A DNA stretch of 64,000 nt, taken from assembly GCF_000179915.2 (NCBI RefSeq), contig NC_014963.1, forward strand, positions 2,666,001 through 2,730,000, written 5' to 3'. Both the position numbers and the translations under genes were made by a program. The stretch comes from Terriglobus saanensis SP1PR4. GTDB lineage: Bacteria > Acidobacteriota > Terriglobia > Terriglobales > Acidobacteriaceae. The notes beneath the pieces are model-generated. The model was not told where the DNA came from and did no database searches. It saw only the letters and a program-made list of their open reading frames with translations. Of this stretch, positions 1-64,000 are shown piece after piece; the stretch's first letter is position 1; the number at the start of each line of letters is the position of its first letter.

Positions 1-1
1 T

Positions 2-70
2 GCCAACAACACCACGGCCATTGGTCAACTCAAAGACGCCGTCCTCCAGGCGCTCGGAATCCGCTCATGA
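2..70 (+). CDS. C-terminal end of an unidentified upstream gene
   Basis: An open frame enters from the left edge and encodes 22 residues ending LGIRS before a TGA at 68-70. The TGA overlaps an ATG at 67 (ATGA), which could give translational coupling to the next gene. Too little is present to name the product; the frame could be chance, but its tight junction with the next reading frame favours a real gene end. Confidence 0.4.
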   Translation, partial: ANNTTAIGQLKDAVLQALGIRS

Positions 71-168
71 ATCGCCTCGAAGCCACCCCAACTTCCTCAC
101 CCGCAACGCCGTCTTCTGCGTCTAACTCACTGAGACAGATACAGCTCCCGCCAGAGGACCGCATCCGT

Positions 169-2301
169 ATGTCACGTCACCGCCTTTTGAAGACCAGTAT
201 CGCCGTTGTCGCTCTAATCTTTTGCAGCTTTGCCGGACGCGCCGCTCCTCCGTCACGCCCGCTGCTCCAAGTCACGGCGTACACGATCAACGCGGATATC
301 GACCCCGCCGTGGCTCGCCTGACCGCAACGGTTCAGGTCACCTTCACTGCGCTCGAAGACGTCTCCACCGCAACCTTCGAACTGAACAACGGCCTCAGGG
401 TCACCAAAATCACCGACGCAACTGGCGCGACTCTGCAATCCGATCGCAACCCCACGACATCCACGATCAACGTAGCGATGACCGCTCCCATTGCCAAGGG
501 CACCAGCACGACGCTCAGTTTTGAATACACCGGCACCCTCAACGGCGCGGACACCTCTCCCGTTGAAGGCATTAAACTCGCTGCCATCGCCGATCCCATT
601 ACCATGCTGCTTTACCCCGGCCGGTGGTTTCCGGTCTCTGGGCTCTATACCCAGCGTTTCACTGCGGAGATGCACATCCGTGTCCCCAAGGGCGAAACAG
701 TCATCGCAAGCGGAGCGACGAATCATCCTGCCGCACCGGCATCGACTGTTCCCACCCTCCACGCGACAGCGCACATGACTCCTCGCCGCGCAGGCGGAGG
801 AGTAGGCACCCGCACTACTGCCAAACCGACGACAACGGCTAAAGCGGACACTCCTCCAGCAGCTCCGGCTGCTGCGCCTACTTCTTCGGCAAACATGGAG
901 GAGTTCGATTTCTCCTGGCAGAAGCCCGGGTTCCCCGGCACCGTGATTGCGGGCAAATTCCTTCCTGCCATCCGCTCCTCGGGCGCGCGCAACGTCAGCA
1001 TCTATGTGACTGAAAAACATAAGACCGGCGCCGCCGAGTACGCCGCCATTGCTGCACGTCAGCAGGAGTTCTTCACAACAACCTTCGGTGAACCGCAGTC
1101 CTCCACGCTCAACATCGTGGAGATGCCTGAGGATGCCGTCGCCGCCTCCTGGGCCCCGGAGATCGCCGCCATTGCGGGTAATCGCATCGGCAACGCCAAT
1201 AGCTCTCGGCTTCTTTCCAACACCATTGCCCACCAGTGGTGGGGCAGCGAAGTCTCTCCCTACACACTCAACGATGCCTGGATCACAAACGGCATGAGCC
1301 GTTATGCCGAACTGATGTTTCTCGAAGACGCCAGCGGAAAGACCGCCTTTCAGAATGCAGTGACGGACGTCTCCGCCGGTGCACTCGCTTACGATACTGC
1401 ACCCCTCGCTACCCTTGGTCGCGTCGATCCCTACTCGCCCCAGTTCCAATCCGAGACTCTCGAGAAGGGAGCCATGGTCTTCCATATGCTTCGCTACCAG
1501 ATGGGTGATGAGAAGTTCCCCGTCTTCCTTCGTGGCCTGCTCTCGCAGTTTGCTGGAAAGGGCGTCCGCTCCTCCGACGTGGAAACGGTGGCCGCAGCGC
1601 AGTCCGGTCTCAACCTCACACCCTTCTTTGCGCAGTGGATCGATGGGACGGGCGCTCCTGCCTTTACGAGCAAGTTCACCGTCTATCGTCTGGGTGGCAA
1701 CAAGGGTTTCCGCACCATCGGAGCGATCTCGCAGGACCTCGATCTCTTCCGTATGCCCGTCGATCTTAGGATCGAAACCGAAGGCAAGACGGAGAATAAG
1801 CGGATCGATGTCTCCGGGACTGACTCGCACTACACCATCGAGACCTTTGGACGTCCCCGGCGGATTGTGATCGATCCGGAACATTGGGTGCTCAAATCCA
1901 CCCCCGACTTGGCCGTCCGTGTTGCCGTGCTCAAGGGTCAGCAGTTGGTCGCGCAGGGTGACCTGATCGGCGCGCTCGCCGAGTATCAGCATGCGCTTGA
2001 TGCCAACAAGAACTCATCGCTCGCGACCTATCGCATCGCCGAGGTCTTCTTCACGCAGCGCAACTACCAGTCCGCCGCCAACAGCTATCGCGACTCGCTT
2101 CGCGGCGATAACGATCCCAAGTGGACGGAAGTCTGGAGCCATATTGGTCTGGGCCGCGTCTTCGATCTCACCGGCCAGCGCGACCGCGCGGTCAATGAGT
2201 ACCGGCTTGCGGTACAGACAAACGACAACACGCAGGGCGCGATCAACGAGGCCCGCGCTCTTCTGCAGAAGCCCTACACGCGCGAACGCAGTCCCGACTA
2301 G
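169..2301 (+). CDS. M1-aminopeptidase-like protein with a degenerate zinc site and C-terminal TPRs
   Basis: This 710-residue exported protein has the fold signature of M1 metallopeptidases (N-terminal beta domain, then a peptidase-like domain) followed by about three TPR units in the last 100 residues. I start it at 169, after AGAGGA at 153-158, because a clear signal peptide (MSRHRLLKTSIAVVALIFCS) follows; an ATG at 67 overlapping the previous stop is the alternative. A Pro/Ala/Thr-rich linker lies near residues 195-250. The active-site region reads NTIAHQWW where M1 enzymes have HExxHQWW, and the glutamate of NEG is replaced (ITNGMSRYAE). One histidine of the three zinc ligands and no catalytic glutamate remain, so it is probably not a peptidase. 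It may be a binding or scaffold protein of the envelope. The family assignment rests on HQWW, the spacing to the xNGxxxY motif, and overall length. Confidence 0.75.
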   Translation: MSRHRLLKTSIAVVALIFCSFAGRAAPPSRPLLQVTAYTINADIDPAVARLTATVQVTFTALEDVSTATFELNNGLRVTKITDATGATLQSDRNPTTSTINVAMTAPIAKGTSTTLSFEYTGTLNGADTSPVEGIKLAAIADPITMLLYPGRWFPVSGLYTQRFTAEMHIRVPKGETVIASGATNHPAAPASTVPTLHATAHMTPRRAGGGVGTRTTAKPTTTAKADTPPAAPAAAPTSSANMEEFDFSWQKPGFPGTVIAGKFLPAIRSSGARNVSIYVTEKHKTGAAEYAAIAARQQEFFTTTFGEPQSSTLNIVEMPEDAVAASWAPEIAAIAGNRIGNANSSRLLSNTIAHQWWGSEVSPYTLNDAWITNGMSRYAELMFLEDASGKTAFQNAVTDVSAGALAYDTAPLATLGRVDPYSPQFQSETLEKGAMVFHMLRYQMGDEKFPVFLRGLLSQFAGKGVRSSDVETVAAAQSGLNLTPFFAQWIDGTGAPAFTSKFTVYRLGGNKGFRTIGAISQDLDLFRMPVDLRIETEGKTENKRIDVSGTDSHYTIETFGRPRRIVIDPEHWVLKSTPDLAVRVAVLKGQQLVAQGDLIGALAEYQHALDANKNSSLATYRIAEVFFTQRNYQSAANSYRDSLRGDNDPKWTEVWSHIGLGRVFDLTGQRDRAVNEYRLAVQTNDNTQGAINEARALLQKPYTRERSPD

Positions 2302-2316
2302 GATTGCGCAGCAAAA

Positions 2317-2811
2317 CTACATCACAACGACACGGTCATCCAGGGAAATAGCTGCCCACCCGAGTGCAGCAAACAGACCCGCCACTTCATCCACTGAGGT
2401 CTCAGCCGTGCGCACCCCACGCACCAGCGAAACCTCACCCTCGCCCAGACGCACGCCGACGCACTTCTCCGCACGGTAGGTGCAAGCAGCGAGATCGCTC
2501 ACGCTGAGCGCGGTCGTCTGCACCATCACAAAGGTCTTTGGGGGGGCCATGCGGTCGATCATGCAGACCAGTTCCAGCTTGCTCTCCAGTTCATCCGGAA
2601 CGAAGTCGATGGCAAAGTCCGCCTCACGCACGGCGTCTTCTACCGTCGTAGCAAACTCCAGCACTCCATCCTGTCCGGAGAAATCCACGGAGGCGTCGCG
2701 TAACTTGGAAGGCATAACGTCTTCCAGAATCACGCGGTATCCGGCGCGCGCGCAGGCCATGGCAAACGCGCGCCCCTTCAATCCCGCACCGATCACTGCA
2801 ACGGTTTGCAT
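2317..2811 (-). CDS. Short 3-hydroxyacyl-CoA dehydrogenase-type NAD-binding protein
   Basis: This 164-residue protein begins with a Rossmann motif (AVIGAGLKGRAFA, GxGxxG) at the N-terminus and continues as a 3-hydroxyacyl-CoA dehydrogenase NAD-binding domain, including the DFAIDFVPDELESK segment typical of that family. The C-terminal substrate and dimerisation domain of classical enzymes is absent, so it is a stand-alone NAD(P)-binding domain. It starts 6 bp after the stop of the 60-residue gene upstream and is likely in one transcript with it and malQ. The substrate cannot be told from sequence. Its stop lies 15 bp from the convergent M1-like gene. Confidence 0.75.
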   Translation of the reverse strand: MQTVAVIGAGLKGRAFAMACARAGYRVILEDVMPSKLRDASVDFSGQDGVLEFATTVEDAVREADFAIDFVPDELESKLELVCMIDRMAPPKTFVMVQTTALSVSDLAACTYRAEKCVGVRLGEGEVSLVRGVRTAETSVDEVAGLFAALGWAAISLDDRVVVM

Positions 2812-2817
2812 CGCAGC

Positions 2818-3000
2818 TTACTTCTTTTCGAGAGAGGCCACCACGGAGGCGTAGCTCGGCTCGCTGGTACGGATATGCTCCGCCACGCGTGCGCGCTCTT
2901 CCTCAGTCAGTGTGGGAAGGACTGCCATAATTCTGCGCAGCGTTCCAGACATATCATCCACAAAGTTCATCGTACGGATCGCTTCACCAGACAGCGGCAT
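2818..3000 (-). CDS. Small conserved-looking protein of unknown function
   Basis: This encodes 60 residues, largely helical by composition, with a hydrophilic C-terminus (LTEEERARVAEHIRTSEPSY). I do not recognise the family. There is no signal peptide, membrane segment or metal motif. It lies 40 bp downstream of malQ and 6 bp upstream of the NAD-binding gene on the same strand, which supports expression as a middle gene of a three-gene unit rather than a chance frame. Confidence 0.6.
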   Translation of the reverse strand: MPLSGEAIRTMNFVDDMSGTLRRIMAVLPTLTEEERARVAEHIRTSEPSYASVVASLEKK

Positions 3001-3040
3001 GTGCAGAGTCTCCTAATCGTTTCGTTCCAGAACCAGTGTA

Positions 3041-4636
3041 CTAGCTGTGCTGCTCTTCGACCGCCTGCTCCACCGGAGCCTGGCTCTCCAGGGCTTCCAC
3101 CACATGCGGCTCCACTAGAACCTCCTCGGGCTCTACATAGCCATCGCGGTCCGTGATTTCTGTAATCGCCAGCAGTTTTTGTGCAAGGTCGGGATGTAGA
3201 GCCTCAGGAACATAGCGCCACGACCAGTTCCCTGCAGGATTTGCAGGGGTGTTCATTCGTCCGTCACTTCCAAGATGCAGGAGGTCCTGCAGAGGCAAAA
3301 TGCAAAGCGCGGCCACGCTGCGTTCCGCAGCGCGGATCATTGCCCAGACCACATCGTTCGGATGCTGCAGAGGTCCGAGATACTCCACTACGTTGGCGCG
3401 GTCCGCCTCATTCAACTGCTCATACCACCAGCCCAGCGTTGTATTGTTGTCGTGCGTTCCCGTATAGACGACCATGTTCGGAACAAATCTGTGAGGCAGA
3501 TGCAGGTGCGCGCCGCGATCGGAGAATCCGAACTGCAGGACGCGCATGCCGGGCATACCAAACTCTTCGCGAAGTTCATCCACCTGCGCCGTGATCAGGC
3601 CGAGGTCTTCTGCAACAAACGGAAGTTCGCCGAGTTCCTTCTTCAGCTGCTTGAACAGCTTCTGTCCGGGAGCCTCAACCCACTTTCCATCGATGGCTGT
3701 CTCCGCAGCCGCATCGATCTCCCAATACGCTTCAAATCCGCGGAAGTGATCGAGCCGGAGCACGTCGTAAAGCTCCATCTGCCGACGAACACGGCCCACC
3801 CACCAGGTGAACTTCGTCTTTTCCAGCAGCTTCCAGTCATAGAGTGGATTGCCCCAGCGCTGTCCCGTCACCGAGAAGTAGTCCGGAGGAACGCCGCTAA
3901 CGACCGTCGGCTTGAACTCTTTGTCGAGCCGGAAAACTTCTTTATTCGTCCACACATCGGCAGAGTCGTAGTTCACAAAGATGGCCATGTCGCCCATCAC
4001 GGCGATATCCCGAGAGGTGCAAAAAGTCTTCAGGGCGCACCACTGCTCGGTGAACAGAAACTGCACCGCTCGTTCTATATCCAACTCCTGGCATCGCTCA
4101 TCATCGAACTTCGCAAGGGCCTTGGGGTCACGTGCGGCGAACTCAGGAGCCCAATCACACCAGCAGGCATAATCATGCATCCGACGCAGAACAACATAAC
4201 GGACATAGTCCGTCAGCCACGCAGCATGAGCGTCGCAGAAACGAGCGAATTTATCCTGCAGGATAGTGTTATCGCATTCCAGGAACCGCTTGGCGGCACG
4301 CTCGATGAGGGGCTGCTTCTCGCGTCCCGCACGGTCGAAGTCGGTCGGATCGCCATGCCCGGCGAGTCCTTCGATCTCTCCCTGGTACAGCCATCCGTCC
4401 CGCACCAGCCGCTCCAGCGAGATGAGCAGAGGATTTCCTGCAAAGGCGCTGATCGCAGCATAGGGAGAGTTGCCATACCCCGTGGGATTCAGCGGTAATA
4501 CCTGCCATAGCCTCTGTTTCGCGGAGGCGAGGAACTCGACAAATTCATACGCCGCAGGCCCCATGTCGCCGATGCCACCATACGAAGGCAGCGAAGTCAC
4601 ATGGAGCAACACACCCGATTTACGTTCCGTGATCAT
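3041..4636 (-). CDS. malQ: 4-alpha-glucanotransferase (GH77, amylomaltase)
   Basis: MalQ transfers maltosyl or longer units between alpha-1,4-glucans and releases glucose, in cytoplasmic maltodextrin or glycogen metabolism. The 531-residue length fits the family (about 500) with a short acidic C-terminal extension ending EQAVEEQHS. Family landmarks are visible: the N-terminal RKSGVLLHVTSLPS, the nucleophile region LRLDHFRGFEAYW, the acid/base region PFVAEDLG, and the YTGTHDNNT motif with the transition-state aspartate. The start ATG at 4636 gives the expected N-terminus. It precedes the 60-residue and NAD-binding genes on the same strand and is separated from the upstream foldase gene by a terminator, so it should have its own promoter in 4637-4710. 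Confidence 0.95.
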   Translation of the reverse strand: MITERKSGVLLHVTSLPSYGGIGDMGPAAYEFVEFLASAKQRLWQVLPLNPTGYGNSPYAAISAFAGNPLLISLERLVRDGWLYQGEIEGLAGHGDPTDFDRAGREKQPLIERAAKRFLECDNTILQDKFARFCDAHAAWLTDYVRYVVLRRMHDYACWCDWAPEFAARDPKALAKFDDERCQELDIERAVQFLFTEQWCALKTFCTSRDIAVMGDMAIFVNYDSADVWTNKEVFRLDKEFKPTVVSGVPPDYFSVTGQRWGNPLYDWKLLEKTKFTWWVGRVRRQMELYDVLRLDHFRGFEAYWEIDAAAETAIDGKWVEAPGQKLFKQLKKELGELPFVAEDLGLITAQVDELREEFGMPGMRVLQFGFSDRGAHLHLPHRFVPNMVVYTGTHDNNTTLGWWYEQLNEADRANVVEYLGPLQHPNDVVWAMIRAAERSVAALCILPLQDLLHLGSDGRMNTPANPAGNWSWRYVPEALHPDLAQKLLAITEITDRDGYVEPEEVLVEPHVVEALESQAPVEQAVEEQHS

Positions 4637-4710
4637 TTACTTCATCTGATGCGGAATCTTTGTATGCGGCAACTAATTTCTCCACCGGACGAAACTGCAT
4701 GCAAAACAAA

Positions 4711-4734
4711 GAGCCGGGCATAAGCGCCCGGCTC
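4711..4734 (-). terminator. Intrinsic terminator of the PpiD/SurA-like gene
   Basis: A perfect 9-bp GC-rich stem (GAGCCGGGC, loop ATAAGC, GCCCGGCTC) lies just downstream of the foldase stop codon. Read on the minus strand it is followed by TTTGTTTTG, a usable U-rich tail. Confidence 0.8.
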
Positions 4735-4754
4735 CTTCTGTCCAGCGAGTTTCG

Positions 4755-6740
4755 TTACAGGCCGAGTGGGTTGGCCGCCTGGTTCGCCTTGCTCTTCGGA
4801 GACAAATGGATGCCACCCTTGGCCTTGTACTGGTCCATCAGCGTTCCCATGTAAAGTGCGAAGACCTCGTTCCGCTTGCTCTCCAACAGATCATTTTTGG
4901 TCTTGTCGAAGTTCTTTGCGATGTCTTCCGTCGTAGGCTCTTGTTTGTCTACGACCTGAAGGACAGCGCCGCTTCGGCTGGCGTCGATGGGTGCGGAGAC
5001 CGCACCCTTTGCAAGTGTGAATGCGACACTCGCGCCGCCGCTCATCGCACCGAGCTCAGGTACGTTGCCGTCGCGACCAACGAGGTCAGAGGTCTTCACG
5101 GGGATGTTCATCTCCACAGCGGCCTTCTTCAGATCGTTGAGCTGCTTGGCGCGCTCAGAAAGCTTGGTGAGCTTCGCCTGCATCATCGTGGGAACCTGCT
5201 CGGCGGCGTAATCGTCCGCAACGTGGCTCTTCCACAGGTCAAACGTGGGAGCATGTGCGGGCTGAATATCCACCACCTGGAAGATCGCCATACCCTCGCC
5301 CGTCGCAACGGCCTTGGGAGCATCGCCCTTCTTTGCGGCGAACGCGGCCTGCAATAGCTGCGAGCTGTCGGCTACGCCATTGACTACGCCATCCTGCGCG
5401 ATATAGTCCGTCGTCTGTGCAGTCAAATGATGCGCCGCAGCAGCCTTATCCAAACCCTGTTTCGCAGCCTCGTTGGAAAGGGCCGTCACAAAGCTCTGCT
5501 CTGCCGCTGCAGCCTTCTGCTGTTCCAGCATGGGACGGATCTGGCTTGCGACTTCAGTCAACGGCTTCACATGCGCATCCTGCCGCTCTGTGGCCTGGAT
5601 GATGTGATATCCGAACTGGGTCTTTACCAAGTCAGAGGTCTGTCCAGCCTTAAGCGCCATGGCTGCGGTCTGGAAGGCGGGGACCATCTGTCCGTTCGAC
5701 TTTACCCAGCCAAGCTCGCCGCCAGTACCCTTCGATCCAGGATCATCGGAGTTTGCCTTAGCCAAGTCGGCGAAGTTACCGCCAGCACGGATCTTCGTGA
5801 GGAGATCCTGTGCCTTGGTCTTCGCAGCTGCGTCGACCTTGGCATCCGCACCCGGAGGAACCGAGATCAGGATGTGACGAACCCTCACCTGCTCTTCGAC
5901 TTTGTATTGGTCCGCGTGCTGGCTGTAGTAGCTCTGTACCTCGGCATCTGATACCTGAGGCTTACCACCCGGAAGGCTATCTGCGGCCACGGCAACATAG
6001 GTTACCTTGCGGGCTTCAGCAACAGCCTTCGCATAGCGCGCCTTGTTGTCGTTGAAGTACTTCTGGAGCTCGCTGTCCGTCGACGTGACATTCTTCTTCA
6101 CGTCTTCCGGGCTGATCATCGCGTAGTCGAACTTCACCTTGGTGCCGGAGAGGAGGTACGCGCTGCGCACTGCGTTGTCATTCACGTTCACACCGGCGGT
6201 GACAAACTGCCGCAAACGGCGACGTTCCATGTCTTCCTTAATCTCTTTTTCAAAGTCAGCCGTCGTCGGCACGCCAGCGGCGTTCTGCACGAACTGCTTG
6301 TACTGGTCCTGTCCGATGAACTTGCCGCCCGGGAAGAGAATTTGGCCAAGTTGCCCCTGGTGCAGCTCCGCGCTGACGTCCTCATCGCTAACCAGCAGGC
6401 CCAGACGCGACGCTTCCTGATCTTCAATAGCCCACGCGATCTTCATCTGCTGCGCCTGGCGCTCCAGAAGGGGAAGATAAAAAGCGGGATAGCCGCTGCG
6501 TTGCTGCAGGCTCTGAGCCAGCCGCGAAACTTCCTGCGTCGTGATCTGTTCCGTATCGCCAAAGATCCGGCCCATCAAGCCAGGCTCATGAACGGACGCG
6601 TACACACCGTCCCCGTTGTTCGTTACGCCCTCATAAAGACCGGGAACAAGGTACACAATCATGGAGAGAATGGCGGCGCCGATAATGACGGCAAACAGAA
6701 CTTTGACGGCGCGATTGTCCTTTTGCAGCAAGCGAATCAT
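4755..6740 (-). CDS. PpiD/SurA-like periplasmic peptidyl-prolyl isomerase and chaperone
   Basis: This 661-residue protein is anchored by one N-terminal transmembrane helix (about residues 13-35, VLFAVIIGAAILSMIVYLV) with the bulk in the periplasm. A SurA_N/PpiD-type helical chaperone region follows (about residues 60-220), then a parvulin (PpiC) domain at about 270-380 with the signature VRHILIS...GG.LGW...FQTAAMALKAGQ...FGYHII. A second, parvulin-derived or chaperone region forms the C-terminus. Length and order match PpiD (about 620). Such proteins fold outer membrane and secreted proteins, which fits a genome rich in large TonB receptors. It is a single-gene unit closed by the hairpin at 4711-4734. 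Confidence 0.9.
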   Translation of the reverse strand: MIRLLQKDNRAVKVLFAVIIGAAILSMIVYLVPGLYEGVTNNGDGVYASVHEPGLMGRIFGDTEQITTQEVSRLAQSLQQRSGYPAFYLPLLERQAQQMKIAWAIEDQEASRLGLLVSDEDVSAELHQGQLGQILFPGGKFIGQDQYKQFVQNAAGVPTTADFEKEIKEDMERRRLRQFVTAGVNVNDNAVRSAYLLSGTKVKFDYAMISPEDVKKNVTSTDSELQKYFNDNKARYAKAVAEARKVTYVAVAADSLPGGKPQVSDAEVQSYYSQHADQYKVEEQVRVRHILISVPPGADAKVDAAAKTKAQDLLTKIRAGGNFADLAKANSDDPGSKGTGGELGWVKSNGQMVPAFQTAAMALKAGQTSDLVKTQFGYHIIQATERQDAHVKPLTEVASQIRPMLEQQKAAAAEQSFVTALSNEAAKQGLDKAAAAHHLTAQTTDYIAQDGVVNGVADSSQLLQAAFAAKKGDAPKAVATGEGMAIFQVVDIQPAHAPTFDLWKSHVADDYAAEQVPTMMQAKLTKLSERAKQLNDLKKAAVEMNIPVKTSDLVGRDGNVPELGAMSGGASVAFTLAKGAVSAPIDASRSGAVLQVVDKQEPTTEDIAKNFDKTKNDLLESKRNEVFALYMGTLMDQYKAKGGIHLSPKSKANQAANPLGL

Positions 6741-6878
6741 AAATGTGCTCGGAGACCTTCATAAGACAGCCCTTGGTTTTGCTTCGCGCCACACTCCACC
6801 GCAAAAACGGCAGATGGGCATCTGGCAGGACAGGCTTCAAGTATAAATCACCCACGCAAGGAGTTTTCCGCCCAAAAC

Positions 6879-6912
6879 GGAAGGGGCTGCGGCAAATGCC
6901 GCAGCCCCTTCC
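6879..6912 (-). terminator. Strong intrinsic terminator after the BON-domain gene
   Basis: A perfect 15-bp stem (GGAAGGGGCTGCGGC with AAAT loop and its complement) lies 21 bp past the stop of the minus-strand BON gene. Reading on the minus strand, TTTTGGGCGG follows the stem. Confidence 0.85.
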
Positions 6913-6933
6913 CGCTATAGGAAAAACAACGAC

Positions 6934-8346
6934 CTAGTAGCGCCGACCATAGTAGCCACGATAGTAGGGTCTCCGGTAATACCCACCGTAGTAGGGGTAG
7001 CCTATCCCGATGCCGATCCCAACTGCCGGATAGCCATAAGGATATCCACCGTAGGGTCCCGCATAGCCATAGGCTGGACCAGGCCCGCGCGGATAGTCTG
7101 TCGCTGGTCCTGCATACCCACCCAGGCGCTGCATCTCCCCTTCGCTCACCGTGACCACCTGAGAGGGGGCCGTCAACCGGAAGTTGACGATCGCTTCTCC
7201 TGGAATGACTGCCTGTCCACCACCTGCAATCGCCGAGGTTCCCAGACCAGCAACGCCACCGATGGCTGCGCCCGCTCCAGCACCGGCCCCGCCGCCCACA
7301 GCGCCACCGATCAGAGCTCCAAAGATCGCTCCAAATGCCGTGCTGCCAACCGTCTGGCCCGTCTTGTCGCGGCCGTCGATCGTCCACGGCTCACTCTGGA
7401 GCGGATAGGTCTTGCCTGCGAGCTGCACAGTCTGCAGTTGCAGCGTGATGGAACCCTTACCCTTGAGAGCACCCGCCTGCTGTACGTCCAGAACAGTTCC
7501 CTGCACTGTGGCGCCCCGCGGTAGGGCAATCTCATTGCCCGCAACCACATCGTTTGCGATGAACCCATCGAATCCGGTTCCCGCCTGCACGTGGTCACTC
7601 GTCAACCAGCGATTCAGACGAACATTGACCATCGTGCCGGCCGGAATCTGGACGCTGACGCCGCCAGGGCGTCCACCCTGCTGCGGTTGTCCGTATCCTT
7701 GCTGCAGCTGTCCATATGCCTGTTGCTGTTGCGGATAGCCCTGCGGCTGTCCATAACCCTGCGGAACCTGGCCTTGGGGATCCTGGCCGTTTTGCTGCTG
7801 CTGCGCCATCTGTCGCTCATAATCCCGGCGATAGAGACGACGCGGCTGAGTTGGATCCTGCTGCTGTTGGGGATAGCCCTGCTGATTTTGCCCGTCCAGC
7901 GCTGCCTGCCCATCCTGCTCCATCTGAGCGGTCTGGTTCGGTGCATTCTGGTTCATCGGAGCGTTCTGATCCATGCCCTGCTGCTGGTCCTGCCCGGGCT
8001 GCTGTCCCTGAGGCGGTTGCTGCTGTGCCGCAACGACAGCATCTTGCCCAACCTGCAACTGGTCGATCACCTTCTTCACACCGTCTGTGTGCGACACCAC
8101 CTTCTCCGCCAAATCACGCGAGGAGTTGTCCGCTACTGCTCCCGTCAGAGTGACGGTTCCAAAGACGGTCGAGGTCGTAATCGCCTGGTTGGAGAGCTTT
8201 CCTTCCCCAGCCAGAGCGCGCAACACATTGGCCTGCACCTGCGCATCGCTCACAGCAACTTTTTGAGCAATTGCGTTATCCGAAGACAGAATTGCTCCAG
8301 CCAGAACGGCAGGCATCATAAGAGCTCTCAACCAATTCGAATTCAT
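6934..8346 (-). CDS. Exported BON-domain protein with Gln-rich linker and Gly/Tyr-rich C-terminus
   Basis: A 470-residue protein. The start at 8346 is chosen because it gives a signal peptide (MNSNWLRALMMPAVLAGAIL...IAQ) and has GAGGG upstream; the frame stays open to 8532 but that extension looks non-coding. After the signal comes a BON domain (about residues 25-95, with VFGTVTLTGAVADNSSRDLAEKVV), then a Gln/Pro/Gly-rich low-complexity linker (about 100-235), a beta-rich domain beginning VSVQIPAGTMVNVRLN and resembling TrbI/VirB10-type cores, a glycine-zipper segment (AIFGALIGGAVGGGAGAGAG) and a Gly/Tyr/Pro-rich tail ending YRGYYGRRY. BON domains bind phospholipid or envelope components. The glycine zipper suggests membrane insertion. 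An envelope structural role is an inference. Confidence 0.75.
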   Translation of the reverse strand: MNSNWLRALMMPAVLAGAILSSDNAIAQKVAVSDAQVQANVLRALAGEGKLSNQAITTSTVFGTVTLTGAVADNSSRDLAEKVVSHTDGVKKVIDQLQVGQDAVVAAQQQPPQGQQPGQDQQQGMDQNAPMNQNAPNQTAQMEQDGQAALDGQNQQGYPQQQQDPTQPRRLYRRDYERQMAQQQQNGQDPQGQVPQGYGQPQGYPQQQQAYGQLQQGYGQPQQGGRPGGVSVQIPAGTMVNVRLNRWLTSDHVQAGTGFDGFIANDVVAGNEIALPRGATVQGTVLDVQQAGALKGKGSITLQLQTVQLAGKTYPLQSEPWTIDGRDKTGQTVGSTAFGAIFGALIGGAVGGGAGAGAGAAIGGVAGLGTSAIAGGGQAVIPGEAIVNFRLTAPSQVVTVSEGEMQRLGGYAGPATDYPRGPGPAYGYAGPYGGYPYGYPAVGIGIGIGYPYYGGYYRRPYYRGYYGRRY

Positions 8347-8717
8347 CTCGAAGTCCCTCTTCCACGGCGGCTCCCAAAGAGTCTGCCCACTCTTTAGGAC
8401 GCAATTTCCAGAGAATAGTTCCGCTCGCTTCGCAATCCAAATGCGCCAAACCAAAACGGCCGTCGGATGATCGGTTCTCCCAACCAGGAAAACGAGAATT
8501 TCTACTTTCAAAGAGGCAACTCTGGCACACATCGTCCGGAAAATGCATCACCGATGCATACAGGTCGGAAATGGCCGCAATTGCGGGAAAAATCACCGCA
8601 AACCGTAACACCGAACCGGACCATGTAAGTTATAAAAAGAATTCGCAAGTTGCCATAAGCTATTGAATGGCGAATATTGCTAGAGGTGGGAAAGAACTTT
8701 GGGGAAACTATGTTCTT
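8347..8717 (-). other. Intergenic region, BON-gene promoter region and tRNA downstream region
   Basis: No convincing gene is seen in these 371 bp; the minus-strand frame through 8276-8611 overlaps the BON start and has no family features. It should contain the promoter of the BON gene. A 7-bp stem (AAAGAAC at 8691-8697 with GTTCTTT at 8712-8718) just past the tRNA 3' end may help terminate the tRNA transcript. Confidence 0.5.
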
Positions 8718-8794
<77 letters not shown>

Positions 8795-8867
8795 CTCTTA
8801 GATTACTAACACTTAGCCCATAGGTCAACCCTAAGAAGTTCACTTATCAGAGCGGACCCAAGGAATT

Positions 8868-8890
8868 CGGCCTAATCCATGATTAGGCCG
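8868..8890. repeat. Perfect 10-bp hairpin between the GH13 gene and the tRNA
   Basis: CGGCCTAATC, loop CAT, GATTAGGCCG. It follows the GH13 stop by about 50 bp on the minus strand and could terminate that gene, but neither side carries a clear U tract. Confidence 0.5.
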
Positions 8891-8938
8891 ATGTTATGGG
8901 TCTACGGTTTATCTAAGTACTTTCTTTGCTTTTTCGGG

Positions 8939-11900
8939 CTATGGTTTTGGATCCTCTCCGGATAAAGGTTTTTTCGGCGTCGTTCCCGGCTTCGCTAACT
9001 TTCTGGCTACGCTCTTCTTCGGGGCAGGCTTCGGATCGAGCAGTTGAGCCTCAAGCGACGATGCTTTCGACAGAGGCGACTGAGAGCCGGGAAGTTTCTT
9101 GACTACAACTTTCTTCGCTACAGCCTTCTTTTTTCCCGCTTCGGGCTTTGCGGAAGCCTTGGCAGGCGTTTTCTTCGCGGCGATTGAAGGTATTTTCGCG
9201 GCCTTCTTCGTCTCGGTTACAGGCTTCGCCGTCAACAACTTGACCATTGCGTCGTAGCGATAACCCGTTGCCTGTGCAGCCGCAAGAACTTCCGCAACCG
9301 GCACTGGCTTAGCTATGGTTCCTGTCGGTTGCACCTGGGCTACCAAGGTCAGCCACTGCAATAACTGCTGCAACGCCTCGTAATTCACGTAGCGGACACC
9401 CTCGTGCTCGTTCACTGCGGCCAACCACTGCACATCACCCTCGGCCCAGAATGCAGTGGAGCGCAGGTCAGGATTCGAGAGCGCAAGATGTACGCGGGCC
9501 ACCATGCGCCAAGCGTCTTCGCTTTGCATACCGATCTCCGAGAAGATTTCCGCCAGCGACGGGCGCAGTTGCAGTCGGTCGACGACACTGCCTTGCCGCT
9601 CTGGCAAGCTGCGCAGAAGCACCACAGAAAGCAGCGGTGACCACATCGTTTCGAGAGGCGGATGCGCGGACAGAATGGGAGCAGCCTTTGCAGCCGCCAT
9701 CGCCTTGACGACCAGAAGAGCGAGCGCGGAAGCAGCGGACACATAAGCGTCCGACGTTACGACCGAATCCTGCCCTTCCAGCTCAGACCAGCGATCGAAC
9801 ACCGCTCTTGCACGAGATCCCCATACCTGGACGGCGTCCGCCTCCGAGGCTGAGCTCTCCTCTTCCGGAGCCAGTAAGTGAATCGAGTCCCAGGCAACTG
9901 CCTGGCGAATCGCACTGTTCAACGGCTGCAACCGGAGCCGTGCCAACGCTTCGTCGAGGCTGTGGACGCCCGCACCATTGAGTCCGTCGCAGAGCCGGTC
10001 CCACGGCTGCTCAGCCGTGGCCCGCAGTTCGCGCCAGTGCAGCAGCACAGCGTACTGGTAACCACGCAGATTGAGCGTGAGTCCGTGGTCCCTCAAGGAG
10101 TCCGAACGCCGCAAGTATTCCAGCCCCGTCGCTGTGTCTCGATAGGCGAGGAAGAAACCATCGCCCTCCGGCAGGGCCAGCGCGTCCTTCAAAGACCGCT
10201 GCCACAGGTCGCCGGTCCACTTGTTCATCGAAGCTACCGACACGTGGACATTGCCGCGTGTACTGCTATAGCCATTGTTGTAGAGGATCAGTGCGCGTTC
10301 TCGTCCCAGGCGATTGGTGTAGGCGAAGACGTTTTCATCCACCGCACCGTGCTCGGTCCAGAAGTCGAAGAAGACGAAGTTCTCGCTCTCCGCAAACAGT
10401 GCGCGGTTCTTCAGAAGCGGCGCAATCTCTTTCTTGTGGCGGGCCACGAGATCGTCGTTCGGCCACTCATCCATCTTGGCCTGCTTGTACTCCATGCCGT
10501 ACTTTTCGGTGTAGCCTTCGATCTGCCCGTGCCCGAACATCGGCAGACCGGGGATCGTGGCCATCATGGTCGCCACGCCGAAGTACTTATCGCCAGAGCC
10601 GAACTGATCGATCGCCGTGCGCTCATCGGGGTTGGACATGAAGTTGACGTAGCGCTTCATAATGTCCGGATCGAACTCAATCGTCTTCTTCAGATAGCTG
10701 CGATAGGCCGCGTTGTCCTCATCGCGCAGCATCACCATGAACGCAGAGTTGTATACGCGATGCATCCCCAGCGTGCGAACGAAGTAGCCCTCCAGAAGCC
10801 AAAACGCCTCTGCAAGCAGCAGCGTTCCCGGTACCTCCGCCTGGACACGATCCACCACTTCGCGCCAGAACTCATTCGGCATAATACGGTCGAACTCTTC
10901 CTGCGTCATCGCATCTTCCGCACGCGACGGGATCGATCCGCCAACGCCGGGCAGAGGAAACCAAAGCCGCTGTACATGCCGCTTGGCCAGCACCATGGCT
11001 GCATCGAAACGGATGATTGGGAAGCGCCGCGCAACGTCCAGAATTACTTGGATCACATGCTCTCGCACGGCCGCCTGCGAATAGTCGAGCTGCGCCGTAT
11101 CGTTCCATGCGAAGGTAGTGCCATCGTTGCCGTGATAGACGAACTCCGTGCGTCCATTGCCGTCGCGATAACGCATGCGATAGACCACTGCCGCATCGGT
11201 ACGGTCGTAGTAGTGGTCTTCAATCTTGATCTCGACACGCGGGTCCGCCGAAACATCCGGCCCCTCGAAGCTGTATACAGGATAAGGGCTCTCGTTACGG
11301 CGTAGAAACCACTCCGGATGCTCGATGACCCAGGTCGAATCAAGCCCCATGTGATTGGGCACCATATCGCTTGCGAGCCGCAGACCAACACTCTGCGCAG
11401 CAGCATGCAGGCGCGCATAAGATGCCTCCCCGCCCAGATCCTCGGCAATTCGATAGTCCATCAGCGAGTAAGCCGATGCGACCGCGTCGTCCTGCCCAAA
11501 TAGCCGCTTGATCGTCTGCGATGCCTTGCTGCGTTCCCATAGACCAATCAGCCAAAGGCCCGTCATACCGCGGTCGCGCAGCAGCTGCAACTCTTCCAAC
11601 GGAATCTGGTCCAGCCGATAGATATGGCGTCCGTATTTCTTGGAAAGCTGCTCCAGCCAGACATACGTGCTCTTCGCCATCAACACCACGGTGGGCATCC
11701 ATGCATCATCGGAAGAGAAGGCTTCATATTCATTCAGTGGAGCCTGGTAGTCGTGCGCGTACTGCCCGTCCACAAGTCCGCCCTGGCGGGTCCGGAGCCG
11801 CTTCCGACGTACTATCGTTCCGTCATCACGGACGGTCTCTTCCCAGTACTCTTCATAGCCGATGTACTCGTTGCCCGCGAAGCCTTCTTTGCCACCGAAC

Positions 11901-12736
11901 TCCACCGGCTTGTGCTGCCGCACATTCCGATCTGGCGGATTGAATTGCATCCAGATCGCGATCTCTTCTCCGCGCAAAACGTCCACGGCAAGCAGTGTGC
12001 GCTTGAGCACACTACCAAGGTTCGGTCCCAGCAAACTAATCCACTTTTCACGGATGAAATCGAGCTGGCCGCTCAGCGAATCGGGCGAAGCCTCCATCGG
12101 CGCACGGAGCGCCTTCAGCAGCGTCTTCGTTTCCGGGCTGAACTCGATACGGGTTTCAAAGTAGGCATCGATGTCCGCGGCGAACTTGTGGTATACCGGT
12201 ACCCCAGTCTGCAGGCTGTTGTCGTCAAATAGCGCTTTGAACGGCCTGAACGCAGGATTCTGATTCGCCAGCCAGAGCAACAAAAGCTCTTCAAGTGCAG
12301 CCTCGCGGTTGGGTACACCGTCGGTGGACGACGCGAGCCATTCCTTCTCTGTGATTTTGCCGGTATAAATCGCTACGTTCGGAAAGCTTTCCGTGAACGA
12401 GAGCAGAAGTGCGTCCAGTTCTTTCGTAGAAGTACGTTCTCCGAACCACTTGAGGGCATCCGCAAGAACGCCAGGATCCTGCTCTTTGCGATAGCGCTCA
12501 ATGATGACGTGGCACAACTCATCGATCAACCCCATAGCAAAGAGTTGTCCGGCGTGCACGACAGCGGATGGACTCTGTCCCGCGGTCGCGTCACTTACGG
12601 CACGCGCCTCGTTCATCTGCTGAGCCAGGCGGCGACTCGCCGACACATTGCCAAAGATTACGTTGCCCGTATACGAGAAAAGCAGGTCACTGAGTTCGTA
12701 CTTATCCCGCAAAGAGCGCGCAATATGAAATTCCAT
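8939..12736 (-). CDS. Giant GH13 alpha-amylase-family protein with lysine-rich C-terminal tail
   Basis: This 1265-residue protein has a long N-terminal region of unknown fold (about 1-390), a GH13 TIM barrel (about 390-800) and an alpha-helical C-terminal part. GH13 regions are visible: DMVPNHMG (region I), RFDAAM with the nucleophile aspartate (II), LLLAEAFW with the acid/base glutamate (III) and FMSNPDERTA (IV). Region IV has NPD in place of the usual NHD, so the subsite-1 histidine is lost while the aspartate is kept. The last 95 residues are Lys/Ala/Pro-rich with AAKKTPAK-like repeats resembling histone H1 tails. The start at 12736 (MEFHIARSLRDKYEL) follows AGGA closely; the frame opens further upstream without coding character. 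No signal peptide is seen, so it is probably cytoplasmic and acts on glycogen, maltodextrin or trehalose-type substrates. The exact reaction is unknown. Confidence 0.8.
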   Translation of the reverse strand: MEFHIARSLRDKYELSDLLFSYTGNVIFGNVSASRRLAQQMNEARAVSDATAGQSPSAVVHAGQLFAMGLIDELCHVIIERYRKEQDPGVLADALKWFGERTSTKELDALLLSFTESFPNVAIYTGKITEKEWLASSTDGVPNREAALEELLLLWLANQNPAFRPFKALFDDNSLQTGVPVYHKFAADIDAYFETRIEFSPETKTLLKALRAPMEASPDSLSGQLDFIREKWISLLGPNLGSVLKRTLLAVDVLRGEEIAIWMQFNPPDRNVRQHKPVEFGGKEGFAGNEYIGYEEYWEETVRDDGTIVRRKRLRTRQGGLVDGQYAHDYQAPLNEYEAFSSDDAWMPTVVLMAKSTYVWLEQLSKKYGRHIYRLDQIPLEELQLLRDRGMTGLWLIGLWERSKASQTIKRLFGQDDAVASAYSLMDYRIAEDLGGEASYARLHAAAQSVGLRLASDMVPNHMGLDSTWVIEHPEWFLRRNESPYPVYSFEGPDVSADPRVEIKIEDHYYDRTDAAVVYRMRYRDGNGRTEFVYHGNDGTTFAWNDTAQLDYSQAAVREHVIQVILDVARRFPIIRFDAAMVLAKRHVQRLWFPLPGVGGSIPSRAEDAMTQEEFDRIMPNEFWREVVDRVQAEVPGTLLLAEAFWLLEGYFVRTLGMHRVYNSAFMVMLRDEDNAAYRSYLKKTIEFDPDIMKRYVNFMSNPDERTAIDQFGSGDKYFGVATMMATIPGLPMFGHGQIEGYTEKYGMEYKQAKMDEWPNDDLVARHKKEIAPLLKNRALFAESENFVFFDFWTEHGAVDENVFAYTNRLGRERALILYNNGYSSTRGNVHVSVASMNKWTGDLWQRSLKDALALPEGDGFFLAYRDTATGLEYLRRSDSLRDHGLTLNLRGYQYAVLLHWRELRATAEQPWDRLCDGLNGAGVHSLDEALARLRLQPLNSAIRQAVAWDSIHLLAPEEESSASEADAVQVWGSRARAVFDRWSELEGQDSVVTSDAYVSAASALALLVVKAMAAAKAAPILSAHPPLETMWSPLLSVVLLRSLPERQGSVVDRLQLRPSLAEIFSEIGMQSEDAWRMVARVHLALSNPDLRSTAFWAEGDVQWLAAVNEHEGVRYVNYEALQQLLQWLTLVAQVQPTGTIAKPVPVAEVLAAAQATGYRYDAMVKLLTAKPVTETKKAAKIPSIAAKKTPAKASAKPEAGKKKAVAKKVVVKKLPGSQSPLSKASSLEAQLLDPKPAPKKSVARKLAKPGTTPKKPLSGEDPKP

Positions 12737-13276
12737 GTTCCTAGACACCCCGCAAATGTGGGCAACAGATTGCCCGCTCGTCTCTACTCTAAAGGCTCCC
12801 GCCCTTTCCGAGGGCTTTATGGAAAACACTGCGAAAAAACCACATTGCGGCACGTTTTGCCGGTTTCACTGTCTGCATCTATGCCTCGTAAAGATGCATC
12901 AAAGAATTTTCTTGATGCCATGTGATACGACCCGTTTAAAAGTTCCAGCAGATATCCAGGCCATTTCGAATCGGTGGACGCTCCCGTTTAGGCATCAGTC
13001 AGAAAGTCGGTATCGTTCCAAGAGCTGATTATCGAACCGATTATGCTTGGCGTCCTTGAACTCGGACTAATTATGTCGTAGTTTAGGTAGGGAAGAAGGC
13101 CCCCTCCGATTGTCTTTTTGGCGAAGCACCGAAGGAGGCCCGAGATCGACAACCCATCAAGGCTGACGACCCTATCACTATAGAGTAGAGGGACAGTTTT
13201 GGCTGAACGGAAGCTAAAAAGTGCGTAAGACTGCGACTCAACAAACTCCACACCGCTGCCCTGAATCGGGGAGCAA
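12737..13276. other. Divergent intergenic region between GH13 gene and PepSY operon
   Basis: No gene is supported in these 540 bp. It should hold promoters for both flanking genes. Visible items are two direct GATTAT copies at 13027-13032 and 13039-13044, a related AATTAT at 13069-13074, and the structured element at 13103-13154 described separately. Confidence 0.5.
13103..13154 (+). repeat. Structured leader element, copy 1 (upstream of PepSY gene)
   Basis: A 52-nt stretch starting CCTCCG, with the core GTCTTTTTGGCGAAGCACCG and ending GAGATCGACAACC. The same core recurs at 14468-14517 before the TonB receptor gene. CCTCC can pair with GGAGG 28 nt later to close a hairpin around the core. 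The function is unknown; it lies about 120 bp before the PepSY start and could be a leader RNA element or operator. Confidence 0.45.
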
Positions 13277-14455
13277 ATGACCCCGAGGCGTCTTTTATTC
13301 TGGTGCCATCTCACGGTAGGCATCGTCGTGAGCCTGGTCATCGGCTTTCTAGCTGTAACCGGCTGCCTGATGGCATTTCAGCAGCAGATCATTTCTTTTT
13401 CAGAGCGCAAGATACATGCTGCCGAGCGACGCGAAGCGGGAAGCCCCTGTCTCGACCCTTCTCAGATACTCACCACAGCGGCGACCCAACAGGCCGCCGA
13501 TCCTATCTCCTGGACCTCCTTTGCGAATCGGACGAAGGCGACTGAGATCGCGTTCCCTGCAGGTAAGCTTCTTCTCGTAGACCCATGTGACGGCCATGTC
13601 CTCAGCGCAAACTCGGGGAAGCTTCGCAACTTCTTCCTGCAAGTGCGTGACCTACATCGCTATGTAGCCTGGGGTGGCGTGCGGCACGAGAATCTACGCG
13701 CGGTCAAGAACGCGGTCAATCTCGGCTTTTTCTTCCTTCTCCTCAGTGGGCTCATCCTCTGGTTCCCACGGAAGCTGACGTGGCGTCACGCCAAGGTTGG
13801 ATTCGTTCCGCGTTGGACCGGAGTGGGACGAGCGTCTGAATGGAGCCTTCACACGGTCGTTGGGTTCTGGCTTTCTCTTCCGCTGGCGTGCATTGTGCTG
13901 AGTGGTGCCGTGATGGGATATGCCTGGGCCAACGCCCTGCTTTATCGCGTCGCAGGAGATCCTCCACCGGCGGTCAGGGCTGAGCGTGAGACCAACGCTG
14001 GGGCACTCCCCATAGCGCGCTACGGACAACTCGATGTCTTGATTGCAAGGGCGATGCAGCAGGACCCGAAGTGGAATAACCTTTTGCTCCGGATTCCGTC
14101 GCAAAAAGGGAAAGACATCACCATTGCGATGGACGAAGGGGATGGTCGCGATCCTCGTACCAAGTCACAACTTGTTCTAAACCGAAAGACAGCGGACGTT
14201 GTTCGCTGGGATCGCTTTCAGGACAATCCGCGTGGACGTCAGTGGCGTCTCTATGCTCGCTTTATTCACACCGGTGAACTCTTCGGCCTGATCGGACAGA
14301 TACTCGCTTTCGTGAGTGCCCTGGGCGCACTGCTATTGGTGTACACCGGTCTCTCTCTTTCACTGAGACGCTTCTTTTCGTGGCGAACTCGGCGCGAACG
14401 TACAAACCACAAAGCCGTGCGGAACCAGGTTCAGGAACTCATCACCTCAAAGTAA
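13277..14455 (+). CDS. PepSY-associated transmembrane protein
   Basis: This 392-residue inner membrane protein belongs to the PepSY/PiuB-like family. It has an N-terminal helix (about residues 8-32), periplasmic PepSY-like segments, central helices (VNLGFFFLLLSGLILWF at about 150; WSLHTVVGFWLSLPLACIVLSG at about 190) and a C-terminal helix (LIGQILAFVSALGALLLVYTGL) before a basic tail. The family motif with histidines in HRYVAW and LHTVVGFW is present. Family members accompany siderophore receptors and are proposed to reduce ferric siderophores or support TonB uptake. The ATG at 13277 has GGGGAG ahead of it. It leads the operon with the TonB receptor and the PstS-like protein. Confidence 0.85.
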   Translation: MTPRRLLFWCHLTVGIVVSLVIGFLAVTGCLMAFQQQIISFSERKIHAAERREAGSPCLDPSQILTTAATQQAADPISWTSFANRTKATEIAFPAGKLLLVDPCDGHVLSANSGKLRNFFLQVRDLHRYVAWGGVRHENLRAVKNAVNLGFFFLLLSGLILWFPRKLTWRHAKVGFVPRWTGVGRASEWSLHTVVGFWLSLPLACIVLSGAVMGYAWANALLYRVAGDPPPAVRAERETNAGALPIARYGQLDVLIARAMQQDPKWNNLLLRIPSQKGKDITIAMDEGDGRDPRTKSQLVLNRKTADVVRWDRFQDNPRGRQWRLYARFIHTGELFGLIGQILAFVSALGALLLVYTGLSLSLRRFFSWRTRRERTNHKAVRNQVQELITSK

Positions 14456-14467
14456 CTTCACGTCCAT

Positions 14468-14517
14468 CCTCCGGAGTCTTTTGGCGAAGCGCCGGAAACA
14501 TGGCAGAGATCGATACC
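14468..14517 (+). repeat. Structured leader element, copy 2 (upstream of TonB receptor gene)
   Basis: A 50-nt stretch with CCTCCG, then GTCTTTTGGCGAAGCGCCGG and GAGATCGATACC, aligned to the element at 13103-13154. TCCGG at 14470-14474 can pair with CCGGA at 14492-14496, with GGCG-AAG-CGCC possible inside. It ends 25 bp before the receptor ATG, so folding could affect translation or processing. Confidence 0.45.
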
Positions 14518-14542
14518 GTCTCGAACGGGTCAAGGAGACGAC

Positions 14543-16930
14543 ATGGCAGCACCGCGAACGTGCGCTTTCTATCTGTATGGTTTGATTTTGTTGGCTCTAT
14601 CTTCGGTGTCGCAGGCACAACAAGTCGCAGGCCCTTCTGTGGAGAGCGTCTGCAGTGGCGAGAAGATCACGGTCGATCTCAGCATCGCCGATGCACAGAG
14701 CGCGAGCATCCCCGGCGCGCAAGTCACCCTCACATGCGGTGAGACCTCGGTATCCGGTACTACCGATGGAAGTGGCACTGCACACTTCAACGTTCCTTCC
14801 GGAAGCTATGTGCTGCGTACGCAGGCATCCGGTTTTGACGTGAAAGAGACGAAGGTGCAGATCGCTGCTTCGGCTGGGTCGGAGCACTTCGATGTGACGA
14901 TGAATGTGCAGGGGCATAAAGAAGACGTCACCGTCTCTGCGACGAACGGCAGCCTGGTCTCTGCAACTGACATCGGAACGCGCACCGAGACTGCTTTGCG
15001 TGACGTTCCGCAGTCGCTCCAGATCGTCTCCCGACAGGTGCTCGACCAGCAGCAGGCACGCAGCATGAATGACGTGTTGAGAAATGTCGCCGGCGTAACG
15101 ATTCCATGGACGTCGGGCGGACGCTACGAGAGCATCACAATCCGTGGCTTCACGACGATGAACCAGTTCAAGGATGGTTTCCGCAATGACCCCAGTTCTA
15201 ACCGCGCTCCGATTGAGTTGAGCAATGTGGAACGTGTGGAAGTACTTAAAGGTCCCTCTTCGATGGTCTTTGGACGCCTTGATCCTTCCGGCGTGGTGAA
15301 CGTCGTGACGCGCGCGCCTACGTCCAACCGGACCTTCAACGCGAACTACCAGGGCGGCAGCTTCGGTTATCGTCAACTGAATCTCGATTGGACCGGGCCA
15401 CTCAATCAGTCAAAGAGCGTGCTCTATCGCTTGACGCTCTCGGGCCTCGATACCAAGAGCTTCCGGAACTACGCCTTTACGCAGAAGCTCTTTGTCGCAC
15501 CGGCCGTCACCTGGATCCTCAACCCAACGCTCACGGTGCGCTTCTATAGCGAGTTTCTTATCCAGAACTCCGTCAACGATCAGGGTCTCGTAGCGGTCGG
15601 CACGCGTCCTGCCAACATTCCTATCAATAGGTATCTCGGCGATCCCAAGCTGATCGCTCCGGATCGTCAGGGCAAGGTAGGCGTCAGTGTCGACAAGGCA
15701 ATCGGGAGTCATTGGGTCCTTCGCAGCTATGAGCGCAGTTCTGTCGGCATCTCCATCTACAACTCGCGAACGGCACAATCGCTGGCAGCCGACAACCGGA
15801 CACTTACGCTAAACGATTCGTACTCCGAGCAAAATTTCCAGACGCATTACTGGATCAACGAAGCCGTAGGCCGTGTAAAGACAGGTCCTATCAACCATAC
15901 GATCCTCGGTGGCTTTCAGCTGGATCGCGAAATCAATCCAAACAATGCGAAGGCGGGCGTCGCAACTCCCAAGATCGATATCTACACTCCCAACTATGCC
16001 GCCCTTCCGGTTCGCGTTCTCGCGACGAGTTTATCCAACAATGCGGATGGTTCTTATGGCGGCTTCTACGCGCAGGACCAGATCGAACTATTACGAAATC
16101 TGAAGCTGACGCTGGGCACACGATACGACATCGCAAAGAACATTACCGATACGTATTCCAGTGCAAGAGGCACCTTTGTACCGCACGTCTCCGGACGCAA
16201 TACGGCATGGTCTCCCCGAACCGGACTGGTCTATCAGCCGCGAGAGAATATCTCTCTGTATGCGACCTACGCCAAGTCTTTCTTGCCGCAGATTGGCACA
16301 GACTTCTTCAGCACACCTTTTGCACCGACGCGGGGAGAATTGAAGGAAACGGGCATCCGGTTCTCTTCCCCCTCGCAGCGATATGTCGCTACAGTCGCTG
16401 CCTTCAACATCAAGCAGACGAATGTACTGACGACCGATCCGGCGCACACCAGCTACTCCGTCACCGTTGGACAACAGCGCAGCAAAGGCATTGAGACGGA
16501 CACGACCTTCCAGCTGACACCCGAATGGAACATCATCGCAGGCTATGCCTATGACATTCCCCAGGTCACCAAAGACAACACTTACGCCGTGGGTGCCTTT
16601 CTTGCCGGCGCTCCGCGACATGCTGGGAACTTCTGGACGCACTACACCCTGTCCCACGGTGATCTGAAGGGACTGGGAGTCGGCGCGGGAATCTTTGGTT
16701 CTGGAAAGCGGTACGGCGATCTTGCCAACACGTATCTCACCCCCGGATACGCACGCGTCGATATGAACGCTTCCTACGCACGCACGGTTCGCGATACGAG
16801 CAGACTTTCCATCAACTTCAACGTGCAGAACATGGGCGATCGCCGCTACTTCGAAGGCGGCAGCACGCGCCTTCGCGTCGCTCCGGGAGCGCCACGCACG
16901 TACATCGGCTCCATCACCTGGACACGGTAA
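14543..16930 (+). CDS. TonB-dependent siderophore-type receptor
   Basis: This 795-residue outer membrane receptor has a signal peptide (about residues 1-26, ending VSQAQQ), an N-terminal carboxypeptidase-regulatory-like beta domain (about 40-125; SIPGAQVTLTCGETSVSGTTDGSG), a plug domain (about 140-260; ALRDVPQSLQIVSRQVL, ITIRGF, VERVEVLKGPSSMVFGR, GVVNVVTR) and a 22-strand-type barrel ending YIGSITWTR with a terminal aromatic strand. The plug wording is that of the TonB-siderophore receptor family; the extra regulatory domain is typical of Acidobacteria and Bacteroidota. AAGGAG precedes the ATG. Between a PepSY protein and a PstS-like binding protein, its ligand may be a ferric siderophore, but a phosphate-containing or other anionic ligand is possible. 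Confidence 0.9.
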   Translation: MAAPRTCAFYLYGLILLALSSVSQAQQVAGPSVESVCSGEKITVDLSIADAQSASIPGAQVTLTCGETSVSGTTDGSGTAHFNVPSGSYVLRTQASGFDVKETKVQIAASAGSEHFDVTMNVQGHKEDVTVSATNGSLVSATDIGTRTETALRDVPQSLQIVSRQVLDQQQARSMNDVLRNVAGVTIPWTSGGRYESITIRGFTTMNQFKDGFRNDPSSNRAPIELSNVERVEVLKGPSSMVFGRLDPSGVVNVVTRAPTSNRTFNANYQGGSFGYRQLNLDWTGPLNQSKSVLYRLTLSGLDTKSFRNYAFTQKLFVAPAVTWILNPTLTVRFYSEFLIQNSVNDQGLVAVGTRPANIPINRYLGDPKLIAPDRQGKVGVSVDKAIGSHWVLRSYERSSVGISIYNSRTAQSLAADNRTLTLNDSYSEQNFQTHYWINEAVGRVKTGPINHTILGGFQLDREINPNNAKAGVATPKIDIYTPNYAALPVRVLATSLSNNADGSYGGFYAQDQIELLRNLKLTLGTRYDIAKNITDTYSSARGTFVPHVSGRNTAWSPRTGLVYQPRENISLYATYAKSFLPQIGTDFFSTPFAPTRGELKETGIRFSSPSQRYVATVAAFNIKQTNVLTTDPAHTSYSVTVGQQRSKGIETDTTFQLTPEWNIIAGYAYDIPQVTKDNTYAVGAFLAGAPRHAGNFWTHYTLSHGDLKGLGVGAGIFGSGKRYGDLANTYLTPGYARVDMNASYARTVRDTSRLSINFNVQNMGDRRYFEGGSTRLRVAPGAPRTYIGSITWTR

Positions 16931-16942
16931 CTAAGGAGAGAT

Positions 16943-17971
16943 ATGTTTTATAAGTTTTCCGCAGCATTTGCCCTCGTCTGCACAAGCGTCTTCGCACAAG
17001 CCCAGAGCGGCGTCCCAGCCTATCAACCCTCTCCTGTTACGGTTCCGGACTCGGCCAGTTATCTCACGCGCGACGGCAAGGTGCAGATCGTCGGCAATGA
17101 TGGTTGGGAAGAGATGATGACGAAGTTCGATGAATTCTTCCTCAAGACGCATCCTGGATTTAAGCGCCAGTTTCACACCGTGATGAAAGGCAGTTCTGTT
17201 GCGATTCCGGCGCTGCAGACGGGCGTGTCGGCGCTTTCGCCGATGGCTCGCGCGATGTGGGAAGACGATCGCTTTTCGTTTCATCGCCTTCACGGTTACG
17301 ACCCTCTGGACATTCATATCGGCTATGCCGCCTTTGGACCACGCGCCGGGAAGAAGAGTCCTCCGTGGATCTATATCAATGCGAAAAATCCCCTCGCCGG
17401 ATTGACCGTCGAGCAGATTCGGCAAATCTTCACCGATGGAGCGAAGGGCGGGACGATTACCCGCTGGTCTCAACTGGGAGTCAAAGGACCATGGGCAAAC
17501 CGCACTATTCACGTCTATGGCCTGGACCAGGGCAGCGGCGGCACGCTGGCGTTTCGCGCGCAGTTTTTGGAAGACCGGACATTCACTCGTAGCTATGAGG
17601 CGCTTCCCAAGGCAGCCGATCTCGGACAGGCCATCGCGGACGATCCCTACGGCATCGCGCTGCTCGGCTTTTTCGACGCTACCGCAAACCCGAATATTAA
17701 GCCGCTCCCAGTCTCAGAAGGTCGTGATGCGGCCTTCCTTTTGCCCACCTACGAGAATGTTGCTGCAGAGCGGACACCATTTCCCGCATACCTTCACATC
17801 TACGTGAATCGCGAACCCGGAAAGCCGATGGATCCTTTTGTGAAGGAATACGTGAAAATGCTGCTCTCGGAGCAGGGGCAGGCGATCATTGCGACGCAAA
17901 AAGATACGGACGAGGGATATGTCCCCCTTAAACCTGACAAGATCGCTGACGAATTGAGGAAGCTGGACTGA
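16943..17971 (+). CDS. PstS-like periplasmic substrate-binding protein
   Basis: This 342-residue protein has a signal peptide (MFYKFSAAFALVCTSVFAQA) without a lipobox, so it is soluble in the periplasm. The body matches the phosphate-binding PBP-like family: GSSVAIPALQTGVSALSPMAR near residue 80, a GLTVEQIRQIFTDGAKGG.I..W segment near 155, and a ligand-loop-like LDQGSGGTLAFR near 195. Compared with E. coli PstS, the arginine before the GSGT loop and the aspartate after the first serine loop are not evident, so the ligand need not be phosphate. There is no ABC permease or ATPase nearby. It starts 12 bp after the receptor stop with AAGGAG, so it is the third gene of the operon and probably hands over or senses ligand imported by the receptor. 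Confidence 0.8.
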   Translation: MFYKFSAAFALVCTSVFAQAQSGVPAYQPSPVTVPDSASYLTRDGKVQIVGNDGWEEMMTKFDEFFLKTHPGFKRQFHTVMKGSSVAIPALQTGVSALSPMARAMWEDDRFSFHRLHGYDPLDIHIGYAAFGPRAGKKSPPWIYINAKNPLAGLTVEQIRQIFTDGAKGGTITRWSQLGVKGPWANRTIHVYGLDQGSGGTLAFRAQFLEDRTFTRSYEALPKAADLGQAIADDPYGIALLGFFDATANPNIKPLPVSEGRDAAFLLPTYENVAAERTPFPAYLHIYVNREPGKPMDPFVKEYVKMLLSEQGQAIIATQKDTDEGYVPLKPDKIADELRKLD

Positions 17972-18031
17972 TTCTTAACGTCGATCTATTGTTGCGGAAC
18001 GCTACATACAGATTCCAAAAGAGATGCAGCA

Positions 18032-19669
18032 CTACAAGGAACGGCTATCGGCGGACATCAGGGTCGTATCTGCGGCGGCTCGACTGGAGACTACGCGGAA
18101 GTCGGAGACTTGTTCCAGTTGAAACGCCGGTTGCCCCTTCGGCGACGTGACCGCAAGGAAATCGGCCCGGTCGACATGGTCGAGGAAGAAGACAGGGCGA
18201 GGATCGTTCGCGAAGGGTTCGACGTCTACGTGGCTCATCTCGAGATGCTTTGTATGTCGGATGTAAAAGCCCTGCGCTGGCATGGCGCCGAACATTCCCG
18301 GTTCCGGGTAGTTGTTTTCGAGCTCCGGCGGGCGGATCGCGAGGCTTTCCGTCGATGCGCCTCCAACATGCTGCACGTACATATTTGAGATCTTGATGTC
18401 TTCGATCTGGTAACCCGGGATGCCGGAGAGGATCGAACTCAAGCGCGAGGCAGTGTTATAGCTGACGAGATTGTTTACTAACACGCGGCGTAGCGTGCCC
18501 ACCTTGGTCGTTTCCTTCGGTCCGCGCAAACGCGCTCCAAGACGGAAGAACAGAGGACAGGTGGTCACATCGCGCATCGTGATGTTCGAGATGCTAATGT
18601 CTTCCAACAGTGCGCCATCGACGGTTTCGAGCGCTAATCCCTGGCAGCATTCAAAAACGCAGTTCGAGATCGTGATATTGCGGAACCCGCCGTTCGACTC
18701 GGTTCCACACTTGATGCGACCGGTGTAATTGGAGCTCACATCGGAGTTGCCATCGGAAAACTTTTTGAATGTTCCATCCAGGACGGTACCCAACTGGTAG
18801 GTCCCCGTGACATAGCAGTTGGTGATCGTCACGTTTTCGGTGGGTCGAGCGTACCCGAGAGCGAAACTCGATTTCGGACAGATGCCGTCGTCCCAGGGTG
18901 AGTTGACGACACAGTTCGACACGCGCACGTTACGGCAGCAGTCGATGTCCATTCCGTCGCGGTCGGTGTCGATGGTCAGGTTGTCGATGGTGAGATTGTC
19001 CACGCCGGTCAGTAGCAGACCGAAGTGTCCACCCTTCAGAATGGAAAAATCTCTCAGGATGACGTTGCGGCAGTTCTTTAGCGCAATGGCCTTGTTCCCT
19101 ACACCGGCCTGTTCGGCGACAAATCGATAGCCGAGCGTATGCCGGCCCCGGCCATGGGATAAGCCGCGACCCCAGATTAACCCCGATCCTACAATGGAAC
19201 AATTCTCCAGCTCTTCGCCCCAGATGAGCGAGTTATGCCAGTGGTTGTGGCCGAAGTCCTGATACGCGTCCCACGCTGTTTTCGCTTCCGCTGCATCGTA
19301 GCTTCCGCCGTGATATCCAGTCGACTGCTCAGGAAGAGGCGAGTCAGCGGCAAGAATCACCGCACCGGCATGGAGTTGGAGTTGAATATGGCTGCGCAAA
19401 CGAATCGAGAAGCTCAGGTACACTCCGGCCGGGAAGGCGACCGTGCCTCCACCCACCGCAGACGCAGCTTCAATCGCTCGATTAATGGCCGGGGTATCGA
19501 CGGTTTTGCCGTCGCCGATTGCGCCATAGGCGCGAACATCGAACACACCCGCAACGGACCGATCTTGCGGTAGCGACTGCCCAAACGCTTCCGGCGCAGA
19601 CGCTGCGACCACGGAGGCGAGGCCGAAGCTGGAAAACTTTATGGCAGAGCGGCGACTCAGATCCGACAT
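18032..19669 (-). CDS. Tat-exported GH28-type polygalacturonase/rhamnogalacturonan hydrolase
   Basis: This 545-residue protein begins with a twin-arginine signal (MSDLSRRSAIKFSSFGLASVV). The mature part is a right-handed beta-helix of the pectate-lyase/GH28 type: FDVRAYGAIGDGKTVDTPAINRAI at the N-terminus, then repeated NVTITNCYVTG- and NITISNC-like turns. The catalytic region shows DRDGMDIDCCRNVRVSNC and SPWDDGICPKSS, in line with the DD motif of GH28. It would cleave pectic or rhamnogalacturonan chains in the periplasm or outside. It is a single gene facing the PstS-like gene with a 60-bp gap and no obvious terminator. Confidence 0.85.
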   Translation of the reverse strand: MSDLSRRSAIKFSSFGLASVVAASAPEAFGQSLPQDRSVAGVFDVRAYGAIGDGKTVDTPAINRAIEAASAVGGGTVAFPAGVYLSFSIRLRSHIQLQLHAGAVILAADSPLPEQSTGYHGGSYDAAEAKTAWDAYQDFGHNHWHNSLIWGEELENCSIVGSGLIWGRGLSHGRGRHTLGYRFVAEQAGVGNKAIALKNCRNVILRDFSILKGGHFGLLLTGVDNLTIDNLTIDTDRDGMDIDCCRNVRVSNCVVNSPWDDGICPKSSFALGYARPTENVTITNCYVTGTYQLGTVLDGTFKKFSDGNSDVSSNYTGRIKCGTESNGGFRNITISNCVFECCQGLALETVDGALLEDISISNITMRDVTTCPLFFRLGARLRGPKETTKVGTLRRVLVNNLVSYNTASRLSSILSGIPGYQIEDIKISNMYVQHVGGASTESLAIRPPELENNYPEPGMFGAMPAQGFYIRHTKHLEMSHVDVEPFANDPRPVFFLDHVDRADFLAVTSPKGQPAFQLEQVSDFRVVSSRAAADTTLMSADSRSL

Positions 19670-19887
19670 GATGGTATCCCTTCAATTCACGATCAGTGTA
19701 CGGTCCCTGTTCTCTATAAGAATTTTCTGCACTTCATGTCACCTCTCCGGTTCCGAGAGACGCATCTGGACGTGACCGGGCACCGAGGATACTCTGGAGA
19801 CGACACAATAGAAGATTTAGTTCACAAGGAAGCTCGCGAGCTTGGACATAAGCTAGCCTTGAACTGTACCGCACCACAGGAGTTCCA

Positions 19888-20604
19888 GTGATTCAGACGG
19901 TGTTTGTTCTTGAAGACGATTTAGATATCAGCAGGCTAGTGCAACATCATTTGGAAGGTGCGGGTTTTCAGGTACGAAGCTACCTGACATTTGGTTCCAT
20001 CGTTGAAGACGCAGAAAAGTCACGGCCCGCCCTCTTTCTCTTGGATGTAATGGTGCCCGGCGGCGATGGTATGGAGCTATGCCGTCGTCTGCAACGGAAT
20101 CCGCTCCTCAGCGGTGTTCCCATCATTTTTCTCACCGCCAGAGCGACCGAAAGCGACCGCGTGCTTGGGCTCGATCTGGGTGCAGACGACTACATTACCA
20201 AACCGTTCGGAACACGGGAACTGGTGGCGCGGGTCAAAGCGGTCTTGCGCCGGTTCGAGCAGACGGAAGATGCTGCTCCTTCTTCCACTCTCACAATTGA
20301 TCACCTGGAAATCGATAGCGCGGCCATGCAACTGCGCGTCAATCGGGTGCTTGTGCCGATGACGGCGACAGAGTTTCGGCTGTTGGACTACCTGGCGCGG
20401 CATCCTGGCCGACTGTTCAGTCGGGACTTTCTTTTGGAGGCGGTCTGGGGCGAGGCCAGATTTGTTACACAACGCAGCGTTGATGTCTACGTGAGAAGGA
20501 TTCGGGAAAAGATTGAGTTAGATCCTGAAACGCCGCGCTATCTCAAGACAATGCGCGGAGCCGGATACCGTTTCGACATTCCTCGCAAAAAAACGGACGA
20601 TTGA
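19888..20604 (+). CDS. phoB: PhoB-like OmpR-family response regulator
   Basis: This 238-residue regulator starts at GTG with CAGGAG 6 bp upstream. The receiver domain (1-120) shows the acidic pocket ED at 9-10, phospho-acceptor D53 ([10 protein letters not shown]), the switch Thr in IIFLTARA and Lys in DDYITKPFG. The winged-helix DNA-binding domain (about 135-235) has [30 protein letters not shown] and [15 protein letters not shown]...[12 protein letters not shown]. It lies 37 bp upstream of a PhoR-type kinase. The phoB name is inferred from the kinase architecture and the phosphatase genes nearby; other OmpR-family roles remain possible. Confidence 0.75.
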
Positions 20605-20641
20605 GGTTGGAGATGAAACACCAAAGCCTGGCAGGCCGCAG

Positions 20642-21988
20642 ATGAAGCGGAGCCTCTTTATCGCATTGTGGGCGTCAGCAATTCTTGCCTTCGCCGTCGA
20701 TGGGCTGTCGTGGGTCATATTTCCGGAGTGGTGGGTCAGGATTCTGGTGGCCCTTATGGCCGCAGGGGGAATGGCCTGGTGGTGTACCCGCGTTGTAAGG
20801 CGCACTCTGGACACCTTGCAGGACATAGCCTTGTCCAAAGTTCCCGAATCGTCCGAGATGCATCCCGCTTTTCGCGTGTTCGAACCTCTCGCTGAAACCA
20901 TCACCCGCTTGTCTTCTGAAGCGGCAGAAAGGTTAGAGGAAGGGATTCAGATCCGGCTGAAGATGGAATCTGTCTTCGATGCAATGAAAGACCCTATCGT
21001 TGCGATCGACTCCTTTGAACGCATTCTTTGGACCAACCATCGGATGCGCCGGCTGATGGCGCGATCCTTGAGCAGCCTGAAGATTGGGCGTGCCCTGGTA
21101 GAAACGATTCGCGATCCGGAGGCACTTGCCTGTGTGCGCCGCGCAATGGAAACCGGAAACCCTGCCAAAGCAACGAAAGTGCTGTTATTGCCTGGGAAGA
21201 CTTTTACCGTCAACGCGATGCCTATGATGGACGGTGGGGTAGTGGTGGTGTTGCGCGATCTGACGCGAATCGAACAGGTCGAACGCACGCAGAGGGAGTT
21301 CGTCGCCAATGTGTCTCACGAACTACGAACGCCACTGACCTCTATCGCCGGTTACGTAGAAACGCTCCTTGAGGATCCTCGTTTAGGGGTACCCAATAAA
21401 GGCTCAGCCAGAGATTTTCTCGGATCCATTGCCCGCAATGCAGCACGTATGACCCGTTTGACAGAAGATCTTCTCGCGCTGGCCCGCATTGAGTCGAAAG
21501 AACACCAGGTGAAGCCAGCTCCGGTGGACACCAATACGCTGATCCACGATGCGCTGGATGCGACTTCCGGTTTCATTCGAGAGAAAGAAGCGGTTATGGA
21601 TTTCGGAACGTTGACCTCTGAGATGATTTACGCCGATGCTGGCGCCATTGTACAGGTGCTCAGTAACCTGATTGAGAATGCCGTCAATTACGGGTCGAGT
21701 GCGAACGGCGCGCGCATTGTGATTGCTGTGGATGCGTCCAGAGATACTCCAGGCATGATGCAGTTCAGCATTACAGACAACGGACCGGGAATCGCTTCCG
21801 AACACCTTGAACGCGTCTTCGAGCGCTTCTACCGCGTGGATCAGGCTCGCGCTATCGGCACGCATGGGACCGGGTTGGGCCTGGCGATTGCAAGAAACAT
21901 TGTGGAACAACACGGCGGAACGATCTGGGTAGAAAGCAGACTTGGAAAAGGTAGTCGCTTCAGCTTCACTTTGCCACTGGCAAGCTAG
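20642..21988 (+). CDS. phoR: PhoR-like sensor histidine kinase
   Basis: This 448-residue membrane kinase has two N-terminal helices with almost no periplasmic loop (about residues 5-25 and 30-50), then a PAS domain (about 105-205; [25 protein letters not shown] in part), a HisKA H-box ([15 protein letters not shown]) near residue 225 and an HATPase with N ([10 protein letters not shown]), G1 (DNGPGI), F ([10 protein letters not shown]) and G2 (GTGLGLAI) boxes. A short transmembrane hairpin plus PAS is the PhoR pattern, in which the sensor reads the Pst/PhoU state rather than an external ligand. No pst or phoU genes are present in the window. It ends 18 bp from the convergent second kinase. 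Confidence 0.8.
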
Positions 21989-22006
21989 GAGATGCGGCAA
22001 TCAAAC

Positions 22007-23473
22007 TTATGAGAGTGAACCGACGGTAGAGCCTTCCAGACGTATTCCATCCACAAGCTTTGCGAAGGGGACCGGAGGCTCGTCGAGGACATCGAAAGAC
22101 AGAGAAAAAGTGCTTCCGCGACCGAGGTTTGAAGAGACGGTGATCTCCGCATGGTGTGCCTGCAGGATCCATTTTGCAATCGCAAGTCCTAAGCCACTGC
22201 CGCCCTGGTCGCGGTTGCGCGAAGTATCCGCTCGATAAAAACGGTCAAAGATATACGGCAGTTCCTCTTCTGGAATGCCGATGCCAGTATCTCGAACCTC
22301 CAGACACAAACGTTGCGCGACCCGCCCCAGCGACACCGTAACGACTCCGCCTTCCGGCGTGTATTTGAGAGCATTGTCCAACAAGATATTTACGAGTCGA
22401 CGAAGCAGAGACAGATCGCCATAGATGCTCGCGGTCTGGTCAAGTTCTATTTCCAGATGTTGTCGTTTCATTTCGGCGCGTGCTCGAACATGATCGCAGC
22501 TCTCTGCCACCAGAGCGGCGAAGTCGATCGCTTCCCTTTCCACCCTTTGTTCTGCCATATCAGAGCGAGAGGCTGCCAGTAAGTCGTCCAGCAATGCCGC
22601 CGTCGACTGGCATTCCAGCATGATCGTTTCCAGAGAGGTGCGGTATTGCTCTTTCGTACGTTCATGACGCAAAGCCAATTGACTTGTGGTTAACATCACA
22701 GTGATCGTAGTCCGGAGATCGTGGGAGACGTCGCCAGTGAATTGAGTCAGTCTTTTCACGGCCCCTTCAAGCCGTTCCAAAATCTGATTCCATGTCTCCG
22801 CGAAACGCTGCAACTCGTCCCCCGTATCCGGGACAGGAAGGCGATGGCTCAGATCGCGAATGCTGATGAGGTGCGCGGACCGCGTGATGCGGTCCACTGG
22901 CTCCAGGGCGCGGTGGCTCAACATGAAACCACCAGCGACCGAGACGACGAGCATAAGCGGGAGAAAGATAAGATAGGACGTCTCAACCATGTTGAGAATG
23001 TCGTAGTGCTCATCGATCATCCCCGCCATGGTGATTCGATACAATTGCCCGCGGATGCTGACCACCTGCTGCAGTGCTCGGAAGCGATGTTGCCCCATCG
23101 GCAACACCTTAAAGCAGGGATGAACGCATGCATCGCTACTCCACGCGATGGCTGCGGTACCTGCGGTTACCGGAAAGATTGTCTTGCCCGCAAGGTCGGA
23201 GACCTCAAGAATATCCGTATCCGGACTAGCCAGCATAAAGTGGTGGAGCTGGTCCGCAAGCTGAACATGAGGATCAAGGACTGGTTCGTCTTGCACGAAG
23301 CGCAAGAGGCGCAATTCGCGGCGTTCCATCGTCCGCTCCCTGGAACTGGCGAGCGCATGCAGTAGATAGAAGTAAGAAAATGTGCCGAGCGCCGTCATAG
23401 AGACCATGCTGAGAAGCACATACCAGAGGCAGAGCCTGACGCGCAGCGAACGAAGATTGAGAAGCTCTTTCAT
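22007..23473 (-). CDS. HAMP-domain sensor histidine kinase
   Basis: This 488-residue kinase has two transmembrane helices (about residues 14-36 and 165-190) around a periplasmic sensor of about 130 residues, a HAMP linker (about 190-240), HisKA with FTGDVSHDLRTTITV, and HATPase boxes (NILLDNALKYT, DTGIGIP, FDRFYRAD, GGSGLGLAI). The layout resembles the CusS/BaeS group. Its start overlaps the stop of its partner regulator by 4 bp (ATGA), so the two are translationally coupled. The signal is unknown; copper-type regulation is possible from family resemblance only, while its promoter context links it to the phosphate genes. Confidence 0.85.
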   Translation of the reverse strand: MKELLNLRSLRVRLCLWYVLLSMVSMTALGTFSYFYLLHALASSRERTMERRELRLLRFVQDEPVLDPHVQLADQLHHFMLASPDTDILEVSDLAGKTIFPVTAGTAAIAWSSDACVHPCFKVLPMGQHRFRALQQVVSIRGQLYRITMAGMIDEHYDILNMVETSYLIFLPLMLVVSVAGGFMLSHRALEPVDRITRSAHLISIRDLSHRLPVPDTGDELQRFAETWNQILERLEGAVKRLTQFTGDVSHDLRTTITVMLTTSQLALRHERTKEQYRTSLETIMLECQSTAALLDDLLAASRSDMAEQRVEREAIDFAALVAESCDHVRARAEMKRQHLEIELDQTASIYGDLSLLRRLVNILLDNALKYTPEGGVVTVSLGRVAQRLCLEVRDTGIGIPEEELPYIFDRFYRADTSRNRDQGGSGLGLAIAKWILQAHHAEITVSSNLGRGSTFSLSFDVLDEPPVPFAKLVDGIRLEGSTVGSLS

Positions 23474-24144
23474 GATGCGGCGCTGAGCGCGTATCCCTGC
23501 GCGCGCACGGTGCGGATCATGCTGGGCTGGCCGTCCACATTGATCTTCGAACGGAGACTGTGGATGTAGAAGTCGACGCTATTGTCGCTCACTTCGGCAT
23601 CATATCCCCAGCCTACTTCGATCAACTCATTCCGTGAGATTACCTGTTGCGGTCTACGCATCAGGAGTTCCAGCAGAACAAATTCCTTGCGGGTCAACGG
23701 AATCTCCAGATCCCCCCGGAGAAGGAGTTTCTGACTTCGATCGAGGATGAGATCGCCCACGCGCAGCTGATCCAGAAGCGGCACCTGACCGCGGCGGCCC
23801 ATCGCGCGGACACGCGCCAAAAGAATCTCAAGCTGGAACGGCTTGGTGAGATAGTCGTCTGCCCCCAGATCGAGGCCTCGAACGATATCGGCCATGCCGT
23901 CCCTGGCCGTGAGAATCAGGATAGGCATTGCATATCGAGCGTGACGCGCCTGCTTGAGAATGCTGAAGCCGTCGCGGCCGGGCAGCATAATGTCCAGCAC
24001 GACCATGTCGAAGTATTGGCTTTGGATCAGTTCAAGACCATCGTCGCCGCGATGGGAGACAAAGACGCTGTGACCATCTTCGGAGAGTCCCTGCTGGAGC
24101 AGGTTCGCGATACGTCGATCGTCTTCGATGATCAAAAGTTTCAT
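23470..24144 (-). CDS. OmpR-family response regulator
   Basis: This 224-residue protein has a receiver domain with EDD at 7-9, phospho-acceptor D51 (VVLDIMLPGRDGF), the switch Thr in PILILTARDG and Lys in DDYLTKPFQ, plus a winged-helix domain (LTRKEFVLLELLMRRPQQVISRNEL in part, with NSVDFYIHSLRSKI). It heads a two-gene operon with the HAMP kinase. The Pho-box-like sequence at 24190-24207 begins 46 bp upstream of its start, so it could be under PhoB control along with the divergent plus-strand genes. Confidence 0.85.
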   Translation of the reverse strand: MKLLIIEDDRRIANLLQQGLSEDGHSVFVSHRGDDGLELIQSQYFDMVVLDIMLPGRDGFSILKQARHARYAMPILILTARDGMADIVRGLDLGADDYLTKPFQLEILLARVRAMGRRGQVPLLDQLRVGDLILDRSQKLLLRGDLEIPLTRKEFVLLELLMRRPQQVISRNELIEVGWGYDAEVSDNSVDFYIHSLRSKINVDGQPSMIRTVRAQGYALSAAS

Positions 24145-24189
24145 TTCTCTCTCATGATCGAAGGCTTATGTGAATGGACGAAGAATGGT

Positions 24190-24207
24190 CTGTGAACAAA
24201 CAGTTAC
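24190..24207. promoter_or_regulatory. Pho-box-like direct repeat in divergent promoter
   Basis: CTGTGAA-CAAA-CAGTTAC has the 7-4-7 layout of the PhoB box (CTGTCAT-AWAW-CTGTMAY) and agrees at 5 of 7 positions in each half. It sits between the divergent response regulator (24144) and the beta-propeller gene (24312). Binding is inferred. Confidence 0.45.
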
Positions 24208-24311
24208 AGGGCAGGATTCCTCATGTTGCTCTAAGGAATGGAGGCTTGAATCGAGTCAATCCCACACGGAACCACCGTGAATCCGATGTAACCGAGAGAA
24301 CTGAGGAAAGA

Positions 24312-25370
24312 ATGCAATCCAAGATGAAGTACATGCTGCGAACGGTACAGATGGCGCTCACGGCAACATCCCTGGCACTCAGCGCCACGGCCGCCTTCGG
24401 CCAGCAGGCGCCGGTCACCCTGGTACAAAACGTCACCATTCCAGAGATTGCTGGAGACTTTGACTTTCTGACCATCGATCTGAAGCGTGGACACCTCTTC
24501 GCCGCCGCCGAGGAAAACCACACCATCGAGATGTTCGATGCGAGCACCGGCAAGCATCTTCAAAGCATTCCAGGAGTGAAGACGCCCCATGCGCTCGCCT
24601 ATGTTGCTGAGCGCGACGAGTTGTTCATCGCCGATGGAGGCGACTCTTCCTGCATCATCCTTTCCGGCACGGACTTTCACCAGATCGATCGTATTGCGCT
24701 AATCGATGGCTCGAAGACAGGCAAGACGGACTCGCCTGATGCGGGCTTCTACGACGTGAAGCGGAAGAGCTTCTTTGTCGGCAACGGCGGCAAGTCGGCG
24801 AACCTACCCTACTCCGAGATCACTGAGATCTCGGTTGATACGCATAAGATCGTCAACCGCATTCGTGTGGAAGCGAACAATGTAGAAGCCATGATGGCCG
24901 ACGATGCGCATGGCCGTCTGTATGCCAATCTACGCGACCAGAAGAAAATTGCCGTGATCGACCTAAAGACAATGCAGGTCGTGGATACATGGACGACTCC
25001 GGACCTGAACCTGAATACCGCGCTTTCTTTCGATGCTGTGACGCAGCGCCTCTTCATCGTTGGACGTAAGCCTGGACTTTTCTATGCGTTCGACACAGCG
25101 ACCGGTAAGGTTGTCGATCAGCAGCCGGTTGCCAACATCTCGGATGGCATGGCCTGGGATCCGCAGAGCAAGAGCATCTTCATTATGGCCTCGCAGGCAC
25201 TGACCGTGTTGCATCAGGACAGCAAAGACCACTACACGAAGCTGGCGCAGATTCCAACCAATGGCGGCAAGACAGGCCTCTACGTGCCGGAGCTCAAGCA
25301 GCTCTATGTGATCCACCCCAAGACCTCGATCGACGACGCTGGTCTTTTGGTCTATCGCGTCAATCGTTAG
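24312..25370 (+). CDS. Secreted YncE-like beta-propeller protein
   Basis: This 352-residue protein starts at 24312 (MQSKMKYMLRTVQMALTATS) after GAGGAAAG; the longer open frame upstream runs through the promoter and is discarded. A signal peptide ends near AAFGQQ. The rest consists of YncE/NHL-type propeller blades with repeats such as DFLTIDLKRGHLFAAAEENH, HALAYVAERDELFIADGG and GRLYANLRDQKKIAVIDL. YncE-family proteins bind DNA or small ligands and have no fixed enzymatic role. It is first in a plus-strand run with the small secreted protein and the Oar-like receptor, so an accessory or ligand-binding role there is likely. Confidence 0.8.
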   Translation: MQSKMKYMLRTVQMALTATSLALSATAAFGQQAPVTLVQNVTIPEIAGDFDFLTIDLKRGHLFAAAEENHTIEMFDASTGKHLQSIPGVKTPHALAYVAERDELFIADGGDSSCIILSGTDFHQIDRIALIDGSKTGKTDSPDAGFYDVKRKSFFVGNGGKSANLPYSEITEISVDTHKIVNRIRVEANNVEAMMADDAHGRLYANLRDQKKIAVIDLKTMQVVDTWTTPDLNLNTALSFDAVTQRLFIVGRKPGLFYAFDTATGKVVDQQPVANISDGMAWDPQSKSIFIMASQALTVLHQDSKDHYTKLAQIPTNGGKTGLYVPELKQLYVIHPKTSIDDAGLLVYRVNR

Positions 25371-25431
25371 CCCACGCTTACGCAAAGCTCCATCCATCCA
25401 CGACTCACTCACGCAGGAACAAGGAGATACC

Positions 25432-25935
25432 ATGCTTTCGATCAATCGCTTCAAGTTGTTTTCAGCAGTCCTCGTCTATGTCTTCGTCCCGGCAGTATCG
25501 CATGCTCAGACCACATTGCCTGCAGGCTTCATTCATGTGGATGCACCAACGGCACAGCGGCTGGTCCTTGCCGAAAAGAACCAGCATCCTGAGATCGTAA
25601 AGATCGGTCTTCACGCGGTCCCGCCAGATGCGACTGCGAATGCCATCATTGCCTGCGACATTGCCAGCAAGATCGGGAAGAAGTCTTCGGATAATGACAT
25701 GCAGAATCTGGCGCTGGGCAAAGCGCTTTCCAAACGGATCGAGAAGGACAAGATTTTCGACCTCATGTTGCCCATCACGGATGCGCACGGTGGCGATCTG
25801 CAGGGTGGCTTCGTCGTGATGGAAGTACCTTTCGACAAGGCCGCGAACGAGGAAGAAGCCCTCAAGATTGGGATCGCCATTCGTGACGAACTGCAGAACA
25901 AGATCCACAGTAAAGCCGCTCTTTACAAGCGCTAA
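25432..25935 (+). CDS. Small secreted protein of unknown function
   Basis: This 167-residue protein has a signal peptide (about residues 1-25, ending SHAQ) and AAGGAG before its ATG. The mature part contains HPEIVKIGLHAVPPDATANAIIACD and HGGDLQGGFVVMEVPFDKAANEEEAL in part, alternating strand and helix. I do not recognise a named family; it has no CxxC, lipobox or catalytic signature. It lies 61 bp after the beta-propeller gene and 27 bp before the Oar-like receptor, so it is probably co-transcribed with both. Confidence 0.7.
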   Translation: MLSINRFKLFSAVLVYVFVPAVSHAQTTLPAGFIHVDAPTAQRLVLAEKNQHPEIVKIGLHAVPPDATANAIIACDIASKIGKKSSDNDMQNLALGKALSKRIEKDKIFDLMLPITDAHGGDLQGGFVVMEVPFDKAANEEEALKIGIAIRDELQNKIHSKAALYKR

Positions 25936-25962
25936 ATAACCGTTTGAACCAAGGACAATGAC

Positions 25963-28932
25963 ATGAAAAAGCTATTGCTATTGCTTCTGCTTGCGTCCAT
26001 GCCGCTGTTCGGGCAGACGGATCGCGCCACCATCACGGGAACGGTCACCGACACCACTGGAGGCCGCGTCCCCTCTGTCGAAATCACCCTCGTCTCCAAG
26101 GCAACGGGCATCTCACGGCTTGCAAAGACCAACAGCGAGGGAGTTTTCACCATCAGCTCCCTCGCTGTTGGTACGTATAAGGCTACCTTCCGCGCTGACA
26201 ATTTCGCCACTCAAGAAGTCGAAGAGATCCGGCTCGATGTAGGACAGACCTATACCCTGCCGGTCAAGCTGGGTGTCACCAAGGTAGAAACTGCGATCGA
26301 TGTCAGCGCAGGAGTCACGGGGCTCGATCAATCGTCAGCGGAGATCGGCGGGGTTGTGCACGGTTCGCAGGCGCAGGACCTTCCGCTGAATGGGCGCAAT
26401 TACGTCAGCCTGGTAGCGCTTGTACCGGGCGCCATCGACTCCGGCACCGGCACACAGGACCAGGTGCGCTTCGCTGGACTCTCGGCGGAAGACAATAGCT
26501 GGCATCTCGATGGCATCGACAATTCGGGCATCAACCACCAGTACCAGAAGGTTGCAATTCGTCTCCAGCCTTCCACCGAAGCGATCGCCGAATTCCGTGC
26601 CAACAGTGCTGTTTACAGCGCCGATCAGGGCGGCACGCCGGGCGGACAGATCGAACTTGTCTCACGCAGTGGTTCGAATGGATTCCATGCTTCGGCGTGG
26701 GAGTTCCTGCGCAACACCTACTTCGATGCGACTCCCTGGGGCACGGTCGGTACTTTTCCGACACTTCATCTGAACAACTTTGGAGCCAACCTCGGCGGCC
26801 CCGTTCTCAAAGACAAGCTCTTCTTCTTCGTCAACTGGGAGTCTCTTCGCCAGGTGCAGAACCTGTCTCTCACCGGCACAGTCCCAAGCGCGAGCTTCCG
26901 TGCAGCTGTGCTGGCCAAATCGCCTGCGCTGGCGCCGATTTTGAATGCGTACCCCGTAGGCACAGTTACCATTGCAGGCAATGCGAACGCGGTCAGCTGG
27001 TATGGCAGTGGACCCTCCACAGATCGCGAAGACTCCGGACTGGCACGTGTCGATTACCACGTCAACAACCGCACGGATGCTTTTGTTCGCTACAGCACGG
27101 ACCACTACGCAGTTCAGACACCGGCGGATCTCACCGGACAGGGCTTCACAACCCTGACCACACCCAACATCGTGATTGGAGCTCAGACCGCTTTTAGCTC
27201 TACCTTCATGAATAACGTCAGGTTCGGCTTCAATCGCGCCGAGTTCACGCAGGGCGAAACCAACACGCTGCCTTACTCTGTCGTCGTCACGGGTGCGTTC
27301 ACTAAACTCGATGATGCTACTGGATCGGTGCGCTATGACAACTCCTTCACCTTCGTCGACGATGCGACACTTGTCAGAGGACGTAGCACCATCAAGGCTG
27401 GTGTGACGGTACGTCGCATTCAGGAAAACAAATCCTCGCCCAGCGTACCGGACGAGATCTACACCTTTGCCAGCACAACCAACTTTCAGAACAACCTGAT
27501 GGATTCAGATTCTTACGCCGGCACCGTTCCCCTGACCGGACAGCGCATGACGGAGTCCTTTGGTTATATTCAGGATCAGTTCCAGCTCTCTCCACAACTG
27601 ACGATCAATGCCGGCATGCGCTATGAATACTTCGGTGTGGATCATGAGGTGCAGGGACGCGGCATCATCGTCGATCCGCTGAACTGCTCTGCCGTTGTAT
27701 GCCCGGCCGGATCAGAGTGGTATCACCCCAACCTGCTCGACTTTTCTCCACGTCTCAGCGTTGCCTATTCGCCTGCAGCTCTCAGAGGTAAGTCGGTGCT
27801 GCGGGCAGGCTATGGCATCTACTATGGCGATGGTCAGTTTGGAAATCTAGGTACCCCCGTCGGGAACCTTGCCACCAAATACTCCATCACACAGCAGCAG
27901 GCGCCGGGCCTGAGCTTTCCTGTAACGCCTTATCTGGGCGCGGCGGCCAATAGCTTTGCTCCCTCAGGCTCACCCATCAACCGCAAAGACACAGCGGTCG
28001 AAGAATGGACGCTTTCGTTCCAGAGTGAGGTCGCTAAGCAGACGGTTGCTCAGATTGCCTACTTCGGAACGCATGCCTCGCACGTCTTCTCCGATGTCAC
28101 TCTCAACGGTATCGACCCGACAACCGGAAAGCGTCCATTCGCCGGTTATTCCACGATCGACTATCGCGGTTCCTCCAACGATGCCAACACGCAGGCCTTC
28201 CAGGCTGGACTGCGTCGCGACTTCGCCAGCGGCCTGCTGATCTCGGCCAACTACGAACTCTCGCACTCACTGGATAACGGTGGCATCGGCGGCGGCGAAG
28301 CCGATATCCCGCAGGACTACAACTGTCACCGCTGCGAGTATTCGTCCAGCGATCAGGACATGCGGCATTACTTCAGTGCGAGCACAATCTGGAAGCTGCC
28401 GGTCGGACGCGGTCATACCTTCCTGGGCAACGCCTCGCATCTGGAGGAGTTTTTCCTGGGCGGCTGGCAGGCAAGCGGCATCGGCACCGCACGCAGCGGA
28501 TTACCGATCAATGTCACCATTAGCCGCAGTACCAGCGCGCTTCCTGACCAACTCAACAAAAACCAGCGACCGAACCTCGTGCCTGGCGTATCTGTTTACG
28601 CTGCACATAAGACACCGACGAGCTGGCTTAACCCTGCCGCATTTTCTGCTCCGCTGGCTGGTGTCCACGGCAATGCTGGCCGCAACATCGCCCGTGCTCC
28701 AGGCCTCTGGCAGTTTGATACTTCGTTACAAAAACGTTTTCCAGTCACCGAACGGGTTGGCGTCAGCTTTCGCGCCGAAGCGTTCAATCTCTTCAACGTC
28801 GCGCACTACGGAACGCCAGCGAGTGTCTTTGCCGGCAGTAACTTCGGCGTGGTTACTACTCCCTTCAGCACGAATGCGGTTGGGACCGGCACACCACGAG
28901 AGCTGCAGTTCATGCTCCGTGCCGACTTCTAG
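25963..28932 (+). CDS. Oar-like TonB-dependent receptor (phosphate region)
   Basis: This 989-residue outer membrane protein has a signal peptide (MKKLLLLLLLASMPLFGQ), a carboxypeptidase-regulatory-like domain (about 20-110; ATITGTVTDTTGGRVPSVEI), a plug-like region with QDLPLNGRNYVSLVALVPG and a long barrel with repeated YFDA, FFFVNWE and aromatic C-terminal strands (ELQFMLRADF). This is the acidobacterial Oar/SusC-like receptor form, involved in TonB-driven uptake or surface-polymer handling. AAGGA lies before the ATG. The gene is closed by a strong hairpin at 28958-28990. Downstream phosphodiesterase and phosphatase genes suggest an organophosphate or phospholipid-derived ligand, which is an inference from neighbours. 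Confidence 0.9.
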   Translation: MKKLLLLLLLASMPLFGQTDRATITGTVTDTTGGRVPSVEITLVSKATGISRLAKTNSEGVFTISSLAVGTYKATFRADNFATQEVEEIRLDVGQTYTLPVKLGVTKVETAIDVSAGVTGLDQSSAEIGGVVHGSQAQDLPLNGRNYVSLVALVPGAIDSGTGTQDQVRFAGLSAEDNSWHLDGIDNSGINHQYQKVAIRLQPSTEAIAEFRANSAVYSADQGGTPGGQIELVSRSGSNGFHASAWEFLRNTYFDATPWGTVGTFPTLHLNNFGANLGGPVLKDKLFFFVNWESLRQVQNLSLTGTVPSASFRAAVLAKSPALAPILNAYPVGTVTIAGNANAVSWYGSGPSTDREDSGLARVDYHVNNRTDAFVRYSTDHYAVQTPADLTGQGFTTLTTPNIVIGAQTAFSSTFMNNVRFGFNRAEFTQGETNTLPYSVVVTGAFTKLDDATGSVRYDNSFTFVDDATLVRGRSTIKAGVTVRRIQENKSSPSVPDEIYTFASTTNFQNNLMDSDSYAGTVPLTGQRMTESFGYIQDQFQLSPQLTINAGMRYEYFGVDHEVQGRGIIVDPLNCSAVVCPAGSEWYHPNLLDFSPRLSVAYSPAALRGKSVLRAGYGIYYGDGQFGNLGTPVGNLATKYSITQQQAPGLSFPVTPYLGAAANSFAPSGSPINRKDTAVEEWTLSFQSEVAKQTVAQIAYFGTHASHVFSDVTLNGIDPTTGKRPFAGYSTIDYRGSSNDANTQAFQAGLRRDFASGLLISANYELSHSLDNGGIGGGEADIPQDYNCHRCEYSSSDQDMRHYFSASTIWKLPVGRGHTFLGNASHLEEFFLGGWQASGIGTARSGLPINVTISRSTSALPDQLNKNQRPNLVPGVSVYAAHKTPTSWLNPAAFSAPLAGVHGNAGRNIARAPGLWQFDTSLQKRFPVTERVGVSFRAEAFNLFNVAHYGTPASVFAGSNFGVVTTPFSTNAVGTGTPRELQFMLRADF

Positions 28933-28957
28933 CCCTTCATACAACGCTCAAGACCGA

Positions 28958-28990
28958 GGACGGTGAAGACTATACGCTTCACCGTCCTTT
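28958..28990 (+). terminator. Intrinsic terminator after the Oar-like receptor
   Basis: A perfect 11-bp stem (GGACGGTGAAG / CTTCACCGTCC) with an 8-nt loop and trailing TTTCC, 26 bp after the receptor stop and before the phosphodiesterase gene. Confidence 0.85.
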
Positions 28991-29026
28991 CCATATTCCC
29001 GGAACAAAGTACGAAGGAGAGAAGAC

Positions 29027-30031
29027 ATGATGTCCAGGTTCTTTACAGCAACCACACTGCTGATCTGCACTTCCGCAATCCTCTTAGCCGCCCCGAAGAC
29101 GACAGTTACCCCTGGTGCAAGGACCGTCGTCCTAGCGCATAACGCCTATCCCGACCATGGCAAGTATGCCGATCGCATCGACCGCGCCATCGCTTCAGGT
29201 ACGCCGGTCATGATTGAAGAAGATCTGGCCTGGATCAACGGACACTCGTACATCGTCCACGGTGCGAAAAATGCGTCGCCCGATGATCCAACCCTTGAGA
29301 CGTACTTCTTCCCGAAAATCAAGCCTGTCATGGAACAGGCTCTACGGGATGGGAACAAGGGGAACTGGCCGATCGTAACTTTGTATCTCGATATCAAGAA
29401 CGATCCGCCTGAGCATCTCCAATACATCAACCACCTGCTGGACCAATACAACGCATGGCTTACCACTGCACCTAAGACCGGCGATCCTGGCCAGCAATCC
29501 CCGTTGAAATTTGGTCCCATGATGATCCTGGTAGAAGACAAGCAAAACGACATTAAGCAAAGGTTCTTCTATGATGACGTGCCTGCGGGCGGGAGCATTC
29601 GGGTCTTTGGCTCCTATACCAAGCCGGTCGAGAATCCGGCTCATCTTCCCAAGCTCGACTTCATCAACAGCCTCGTCGCTGTCCCCATGAGTCAAATCAC
29701 GACGCAAAAAGCAGACAACTATCACCGCTGGTGGGGCGTCGATTGGGCCTACGTTGAAAAGGGAGGCGAAGAACACCATGGCGTCTGGGGCAAGGAGCAG
29801 GTAGCTCGTCTGAACGAGATTGTCCGCTACGGTCACGGTCTAGGCTACCTGATGGGCTTTTACTGTCTCGATGATTTCACTGCAGCAGAGAACCAGGGCT
29901 GGGAGGACGAGTATAACTTCGGCTCCATTTCAGATGTCGTGCCCCGTTGGACTGCCGCCATTCATGCCCATGCGGACATTCTCTCCACAGACCAATACGA
30001 AGTCCTTGCGAAGCAGATCCGCGCTCGCTAA
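29027..30031 (+). CDS. Secreted PI-PLC/AIM6-like phosphodiesterase
   Basis: This 334-residue protein has a signal peptide (about 1-22). The mature protein begins with AHNAYPDHGKYADRIDRAI and IEEDLAW, the first-strand pattern of PI-PLC/glycerophosphodiesterase TIM barrels of the AIM6-like group (catalytic His of the HN motif, then an acidic metal-binding residue in IEEDL). Further barrel strands follow: VTLYLDIKNDPP, MMILVEDKQND, and a C-terminal WAYVEKGG...GYLMGFYCLDD. Such enzymes cleave phosphodiesters of phospholipid head groups. AAGGAG precedes the ATG. It stands between two terminators, so it may have its own promoter. It is followed by an acid phosphatase, a logical next step for releasing phosphate. 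Confidence 0.8.
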   Translation: MMSRFFTATTLLICTSAILLAAPKTTVTPGARTVVLAHNAYPDHGKYADRIDRAIASGTPVMIEEDLAWINGHSYIVHGAKNASPDDPTLETYFFPKIKPVMEQALRDGNKGNWPIVTLYLDIKNDPPEHLQYINHLLDQYNAWLTTAPKTGDPGQQSPLKFGPMMILVEDKQNDIKQRFFYDDVPAGGSIRVFGSYTKPVENPAHLPKLDFINSLVAVPMSQITTQKADNYHRWWGVDWAYVEKGGEEHHGVWGKEQVARLNEIVRYGHGLGYLMGFYCLDDFTAAENQGWEDEYNFGSISDVVPRWTAAIHAHADILSTDQYEVLAKQIRAR

Positions 30032-30049
30032 TCGCTCTTGCCCGACATG

Positions 30050-30096
30050 GACCTTTCTCTGCAGCCGTCGCCTGAGGAGAAAGGTCTCTTTCTATT
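30050..30096 (+). terminator. Probable terminator between phosphodiesterase and acid phosphatase genes
   Basis: GACCTTTCTC at 30050-30059 pairs with GAGAAAGGTC at 30077-30086 (10 bp, 17-nt loop) and is followed by TCTTTCTATT. The long loop makes it weaker than its neighbours. Confidence 0.6.
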
Positions 30097-30134
30097 CCGA
30101 ATGGCTCTTCCATCCAACCATGAAAGGCTTCCAC

Positions 30135-31169
30135 ATGGCTCCTGATCCGCTTGCACCCGGAACTCTCAATCGCCGCCGTTTTCTGCGCCAAAGCTTCGCC
30201 TTCAGCGCGGCTGCTCTTACTTCTTCTTCTCTTTTAGCCCTGCCGTCTCGGCATCCCGCAAAGCAAGACGCGGCCCATCTCCTCATGCTTGGTGATTGGG
30301 GAAGAGAGACCAAGGATCGCGCCCAGCACGTTGTGGCGCAGGGCATGATCGATTACACCCAGCAACATGCCCTGTCCCCAGAAGCTCTGCTCATGCTCGG
30401 AGATAACTGGTACGACGAACTGCCGGGGGGCGTCACCTCTCCGCGATGGCAGAGCGGCTTCGAGCAGATGTACCCTCAGTCAGTATTCAACTGCCCCGCG
30501 TATGCCATCCCCGGCAATCACGACTATCAACGCATGCCCGAAAGCAAGGTCACCGCGGAACTCGCCTACGCCCGCCAACCCCATACCCGTTGGACGATGC
30601 CCTCGCTCTGGTACCGCTTCGGCTTTCCGAATAAGAGCCCGCTCATTACCTTCATCGCTCTGGATAGTAATGTCTTTCACGAAAACGGTAAGCCTGAGAA
30701 GAACGACTATAACTTCACCCTGACACCAGAGCAACAGGCAGAACAACTCTTATGGTTAAAAGCAGAGCTCGAGAAGCCTTTAACCACGCCTTTTTGGGTC
30801 ATGATGGCGCATCATCCCGTTTTCTCGAACGGCCCTCATGGCGATCACAAGGTACTGATCCGCGACTGGGATCCGTTGCTACGCGAGCACAACGTTCATC
30901 TCTATCTTGCTGGGCACGACCACGATCTACAGCACCTCGAGTTCGAGGGACATCCGACCTCCTTCTTTCTTTCGGGCGGTGGGGGTGCCGATTTATACAA
31001 TCTTCGCGGCGAAGAAGCTGCACGTGGACCGTATGCGCAGAAGGTCCACGGCTTCAGCCACCTAGAAGTTACCTCGAAGCTAATGACATTGCGTCATTTG
31101 AATGCCGATGGCTCAGTCCTTCACACCTTTACCAAAACACCCGAAGGCAAAGTCTCCATCCACTCTTGA
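30135..31169 (+). CDS. Tat-exported purple-acid-phosphatase-like metallophosphatase
   Basis: This 344-residue protein starts at 30135, preceded by AAAGG at proper distance; an in-frame ATG at 30120 lacks a ribosome site. It has a twin-arginine signal (NRRRFLRQSFAFSAAAL, residues 13-29). The five metallophosphoesterase motifs follow in order: GDWG (D54), GDNWYD (D91, with a purple-acid-phosphatase type Tyr in the motif), GNHDY (N129, H130), AHHPVFSNGPHGDH and AGHDHDLQHL. The layout and size match ACP5-like purple acid phosphatases with an Fe-containing dimetal site. It would hydrolyse phosphomonoesters in the periplasm. It sits next to the AIM6-like phosphodiesterase and faces the alkaline phosphatase gene. 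Confidence 0.9.
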   Translation: MAPDPLAPGTLNRRRFLRQSFAFSAAALTSSSLLALPSRHPAKQDAAHLLMLGDWGRETKDRAQHVVAQGMIDYTQQHALSPEALLMLGDNWYDELPGGVTSPRWQSGFEQMYPQSVFNCPAYAIPGNHDYQRMPESKVTAELAYARQPHTRWTMPSLWYRFGFPNKSPLITFIALDSNVFHENGKPEKNDYNFTLTPEQQAEQLLWLKAELEKPLTTPFWVMMAHHPVFSNGPHGDHKVLIRDWDPLLREHNVHLYLAGHDHDLQHLEFEGHPTSFFLSGGGGADLYNLRGEEAARGPYAQKVHGFSHLEVTSKLMTLRHLNADGSVLHTFTKTPEGKVSIHS

Positions 31170-31189
31170 ATCTGTGCGTAGAGGCGAAT

Positions 31190-31237
31190 GGTTTCAACAA
31201 GAGGGAAGGGCCGCGGCCCTTCCCTCTTGTTGAAACC
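31190..31237. terminator. Bidirectional terminator formed by a perfect 48-bp palindrome
   Basis: Both arms of 24 bp are complementary throughout, centred on CCGCGG at 31211-31216, with ACAAGAGGG and CCCTCTTGT flanks. It lies between two convergent genes and its right end touches the stop codon of the alkaline phosphatase gene (31237-31239), so it can terminate both transcripts. The uninterrupted symmetry is longer than most terminators. Confidence 0.75.
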
Positions 31238-32889
31238 TACTGCAATCTTGCTTGCTGTTTGGATCGATGACTGGACGAGATAGAACGATGCTGTTGCTTG
31301 AGGAAAGAATCTACAACCTCGTTCAGGATGTGGCCCACGCTGCCACTGGGTGTTTCCACCTCAAGAACGGCCGCAAGCGTTGGAGCTACATCGCTGATGC
31401 CGACGCGTTCGGTATAAGTACCCGCATGAACTCCACCACCCCAAAAAATAAGCGGAACGTGGCTGTCATAGTCATAGGGTGAGCCATGTGAAGTGCCAGA
31501 CTTGCCGAAGAGGTAGTATGGCTTGATGATAACGATCACATCGGGCCCGCGCTCCGGGAAGAACGACCGAGCGACATAGTCGTCGATTCTGGATTGCATG
31601 GCGTCGCGCGGTAACAATTGCGTCCGTGTGTAAGTGCGCGCGACAAATGGCATCTTCATCGCGGCCGTGGCGGCCTCATCTTCTACGGCGCTATGCTTCA
31701 GCTTCTTCTTTTCAATCAAGTCATCGTTGAGATAGAAACCGGACTCCTGCGTTCCAATCATCCACTTGCCTACACCGAACTTTTCTTCGAGCGCGGCTTC
31801 CACCTTTGCAAGATAATCGGCCTTGTCCAGGCGACCGCCCGGCATCTTGCGCTGCTGGTTTACCTCGGGCACAGGAGCTACGCCGTGGTCTGCCGTAAGC
31901 ACCACGAGGAGGTTCTCGCGTCCTCCAGCCTGCTTGATCGCAGCCGCAAGTAGTTTTCCAATTACGAGATCCGTGCGTACCGACATATCTTCAACTTCGG
32001 GAGCGTCGGGCCCAACCGCATGGCCAAGATGGTCGTTAGCCGAAAAGCTCACCGTGAGCACATCGGTTCCGTCCTGCTGTCCCAGATGCTCATTGTGCAT
32101 CACGCGCTCAGCAAACTCTTCCAGCATGTCGTTTGCGTAGGGCGTCTCTTCCCACTGCGACAGATATGCTTTGCCCGGCTCGCTTGGCAAGGTCATTAGG
32201 GGCTTACCTGATTTCTCCTGGCCAAGTGCATACCAGGACGAGCCCAGGTGCTGGAAAGCTGGCTTTCCAGCATTGAACTCTCGCACCCATGTTGGCAGCT
32301 GTTGCTGGTACCAGGTGCTGCTGATCACCACACCTGATTCGTTATCGAACCAGTAGGCAGCGTCGGCCATGCGTCCAGAAGGAAGAATGGCGGCACGATC
32401 TTTCATGGAGATACCGATCACTTTGGACTTACCGCTATGAGACATCTTGATTTCATCGCCGAGAGTACTCACGATCAGGTTATGCGGCGAGGAGCCCACT
32501 TTCTGCCCGTCAACGCCGATAAGAGTGGTTGCTGCATCCTCAACCGAAGTAATGGTCTTACCCAGCTTTCGGTCGTACCATTCATTGCCAATGATGCCGC
32601 TGGTCGCGGGTACCGACCCCGTGAGGAAAGTAGCGTGTCCGGTCGCGGTCACCGTTGGAAAGTGATCCTGATGCGCGTCGATGAAGACCGCTCCTTCAGA
32701 GAGCATCGTTGCCAGACCGCTGGTGTACCGTCCGCGAAAACGAGTAGTGTAATCGTAGCGAAACTGGTCGACAGCGATAGCGAGGATCAATTTTGGTTTG
32801 TGAACAGGCGCCGCTGTTGGAGGTGCCGCGAATGTTGAAACATGGGGGAGCAGCGTGGCGAATAGAAGTACGACGTTCGGTCTTTTCAT
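31237..32889 (-). CDS. PafA-like secreted alkaline phosphatase
   Basis: This 550-residue protein has a signal peptide (about 1-22) and the alkaline phosphatase superfamily fold: first metal ligand in AIAVDQFRYD (D41), nucleophile threonine in PTVTATGHATFLTG (residues 78-91), NEWYD, then ISMKDRAAILPSG, whose K-x-R pair is the phosphate-clamping feature of PafA monoesterases rather than of nucleotide pyrophosphatases. Zinc ligands recur in LTADHGVAP and YDYDSHVPLIFWGGG. Length (about 550) matches PafA. It releases phosphate from monoesters outside the inner membrane and is expected to be induced by phosphate starvation; I see no good Pho box in its upstream 245 bp. Confidence 0.9.
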   Translation of the reverse strand: MKRPNVVLLFATLLPHVSTFAAPPTAAPVHKPKLILAIAVDQFRYDYTTRFRGRYTSGLATMLSEGAVFIDAHQDHFPTVTATGHATFLTGSVPATSGIIGNEWYDRKLGKTITSVEDAATTLIGVDGQKVGSSPHNLIVSTLGDEIKMSHSGKSKVIGISMKDRAAILPSGRMADAAYWFDNESGVVISSTWYQQQLPTWVREFNAGKPAFQHLGSSWYALGQEKSGKPLMTLPSEPGKAYLSQWEETPYANDMLEEFAERVMHNEHLGQQDGTDVLTVSFSANDHLGHAVGPDAPEVEDMSVRTDLVIGKLLAAAIKQAGGRENLLVVLTADHGVAPVPEVNQQRKMPGGRLDKADYLAKVEAALEEKFGVGKWMIGTQESGFYLNDDLIEKKKLKHSAVEDEAATAAMKMPFVARTYTRTQLLPRDAMQSRIDDYVARSFFPERGPDVIVIIKPYYLFGKSGTSHGSPYDYDSHVPLIFWGGGVHAGTYTERVGISDVAPTLAAVLEVETPSGSVGHILNEVVDSFLKQQHRSISSSHRSKQQARLQ

Positions 32890-33135
32890 GTCACGATCTC
32901 CTGCTCACCTGCTTGACCTCGGTTCTTAATGAGGTGTAGCCCCTGGAGCCTTTCGGCAGAGGTTACTCGTCAAACGGTGGCCTGGATCGATTAAAGACGT
33001 CCCGCCTTAGAAACATCTGAGAAGGTTGTGCAAGTCACGAAACATTAACATTCACCACTTCTCTCGCTGGATCGACAGGTAGCGCTTCGCATTGACTTTA
33101 AACCTCGCCCGAACGATGAAACCCCCTTTTCTTTT

Positions 33136-36100
33136 TCAGGAAGTCAGATGGAGCTCACGGTCCGCAAAAGGGACAAGCCGGGCAGGACCATGCCATCCAC
33201 TTATGTCGATGTTATCGAGGTGCCTGCGTGATGCCCCCACCGCACGTGCATTTCCTTCAGTATTTGCGACCTTCACCTTGAATTGATTCACTCCCGCACG
33301 CGCACGGCGAGATAGATTGAAGACAAAGGGCGCCCAGGATCTTGACCCCAAGTATTCTCCGTTCAGCCACGCCTCCGCAACGACACCCACTTCTCCGCAA
33401 TCCAGAAGGAGTCCTTCTTTCAGAAGATCGGCCGAGATTTGCACGTTCTTCTCGTAGGTCATCTCCCCAGAAAAGTTACGTAGACCGGGCCGCATCCAAG
33501 AGCCCAAGGGGATTTCGCTCGCAACAGTAGTAAATGTGAAGGGGACGTCGAGAATCTCCCTCGAATCGATGCGCAGTGTTACCTGTTTTGCTTCTGCCGA
33601 GAGAGGAATCTTTTGCGTTGCCTCCGCGGACTTCCCATCGATATAGGCCTGATAAGATTGTTTAAATGGTGGCAGGTTGAGAGCTGATACAAGAGGTGGA
33701 ACCTCAAATCGCAACCACAAGTAGCTCTCCGATAACCATTTCGACTCTGGTTGATAGGTTCGGGTTGAGCATCGTTGCCCTGGGATCACCCGGCCTTCTT
33801 CCGTTTCGACGCGGCAAAAGAAGCGGCCACCCACCTCGTTTGCGGGATTGTGCAAGAGCTTTACGAGGATGCTGTTCCAACCTTCTTTCAAGTCAACGTC
33901 CACCTTTGCTGCGAATGCGTCGTCGAGCGAGTTGTAGAGCGGACGCAGCCAGCGCGAATAAACCTGATGGCCATTGACGAAGACCGCACGTGGAGAACCA
34001 GTGGCGAGCAAAAGTCGGCACTTCGTTGTTTGCGGCAGATAGACAAAGGTCTGAGCATAGAACGTGCCATCGAGTGGGGAGATGCCAAGTGGAGCAGCGT
34101 AGTCGACGATGTAACTGTCGTTGCCATTGGGACCGCCTGTGAGCTTGATCAACCCGATCTCGCCGAACCCTGAAACTTGCTCGACACTGTAACGTTCTGC
34201 ATGTGCCTGAAGCCACTTCAAGCGCACCCCATGATCTCCGATATAGCTTTTGTCAAAGTCAATTTCGTGTTCTGGAGGATAGCTTTGATCCAGAGCAAGA
34301 TCGTCCGGATTAGGAAAAGGGCCAATTACATTCCACGACTGCAGTGAGTAACGCATAGGCGATAGCCAAAGTTCACGCCAGTCAAGTTCTACTCTTGTCT
34401 TTGCATACCACGCCGCATCGCTTCCCAAGTTGTTCGGGTCTTCGACAGACAAAGCATATGGAGCTTCGATTACAGGCGCGCCAACCGTGACTTCCCACGA
34501 ACCCTCAATTGCCTGGAAAGCAGTGGAAGGTGAAGGCAAGGATCCATGGTAGCGTTTTTCATCTTTAGTAAGTGCCAGTCTTCCACCCGTCGCAGGAAGA
34601 AGGGATGTTACGCGCACAGTAACACCACTCGAATCCTCCTTCACGATATGGAAGTCATCCAGGTTAGTCGTTTCCAGCCGAAGTGTCTGGGACGCGCCTG
34701 CTAAATCAAACACAATGTATGCCGCATCCCAGGCATCGAGCTTAAGACGAATGATGGTGCCGTCAGGAGTGGACTCATAAAATAGCGGCACACGGAGACC
34801 GGTCTCTGCGTCCCAACGTTCTGGTCGGCCATGCGCGGGAAGTTTGAGCAGATTGACACGCGGCATCGGAGAATCATTGACCAGCCAAAAAAACTCAGAG
34901 CCATCCTTCTTCTTGCGTAGTGTAAAAAGGCTTTCGACAGGGCCATCCACAATCAAGGCATCGGGACGCACATGGTGCTTAAGGAAATCGAGAAGATCGG
35001 TTTCGGATCCGTCTACCACGTAAGCGCGTCCTGAAGTTTGAGGCTTTGGCTGAAGTCCTCCACTGAGTGTGTCGAATCGTGACTTCCAAAGGTCGAGAAG
35101 AGCGGGATCGTTCCTGCCGGATTCGACCGAGATGTAGGGCAGATATCCAAGCGCAAACACTATGCCGCCAGCGTCGATGAACCTGGCGATCTGTTGCGCT
35201 GTGGAACGGCGAATCGTCGACATAGGTGGCAGCACAATGACCTTGAAGTGAGAGTCTGCGATCGTAAGGCTTGCGCCGTCGATCTTGCCTTTGACGAGAT
35301 ATTCGTCATCCGCAACCTGATAAGCCAGCCGTTCCCGCGATAACAGCAGCTTTAGTTCGGCATACCGATCATTCGTCTCCCTGGCGTCGGTGCTCCAGTT
35401 TGCATCGTGAAGTATGTAACTGAATTTATCGCTTTTGAAGGAGGTAGACGATTGTCCCCACACCGAGACCTGGGGATACAGCAGCACGATCTCAGCAAGT
35501 TCGTGACTATTGCGATTCATGAAGCTGACACGCCGCATCTGGTCGGCATACGACTTGAACCAGCGGAGATAGGGTTCGCTACGGAACCAGTCGGGCGGGT
35601 AGTTTGTCTTTGCAAGATCGTAGTCGAACGCGTGTGGAATAAACTCGCTCACATTCCAGGCAGCCAAGCCATTTGAGACTCGGCGCATGCGTTCGGGACT
35701 CAGATACGATCCCTCGCCTTGAACCCCCTGGTTCTCACAAACGACGCGCTTGCGCTCAAAGTCTGCGACCGACGCATTTTCTTTGAGCCAGATGGACTGC
35801 CTTCCCCACTCGTCGAGCGTGTCACAACCAGGGTTCGTCATGGAGCGAAGGATACGGAAGAAGTCACCCTGATAAGCCGGGCCGAAGAACAGCGACTCCT
35901 CCCAGACATGACCGGTGTGCTCAAGTTTGTGCTGTTCGCACCAGTCTGTTATTTGCTGCCAGAAGTTTGAGCTATAAAGTTCACTCACTGTATCCAGCAG
36001 GTCGCATCGAACCTTCTCCGTCTGCAAACCGATGTCGTAAGTAAGCGCAGGAAGTAGCGGAACAAGTTCATAACCAACTTTTGCTTTGAAACTCTCGAAT

Positions 36101-36966
36101 AGCCTGGGCGTCCATGGGAGGCGCCCTCCATAGGTGCCTTCATGATCCGCAAATGTAACTGGCAAAGCTTTACCGAAGTGCTTTCCGTGCCGTTTGTAAA
36201 ATTCTTCGTAATAAATCTTGATGTACTCCGCGACAGCTTCACGGCTCATAATGTCCACGCTGCCGTGATCCGGGCCGATCGTATCTTCAAGCACATAACT
36301 AAAGACGATCCAGTCACCTTCAGGAACTTCCCATGTGAGCTCTTTGGCATCTGTCTTAATCTCGATTACTTTCAGGGTAGCTGCATCAAGCTGCCCTGGT
36401 CCGAACGACTTTGCAATGACAATATGAGCAGTATTTTGTGCAAGAGTCAGATGTGCGGTTTGTGGGCCACGCAAGGTAGTCTCAACCTGCCGAAGCCGTT
36501 TCATATGGAACGCCGGGTTTGCCTGAACCACGCGGCTCTTTTGCGGCCCGGGCAGCCAATAGTCGCGAGCCTCACCACTTGGCCATTCAAACTCATTGAC
36601 CATGCAGAGCGAAAAGCCTAGTTCTTGCGCAGCATCCAGGGCTTCTCCTACAACCTTCCACCAAGTCTCAGAGAGATAGGGTGTTTCCAGACCATCACGG
36701 TTATGGGCGTAAGCTCCGTAGACACCGTGATCGATCATCTGCTTCATCTGACGCCGGAGCTCACCGACTTCGAGCGCTCCATTCCAGAACCAGAATGGGC
36801 GAATGCTGAACTGACGGTCGGGATCGAGGAATGCGGAATAGAGAGCATCGTTCGACGACGGTGATGATGTGGGTGTTATCTGTAGCGCCCAGCCTCGCGA
36901 TGTTAGCAGACCTCCTATGCCCATAGCGGACAAACCCAAGAAATCTCTCCGTCTCAGCTTTTGCAC
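33136..36966 (-). CDS. Tat-exported GH106-like glycoside hydrolase (alpha-L-rhamnosidase-like)
   Basis: This 1276-residue protein is read from GTG at 36966, which has AGGGAA upstream and yields a twin-arginine signal (QKLRRRDFLGLSAMGIGGLL). It resembles the GH106 rhamnosidase group: N-terminal RPFWFWNGALEVGELRRQM and GVYGAYAHNRDGL, a TIM-barrel core with WPSGEARDYW, and a C-terminal galactose-binding-like sandwich (VVAEAWLNGEYLGSRSW). It is more divergent than the second GH106 enzyme at 44022. The start overlaps the end of the isomerase gene by 13 bp, so it is the last gene of a coupled three-gene unit PhyH, isomerase, hydrolase. Alpha-L-rhamnoside as substrate is inferred from the family. 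Confidence 0.75.
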   Translation of the reverse strand: MQKLRRRDFLGLSAMGIGGLLTSRGWALQITPTSSPSSNDALYSAFLDPDRQFSIRPFWFWNGALEVGELRRQMKQMIDHGVYGAYAHNRDGLETPYLSETWWKVVGEALDAAQELGFSLCMVNEFEWPSGEARDYWLPGPQKSRVVQANPAFHMKRLRQVETTLRGPQTAHLTLAQNTAHIVIAKSFGPGQLDAATLKVIEIKTDAKELTWEVPEGDWIVFSYVLEDTIGPDHGSVDIMSREAVAEYIKIYYEEFYKRHGKHFGKALPVTFADHEGTYGGRLPWTPRLFESFKAKVGYELVPLLPALTYDIGLQTEKVRCDLLDTVSELYSSNFWQQITDWCEQHKLEHTGHVWEESLFFGPAYQGDFFRILRSMTNPGCDTLDEWGRQSIWLKENASVADFERKRVVCENQGVQGEGSYLSPERMRRVSNGLAAWNVSEFIPHAFDYDLAKTNYPPDWFRSEPYLRWFKSYADQMRRVSFMNRNSHELAEIVLLYPQVSVWGQSSTSFKSDKFSYILHDANWSTDARETNDRYAELKLLLSRERLAYQVADDEYLVKGKIDGASLTIADSHFKVIVLPPMSTIRRSTAQQIARFIDAGGIVFALGYLPYISVESGRNDPALLDLWKSRFDTLSGGLQPKPQTSGRAYVVDGSETDLLDFLKHHVRPDALIVDGPVESLFTLRKKKDGSEFFWLVNDSPMPRVNLLKLPAHGRPERWDAETGLRVPLFYESTPDGTIIRLKLDAWDAAYIVFDLAGASQTLRLETTNLDDFHIVKEDSSGVTVRVTSLLPATGGRLALTKDEKRYHGSLPSPSTAFQAIEGSWEVTVGAPVIEAPYALSVEDPNNLGSDAAWYAKTRVELDWRELWLSPMRYSLQSWNVIGPFPNPDDLALDQSYPPEHEIDFDKSYIGDHGVRLKWLQAHAERYSVEQVSGFGEIGLIKLTGGPNGNDSYIVDYAAPLGISPLDGTFYAQTFVYLPQTTKCRLLLATGSPRAVFVNGHQVYSRWLRPLYNSLDDAFAAKVDVDLKEGWNSILVKLLHNPANEVGGRFFCRVETEEGRVIPGQRCSTRTYQPESKWLSESYLWLRFEVPPLVSALNLPPFKQSYQAYIDGKSAEATQKIPLSAEAKQVTLRIDSREILDVPFTFTTVASEIPLGSWMRPGLRNFSGEMTYEKNVQISADLLKEGLLLDCGEVGVVAEAWLNGEYLGSRSWAPFVFNLSRRARAGVNQFKVKVANTEGNARAVGASRRHLDNIDISGWHGPARLVPFADRELHLTS

Positions 36967-37913
36967 GATGTATTCCCTTTCTGATTTATCTTGTGTTCGT
37001 TGTCCACCACTTTGTCCGTGATAGAGCAAGTAGGTGTCGAAAATCTATCGCCACCCTTCAGTGACGAACAGGCATCCTTGAAGCAATCCTGCGCAATCGC
37101 GACGAGTAATTGTGCTTCCTGCCAGCGATCTGTCTCCTCTTGAAGCTCGCCTGCATCGTCGTGAAACTGACGCGCATAATTGTAAGTTGGACCAAGCAGT
37201 TCGGGACAGAACCAAAGCTCCATGTCTGCCTCATGCGAAGATAGAAGAAGGTGCCGCATGACCTGTGTCCATGCACGGCGAAAAATAGACAGCCCAACCT
37301 CCGATACTTCGGCAAGCGGAACTTGCATACAGCAACGATCGCCGATTCGCCCGTGAAGAAACAAAGTCTGTTCAAAGATGGGTTTAAGAAAAGAAAGCCG
37401 GGCGCTAAGATCGCCATACAACATTTCCTGGCCGGTGTACCAATGTGAGAGATCGAGATTGAAACGCAGTTGCGGAAAGCGACGTGAGAGTTGCACGGTC
37501 CGCCACGCATCCTGCGTTATGGAAGCACGATGCGTTTCGAGCATGAGCGGTATCTGATGGTCAACGGCAGCTTTACAGATTGCAGCAGCATAGACATCCA
37601 TCTCTGTGTCAGATTCCATCCCGAAGCCCGCAATGCACGTCACTGCCACAGCATCTCGCGCTTTCCATGACGCCGCGAGTTCGTCCGCATCTGCAGGCTG
37701 CACAAGCAGACCCGACCCGAGCAATGCAAGACCAAATTTTGAACATAGGCCCGGATGGCCTCCCTGCAATCCTTCGTAACCTGCCTGTGCGATCTCGCGA
37801 TGAAGCTGCACGTCACTTCCTTGAGGTCCGGTGGAAAAGGCAGGAAGATCGGAGACGTTTCCGTAGGTCATGCCGATCCGCAACCTTCTTTGCTTAGTAG
37901 AGGCTCCGCTCAA
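36954..37913 (-). CDS. Sugar phosphate isomerase/epimerase (xylose isomerase-like TIM barrel)
   Basis: This protein of about 319 residues belongs to the AP-endonuclease-2/xylose isomerase-like TIM-barrel family: first strand RIGMTYGNV, metal-ligand strands LMLETHRAS (E) and RFNLDLSHWY (D, H), then HGRIGDR and a C-terminal ELWFCPELLGP strand. I choose TTG at 37913, which overlaps the previous stop (TTGA) and has GCGAGG 9 bp upstream; ATG at 37871 is an alternative giving the usual first strand directly. It probably interconverts a keto and aldo sugar, or epimerises a sugar, in the cytoplasm. It is the middle gene of a coupled operon. Confidence 0.8.
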   Translation of the reverse strand: MSGASTKQRRLRIGMTYGNVSDLPAFSTGPQGSDVQLHREIAQAGYEGLQGGHPGLCSKFGLALLGSGLLVQPADADELAASWKARDAVAVTCIAGFGMESDTEMDVYAAAICKAAVDHQIPLMLETHRASITQDAWRTVQLSRRFPQLRFNLDLSHWYTGQEMLYGDLSARLSFLKPIFEQTLFLHGRIGDRCCMQVPLAEVSEVGLSIFRRAWTQVMRHLLLSSHEADMELWFCPELLGPTYNYARQFHDDAGELQEETDRWQEAQLLVAIAQDCFKDACSSLKGGDRFSTPTCSITDKVVDNEHKINQKGNTSCKS

Positions 37914-38830
37914 CAGATGCGACCTCGCTTCCCTGCACTGCCATGTCCCGGAGGATTTTCGCCAACCCACCGCTCGTCGATCGGCTCGCTGGCAAGTTGA
38001 TACCTGGAATCTGACGAAAGGCGAAGATGATTCGAGCGATTATCCATGCCGCCGTGAACAAGGTCGACCGAAAAGATCACAACGTCCCCCGCCTCATACT
38101 CCGAGACAAGCCAGCGTCCGCCAAGTTGTCTCCGAATTTCAGTAGGACTCTCTGACAGCCAGCCGTTGTAGCCGTTTGCCATTCGAGCTCCATCGCTTGG
38201 ATCGTTTTCGCAGTAGCTATCTACATCTTTAGCTCCGTAGCTCTTCTGTAGCTCTTGATTCTTGTGACTGTTTTCAAGCACCATGAGGCCACCGGCCTCA
38301 AAGTCAACCTTACCGAGCGGCACCCATGCCGTATAGAGTTTCCGCGTTCCCCTGCCCATAAAGACAACGTCGCAATGACTCGGCGTGCCACGGCCAGGAG
38401 AGATGCAACGCAGCCAGGTGAAATCGAAGTGGCGCGTCGGGCCACCCAGGAAGTGGCGAAAGAAGCTCATCAACTCTCCCTCTTCGGCGTAAAGCAGCTT
38501 CTGCAATGGCCGGTTGTTTTTTTGGGCCAATTCGGGTTGGAAGAATAGAGACGTCCCAGGCTTCTGGATACCGTCCATGAGAGGCGCATCGGGATCAAGC
38601 TGTCCTTGATCTGCAAGTTGTTCGAGTGTGTCTCTGCGTGCCGCGAGAACCTGATCTCGATTTAGAAGGCCGCGAAGAAGGAGATAGCCATCCTCGGCCA
38701 TCCGCTGCCGCAGCAAGTCTGCGTTTCCAAGAAGCTCGTTCGCTTCGCGAAGGTAGCCTAGCCTGTTGGCTGACGAGTCGAGCCGTTCCCCACAAGAATA
38801 GATGTCAAGAGCGGTCTCTGCGACTAACAT
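37910..38830 (-). CDS. Phytanoyl-CoA dioxygenase (PhyH) family oxygenase
   Basis: This 306-residue protein is a non-haem Fe(II)/2-oxoglutarate oxygenase. The iron triad is visible as SHCDVVFMG (HxD, near residue 156) and LVHGGMDNRSNHLR (distal His), with the 2-oxoglutarate-binding Arg in NHLRLSSDSRY. The N-terminus carries LRQRMAEDGYLLLRGLLN, the usual helix-strand entry of the family. No signal peptide is present. The substrate is unknown. It heads the operon with the isomerase and GH106-like hydrolase, 80 bp downstream of the 45-bp element at 38911-38955, and is divergent from the AraC gene. Members near glycosidases often hydroxylate sugar-linked or aliphatic compounds. Confidence 0.8.
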   Translation of the reverse strand: MLVAETALDIYSCGERLDSSANRLGYLREANELLGNADLLRQRMAEDGYLLLRGLLNRDQVLAARRDTLEQLADQGQLDPDAPLMDGIQKPGTSLFFQPELAQKNNRPLQKLLYAEEGELMSFFRHFLGGPTRHFDFTWLRCISPGRGTPSHCDVVFMGRGTRKLYTAWVPLGKVDFEAGGLMVLENSHKNQELQKSYGAKDVDSYCENDPSDGARMANGYNGWLSESPTEIRRQLGGRWLVSEYEAGDVVIFSVDLVHGGMDNRSNHLRLSSDSRYQLASEPIDERWVGENPPGHGSAGKRGRIC

Positions 38831-38910
38831 AGGTTTTCCTCACCGTCGCAGCCCCTGCAAGAAGGCTCCGACTTAGTTCCCATACGGTAGTCTCTTGCCG
38901 CAAGATGTAA

Positions 38911-38955
38911 CCATTCAGTCCTCAGCCGTTCTTATATAATTTTCGCTCACAGATG
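38911..38955. promoter_or_regulatory. Shared 45-bp regulatory element, copy 1
   Basis: CCATTCAGT, 7 variable bases, CGTTCTTATATA, one variable base, then TTTTCGCTCACAGATG. Copy 2 is at 43424-43468 and is identical at 39 of 45 positions by eye. It lies in the divergent region between phyH and araC and overlaps the AraC start. The rc reads TATATAAG, a possible -10 for the minus strand. Confidence 0.65.
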
Positions 38956-39816
38956 ATGTCACAGTTCAGCAAGTATTTCGCGATCAGCGCCCGTGATAAG
39001 ACATGGGGTCTCTACGTAACTGGAGTAGGACACGCAGAGCTTGCCTCGGATTCCGAATACCCACCTTCCATTCATCCCGATGCGTATCTCTTTCAGTGGG
39101 AGCGTGGCCGCGTTCTGGATGAATGCGTACTCTTGCATATCAAAAAGGGTGGTGGTGTATTCAGCAGCAACGAAACAGGAGAGATAAAACTGCGCATGGG
39201 CGATGTGCTCGTGATCGCCCCCCGCCAGTGGCATCGCTATCGGCCTGACCCAGCTACGGGGTGGGAAGAGTTCTGGGTAACTTTCGAGGGCCCGCTTGCA
39301 GACTCCTGGCGTTCAGAGGGTTTCTTCGACAAGAACAAGCCTGTGATTGCAACGAATTTACATTTCGATCTTGAAGAGACTTTCGAGCGAATGATCCATG
39401 TCGCGAAGCGCGAGCTGCATGCTCCTTATTTGATGGCAGGTCTTTGCCACAGTATCGTGGGCGCTGCTCTTTCGTTATCAAGCAGACTGGCCATGGACCC
39501 AAGCGAACGTCAACTTCTAGCCGCAGCAGAGTACCTGCGAAATCATTCGACGGTAGTCGATCTCGAGTGGCTTGCACGACAGAGCCGGATGAGCCCGAGC
39601 ACGTTCCGCCGCCGCTTTCATGATTATTTCGATTGCAGCCCAAGCACCTACCTCGCGGTTCAGAGGATCGGAGCAGCAAAGCGCTATCTGGCTGAAACGG
39701 ACTTGCCGCTGAAGAGAATTGCCGATCTGCTGGGATACTCTACCGAGTTTTATTTCATGCGTGTATTCAAGCAACACACTGGACTAACACCTTCTACATG
39801 GAGGCGTAGAGCTTGA
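38953..39816 (+). CDS. AraC-family transcription regulator with cupin-type sensor
   Basis: This 287-residue regulator has an N-terminal cupin-like ligand-binding domain (about 20-115; LLHIKKGGGVF, GDVLVIAPRQWHRYRP) and a C-terminal pair of helix-turn-helix motifs (about 190-287; DLEWLARQSRMSPSTFRRRF, with LPLKRIADLLGYSTEFYFMRVFKQHTGL in part). The DNA-binding half is well conserved. Ligand is presumably the sugar released by the neighbouring hydrolases. Candidate operator is the 45-bp element, which overlaps its start and recurs before the TonB receptor gene. A start at the second codon is also possible. Confidence 0.9.
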   Translation: MMSQFSKYFAISARDKTWGLYVTGVGHAELASDSEYPPSIHPDAYLFQWERGRVLDECVLLHIKKGGGVFSSNETGEIKLRMGDVLVIAPRQWHRYRPDPATGWEEFWVTFEGPLADSWRSEGFFDKNKPVIATNLHFDLEETFERMIHVAKRELHAPYLMAGLCHSIVGAALSLSSRLAMDPSERQLLAAAEYLRNHSTVVDLEWLARQSRMSPSTFRRRFHDYFDCSPSTYLAVQRIGAAKRYLAETDLPLKRIADLLGYSTEFYFMRVFKQHTGLTPSTWRRRA

Positions 39817-39872
39817 AGAAAAGCGTTGAGAGTAGCCAATCGCTCCGCGAGTATTCGGCACATCACGAAAAG

Positions 39873-39902
39873 AGCGCCGTCAGGGTATTTCCTGGCGGCG
39901 CT
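39873..39902 (-). terminator. Terminator between AraC gene and Oar-like receptor gene
   Basis: AGCGCCGTCAGG pairs with CCTGGCGGCGCT (12 bp, one G-U pair, 6-nt loop). On the minus strand it is followed by CTTTTCG, fitting termination of the receptor transcript; it may serve both convergent genes. Confidence 0.75.
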
Positions 39903-39923
39903 TCGAGTTTGCGGTACAGGTGG

Positions 39924-42900
39924 TTAGAACGATATGCGAGCCGAGAGCTCGAGCTCTCTTGGATCGAGCGCAGAGGTGACCCTTCCATACGTTGCTGAAC
40001 CGACGCTGGTATCGACATTGCTGAAGTTTGGATGGTTAAGAAAATTGAAGGCTTCTGCTCTGAATTGGACATTCACTCTATCGTGGATAGGAAAGGTCTT
40101 ATAGGTCGCGACATTGAAGGAGATCTCGCGCGGGCCGCGGATGCTGGCAGGACTTGCATTGCCATAAAAGCCGAACTCAGGTGCCGCGAAGGCAGTCGTA
40201 TCGAACCACTCCGCCTTGGTCTTGAGCAGCCTGATAGGAGCAACCTGGTTCGGCCGGATCGCCAATCCGTTGGTGCCTGTAGAGATGCCGGGGGTCAACG
40301 CAAAACCGCTTTCAATCACTCCAAGGGTGGCAAGACTCCAGCCACCCAGGATCTGACGCTCCAGTAAGTTACCGCTGTGCTTAAAGACTTGGAAGTCATA
40401 GATACCGGAGATCGAGAGGACGTGAGGACGATTGAAGTTGGTCGGAGCGTATTCAGCCGCGAGGTTGCGCCAGTCCTGGATGCCTTGCCCTCCGTTTGTT
40501 CCGATGCTTCCACCGCCGGTATTACTGGTGTGTCCGAACTGGGCGAGCGATTTGCTGTACGAATAAGCCCCCGTGGCCTGCACGGAGTTCTTGCGATATA
40601 CAAAACCAGTCTGTAGAGCGTTGTAGTTGCCGGAACCGATTCCGGCCTCTGCATAAATGTTCTGGTACCCCTTGTACGGTCGCGTGAAGTTTGGGCTGCT
40701 GGTATTGGTATTGATGCAGGGATCGAAGTTGTAAGAGCTCGCTGGAGCCTGTCCTGTAATGCAGCCAGCAGATTGGGTAGGAGCCGCGACCGCAAGCGGC
40801 TGGTTGAGGTCGTAACTAACCGTCTCCTGGTGGCGGAAGAGAGAGCCTGCGTAAGCGACACTAAGTACGGCGCTGGGAACGATCTGACGCTCTACCGTAG
40901 CGCTGAAGCTTTGCACCTGAGCTGGAGTGAACTTCGGTCCAACAGCGTCCAGTGTTTGCGGCGACGCACCGGATGCAAGACCTGAAGCAGGGTTTTCCAG
41001 AGTACCGCTCAGGATATTTGCACTCTGATTGAATGGTGGATTTTGGCCGAAGGCTCCGTAGATGGCCTCAACGGCAAGCCGTGAATAGCCAATACCATAA
41101 CCTGCGCGAAGTGAGGTTTTGCCATCGCCAGTGAGATCGTAGGCGAACCCGACCCTAGGTGCAAAATTAGTGTACTTGGGGGTAAAGAAACCGCTTGGAA
41201 CACCGTTCACACCAGCCTGTACAAGGCCCGTAGAGAGATTGGCGGCGGTACCCGTTGCGGTGAGAGGAACTCCGTTGGGGTTCGTAACAAATCCTCCGCC
41301 CGCCGTTACAACAGGCGCTACGGTTGGATCGTATGCCGATGGAAAGAATGAGGAAACCTGATTGCCTGAACTGGTGTTCGGCGAGAAGTACACCCAGCGA
41401 AGACCAGCATTCACGGTGAGGCGACGTGTGGCGCGCCAATCATCCTGCGCATAAGCCTCCCCTTGGCGGTAATGAAAGGAGCCGCTGCGCTGGCCGCTAT
41501 CTTGATGATATGTTGCGGGAAGCCCGAGAAGATAGTCCGCGACAGGATCACCTGTACGCGTTCCGTTGAAGGTGAACTGTCCTCCCGGATAGGTGAAAAC
41601 ATTTTGGTTCTTGACTCCTGCAATGTATAAAGCTCCGAACTGAAAGACGTGTGAGCCTTTTGTCCAACTAAGGTCGTCCTGAAGAATTCCCTCTCCATCC
41701 GATGCATGGATAGGAGGGGTGCCTGCTCCAAAGCCTGTATAACCACCACTGAAATTTATCTGTGGAGCTTTATTGAGAACGTTTGCGGTCGGAAAGGCTT
41801 GATTGATTGTAACTCCCGCTGGGGTCAGGAAGCCGGTCGTGTTAATGCGGGGTTTGTCATAGGTTTCGGCTATGGTTGCGGTATTTATCACGCTGGGAGT
41901 GATGGTGGAGCTGAGTCGAATCATCATATTCAAACCGGTGGTGTAGTACGTAGTCGGAGTCACAGGAAAGATACCGGTTCCGAAGGAGTTATAGGGAATG
42001 CCATTTTTAACCTGTTCGTAAGAGCATCGCCCCGTCAACACTTCGTTCCCGGTGACATAGTGGTCGACCCGGTAGTTATAACTGTCCTGCGACAAGGTCT
42101 GTGGCTCTTGATTGATATAGTTCAAGGAGCTGCCCGGGTTGTTTGGGAGCGATGCCAGCGAGTTGAGGAGCGCGATTGCTGTGGGATCGATGCAAGCCGG
42201 GTTTAATGTGCCATTGACGATACAGTTGTTCGCGCCTCGTGTGGCAAGCTGCCCCTGCGCAAGATTATCCTTGAAGGCCAGATTCGTGTCTGAGAGTGTT
42301 CCAGCGCGTTGCGCCTGGGTGAAGACAAGTCCCTGCGCGGTCGAACCATTCACAATACGACGCCACTCGTTTGAGGCGAAGAAGAAGGTTTTACGCTTGC
42401 GATTCGCGTTATAAAGATGCGGAATAAATATCGGCCCCCCGAAAGAGTATCCGAAGATATTCTGGCGTAGCTTCGTCTTCTGCGTTCCGAAATAGTTATT
42501 CGCATCAAGACCATCGTTTCGGAAGTAATCCCATGCGCTGCCATGGAAGGTATCCGAGCCTGACTTCGTCTGCACGATCACCTGTCCAGAGCCTGCCAGA
42601 CCATAGCGAGCGCTGTAGTTATCCTTGAGGATGCGGAACTCGTCGATGGAGTCTACGATCGGGAGAATGTTGATATTGCCGAGATTGCCCGTATTCATGT
42701 TGTAAACGCCATCCAGCGTGTATACGGAGTACTCAATGGAAGCGCCGTTGACGATGAGCGTTGTTCCTCCGGTAAGGCCGCCTGCCGACTGTTGGTTGTT
42801 GCCAGCGGTGCTCGATACGCCTGGGATCAACTGGCCCATAGACTGAAAGTTGCGTCCGTTGAGCATGAGATTTTCGACTTGCTTCGAGGTGATGGTTCCT

Positions 42901-43307
42901 CCGGAACCGGAGTCTTGTGTCTCGACAGCGAGCGCGTCCGCTGTGACGTTGATGGTTTCCCCTACGCTGCCTACTTTGAGCGACAGACTCGTCTCGCGTG
43001 TCTGGCCAGGATCGACTTGTACATGCTGCACAAAAACCGTATTGAAGCCTTGCACCGATGCCCTAACGGTATACAGCCCCGGAGTAAGAGCGTCTACAGA
43101 GTAGAAACCCGAGGTAGCAGTTGTAATCGACTTCGTAACATTTGTAGCCTCGCTTGTTACCTCGACGGTTACTCCTGCAACAGCAGCACCGGTCATGTCT
43201 AGGATCGTTCCACGGATTGAGCCTGAGTTTCCCTGCCCCAATGCAGCGGCCACAAAAAAGACGAAAGAAAATAAGCTGACGATCCGTACATGCTGTGAAC
43301 GTTTCAT
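39924..43307 (-). CDS. Oar-like TonB-dependent receptor (rhamnoside region)
   Basis: This 1127-residue outer membrane receptor has a signal peptide (about 1-24, ending ALGQ), a carboxypeptidase-regulatory-like domain (about 28-115; GSIRGTILDMTGAAVAGVTVEV), plug-like QVENLMLNGRNFQSMGQLIPG and DSIDEFRILKDNYSARYG, and a long barrel with many aromatic strands ending ELELSARISF. It is the same receptor type as the genes at 25963 and 58701. The 45-bp element at 43424-43468 lies 116 bp upstream of its start. With the GH106 enzymes alongside, it likely imports or binds oligosaccharides. Confidence 0.9.
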   Translation of the reverse strand: MKRSQHVRIVSLFSFVFFVAAALGQGNSGSIRGTILDMTGAAVAGVTVEVTSEATNVTKSITTATSGFYSVDALTPGLYTVRASVQGFNTVFVQHVQVDPGQTRETSLSLKVGSVGETINVTADALAVETQDSGSGGTITSKQVENLMLNGRNFQSMGQLIPGVSSTAGNNQQSAGGLTGGTTLIVNGASIEYSVYTLDGVYNMNTGNLGNINILPIVDSIDEFRILKDNYSARYGLAGSGQVIVQTKSGSDTFHGSAWDYFRNDGLDANNYFGTQKTKLRQNIFGYSFGGPIFIPHLYNANRKRKTFFFASNEWRRIVNGSTAQGLVFTQAQRAGTLSDTNLAFKDNLAQGQLATRGANNCIVNGTLNPACIDPTAIALLNSLASLPNNPGSSLNYINQEPQTLSQDSYNYRVDHYVTGNEVLTGRCSYEQVKNGIPYNSFGTGIFPVTPTTYYTTGLNMMIRLSSTITPSVINTATIAETYDKPRINTTGFLTPAGVTINQAFPTANVLNKAPQINFSGGYTGFGAGTPPIHASDGEGILQDDLSWTKGSHVFQFGALYIAGVKNQNVFTYPGGQFTFNGTRTGDPVADYLLGLPATYHQDSGQRSGSFHYRQGEAYAQDDWRATRRLTVNAGLRWVYFSPNTSSGNQVSSFFPSAYDPTVAPVVTAGGGFVTNPNGVPLTATGTAANLSTGLVQAGVNGVPSGFFTPKYTNFAPRVGFAYDLTGDGKTSLRAGYGIGYSRLAVEAIYGAFGQNPPFNQSANILSGTLENPASGLASGASPQTLDAVGPKFTPAQVQSFSATVERQIVPSAVLSVAYAGSLFRHQETVSYDLNQPLAVAAPTQSAGCITGQAPASSYNFDPCINTNTSSPNFTRPYKGYQNIYAEAGIGSGNYNALQTGFVYRKNSVQATGAYSYSKSLAQFGHTSNTGGGSIGTNGGQGIQDWRNLAAEYAPTNFNRPHVLSISGIYDFQVFKHSGNLLERQILGGWSLATLGVIESGFALTPGISTGTNGLAIRPNQVAPIRLLKTKAEWFDTTAFAAPEFGFYGNASPASIRGPREISFNVATYKTFPIHDRVNVQFRAEAFNFLNHPNFSNVDTSVGSATYGRVTSALDPRELELSARISF

Positions 43308-44021
43308 TTTTTAGCTACCCCGTTTGGATTCCGCCATACAAATGCAGGTAGAGACTCTTGATGTACCCGTAAAAGAAGGCCTCGACTCAGCACGAAACAC
43401 TAGTCCCCAAAGACGAGAAGCCGCCATTCAGTTTGCGGTCGTTCTTATATACTTTTCGCTCACAGATGCCCCGAGCCATACCTGTATACAGCAGATGAAG
43501 GCGCAGACCTTTAGAAGAAGCATGTTGCTCATACCGCTTAAACAGGGGCCAAACCTTCATTCACATAAGCAATTCCATCTTCGAAGTATGGGCTTCTCCA
43601 CCACCGTTTTCGGCGGAGTTCATACTAGAAATAATTTCCGGAAGAAACATTATGTCTCCTGACGGGCATTGTCAATACAAGTGATGAACAGAGAAATACG
43701 TAAAGAGCCTGCGCCTTGTGTTCGGCTGAATTCGCGGAAGATTCAATAGAGGGAATATTTTCCTTTCGCATTTCGCTTCATGTAGGATGGGTGCGCTTTC
43801 AGGCATGCGCTCCATTGTGAGGCGAAGATGGGTTCCAACTGCTTATTAGCGTTACGCATCGAAGGGTCACTTGTTACATGCAGCATGACCGGATCAACTC
43901 TGGTAGCCGCATATGGCAACGATTTCAGGGGCGGCTGATAGACATAACACTCTCCAAAGCACCCCCTGCGAATTTGCGCAACCGCGGTACATCATTTTTC
44001 TCAAACAAGGAGCCGAACAAC
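43308..44021. other. Large divergent intergenic region
   Basis: These 714 bp hold the second copy of the 45-bp element and no supported gene. An open frame at 43324-43662 crosses the element and has neither family features nor a plausible ribosome site. The segment 43680-43790 is AT-richer than the flanks. The promoter of the downstream GH106 gene should lie in the right part. Confidence 0.55.
43424..43468. promoter_or_regulatory. Shared 45-bp regulatory element, copy 2
   Basis: The counterpart of 38911-38955. Left block CCATTCAGT and right blocks CGTTCTTATATA and TTTTCGCTCACAGATG are unchanged; the 7-base spacer differs. It is 116 bp upstream of the receptor start in the same orientation relative to the minus-strand gene as copy 1 is to phyH. 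Confidence 0.65.
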
Positions 44022-47429
<3,408 letters not shown>

Positions 47430-47514
47430 ATAGCGAATAGTCCGGCAAGCATCGAGGCTTACTCTTCTTGTTCGCCGGACCTCGTTCTCTCAATCATTCA
47501 GAGGCATCCAAAAG

Positions 47515-48471
47515 ATGGATCGCAGAACACTCCTCAAGTCCGGTCTGTATATGGCTGGCGCTCTGACTACCGGAGATGCCTTCGCGTCACAACGCATCCC
47601 TGTCATCGACACACACGTCCATCTCTTCGATCCTAACCGCCCTGGCGGGGTTCCGTGGCCCGAACCCTCCGACCTTGTCCTTTACAAACCTGCCCTGCCC
47701 GACCGCTACGAGCGGCTCGCTCACAACTTCGGTGTCGTCGGCGCTATCGCTATCGAGGCCAGCCCTCTGTCCAGCGATAACGACTGGCTGCTCACCATCG
47801 CGAAAAAGTATCCCCTGATCGTCGGCATCATCGGAGACCTCATCCCTGGCTCATCTGAGTTCGCAGGCGAGCTTGAGCGCCTGCATAAGGATCCCCTCTA
47901 CCTCGGCCTTCGCTACGGCAATCTCTGGGGACGCAATCTCGTTGAAGATGTACATCGTGCCGGTTTTCTGGACGGATTGAAGCTCCTCTCACAGGCCCAT
48001 CTCGTCTTCGAGAGCGCCAATCTCAACCCCGCCCTGATCCGCACGATCGCAACCATCGCCGAGCGCATCCCCGATCTCACCATCGTCCTCGATCACCTTC
48101 CCCACGCCGACCAACCCAAAGCTCCAGCCGAGATCATCGAATACAGGCACTCCCTCCGGACCTTGGGCGGCGCTCCCCGAGTCTTTATCAAACTCTCAGA
48201 GATTCCTCTCGAAAAAAACGGCAAGGTATCGACTGACGTCAGCTCCTATCGGGGAAACCTGGATGAGCTATGGAATATCTTCGGCGAGGATAAGACCCTC
48301 TTCGGCAGCGATTGGCCCAATAGCGACCATATACTGCCATATATCGAGACGGTCAGCATCTTGAAACAATACGCTGCAAACAAGAGCCGCACAGCCCAGG
48401 AAAAACTCTTCTGGAAGAACTCGATCCTTGCCTATAGATGGCACCCGCGCCTTCCAAACCAGCCGAGCTAG
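47515..48471 (+). CDS. Exported amidohydrolase-2 family protein (sugar lactonase-like)
   Basis: This 318-residue protein has an N-terminal signal with MDRRTLLKSGLYMAGAL, a possible twin-arginine type. The catalytic domain is a TIM barrel of the amidohydrolase-2 group: VIDTHVHLFD (HxH metal motif, near residue 33), GLRYGNLWG, IVLDHLPHAD (His) and FGSDWPNSD with the catalytic Asp near 265. Members hydrolyse L-fucono-, L-rhamnono- and related lactones or decarboxylate acids. Next to a rhamnosidase an L-rhamnonolactonase-type role is attractive but unproven, and export of such an enzyme would be unusual. It is probably co-transcribed with the GH106 gene. Confidence 0.8.
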   Translation: MDRRTLLKSGLYMAGALTTGDAFASQRIPVIDTHVHLFDPNRPGGVPWPEPSDLVLYKPALPDRYERLAHNFGVVGAIAIEASPLSSDNDWLLTIAKKYPLIVGIIGDLIPGSSEFAGELERLHKDPLYLGLRYGNLWGRNLVEDVHRAGFLDGLKLLSQAHLVFESANLNPALIRTIATIAERIPDLTIVLDHLPHADQPKAPAEIIEYRHSLRTLGGAPRVFIKLSEIPLEKNGKVSTDVSSYRGNLDELWNIFGEDKTLFGSDWPNSDHILPYIETVSILKQYAANKSRTAQEKLFWKNSILAYRWHPRLPNQPS

Positions 48472-48690
48472 TTAAATAACTGGTGCTAGTCAGCCTTGCA
48501 GTCACGACAGGAAAAAGCTGCTGGTTGAATGATTCGCAATGGCCTTTCCATTTTTATGAAGTAAATCAAATCGCAAGCCACAAATGTCAAAAGGCTACGA
48601 ATCGGAAGAATTAGCAACTCTTTACCGGTTGGTGATATTTGGTACAAGCAGAGCTATTACCATGGCGTAGGTATGAGGTGAGAGAACCCC

Positions 48691-49128
48691 ATGAATTTGA
48701 CTAATGTGAAGCAACAAGACGAGTACAGACCCACCGTTCGCAAGTCGTGGCTGGTTGGCATGGCGAGTCTGGCGTTTATTCTGCTCCAAAGCGCATGCAC
48801 GGCGGTCATGGCAATCAGCGGCGTCCGTGTCCTGATCGGACTTAGCGCACTGGCAGCGGCTGCGGGATTAAACCGCCCTTCCAGCGGCTTCCATGCGGAC
48901 AAGATTCGCATTCCTATGATGGTGATTGCAGTAGCAGGTTCCATCCTGAACCTCTACGTCATCTGGCGCATACGCTCGCTGCGCGCACGGCCCGCATCGC
49001 AGTGGAGAGTGGAACCGGTCACTCCGGCAAAACGCAGGGCAGAAAACTGGCAGATCGCTCTTGCAGTCGTCACACTTCTTCTAGTCGTGGTCGAGGAAGC
49101 GACTCATCTTATCGTTCATAATGCCTGA
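48691..49128 (+). CDS. Three-helix inner membrane protein of unknown function
   Basis: This 145-residue protein shows three hydrophobic helices: WLVGMASLAFILLQSACTAV (about 22-42) continuing into VLIGLSALAAAAG, MMVIAVAGSILNLYVIW (about 75-92) and IALAVVTLLLVVVEEATHLI (about 122-142). Loops are basic. I do not recognise a family with known function. It is convergent with the anti-sigma gene (6-bp gap) and lacks the GTAACC promoter motif found elsewhere in this locus, so its link to it is positional only. Confidence 0.75.
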   Translation: MNLTNVKQQDEYRPTVRKSWLVGMASLAFILLQSACTAVMAISGVRVLIGLSALAAAAGLNRPSSGFHADKIRIPMMVIAVAGSILNLYVIWRIRSLRARPASQWRVEPVTPAKRRAENWQIALAVVTLLLVVVEEATHLIVHNA

Positions 49129-49134
49129 CGCATT

Positions 49135-49401
49135 CTAAGCAGGCCTTAGTGGCGGATCTTTCGTAAACTCTTGCTCCAGGCGCGAGTGAAGACGCTCGCT
49201 GAAACCAAGAGGCAACTCGAACACGCGGTCGTCCGCCGTGAGCACGAGAATGTTGCGCGTAGAATCCAAGATCGCTGAACAGATCTCACAGTGCTCCAGG
49301 TGGCGTTGCACCGTGTCGCGCGTGGCAGCGTCCAGCGTTCTATCCAGATATTCAGAGATGTAATTCCATACATGTTTGCACTCTATGACCATTGGAACCA
49401 C
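49135..49401 (-). CDS. Small soluble zinc-finger anti-sigma factor
   Basis: This 88-residue protein carries the ZAS (zf-HC2) motif: C8, then H34, C38 and C41 in VQRHLEHCEICSAIL. There is no transmembrane helix, so it is a cytoplasmic anti-sigma factor that would bind the ECF sigma factor and release it on metal loss or thiol oxidation. The start overlaps the end of the sigma gene by 19 bp; ATG at 49392 is an alternative, with a 10-bp overlap. It is the last gene of the DoxX, sigma, anti-sigma operon. Confidence 0.85.
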   Translation of the reverse strand: MVPMVIECKHVWNYISEYLDRTLDAATRDTVQRHLEHCEICSAILDSTRNILVLTADDRVFELPLGFSERLHSRLEQEFTKDPPLRPA

Positions 49402-50003
49402 CTCCTCTTTGGATTCAGTCGCTTTAGTTGTGGCGCGAGACTCTTTTGCAACATTAGTCGCGCGCGATGCAATCGAACTTTGATCGCTCCGATGCTTACC
49501 TGCAGTATTTCGGCAGCTTCGACGATGCTCAACTCTTCCACATCGCGCAGCACAAAGACTTCACGATAAATTTCAGGAAGCGAAGTAACAGCCTCCTGGA
49601 GCAGTAGCTTGATCTCCTGTCGCTCAAGCGCTTCGGACGGAATTTCTCGCCAATCCCGCAGCAGCGCCGGAGATACATGCCCTGGCTCATCCGGGTCTTC
49701 GTTGAGCGACTCTATCCTCACGGCACTTTTCCGCCGCAACCGGCTTCGCGCCTCATTCAGCACGATGCTTACGAGCCATGTCCCGAATTTTGACTCGCCG
49801 CGAAAGCTGGCAAGGTTGTGGAAAGCCTTCAAAAAAGCTTCCTGCGCAGCATCCTCGGCGTCCGCCTCATTGCGCAGAAACGAGAATGCCATCGCATACA
49901 CACTACGTTCGTAGGGCCGGATCAGTTCATGAAACAGTCGTGCATCGCCCGCGAGAATCGCTGCGATCATTTGCTGTTCATCGCGCTGTTCCATTTCAGA
50001 CAT
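49383..50003 (-). CDS. ECF-family RNA polymerase sigma factor
   Basis: This 206-residue sigma factor has region 2 (about 25-95; LIRPYERSVYAMAFSFLRN, with DAEDAAQEAFLKAF) and region 4 (about 135-190; EIYREVFVLRDVEELSIVEA, with GAIKVRLHRARLML). It lacks regions 1 and 3. It lies 2 bp after the DoxX gene and overlaps the anti-sigma gene. It is the likely reader of the GTAACC-N15-(G/A)(C/G)TC promoters found before its own operon, before DUF1223 and before the RiPP precursor, which would include autoregulation. Confidence 0.95.
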   Translation of the reverse strand: MSEMEQRDEQQMIAAILAGDARLFHELIRPYERSVYAMAFSFLRNEADAEDAAQEAFLKAFHNLASFRGESKFGTWLVSIVLNEARSRLRRKSAVRIESLNEDPDEPGHVSPALLRDWREIPSEALERQEIKLLLQEAVTSLPEIYREVFVLRDVEELSIVEAAEILQVSIGAIKVRLHRARLMLQKSLAPQLKRLNPKRRWFQWS

Positions 50004-50005
50004 CT

Positions 50006-50476
50006 CTACGCAACCTTGCCCTTGACGTACTTTTTCTCCAGGAGATAGTCGACTGAGAAGATCCCCGCCCCAAAAATCATCACCATCAATGAAGCGAAGA
50101 GAAACGTATAGGGATCAGCGACATAAAACTTGCCAGGATCGGAGAAGATCGAGGTCAACGCTTCATGATCCGCCGTCCAGTAGGCTACCAGCATATTGCC
50201 AGCTAGAAGTAGCCCGACGAATCGTGTAGCCAATCCAAGAACCAACAGAATCCCTCCCAAAAACTCCAGCCCAGATACAAAATGAGCACTCAAGGCGGGT
50301 AATGGAATATTCAAACTTGCGAAGAAATCAGTAATCTTCGCCAGACCATGCAGTTTGCCCCAGCCGTTTGTCATAAACTGCCAACCCCAGTAGAGCCGCA
50401 CAGCCAACAGCATCGGCGATTGCAAGTGCGAGGTTGCCGCAGTAAAGCGCGTGTACCAGTTGATTAAATGTTTCAT
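50006..50476 (-). CDS. DoxX-family membrane protein
   Basis: This 156-residue protein is a four-helix DoxX protein: PMLLAVRLYWGWQFMTNGWG at the N-terminus, FVSGLEFLGGILLVLGLATR, VGLLLAGNMLVAYW and YTFLFASLMVMIFGAGIF. DoxX-type proteins are often found with DUF692/DUF2063 genes in bufferin loci, where a role in electron transfer or redox protection in the membrane is presumed. It is the first gene of the operon with the sigma and anti-sigma genes, preceded by a GTAACC-type promoter at 50537-50561. Confidence 0.9.
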   Translation of the reverse strand: MKHLINWYTRFTAATSHLQSPMLLAVRLYWGWQFMTNGWGKLHGLAKITDFFASLNIPLPALSAHFVSGLEFLGGILLVLGLATRFVGLLLAGNMLVAYWTADHEALTSIFSDPGKFYVADPYTFLFASLMVMIFGAGIFSVDYLLEKKYVKGKVA

Positions 50477-50536
50477 CGTTCCTCATTTCTCGCGGGACTG
50501 AAACGTCGCGCATTTCCTCGAGTGACACCTGAATTA

Positions 50537-50561
50537 GAGCCTTCGATCTCCTGAAGGTTAC
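50537..50561 (-). promoter_or_regulatory. Candidate ECF promoter of the DoxX-sigma-antisigma operon
   Basis: On the minus strand GTAACC (50561-50556), 15-nt spacer, GCTC (50540-50537). The predicted transcript would start about 55 nt before the DoxX gene. The motif is shared with 50576-50600 and 52506-52530. Confidence 0.6.
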
Positions 50562-50575
50562 AACCTCAAATTCTT

Positions 50576-50600
50576 GTAACCCCTAGCCCCCAACACAGTC
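50576..50600 (+). promoter_or_regulatory. Candidate ECF promoter of the DUF1223 gene
   Basis: GTAACC (50576-50581), 15-nt spacer, AGTC (50597-50600), 28 bp before the ATG at 50628. It is back to back with the minus-strand copy, 14 bp apart. Confidence 0.6.
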
Positions 50601-50627
50601 CTATTCTCAGCTCATCTGAGGGAGCCA

Positions 50628-51428
50628 ATGATGTACAAACGAAAGAGAAATATGTTAGTTGGGTTGGCAGCAATTTTCACGGGAACGATTCTGCTCCTCT
50701 CTCCCTCATCAAAATCGGTCGCTTTTCAGACCGAGCGTGCCGCGAAACCCAAAGCCATACTTGTTGAACTTTTCACTTCCGAGGGTTGCTCCAGCTGCCC
50801 GCCTGCAGACGCTCTCCTGCGCGAGATCAATGGCAGCTCTACCCGCAATGGCCAGTTAATTGTCGGCATCAGTGAGCACGTCACCTACTGGAACCAGCTC
50901 GGCTGGGCCGATCCCTATTCAGCCCCCACCTACACCGACCGCCAGAATGCCTACGCCAATCGCTTTCACCTTGACAGCGTCTACACCCCCCAGATGGTTG
51001 TTAACGGCACCGACCAATTTGTTGGAAGTGACCATGCCAGCCTGCAGCGAGCCCTTCAGCATCAGCAGGACAAGCCCGAAACCGTCGCCATCCAGATTCT
51101 CTCCGCCAATATCGATGGCCGTGTGCTCGCGCTTCGCTTCTCCGCCAAGCCAGGCGACTCCCGCAAAGCCGTCGACCTCTTCGCCGTCATAGCCGACGAT
51201 GCCGACCGAACCAGCGTCTACCGCGGCGAAAACACCGGTCGCATCCTTTCTCACGTCTTCGTAGCCCGCATCTTCATCCGTATCGCCAAACTAAAGCCGA
51301 CACCCGGCCAAACCATTCAGCTTCCACTTCCAGGATCCTTCGTTGCGTCGCAACCACACCACCTCATTCTCTTTGCGCAGGCTACTGACAGCGGTGATGT
51401 TCTTGGAGTAGACACAAGGCCTTTTTAG
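50628..51428 (+). CDS. DUF1223 thioredoxin-fold secreted protein
   Basis: This 266-residue protein has an N-terminal signal or anchor helix (about 9-27) and the DUF1223 signature LVELFTSEGCSSCPPADALL (CxxC at about 51-54), followed by YWNQLGWADPYS and TPQMVVNGTDQFVGSD, which is a thioredoxin-like arrangement. The reaction is not established; disulfide or metal-thiol chemistry in the periplasm is a fair inference. Family members are common in bufferin-type neighbourhoods of metal-stressed bacteria. It is preceded by a GTAACC promoter and followed after 44 bp by the peptidase gene. Confidence 0.85.
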   Translation: MMYKRKRNMLVGLAAIFTGTILLLSPSSKSVAFQTERAAKPKAILVELFTSEGCSSCPPADALLREINGSSTRNGQLIVGISEHVTYWNQLGWADPYSAPTYTDRQNAYANRFHLDSVYTPQMVVNGTDQFVGSDHASLQRALQHQQDKPETVAIQILSANIDGRVLALRFSAKPGDSRKAVDLFAVIADDADRTSVYRGENTGRILSHVFVARIFIRIAKLKPTPGQTIQLPLPGSFVASQPHHLILFAQATDSGDVLGVDTRPF

Positions 51429-51472
51429 CTGCAACCCTTGCCGCAGCCATCTGCCGAGAGGAAGTGCTGACG

Positions 51473-52435
51473 ATGGAATGCAATCTCCGCCAAACTCTCT
51501 GCGTCCTCACGCTGTTTGTCGCATCTGCGTTCAGCGCCGGACCAAATACCCACTATGAGCCGCACATCGCGTTCACCCAAACCTTCGGCATCGATACCTC
51601 TACGCTGCAAGTTGATTTCGCTGACGGCCCACTTGACCTCCCCCGTACCGCCATCACTGAACGCATCCAATGGGCTGCTCACGCTGTGGCCCTTTACTAC
51701 GGACATTTCCCTGTTCCCAGGGCCCGCATCCTTATCCTCCCCGTCGCCAACGGCGACCGCGTTTTGCAAGGCACGACCTGGGGCGCTCGAGATGGCTTCC
51801 CAGCCTTTCTCCGCCTTCGCATCGGGCAGTCCATCACGCGCGAAGGATTGACCACCGACTGGATCATTACCCATGAACTCGTCCACACCGCCCTGCCTTC
51901 GCTGCCGGACGATCAGCATTGGCTTGAAGAAGGCCTCGCCAGCTACGTCGAACCAATCGCCCGCGTTCAGGCAGGCGAGATGTCCCCGGAAAGTATCTGG
52001 GCCGACATGCTCCGAGGCATGATCCATGGCGAACCTGAGCAAGGCGATCGCGGCCTCAACAACACCCACACATGGGGACGCACCTACTGGGGTGGAGCGC
52101 TCTTCTGCCTCGTCGCCGACATCGAAATCCATCGTCAGACCCACAACCGTCTTGGTCTGCAAGACGCTCTCCGCGCCATCGTTCGTTCGGGCGGCACAAT
52201 CGACAAAGAGTGGCCTACCGCCCGCGTTCTCAAGACAGGAGACACAGCGACCGGCACCCACGTCCTTGAGCAAATGTACGCTCGCTGGTCAAGCGCTCCA
52301 GTACCTGTCGACCTGCCAAAGCTCTGGCGACAACTCGGCGTACGTAGTGCGAACGGCATCATCAGCTTCGACTCCTCCGCTCCGGACGCCGCCATCCGTA
52401 CGGCCATTACCCAGCCCAGGACCGCTACGCCATAG
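51473..52435 (+). CDS. Secreted gluzincin-like metallopeptidase
   Basis: This 320-residue protein has a signal peptide (about 1-22, ending SAFSAG). I start at ATG 51473, which has AGAGGA 10 bp upstream; GTG at 51464 is too close to that site. The zinc site reads HELVHTAL (HExxH) and, 18 residues on, WLEEGLASY, whose glutamate gives the third ligand as in M1/M61-type gluzincins, so the enzyme looks active. The rest is unassigned. It lies between DUF1223 and the RiPP precursor on the same strand. A role in processing a secreted precursor or in degrading misfolded proteins is speculative. Confidence 0.75.
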   Translation: MECNLRQTLCVLTLFVASAFSAGPNTHYEPHIAFTQTFGIDTSTLQVDFADGPLDLPRTAITERIQWAAHAVALYYGHFPVPRARILILPVANGDRVLQGTTWGARDGFPAFLRLRIGQSITREGLTTDWIITHELVHTALPSLPDDQHWLEEGLASYVEPIARVQAGEMSPESIWADMLRGMIHGEPEQGDRGLNNTHTWGRTYWGGALFCLVADIEIHRQTHNRLGLQDALRAIVRSGGTIDKEWPTARVLKTGDTATGTHVLEQMYARWSSAPVPVDLPKLWRQLGVRSANGIISFDSSAPDAAIRTAITQPRTATP

Positions 52436-52505
52436 CTATATGGTGAATAGCGATAAACACCGGTTGGACAAATTTATTCCCCAGAAAATTAATTTAAATT
52501 CTTCT

Positions 52506-52530
52506 GTAACCTATTCCAATTTTGCCGCTC
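52506..52530 (+). promoter_or_regulatory. Candidate ECF promoter of the RiPP precursor operon
   Basis: GTAACC (52506-52511), 15-nt spacer, GCTC (52527-52530), the same -10-like tetranucleotide as before the DoxX operon. It leaves a leader of about 140 nt before the precursor ATG. The surrounding 50 bp are AT-rich. Confidence 0.6.
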
Positions 52531-52679
52531 AAAGGTGCAGTATGGGAAACGCTTCGTCCAGTGAATCTAGATTCAGATGGCTTGTGCGTTCGTTTCACTG
52601 TACGGAGAATGAGCAATCAAACTTCAACCCTAACGGCCTGCGCGCCTGCGCGGCCCTAACCATAGAAAGGTTCATCCTC

Positions 52680-52961
52680 ATGAACAATTCAACAAAGTCT
52701 TTCGCTTTGGCCGCGGCATTCGCAGGTCTTCTTGGTGGCACCGCGGTCCGCATGAATGCTCAGCCAACCAACAACGCCCCAACGACCGCCACCGCTGGCG
52801 TCATGATCGCTCAGGACAAACAGGATGTACCCAAACACTCCTGTAAGGGCAAGAACGATTGCAAGGGTCAGGGCGGTGGCGACAAGAAGCATGCCGGCAA
52901 GAACTCCTGCAAGGGTCAGGGTGCTTGCGCAACGGACGGATCCAAGCCAAAGGCCTCGTAA
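52680..52961 (+). CDS. bufA: Bufferin-like RiPP metallophore precursor (four-cysteine, secreted)
   Basis: This 93-residue precursor has a Sec-type signal (MNNSTKSFALAAAFAGLLGG, cleavage probable near residue 28) and a Gly/Lys/Cys-rich core. Cysteines are at 55, 61, 77 and 83, as two copies of C-K-G-x3-C (CKGKNDC and CKGQGAC) separated by GQGGGDKKHAGKNS. This matches BufA2-type precursors described for DUF692 enzymes, which convert Cys to thiooxazoles that bind copper. The ATG at 52680 has AAAGG upstream; the open frame continues back to 52026 only through antisense-like coding noise of the peptidase gene. It is followed by a hairpin and then the DUF692 and DUF2063 genes. The family is inferred from the sequence pattern and context. 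Confidence 0.8.
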   Translation: MNNSTKSFALAAAFAGLLGGTAVRMNAQPTNNAPTTATAGVMIAQDKQDVPKHSCKGKNDCKGQGGGDKKHAGKNSCKGQGACATDGSKPKAS

Positions 52962-52972
52962 TCTCGCGGTAG

Positions 52973-53003
52973 CATGGAGGCCTGGCACTTTCAGGCCTCC
53001 ATG
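52973..53003 (+). terminator. Hairpin between precursor and MNIO enzyme gene (attenuator-type)
   Basis: A perfect 12-bp stem (CATGGAGGCCTG / CAGGCCTCCATG, loop GCACTTT) followed by TCTATCTCT. It would let the precursor be made in excess of the enzymes by partial termination or by 3'-end protection. Confidence 0.75.
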
Positions 53004-53038
53004 TCTATCTCTGCACAACGTAACCCTCGGAGCCAGCT

Positions 53039-53920
53039 ATGCCAGCAAATCGTTTTAACGGATTCACAGACTACGGGGTAGGCATCGGTTTGCGCGTTCC
53101 GCACTACGAGCACATCTTCACAGAAAAACCGGTTGTCGATTGGTTTGAGATCATCTCCGAAAACTATATGGTGGACGGCGGCCGACCGCTCCATGTTCTC
53201 GACCAGATCCTCGATCAGTACCGGGTCGTCCAACACGGCGTCTCCATGTATTTTGGTTCCGCGCAGCCGCTTGATCGAGAACACCTCAAGCGTCTTAAGA
53301 CACTCACCAAACGTACCAAGACCCCTTGGCTCTCCGACCATCTTTGCTGGGGCTCGGTCGACGGCACCTACACACATGACCTCCTGCCGCTTCCCTATAC
53401 ATTCGAGGCAGCACGCATCACCGCGCAGCGCATTCGCGAAGTCCAGGACTTCCTCGAGATCCCCATTGCAGTAGAAAACGTCAGTAGCTATGCAGAGTTC
53501 CACGAATCTGAAATGACGGAATGGGAGTTTCTCAACGAAGTCGTCCATGCAGCAGACTGCGGAATCCTCCTGGACGTCAACAACATCTACGTCTCCTCCC
53601 AGAACCATAACTTTGATCCCATGGTCTACGTCGACGCCGTTCCAGCCGACCGCGTTGCTCAGGTCCACATCGCAGGCCATTCCAAGTTTGAGAAGTATAC
53701 CCTCGATACGCACGATCACCCAGTCCTTGATCCGGTCTGGAAGATGTACGCCCGCGCCATTGAACGCGTCGGCGTTACCGCCACTCTCCTGGAATGGGAT
53801 GACAACATTCCGACCTTCGATGAGGTCCACAACGAAGCCCTCAAGGCCAACCGCTACCTTAATGCCACACCTACCAGCACCGCGTTGCCGAAAGCCATCA
53901 CGCAAGAGGCCCGTGTATGA
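53039..53920 (+). CDS. bufB: DUF692 multinuclear iron oxidase (MNIO) of the BufB/MbnB family
   Basis: This 293-residue TIM-barrel enzyme has the DUF692 landmarks: GIGLRVPHYEH, VDWFEIISENYM, VQHGVSMYFGS, WLSDHLCWGS, VENVSSYAEF, LLDVNNIYVSS, VHIAGHSK, THDHPVLD and LLEWDDNIP, giving the His/Asp/Glu ligands of an iron cluster. Family members, with O2, convert cysteines of a precursor peptide into thiooxazole or related heterocycles. The neighbouring precursor with four CKG-type cysteines is the likely substrate and the overlapping DUF2063 protein the binding partner. It acts in the cytoplasm before export. A GGAG ribosome site lies 8 bp before the ATG. No frame defects are seen. Confidence 0.95.
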   Translation: MPANRFNGFTDYGVGIGLRVPHYEHIFTEKPVVDWFEIISENYMVDGGRPLHVLDQILDQYRVVQHGVSMYFGSAQPLDREHLKRLKTLTKRTKTPWLSDHLCWGSVDGTYTHDLLPLPYTFEAARITAQRIREVQDFLEIPIAVENVSSYAEFHESEMTEWEFLNEVVHAADCGILLDVNNIYVSSQNHNFDPMVYVDAVPADRVAQVHIAGHSKFEKYTLDTHDHPVLDPVWKMYARAIERVGVTATLLEWDDNIPTFDEVHNEALKANRYLNATPTSTALPKAITQEARV

Positions 53921-54816
53921 CGCTCCTTGAACTCCAGCGCCAGATGGCGAACGACGTCCGCCGACCTCTCACGCCAGACTTTGAGATGCAGCAACAAACG
54001 GAAGACGGTCGCTCCATGGAAGACATCGCCTCCGGCTATATCAAGCCGAACGACCGTCTCACTTCCTTCGACCGCCTCGAAATCTATAACCGTCAGTATT
54101 GGTTCCGCGTCATCTCTGCCGTTTCCGAGGACTTCCCCGCTCTCGCCGCCGTCCTTGGCTCCAAACGTTTTGACGCCCTTGTTCTCGCCTATCTCAAAGA
54201 GAATCCCAGCACCTCGTTCACGCTCCGCAACCTCGGCGCACGACTTCCTGTATGGCTAAACGGTCATCCTGAATTCTCTCCTAAAGCAAAGCATGCCCTC
54301 ATCCTCGACGTCGCCGGACTTGAATGGGCTTATGTCGAATCGTTCGACCGTGCCAGGATCAGATCCCTGACGCTCGAAGACCTGGCTGGCCTTGACGGCG
54401 ACTCCAAACTTTCGCTGCAGCCGCACCTGCAACTCCTTGCTCTCAACTATCCCGTCGACGAACTCGTGCTCGCCGTGCGCAAGCAGACCCCTGAGTACGA
54501 CATGATGAGCAACGCCGTATCGGAACTCACCGTCCATACCCGCCCTAAGCTTCCCAGCATGAGACGTGCTCGCGTCTTCCTTGCAGTGCATCGGTTTGAT
54601 AATTCCGTTTACTACCGCCGCATCGACCATGAAGCCTACCTTCTCTTCGTCTCCTTGCAGCAGCGTCGTACCCTGGGTGAATCTCTCGAAGTTTCCTTTG
54701 CAGCAAGCAAACTGACTCCCCAACAGCAAGCCGCGAAGATCCAACAATACTTTGCCCACGCGGCAGAACTCGGCTGGTTTTGCGACCTCCCCGTAGACGT
54801 GATTGGCGTGCAATAG
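53917..54816 (+). CDS. bufC: DUF2063 partner protein (BufC-like)
   Basis: This 299-residue protein overlaps the DUF692 gene by 4 bp (ATGA). Its N-terminal half is the DUF2063 domain (LLELQRQMANDVR, then RLEIYNRQYWFRVISAVSED and FPALAAVLGSKRFDAL), formerly called a putative DNA-binding domain but now understood as the recruiter of the precursor to the MNIO enzyme. The C-terminal half (about 150-299) carries winged-helix-like elements ending QQYFAHAAELGWF. The gene order precursor, MNIO, DUF2063 is the standard bufABC order. No other gene follows before the Asp-box gene. Confidence 0.9.
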   Translation: MTLLELQRQMANDVRRPLTPDFEMQQQTEDGRSMEDIASGYIKPNDRLTSFDRLEIYNRQYWFRVISAVSEDFPALAAVLGSKRFDALVLAYLKENPSTSFTLRNLGARLPVWLNGHPEFSPKAKHALILDVAGLEWAYVESFDRARIRSLTLEDLAGLDGDSKLSLQPHLQLLALNYPVDELVLAVRKQTPEYDMMSNAVSELTVHTRPKLPSMRRARVFLAVHRFDNSVYYRRIDHEAYLLFVSLQQRRTLGESLEVSFAASKLTPQQQAAKIQQYFAHAAELGWFCDLPVDVIGVQ

Positions 54817-54900
54817 TTACGTCGGTTTCCGTCCTTGACAAGTGCAACGGAAAGATGGAGAGTGCAACTTACTGGTATCGAAAGATAAGGAAGAATCGAG

Positions 54901-57156
54901 ATGAGCCGATTGCGCCGTGTGCTGGCCCTCTTCCTCGTGGTTTCGGCCTTCGCGCTCTCGCAAAGGCCAGGTGATTTTCACGTGGTTGGACCAGGTGGCG
55001 GCGGAGCCATGTTTCATCCTTTGATCAGTCCGCACGATCCTTCCACTGTAGTTGTGGCCTGCGACATGAGCGGCTCCTACATCACGCATGATGGTGGCGC
55101 ATCCTGGCGGATGTTTAATCTGCGGGGCCCGGTACACTTCTTCCTCTTCGATCCGAAGCTTCCCAAGGTCATCTACGCTCAGAACAATGCACTGTGGCGT
55201 AGCCGGGATGACGGCGAGACATGGAAGCTCATCTCTCCCACCCCAAGGACTATCAAGGACATCTCGATGGCATCGGATCACGCCGATGAGAGCATCCTGC
55301 CGAGTGCTACTCCATCTGAACCTATCTCAGCGCTTGCAATCGACCCAACTGATTCCAACCACCTGTATGCTTCGGCAGGATCGACACGGCCCGCACTTTT
55401 TACCTCCAGAGATGCTGGCACTCACTGGACCTTTGCTGCTCCCCTGCCCGAAGCTGCCAGCAAAATCGGGATCGCTCCTGAGAGTGCAGATACTCTGTTG
55501 ATCGTTGGACAACATTTTGTCGTAACAAGGCGAGGCAATTTTACCCAGCAGTTTCCCACGCCCTCATCGCTCCTCGACTCCTCTGCTGCACCCACCGGAT
55601 CAGGTTCCTGGATCATCTATGCCGCAACCAAGAACGGTATCTTTATTTCGACGGACCGTGGCGCCTCATGGACATCCTCATCTCTTCCCGGCGTAGGCGC
55701 GAACGTCCGCGCAATTGCAACCAGCTTTCGACATCCGCAGACCGCATATGCCTCTTATAGCGGCCTGCATATGGACGGCGTTCTTTGGCACCGGGCCGCA
55801 TGGCACGGAGTCGCCCGTACTCAGGATGCAGGGCACACGTGGGAGCTCCTATGGAAGGAGTCAACGACACAGGCAGCAAATGTTCAGGATGCGTGGATCA
55901 CAGACCGATTTGGCACAGGATGGGGAGAAAACCCGCTCAACCTCACGGTTGCAGACCAGAATCCCGGTCTCGTTTATGCCACCGACTTCGGTCGCACGCT
56001 CATCTCCACGGATGCTGGCAAGCAGTGGCAAGCAGCTTATTCGCACCGTACGCCAGGCGGAGATTGGGCGAGCACCGGGCTCGATGTCACCACGGCCTAC
56101 GGCATTCACTTCGACCCATTCGATCATCATCGACAATTCATTACCTACACCGATATATCTCTCTTTCGCAGTGAAACGGCAGGAAAGTCGTGGACAAGCT
56201 CCAGCGCCGGAATCCCCGAGAAGTGGATCAACACCGCATACTGGATGGTCTTCGATCCTCAGGTGAAAGGCCGGGCGTGGACCGTGAACAGCGGCACTCA
56301 CGACCTCCCCCGCCCCAAGATGTGGCGACACACTTCCAGCGACACGTTTCAAGGCGGAGTGTGCCGCAGCGACGATGGAGGACGCACATGGACTCCCTCC
56401 GGCAAAGGTATGGCCGACACAGCGCCGACGGACATTGTGATCGATCCTTTCAGCCCTGCCAACGCTCGTACCTTATATGTGGCGGCGTTCGGACGAGGTG
56501 TCTACAAGAGCATCGATGATGGCCGAAGCTGGTCGCTGAAGAACTCAGGGATCCGGCAGCCTTCGCCGTTTGCATGGAGACTTACACTCGCCCCCGACCA
56601 CTCGCTCTATCTCGTCGTTGCACGACGTTCGGAGGACGGCAGCATTGGGAATGGCGGCGATGGTGCGCTTTACCGTTCCACCGACGGCGCGGAGACCTGG
56701 CACTCTGTTTCGCTTCCAAAGGGAGTCAACGGACCGAATGGATTGGAGGCAGACCCATCCCATCCCGCGCGTCTGTTTCTGGCCGCCTGGGCGCGATCCG
56801 TGGGGGCACACGGTAAGGGCGGCGGCGTCTTCCGCTCTGAAGATTCCGGCCAGCATTGGACCAGCGCTCTGAGCCGCGACCAGCACATCTACTCCGTAAC
56901 GATCGACCCACGTCTTCCCGGTACCGTCTACGCGGCGGGTTTCGAATCTTCGGCATGGGTCTCACGTGATGGGGGCACACACTGGAGCCGCATCTCCGGC
57001 TACAACTTCAAGTGGGGACACCGCGTCATTCTTGACCCCGACGACTCTCAGCAGGTCTACATCAGCACCTTTGGCGGAGGCGTTTGGCACGGTACGGTCA
57101 CCACTACACCCGCAGTTCTTGACATTGCTACACCAGAGATGGAACCCCTTCGGTGA
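54901..57156 (+). CDS. Secreted Asp-box repeat (BNR/GH74-like) beta-propeller protein
   Basis: This 751-residue protein has a signal peptide (about 1-20, ending LSQ) and about twelve Asp-box motifs of the S/T-x-D-x-G-x-x-W type, for example THDGGASW, SRDDGETW, SRDAGTHW, STDRGASW, STDAGKQW, SDDGGRTW, SIDDGRSW, SEDSGQHW and SRDGGTHW. This repeat number and spacing fit a two-propeller protein of the GH74/VPS10/sialidase superfamily. FHVVGPGGGGAMFHP at the N-terminus resembles GH74 xyloglucanases. A glycosidase function (xyloglucan or similar) is plausible, but I cannot place both catalytic aspartates. It lies 84 bp after the bufferin genes and belongs functionally with the carbohydrate genes around it. 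Confidence 0.75.
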   Translation: MSRLRRVLALFLVVSAFALSQRPGDFHVVGPGGGGAMFHPLISPHDPSTVVVACDMSGSYITHDGGASWRMFNLRGPVHFFLFDPKLPKVIYAQNNALWRSRDDGETWKLISPTPRTIKDISMASDHADESILPSATPSEPISALAIDPTDSNHLYASAGSTRPALFTSRDAGTHWTFAAPLPEAASKIGIAPESADTLLIVGQHFVVTRRGNFTQQFPTPSSLLDSSAAPTGSGSWIIYAATKNGIFISTDRGASWTSSSLPGVGANVRAIATSFRHPQTAYASYSGLHMDGVLWHRAAWHGVARTQDAGHTWELLWKESTTQAANVQDAWITDRFGTGWGENPLNLTVADQNPGLVYATDFGRTLISTDAGKQWQAAYSHRTPGGDWASTGLDVTTAYGIHFDPFDHHRQFITYTDISLFRSETAGKSWTSSSAGIPEKWINTAYWMVFDPQVKGRAWTVNSGTHDLPRPKMWRHTSSDTFQGGVCRSDDGGRTWTPSGKGMADTAPTDIVIDPFSPANARTLYVAAFGRGVYKSIDDGRSWSLKNSGIRQPSPFAWRLTLAPDHSLYLVVARRSEDGSIGNGGDGALYRSTDGAETWHSVSLPKGVNGPNGLEADPSHPARLFLAAWARSVGAHGKGGGVFRSEDSGQHWTSALSRDQHIYSVTIDPRLPGTVYAAGFESSAWVSRDGGTHWSRISGYNFKWGHRVILDPDDSQQVYISTFGGGVWHGTVTTTPAVLDIATPEMEPLR

Positions 57157-57259
57157 AGAATATCTGCGGAGTTTCACCGTGCCAAAATCCGTCTTCTCTC
57201 TCATCACCTACTTATTTCCCCGCCAGTTACCATGTTCTGCAAAGAAGAAGAGGTAATGC

Positions 57260-58681
57260 ATGAAGTCCACTCTTTGTCTGGCGCTCTTAATAAGCGCAGT
57301 TGCTCTCGGCTCCGCCACCGCGCAAAAGAAGACAACGGTTGTGCGACCGAGAGAGATCTCGGATGTACTCTTCAATCCGGGCATGGGCATCACCACCTTC
57401 CAGCGCTTTAACGGCCAGGAGCCCAACCCACCCTTGAAATGGTCGGAGATGGGTCCAGTGACCAAATTGCCGCCCGCAAAGACGAAGCCCGATTTTCCAG
57501 ACACCACCATCTCCTACTGCAGATGGTACTGGGACACGATCGAGCCCGAGCATGGGAAGTTTCGCTGGGACATCATCGATCTCGCACTTTCGGAGGCGCG
57601 AGCTCACGGACAACGTCTTGCTATCCGCTTGATGCCCTATGACGAGGACGGTCTTGCTCCGTTGCCAAAGTGGTACCGTGAGTCAGGGGCCAAGCGCGCG
57701 AACAAGACGGACGACAAAGATGGCAAGACCTGGCAGCCGGACTTCAACGATTCGCTTTACCTCAAGTACTGGGGTGAGTTGGTCGCGGAAGCAGGCAAAC
57801 GTTACAACGGCAATCCGGCGTTGGATACTGTAGACATCTCTTCCGTCGGATACTGGGGAGAAGGTTGGAGTCCATACATGGCTTCCCTCTCAAGCCAGAA
57901 AGCACTGATCGATATCTGGATCGACGCATTCCCAGATACGTTATTGCTGATGAACTTCGATGAGCCGCAAGCGCTGGCCTACGGAACCCAAAAAGGTGCA
58001 GGCTGGAGGCTCGACTGCCTCGGCGACATGAGGCTTTCGTCTCAATCCCCCGACTTCCAGCCTGAGATGCTCGACGTCTATCCACAGCAGATCGTTCGCA
58101 CGGGCATTCAGGAGGTCTGGCGTCATCGCCCGATCTCGCTGGAGACCTGTTGGACACCATCAGGTTGGAAGGCGGAAGGCTTCGATGTGTCTTATATCCT
58201 GGATCAGGCGCTTCGCTGGCACATCACCTCGCTGAACGTGAAGTCCTCACCCATCCCTTCGGCATGGAAGACCCAGTTCGATGCATTCCAAAAGAAGATG
58301 GGGTATCGATTCGTCCTTCGCCGTCTGGAATATCCCACCGCAGTCAATGCAGGATCAATGATGCCCGTGCACATGTGGTGGCTCAACGCAGGGGTCGCAC
58401 CGATTTACCGTGATTACAAGCTCGCACTGCATCTGCAATCCAGCGCGGGGAACGCCATCCTTCAAGTCCCCGCTACACTGACGGAATGGCTTCCAGGTGA
58501 TGCGGTCGTCGATCAATCGCTCTATATCCCTGAGGATCTCCCGCCCGGGACCTACAAAGTCCGCGTTGGCATTCTGGATCCACAATCCGGCAAACCCGCC
58601 ATCCGGCTTGGAATAGAAGGAAGGCAGGAGGACGGATGGTATGACCTGGGTACCGTGGTGGTTATAGGCAACGCGAATTGA
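57260..58681 (+). CDS. Secreted DUF4832-type glycosidase-like protein
   Basis: This 473-residue protein has a signal peptide (about 1-22, ending ATAQ). The body is a glycosidase-like TIM barrel: LFNPGMGITTFQRF, SYCRWYWDTIEPEHGKFRW in part, RLMPYDEDG, DISSVGYWGEGWSP (a typical strand-4 position with acidic residue) and LETCWTPSGW, then a C-terminal beta-sandwich (DUF4832-like; PVHMWWLNAGVAPIYRDY, GTYKVRVGILDPQSGKPAI). The acid/base candidate is the Glu in GYWGEG. The substrate is unknown. It lies 103 bp after the Asp-box gene and the two may be co-transcribed. It is convergent with the receptor gene, 19 bp apart. Confidence 0.75.
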   Translation: MKSTLCLALLISAVALGSATAQKKTTVVRPREISDVLFNPGMGITTFQRFNGQEPNPPLKWSEMGPVTKLPPAKTKPDFPDTTISYCRWYWDTIEPEHGKFRWDIIDLALSEARAHGQRLAIRLMPYDEDGLAPLPKWYRESGAKRANKTDDKDGKTWQPDFNDSLYLKYWGELVAEAGKRYNGNPALDTVDISSVGYWGEGWSPYMASLSSQKALIDIWIDAFPDTLLLMNFDEPQALAYGTQKGAGWRLDCLGDMRLSSQSPDFQPEMLDVYPQQIVRTGIQEVWRHRPISLETCWTPSGWKAEGFDVSYILDQALRWHITSLNVKSSPIPSAWKTQFDAFQKKMGYRFVLRRLEYPTAVNAGSMMPVHMWWLNAGVAPIYRDYKLALHLQSSAGNAILQVPATLTEWLPGDAVVDQSLYIPEDLPPGTYKVRVGILDPQSGKPAIRLGIEGRQEDGWYDLGTVVVIGNAN

Positions 58682-58700
58682 TAAGTGAAAGAACCCAGCC

Positions 58701-61700
58701 TCAAAATGTAATGCGGCCTCGTAAACGAATCGAACGGCGACTGTCCACGCCTTCCTGCGTCACACTCTGATACTTCAGCCCAAAGTCGGGATTGGAGTTG
58801 TACTCCGTCGTCAGCGGCAAGATAGCTCCCGTCGCCGGGTCCAGATGAACGGTGAAAGTGCCAACGTTCGAGAAATCATCCCTGGTAGTGTTATCCGGAG
58901 AAAGCAAAGGATGGTTGAAGACGTTATCCGCGTCGGCACCGATCTGCAGCACAACCCTCTCGGTAAGGTGGAATGATTTATGAAGACCGAGGTTGACTCC
59001 CCACGTTCCGGGCCCGGTCAAAGAGTTACGAATCGCGTTGGTCGGATCGCTGAAGAGTGTAGACCCAGTGGGGGGTAGAGCAAAAGCGGCGGCGTTCCAC
59101 TGGAGATTCCTTCCTGTAACAGCCTTTACGTCTCCTATGATCCTTGCGCGAAATCCACCGCTGAAGTCGCCCACCGCGTCGATGGCCCCGGATGCGATGT
59201 TTCCCGGAAACACCGGATCGCAGTCGTTGCAAAGGTAGAACGGCGTAAATCCCGTGCCCGTCTTCGCAAACATATTGAAGGAAGTCTGCCAACCGCCGAT
59301 CAAAGCATCTGCAAATCGAGATATTTGACCACCATACCGCAGTCCACGACCAACCGGTAGATCGATGACACCATAAGCGACAACGCGGTGGTGGGAGACG
59401 TACGAATCCGTGCCGTAGTCGCTTCCCGGATCGAGTTGGTTATAGGCATCCCCACCCAGACTGTCATTATCCGTATCCAGACCTGTCGATTTCTGATCCA
59501 GATAAGTGTAGGCAATGCTGAGCGTGAGGCCCTTCGCCTGCCGCTGCACTTGTGCCTGAAAGGAAGTGGTAAGGCCGTGTCCGTTGTTTCCAAACTGTGT
59601 CACGAAATCGCCGAGGGCAGGAAAGCGAATACGTGCTAAATCCGCAGGCGAAGATGCGCAGTCGCCGAGATTCGCAGGATCACAGATCGTAACGCCGTCG
59701 CCGGTAGTCACGCCATACAGGTTATCGCTCGGAGCGATCATATTCAGATCACGGCCTGTCGTCTCGCCAGTGATGTAGGCACCGATATACGAGAAGCGGA
59801 TCGACGACTGAAAGCGCAGCTGTTGTTCAAAGGTTGCATTCCATTGCTGCAGCCGAGGATTTTTGAGATCGACCGGAACGCAGTTTGCGGTGGGTGTGTT
59901 GCCAAAACCCGATGCGATACCGCCCGCATTCGGTGAGGTCGCGACTGTTTCGCCCGGCGTTGGCCACCCTTGGAGCGGCGGACTTCCTGCAACAGAACGC
60001 TTCGAGTACGTCTGGTTGAAAGTGTTGGTCGCCAGAGGATCACGAATGATGTGCGCTGTGGATGTGGGCGTGAAGAAACCATATCCACCACGCAGCACTG
60101 AACTGTTCGTCAGGCGAAACGCCGCGCCGATGCGCGGATTGAGATCCGTTCTGTCTGTCCGAATAAGGCTGCGGCCAACGCCAAGACCGGATTGATCCGC
60201 AAATACATAGCCGAAGTTAGTTACGGCGGGATCGATGTACTCCAATGTCTTCGTAGACGGCATGATGTAGGCACCATTCAAACCAGTTACTGGATTTTTC
60301 AGGTCCGGACTAAAGTTGACCATCAGATCATTCGTCTCGGTGAAGGGCGAAAACAGGTCGTATCGCAAACCGAGATTCACAGTTAAACGACTACTGATAC
60401 GAAAATCGTCCTGTACAAAATATCCCGACTCCCAGTTATAGACATCCATAGCCGGTCGCCCTTTGGGGGTGAAGCTTGCGGAATCGGGTGGATTTCCAAG
60501 GAGAAGATCGCCCAGGCCGGTGGTCCCGCTGCCTGTGTAGCTGATGAGGCCGCGTGGGTTCCCCCTCCCCGAGGTAAAGCCGTCGAGGGCCGCGTTGCGG
60601 ACGACATCGGCACCGAGACGGATCGTATGACGACCCAGAGACCAGGTGAGCGTATCGCCGAACGTGATGAGATTTTGACTCAGGGGACGATTAGTATTAC
60701 GCCCGCCAGTTCCTACTCCGGCAAAGTTGCTCACGTTGATCGCTGCCTGCCCATTGGTATCCAGTTCGCCCGCGCCAACAACACTGCCATAGGAAGTGAT
60801 GTCATCTGCGGAAAAACCGATGCTCTGCAGGTAGCCTCGCAAGGTCGTGTTGCTGTGGGTGAACAGGTACTGTCGATTGAAGCCACCACGCGCTTCATTC
60901 ACGATGTGATCGTTGAAGACGTGGGTGTAAGACAGGGAAACCGTGTTATTCAGTCGATCCGTCTTGCTGAGACCGAGCCCTGTGATAGGTGCCGCTACTT
61001 CGACAAGAGCATCGTTCTCGGATCCTCCGTGGTAGACGCCGTAAAGGCGATTCTTATCCGAAAAATCATGATCGATGCGCAGATCGCCAAGATTTTGCCC
61101 TGAAGCACCGGGGACAGAAGTCTGGTAACCCACCACACGGCCAAGTGAATCCATCGGCGCTGAAAGGCCGACAGGAGGGTAATAGATGCTAAACAGCTTT
61201 TGGACGACTGGATTGAGAAGCCGGCTTGGAATGCGTATGAATTGCGTGCCCAAACCGCCCACAGTGTCCGTCGCAATCTCCGCCGCCGAAAGAGAAGTCC
61301 CGGCCGGCACATGAGGCTTTGAAGCGTTGGCTACCCCCGAAAAATCTCCCGCGATCAAGGCTGGATGAGGCAATGTATTGATTCGACCAGTGGAGGAAGG
61401 AATAACGGTCCAGTTATGCTCGTATGCTGCAAAGAAAAATGTCTTCTTCATACGCGGAATGGGACCACCTACGGAGCCACCCGCGTCGGTAATATTGAAA
61501 TAAGGATTGGGATAATGCGCCTGAAAAGCGGACGGAGCGAACGATACTGCGGCAGATTTATCTGCGCTCGTCCAGGCGGCAAGTGCGGAGTTTTTGTTGT
61601 TGTAGAAAAGTGAACCATGTATGGCCGAGCCGCCACGCTTCGTAGTAATGCGAACGTTAGCGACGCCCGCGTATTCCGCACTGAAGCCGTTGGAGAGGAC

Positions 61701-62348
61701 ATTGAAGTCACCTACGGACTCAAGAGATGGCTTGCTCTGCGTCTGCTTACCGAAGACGCCGCCATTCGCACGTTGACCATCCACGGAGAAAGCCGCCCCA
61801 TAGCTCTGGGCCCCGAGGAATTTGAAGTCACCGGAAACTCCGCTCTGAGTAACGTTCGGATTGATATACATGAACGAATAGATATCGCGCGAGTCGCGCG
61901 GCAACTCGATGATGGCAGTCGGCGTGAGGTTTTGACTCAGTGTCGAATCTTCAGTGTTGATGGTGGGGGCCTCCGAGGTTACCTGAACAGAGGCATCCGC
62001 TGCGGGACGCAGAGTTACGTCTGCATTGGCAGCATCCGATCCGGTCAACACTACATTTTCCACAACAGATGTGCCGAAACCAGGTGCCGCCGCGCTGACC
62101 CGATAGGTTCCGGAACGCAGTGCCGCCGCTCCAAAGTCTCCGTGGGCATCGCTTTTCAGCGAGCGTGTGATCTGGGTAGACAGATCCGTGACGTCCACGC
62201 GCGCATTCGCAATGCGCGCGCCACTCGAATCAGTGACGGTTCCACGGATCGTACCAAGATCGGTTCCCTGAGCACGTAGATGAGCGGAAGACAAGCCAGA
62301 CCCGAGAATGAGAGCCGAGAGAAATGGAAAAAATCGACGTAGGATCAT
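58701..62348 (-). CDS. Oar-like TonB-dependent receptor (right end)
   Basis: This 1215-residue outer membrane protein starts at 62348 (MILRRFFPFLSALILGSG) after GAGGGG; the frame is open to 62426 without coding features. It has a signal peptide, a carboxypeptidase-regulatory-like domain (about 30-115; GTIRGTVTDSSGARIANARVDV), a plug-like region (about 125-240) and a barrel ending IRLRGRITF. It is the longest of the three receptors of this type here. With the Asp-box and DUF4832 proteins opposite, it probably forms part of a carbohydrate uptake locus with a convergent arrangement. Confidence 0.9.
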   Translation of the reverse strand: MILRRFFPFLSALILGSGLSSAHLRAQGTDLGTIRGTVTDSSGARIANARVDVTDLSTQITRSLKSDAHGDFGAAALRSGTYRVSAAAPGFGTSVVENVVLTGSDAANADVTLRPAADASVQVTSEAPTINTEDSTLSQNLTPTAIIELPRDSRDIYSFMYINPNVTQSGVSGDFKFLGAQSYGAAFSVDGQRANGGVFGKQTQSKPSLESVGDFNVLSNGFSAEYAGVANVRITTKRGGSAIHGSLFYNNKNSALAAWTSADKSAAVSFAPSAFQAHYPNPYFNITDAGGSVGGPIPRMKKTFFFAAYEHNWTVIPSSTGRINTLPHPALIAGDFSGVANASKPHVPAGTSLSAAEIATDTVGGLGTQFIRIPSRLLNPVVQKLFSIYYPPVGLSAPMDSLGRVVGYQTSVPGASGQNLGDLRIDHDFSDKNRLYGVYHGGSENDALVEVAAPITGLGLSKTDRLNNTVSLSYTHVFNDHIVNEARGGFNRQYLFTHSNTTLRGYLQSIGFSADDITSYGSVVGAGELDTNGQAAINVSNFAGVGTGGRNTNRPLSQNLITFGDTLTWSLGRHTIRLGADVVRNAALDGFTSGRGNPRGLISYTGSGTTGLGDLLLGNPPDSASFTPKGRPAMDVYNWESGYFVQDDFRISSRLTVNLGLRYDLFSPFTETNDLMVNFSPDLKNPVTGLNGAYIMPSTKTLEYIDPAVTNFGYVFADQSGLGVGRSLIRTDRTDLNPRIGAAFRLTNSSVLRGGYGFFTPTSTAHIIRDPLATNTFNQTYSKRSVAGSPPLQGWPTPGETVATSPNAGGIASGFGNTPTANCVPVDLKNPRLQQWNATFEQQLRFQSSIRFSYIGAYITGETTGRDLNMIAPSDNLYGVTTGDGVTICDPANLGDCASSPADLARIRFPALGDFVTQFGNNGHGLTTSFQAQVQRQAKGLTLSIAYTYLDQKSTGLDTDNDSLGGDAYNQLDPGSDYGTDSYVSHHRVVAYGVIDLPVGRGLRYGGQISRFADALIGGWQTSFNMFAKTGTGFTPFYLCNDCDPVFPGNIASGAIDAVGDFSGGFRARIIGDVKAVTGRNLQWNAAAFALPPTGSTLFSDPTNAIRNSLTGPGTWGVNLGLHKSFHLTERVVLQIGADADNVFNHPLLSPDNTTRDDFSNVGTFTVHLDPATGAILPLTTEYNSNPDFGLKYQSVTQEGVDSRRSIRLRGRITF

Positions 62349-62719
62349 GAGACCCCTCACTGGCTGATTGGCGGAGAGGCGAAACCAAAACAGACCGAGA
62401 GACAAACGAACAAGGTCGGACCGCACCTGTCTTTCCTAACTAGCCGCGAACACAGCCATTCAGGCTCATATCGCCTCGTTAGACACGCGTAATTTCCTAT
62501 ACCTGCCTCGCAAATAGTATGCACCTCACTTATCTGAAAGATCGGAATCAATGTTCATGGGATGAACTTCCCGGCAGGGATCATGAGAGACAAGTTTCTT
62601 CGCTTGAACTTACTCGAAAGTATGTCTGCACAAATCTCCTCAGTACTTTTCTCACCAAGGCTGCACAATAACAGTAAGCCAACGATAAATACCTTCTAAT
62701 AGGTAAGCTGGAGAGGTCG
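62349..62719. other. Intergenic region between divergent receptor and truncated Tat gene
   Basis: I see no gene in these 371 bp. It should carry the receptor promoter. CCATTCAG at 62457-62464 matches the left block of the 45-bp element but the right blocks are missing, so it is not counted as a copy. Confidence 0.5.
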
Positions 62720-63343
62720 ATGCTGGACACTAAGAATATTCGCTTTGCGAACTTAAACGCGGCGCGCACGATCTCGGCAACACGACGCGACTTCCTTCGA
62801 GGGGCCATCGGAGCCTTGTCGGCAATGTCGATAACGCGCGCAGCGATGAGTGCGCGTATAGGTACGGCTTTGCCGCCAGCGCAAAAGACAATTTTGGTAA
62901 CCTTTGGGGGTGGAACGCGCGACGCAGAGACCTTTGCAGAGGAGGGCCAGGAGAACATTCCGAATCTCCTTCGCACATTGCTGCCGCAGGGTACATTCTT
63001 CACACGGGTTGTGAACGCCGGGATTCTTGGCCACTATGTGGCAACTGCGAGCGTTGTGACTGGGAGTTACGAGCGATTCGACAACTTTGTGGCGCCGCCG
63101 CCGCCGAACCCGACGCTGTTTGAGGCTTACCGCAAAGGGTTACGGCGACCGGTGACGGATGCTTGGGTAATTGCGCCAAGCAATGGATTTCAGAGGATAG
63201 GAAGCAGTAGTCACGCGGCATTCGGACCAGGATTCGAGAGTTCGACCACATATCGAACAACGACAAATCGCCCCCGGCCTTCGATCGAAGACAGATCAGC
63301 TTCACTTCAACATGGTTTGGGAGTAGCGTCCTTTTGCCATTAA
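62720..63343 (+). pseudogene. Truncated Tat-exported alkaline phosphatase-superfamily (sulfatase-like) protein
   Basis: The frame encodes 207 residues with a twin-arginine signal (ATRRDFLRGAIGALSAMS) and the start of an alkaline phosphatase/sulfatase fold: ILVTFGGGTRDAETFAEEG, VNAGILGHYVATASVVTGSY and DAWVIAPSNGFQRIGSSSH. Then the homology stops near residue 175 and the tail turns arginine/serine rich before a TAA. Frame 3 continues from about 63237 with an open stretch to about 63368 (HISNNDKSPPAFDRRQ), which suggests a frameshift. Normal members are about 400-500 residues and need C-terminal metal ligands, so the product is likely inactive. GAGAGG precedes the ATG. Confidence 0.7.
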
Positions 63344-63364
63344 GAACCTCCACAGCTGCTCCTT

Positions 63365-63398
63365 CTTAACGGGACCCAGAACTTAACGGGACCCAGAA
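63365..63398 (+). repeat. Tandem duplication of a 17-bp unit
   Basis: CTTAACGGGACCCAGAA occurs twice in direct succession (63365-63381 and 63382-63398), just after the broken Tat gene. It looks like a small slippage product. Confidence 0.85.
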
Positions 63399-63590
63399 GC
63401 GCAGAAAAAATTACCGAATATACCGAAGAAGCATTCTTTGCCGTAGATCTTTTGTGATTATTTGTCTTAGGCTCTCAACATGTATGAGTTCGCGGCATTG
63501 TCTGCGGAGGCCGTGGGCTGCCTTCGCGTCGTTCCTCGGAGCAGTCTTACCCGCGCGAACAAAATCCTTAAGTCTTCCGCACGAGGTGCA

Positions 63591-64000
63591 ATGAAACTCT
63601 CCCCCGCTATGCTTGCTCTTCTTGCCACAAGCTTTGGCCTTTCGGCCCAACAGCCTGTCCCTCCGGTAAGTACACCTTCTTCGGCCACTCCCGCTATAAC
63701 TCCGGCGCAATTGCGCCCTCCCGCTCAGGGCACAACTCTGCAACCAGACGCATCCGGGCTCTATACGATCCGGCGCTATGCTTCTCTGGTCGTGCTCGAT
63801 GTAGTCGTACAGGACGCCAAGGGCAACATCGTCACGGACCTGAAGCGAAATGACTTCCATGTCACCGAGGCCAAGGAAGATCAGACCATCCTCAACTTCG
63901 AGGAGACAGGTTCGCACCTTCCCGATGTCTCTGCTGCGGCCATCAATTCGACGCAGGATCTGGATAAGACCGCTCCGCGAGCGCCGGTGAATATCATTCT
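63591..64000 (+). CDS. VWFA-related acidobacterial protein, N-terminal part
   Basis: This frame runs off the right edge after about 136 residues. It has a signal peptide (MKLSPAMLALLATSFGLSAQ), a Pro/Thr/Ser linker, then VVLDVVVQDAKGNIVTDLKR and NDFHVTEAKEDQTILNFEE, which is the opening of the VWFA-related domain family common in Acidobacteria. GAGGTG precedes the ATG at 63591. The function of the family is unknown; it is expected to be periplasmic or extracellular and to bind metal through a MIDAS-type domain further on. Confidence 0.8.
   Translation, partial: MKLSPAMLALLATSFGLSAQQPVPPVSTPSSATPAITPAQLRPPAQGTTLQPDASGLYTIRRYASLVVLDVVVQDAKGNIVTDLKRNDFHVTEAKEDQTILNFEETGSHLPDVSAAAINSTQDLDKTAPRAPVNII

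Follow-up and report, generated by a model that had tools for sequence, protein, structure and literature searches.

A probable bufferin-type RiPP metallophore locus of Terriglobus saanensis and its likely control by an ECF sigma factor encoded beside it

Genes of the locus and their recurrence in related genomes

The window, a 64,000-nt stretch of the Terriglobus saanensis SP1PR4 genome, was analysed by ORF and profile searches, and all the genes named in a preliminary description of the locus were found in it. They form three transcription units, each preceded by a TGTAACC-N17-TCNNA site. The first unit, on the minus strand, starts with the gene for a DoxX-family membrane protein (50006..50476; PF07681, E 1.8e-20), followed by those for an ECF sigma factor (49383..50003; Sigma70_r2 and r4_2, NCBIfam sigma70-ECF E 1.9e-32) and for an 88-aa cytoplasmic zinc-type anti-sigma factor, ZAS (49135..49401; zf-HC2 E 9.7e-11); its candidate ECF promoter reads TGTAACC-N17-TCTAA (50534..50562, minus strand). 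The sigma/anti-sigma pair proved to be real, but it occupies positions 49135-50003, outside the 50006-54816 segment to which it had been assigned. The second unit, on the plus strand behind the candidate promoter TGTAACC-N17-TCCTA (50575..50603), encodes a DUF1223 protein (50628..51428; PF06764 E 5.1e-59) and a gluzincin-type metallopeptidase (51464..52435; HELVH with a downstream EE), both with a signal-like N-terminus. The third, also on the plus strand and preceded by TGTAACC-N17-TCAAA (52505..52533), encodes a BufA-like precursor of 93 aa with four Cys (52680..52961), an MNIO enzyme of the BufB type (DUF692; 53039..53920; PF05114 E 9.3e-109) and its DUF2063 partner of the BufC/HvfC type (53917..54816; PF09836 E 4.7e-16), the last two genes overlapping, as described previously; the overlap is 4 bp.

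Convergent with the ZAS gene lies a plus-strand gene for a 145-aa membrane protein (48691..49128), overlooked in the preliminary description. A tblastn match to it was found in 32 of 80 related loci and it was also present in 15 of 16 ZAS contexts picked by hand (L129-L144). C36, H68, R73, E135 and H139 were among the residues invariant in the alignment of the 32 sequences. The sole Pfam match of the protein fell below the cut-off and a fold search gave no match at E<=0.001.

The preliminary description had named a lack of conservation in related genomes as a ground for rejecting its reading; the core of the locus was found to be conserved in the 80 loci, and since the members recur together there in rearranged form, the set is not a product of chance. 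An ECF sigma match was present in 45/80 loci, with E<1e-30 in 42 of those, and the 42 loci with a strong match displayed 15 different gene orders. The complete gene order of the window was found in none of the 80 loci. The contiguous DUF1223-gluzincin-precursor-MNIO-DUF2063 arrangement recurred in three other loci examined (L043, L145 and L146), with no ECF match beside these clusters. The exact arrangement, earlier singled out as notable, was therefore rejected as the key novelty.

The precursor and its modifying enzymes

The MNIO enzyme scored 354.2 bits against the NCBIfam MNIO_BufB profile (cut-off 310) and matched PDB entry 3bww by sequence (E 2.5e-51). The adjoining DUF2063 protein scored 59.3 bits against PF09836 (cut-off 27.2) and 39 bits against NCBIfam HvfC, below the cut-off of 142, and a PDB sequence search at E<=0.1 gave no match for it. 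A DUF2063 match accompanied the MNIO gene in 80/80 loci, and DoxX was present in 72 of them; the best NCBIfam family of the window DoxX protein was HvfX (62.1, cut-off 80).

BufA2 was the only NCBIfam match of the window precursor, at 26.6 bits (E 4.9e-6), which does not reach the cut-off of 60; it was likewise the best profile for ten chosen precursors, the window one and six-Cys ones included, at 19.5-43.3 bits. Inspection of the sequence suggests a Sec-type signal, with Lys near the N-terminus, a hydrophobic stretch and a possible NA/QP site. A precursor homologue was found in 77/80 loci, with six Cys in 45, four in 24 and five, seven or eight in the remaining 8. The locus resembles Buf2 (Buf_6/12Cys, BufA2; PMC12452194) in the signal-like N-terminus and CKG repeats of its precursor, the BufB-type MNIO, the DUF2063 protein and the nearby DoxX gene. 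It differs from Buf2 in having four Cys in the precursor instead of six or twelve, and in the presence of the ECF sigma factor with ZAS, DUF1223 and the gluzincin (PMC12452194). The same 2025 survey reported sigma genes for Buf1 and none for Buf2 (PMC12452194).

The window precursor lacks the two middle Cys of the six-Cys Buf2 form and its BufA2 score is weak, as might be expected of a decayed bufferin whose modification has been lost. Such decay is highly improbable, since the CKG motifs are retained and a mature part with four Cys was found in 25 of 74 scored loci (74 of 77 were kept, those too close to a contig end being omitted), each time beside MNIO and DUF2063 matches and with the promoter site in 20 of the 25.

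The sigma switch and its candidate promoters

The ZAS gene overlaps the ECF gene and its product, soluble by inspection, carries the motif C8-X25-H34-X3-C38-X2-C41, which identifies an anti-sigma factor of the ZAS type; C/H-X23-26-H-X3-C-X2-C was present in 42/42 locus homologues. Its score against the RsrA equivalog TIGR03988 (NCBIfam) was 33.3 bits, below the cut-off of 62.5. No match to an NrsF-type membrane anti-sigma factor was found among the ten window proteins scanned. Together with the MNIO score above the BufB cut-off and the DUF2063 matches in all loci, the conserved ZAS motif bears out the earlier proposal that a bufferin-like RiPP locus is accompanied by its own ECF sigma factor and anti-sigma factor.

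The promoter motif was first spotted by eye in the window, and the 80 related loci served as an independent test. TGTAAC[CT]-N16-18-TCNNA was present upstream of the precursor gene in 39 of 75 cases (upstream stretches of <=100 nt were omitted, leaving 75 of the 77 precursors), of DoxX in 19/72, DUF1223 in 5/10, ECF in 3/45 and the membrane protein in 3/32, and was found upstream of none of the MNIO (0/79), DUF2063 (0/80), ZAS (0/42) or gluzincin genes (0/15). With 60 permuted -35 boxes the mean number of sites before the precursor was 0.05 and the maximum 1. The TGTTACC variant was added after inspection of sequences without TGTAACC, and both strict and relaxed counts were made. The spacer following TGTAACC in related loci showed a strong preference for 17 nt (61 matches), with 0-7 matches for any other spacer from 10 to 23. 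By eye, a site was located just 5' of the ECF gene or the DoxX-ECF unit in 12 of the 16 hand-picked ZAS contexts.

In shuffled window sequence the mean number of promoter-pattern matches was 0.09, and three of the seven genome-wide matches of TGTAACCN{16,18}TCNWA fall in the locus, one per unit. The reversed-pattern control gave 8 matches genome-wide against the 7 real ones, and a looser motif gave 13 against 10 in its control. As real and control counts are similar, no regulon can be claimed outside the locus in the T. saanensis genome; a wide sigma regulon was rejected as unsupported, the ORFs after the other sites having no common theme by eye.

A ZAS orthologue was encoded within 8 kb of MNIO in 42 of the 54 family genomes with MNIO. 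This and the sites before precursor and DoxX genes make sigma control of the bufferin genes well supported at the level of sequence, and the shared sites before all three units strengthen the earlier proposal that the pair governs the set. One could still suppose that the ECF/ZAS pair is a mere neighbour regulating other genes, with the bufferin operon on a different promoter. Of the 74 genomes found to encode a ZAS orthologue, 21 are without MNIO, which implies that the switch has further targets, and 35/80 loci have no ECF match near MNIO. The motif was associated with an adjacent ECF gene (34/41 vs 10/33, Fisher p 5e-6; upstream stretches of <250 nt omitted, 74 of 77 kept), and phylogenetically independent pairs did not tie the two together (median p 1 in a sign test on 5 supported pairs). 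Even so, an identical motif with fixed spacing stands before both the precursor and the sigma unit, and in loci L145-L148, where ECF/ZAS are located elsewhere, sites are kept before the precursor, DUF1223 or both, so that a regulator unconnected with the bufferin genes is very unlikely.

Control of such genes by ECF/ZAS or SigF/NrsF is already known in kind from Neisseria, Haemophilus and Caulobacter. In Haemophilus, the precursor HvfA belongs to the EGKCG type. According to the available parts of PMC2893595 and PMC7907618, the Neisseria sigma-E/MseR operon NMB2140-2145, which is autoregulated, and the Haemophilus RpoE2/HrsE system are oxidative stress regulons with msrAB, in which, as in the window, an ECF factor and a soluble ZAS stand over DoxX, a periplasmic protein, COG3220 (DUF692) and DUF2063. 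Unlike in the window, the DoxX cluster of Haemophilus lies at a locus of its own, and the Neisseria -35 box is GTMAGBWTT with a spacer of 12-13 nt (PMC2893595, PMC7907618, same parts). The soluble anti-sigma factor over these genes, listed earlier as part of an arrangement not known from acidobacterial bufferins, is thus already described in other bacteria. The Caulobacter operon controlled by SigF is a bufferin cluster with a Buf1 precursor. As far as PMC3511200 was available, the SigF/NrsF system shares with the window the ECF gene beside the operon under its control, the GTAACC -35 box and metal stress, and differs in its membrane anti-sigma factor NrsF and in N16-CGAA. Among the papers listed for copper, ECF factors and Acidobacteria, none named a locus of the present kind in its title or abstract opening. 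What looks new here is the combination of a Buf2-like four-Cys precursor, the sigma switch and the gluzincin.

In relatives the motif is also found ahead of AhpC/TSA redoxin genes and of a gene pair for a cytochrome b561 and a molybdopterin oxidoreductase; the 7/7 redoxins with a site are a circular count, these redoxins having been found via the motif. Such targets would fit a locus that answers oxidative or thiol stress, with copper not the main inducer or ligand and the peptide acting as a redox sink or binding another metal. In the same direction, Neisseria and Haemophilus place such genes and methionine sulfoxide reductase under sigma factors that are themselves controlled by a ZAS, and HOCl and H2O2 raise Haemophilus rpoE2 (PMC2893595, PMC7907618, in the parts available). 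On the other side, the window MNIO is of the BufB type, and Caulobacter Buf1, in the available text of PMC12452194, binds copper through thiooxazoles and helps growth in excess copper. A role in which copper is secondary is thus possible but rather unlikely, and since copper stress oxidises thiols too, the copper and thiol readings are compatible.

DUF1223, the gluzincin and a proposed pathway

The DUF1223 protein is thioredoxin-like with CSSC by inspection and matched PDB entry 2axo (E 2.7e-24). DUF1223 is widespread, being found in 165 of 399 class genomes, 78 of those with MNIO, and was for this reason rejected as a dedicated part of the locus.

The gluzincin had no Pfam or NCBIfam match at E<=0.1. 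H137, E138, H141, E155 and E156 were invariant in 13 aligned sequences, and its predicted structure (pLDDT 88.5) has a fold of the M1/M61 type (Foldseek; best 4fgm, E 1.3e-8, TMq 0.60), so that HEXXH and the downstream Glu lie in a predicted catalytic fold as in M1/M61 peptidases. It shares the HEXXH...E zinc site and the catalytic-domain fold with 4fgm, 6kp0 and 7xyo, and differs from M1/M61 peptidases in having no Pfam match, a length of 323 aa and 14-18% identity to these three.

The rarity of the exact gene order and the breadth of DUF1223 could mean that neither the gluzincin gene nor that of DUF1223 has any connection with the locus, both having simply settled in the gap. A motif predicted in advance before unlinked gluzincin genes was found at 5/20 only, with similar sites in related genomes, and the maximum over 200 permuted boxes was likewise 5; one-mismatch sites at these genes, noticed post hoc, were excluded from the count. 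Nevertheless, MNIO was present in 57 of the 58 class genomes (of 399) with the gluzincin, a raw count uncorrected for relatedness, although 32 of the 58 have no MNIO within 8 kb on the same contig, and the gluzincin gene is also found downstream of DoxX in other lineages. Chance settlement of the two genes is on this evidence unlikely.

Taken together, the sequence evidence makes it probable that this is a Buf2-like bufferin locus for a RiPP metallophore and that its genes form a local regulon under the ECF sigma factor. Without stress, the sigma factor would be held by ZAS in the cytoplasm; by analogy with RsrA, MseR and HrsE, it would be freed once the Cys/His zinc site of ZAS is oxidised at its thiols or attacked by metal. 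The freed factor may then start transcription at the three TGTAACC-N17-TCNNA candidate promoters, those of its own DoxX-ECF-ZAS unit, of DUF1223-gluzincin and of precursor-MNIO-DUF2063. As in Caulobacter bufferins, MNIO and its DUF2063 partner would oxidise precursor Cys in the cytosol, probably to thiooxazoles, and the modified peptide would be exported through its putative Sec signal and chelate copper in the periplasm. DoxX and DUF1223 may act on the envelope thiol redox state, and for the gluzincin a role as a periplasmic peptidase that trims or recycles the bufferin is probable. For one related cluster, the available part of PMC12538549 reports no protease encoded nearby.

In soil Acidobacteria, the locus would place a metallophore similar to Buf2 under an ECF-ZAS stress switch whose candidate promoter can be named, and would form a small testable regulon. 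With its four Cys, the precursor is a natural substrate on which to find out which of them are modified or joined in a disulfide, and the gluzincin, from its sequence and predicted structure, is a peptidase candidate for bufferin processing. More tentatively, a dedicated secreted M1/M61-like metallopeptidase might trim acidobacterial bufferins or free their metal, giving a three-step pathway of modification, export and processing under one ECF-ZAS switch, in which the four-Cys precursor would reveal dispensable cysteines.

Gene content and conservation of the locus

The window covers bases 2666001-2730000 of a genome that consists of one contig of 5,095,226 bp. Every gene named in the preliminary description was borne out by the ORF listing and family scans. 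The genes for DoxX (50006-50476), the ECF sigma factor (49383-50003) and the zinc-type cytoplasmic anti-sigma factor ZAS (49135-49401) overlap or are tightly packed in one minus-strand unit. The plus strand encodes DUF1223 (50628-51428), the gluzincin (51464-52435, gene from the ORF listing), the precursor (52680-52961, ORF listing and NCBIfam scan), the MNIO (53039-53920) and DUF2063 (53917-54816). The MNIO exceeded the NCBIfam BufB cut-off; the sole NCBIfam match of the precursor, BufA2, scored under the cut-off. In a phmmer alignment the MNIO and PDB 3bww have HG, DH, EN, LDVNN, HIAGH and DTH stretches in common; DUF2063 gave no match in a PDB sequence search at E<=0.1. Outside the window, this genome has one more MNIO-like match, a distant one with 28% identity (G000:C1:19035-19586, L002).

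The neighbourhood was compared in the best 80 of 429 stretches that encoded a relative, the named loci with a close MNIO: by title 75 Acidobacteriota, four Verrucomicrobia-type and one Betaproteobacteria, for the most part metagenome bins. Searches by tblastn with the window proteins (E <= 1e-3) matched DUF2063 in 80/80, the precursor in 77/80, DoxX in 72/80, the ECF in 45/80, ZAS in 42/80, a 145-aa membrane protein in 32/80, the gluzincin in 15/80 and DUF1223 in 10/80 loci, all of these being lower bounds because contig ends cut some loci. The E value was below 1e-30 for 42 of the 45 ECF matches, and the genes occurred in 15 different orders among these 42 loci.

Among 399 class genomes the MNIO was found in 124 (E <= 1e-30) and a ZAS match in 111 (E <= 1e-12). 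At a chosen cut of about E 1e-28, the 54 family genomes with MNIO had a ZAS orthologue within 8 kb in 42 cases, elsewhere in 7 and absent in 5; five family genomes had the orthologue without MNIO. Across the class, with a cut near E 1e-26, MNIO was present in 53 of the 74 ZAS genomes, and 15 of the 21 without it share one genus code, g30. One locus (L144 in G402, from about 9005) carries the precursor and ECF/ZAS/DoxX/DUF1223 with just weaker matches to MNIO (48%, E 1e-18) and DUF2063; a close MNIO is encoded elsewhere in that genome, and L144 is possibly a decaying second copy.

A candidate ECF promoter motif

Inspection by eye of the regions upstream of the three units of the window locus first revealed TGTAACC-N17-TC sites. 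The pattern TGTAACCN{16,18}TCNWA matched 4 times in the window, including 3 matches within the locus, where shuffled windows averaged 0.09; genome-wide there were 7 matches, 3 in the locus, and 8 for a reversed-pattern control. On the 80 other loci (1.16 Mb) TGTAAC[CT]N16-18TCNNA gave 90 matches, against an average of 7.7 and a maximum of 24 for permuted -35 boxes. When spacers of 10 to 23 were scanned behind TGTAACC, spacer 17 gave 61 matches and every other <=7. Within a region reaching from 350 nt upstream of the start to 20 nt beyond it, the motif preceded the precursor in 39/75, DoxX in 19/72, DUF1223 in 5/10, ECF in 3/45 and the 145-aa membrane protein in 3/32 cases, and was absent before MNIO (0/79), DUF2063 (0/80), ZAS (0/42) and gluzincin (0/15).

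One Edaphobacter-like group has ECF and ZAS but lacks TGTAACC; by eye, it shows TGTTAC[CT] at equal spacing. The merged TGTWACY-N17-TC stood before 44/74 precursors (200 permuted boxes: mean 0.375, maximum 3), namely 34/41 with an adjacent strong ECF match versus 10/33 without (Fisher p 5e-6); on the MNIO protein tree the supported independent pairs, only five in number, did not show this link. Among loci where ECF/ZAS is unlinked, L145 keeps sites before precursor and DUF1223, L146 and L148 before DUF1223, and L147 before precursor and DoxX, a pattern compatible with control in trans. At the L148 bufferin locus (G342, about 4625) a short ECF match, 78% identical, lies beside DoxX, with the full ECF/ZAS pair 347 kb off; it may be what is left of a switch that moved.

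In relatives the motif also precedes AhpC/TSA redoxins, cytochrome b561 followed by molybdopterin oxidoreductase, a pyridine nucleotide-disulphide oxidoreductase with NDH2 domain, and a DUF7482 protein, a lactonase-like propeller and a DM13 protein. This set looks like one for envelope redox and metal stress and closely resembles the regulons described for Neisseria and Haemophilus (PMC2893595 and PMC7907618). A same-genus genome without MNIO (L129 in G005, 4844-9594) has an ECF/ZAS locus in which the motif lies upstream of DUF1223, of an AhpC/TSA redoxin and of a cytochrome b561/molybdopterin oxidoreductase pair. The fourth match in the window, TGTAACC-N17-TCTTA at 38906-38934 (+), lies 18 nt before an ORF (38953-39816) that is AraC-like by eye, and could be due to chance.

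Precursor cysteines, gluzincin and the membrane protein

The 77 locus precursors, counted with some partial or misread sequences or Cys in the signal region, had 6 Cys in 45 cases, 4 in 24, 5 in 4, 8 in 3 and 7 in 1. Counted over the mature part alone, in the 74 precursors whose upstream sequence was long enough, there were 6 in 45, 4 in 25, 5 in 2, 7 in 1 and 8 in 1. The four-Cys form, present in 9/10 DUF1223 loci, is the six-Cys pattern minus its third and fourth Cys (e.g. CKGQGGCKSSDNGCKGKNSC versus CKGQGGGDKKHAGKNSC), and three changes between the states are required on the MNIO tree. The joint loss of these two Cys suggests that they may pair in Buf2, e.g. as a disulfide.

The gluzincin had no match in family scans or in a PDB sequence search at E<=1. 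H137, E138, H141, E155 and E156 were kept across 13 aligned homologues, and the predicted structure (pLDDT 88.5) resembles M1/M61 peptidases (4fgm, E 1.3e-8; 6kp0, 1.6e-8; 7xyo, 2.6e-8). Found in 58/399 class genomes (E <= 1e-20), it was accompanied by MNIO in 57 of the 58, and DUF1223 by MNIO in 78 of the 165 genomes of this set that have DUF1223, as raw counts ignoring relatedness and genome size. In all 57 the MNIO belonged to the type that shares at least about 73% identity with the MNIO of the window, a type present in 96 genomes by the chosen cut. Gluzincin and MNIO lay within 8 kb in 26/58 genomes, a number from which split contigs may hide some. The gluzincin may act in bufferin processing or recycling.

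The 145-aa membrane protein (48691-49128) adjoins ZAS in 15/16 picked contexts, convergently in most, and occurs also in genomes without MNIO. Cys36, His68, Glu135 and His139 are invariant in the alignment; a fold search with its model (pLDDT 80, pTM 0.56) gave no match. It is possibly linked to signal sensing.

Relation to described bufferin clusters

According to PMC12452194, sigma and NrsF genes are present in Buf1 clusters and absent from Buf2 clusters, 90% of Buf2 precursors carry 6 Cys and the others 12, and further conserved genes occur in extremely low proportions. Its main text, searched for 'acidobacteri', 'DUF1223' and 'peptidase', contains none of these terms. The window locus combines four Cys with ECF and ZAS. 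In an Antarctic soil sample, as reported in PMC8692599, about half of the RiPP clusters encode DUF692; the same paper analyses gammaproteobacterial DUF692 clusters with six-Cys precursors. A literature search judged on titles and abstract starts, with most subscription journals outside its coverage, returned no acidobacterial bufferin with a sigma switch. Control of such genes by ECF and ZAS is already known, as in Neisseria and Haemophilus. Within the literature that the search covered, ECF/ZAS control of a Buf2-like precursor, the four-Cys form and the associated peptidase seem not to have been described. The sequence evidence argues strongly for a regulatory link from the ECF to the bufferin genes; the bufferin chemistry, its metal and the inducing signal are inferences. 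The locus is real, conserved and coherent, a variant of the bufferin kind.
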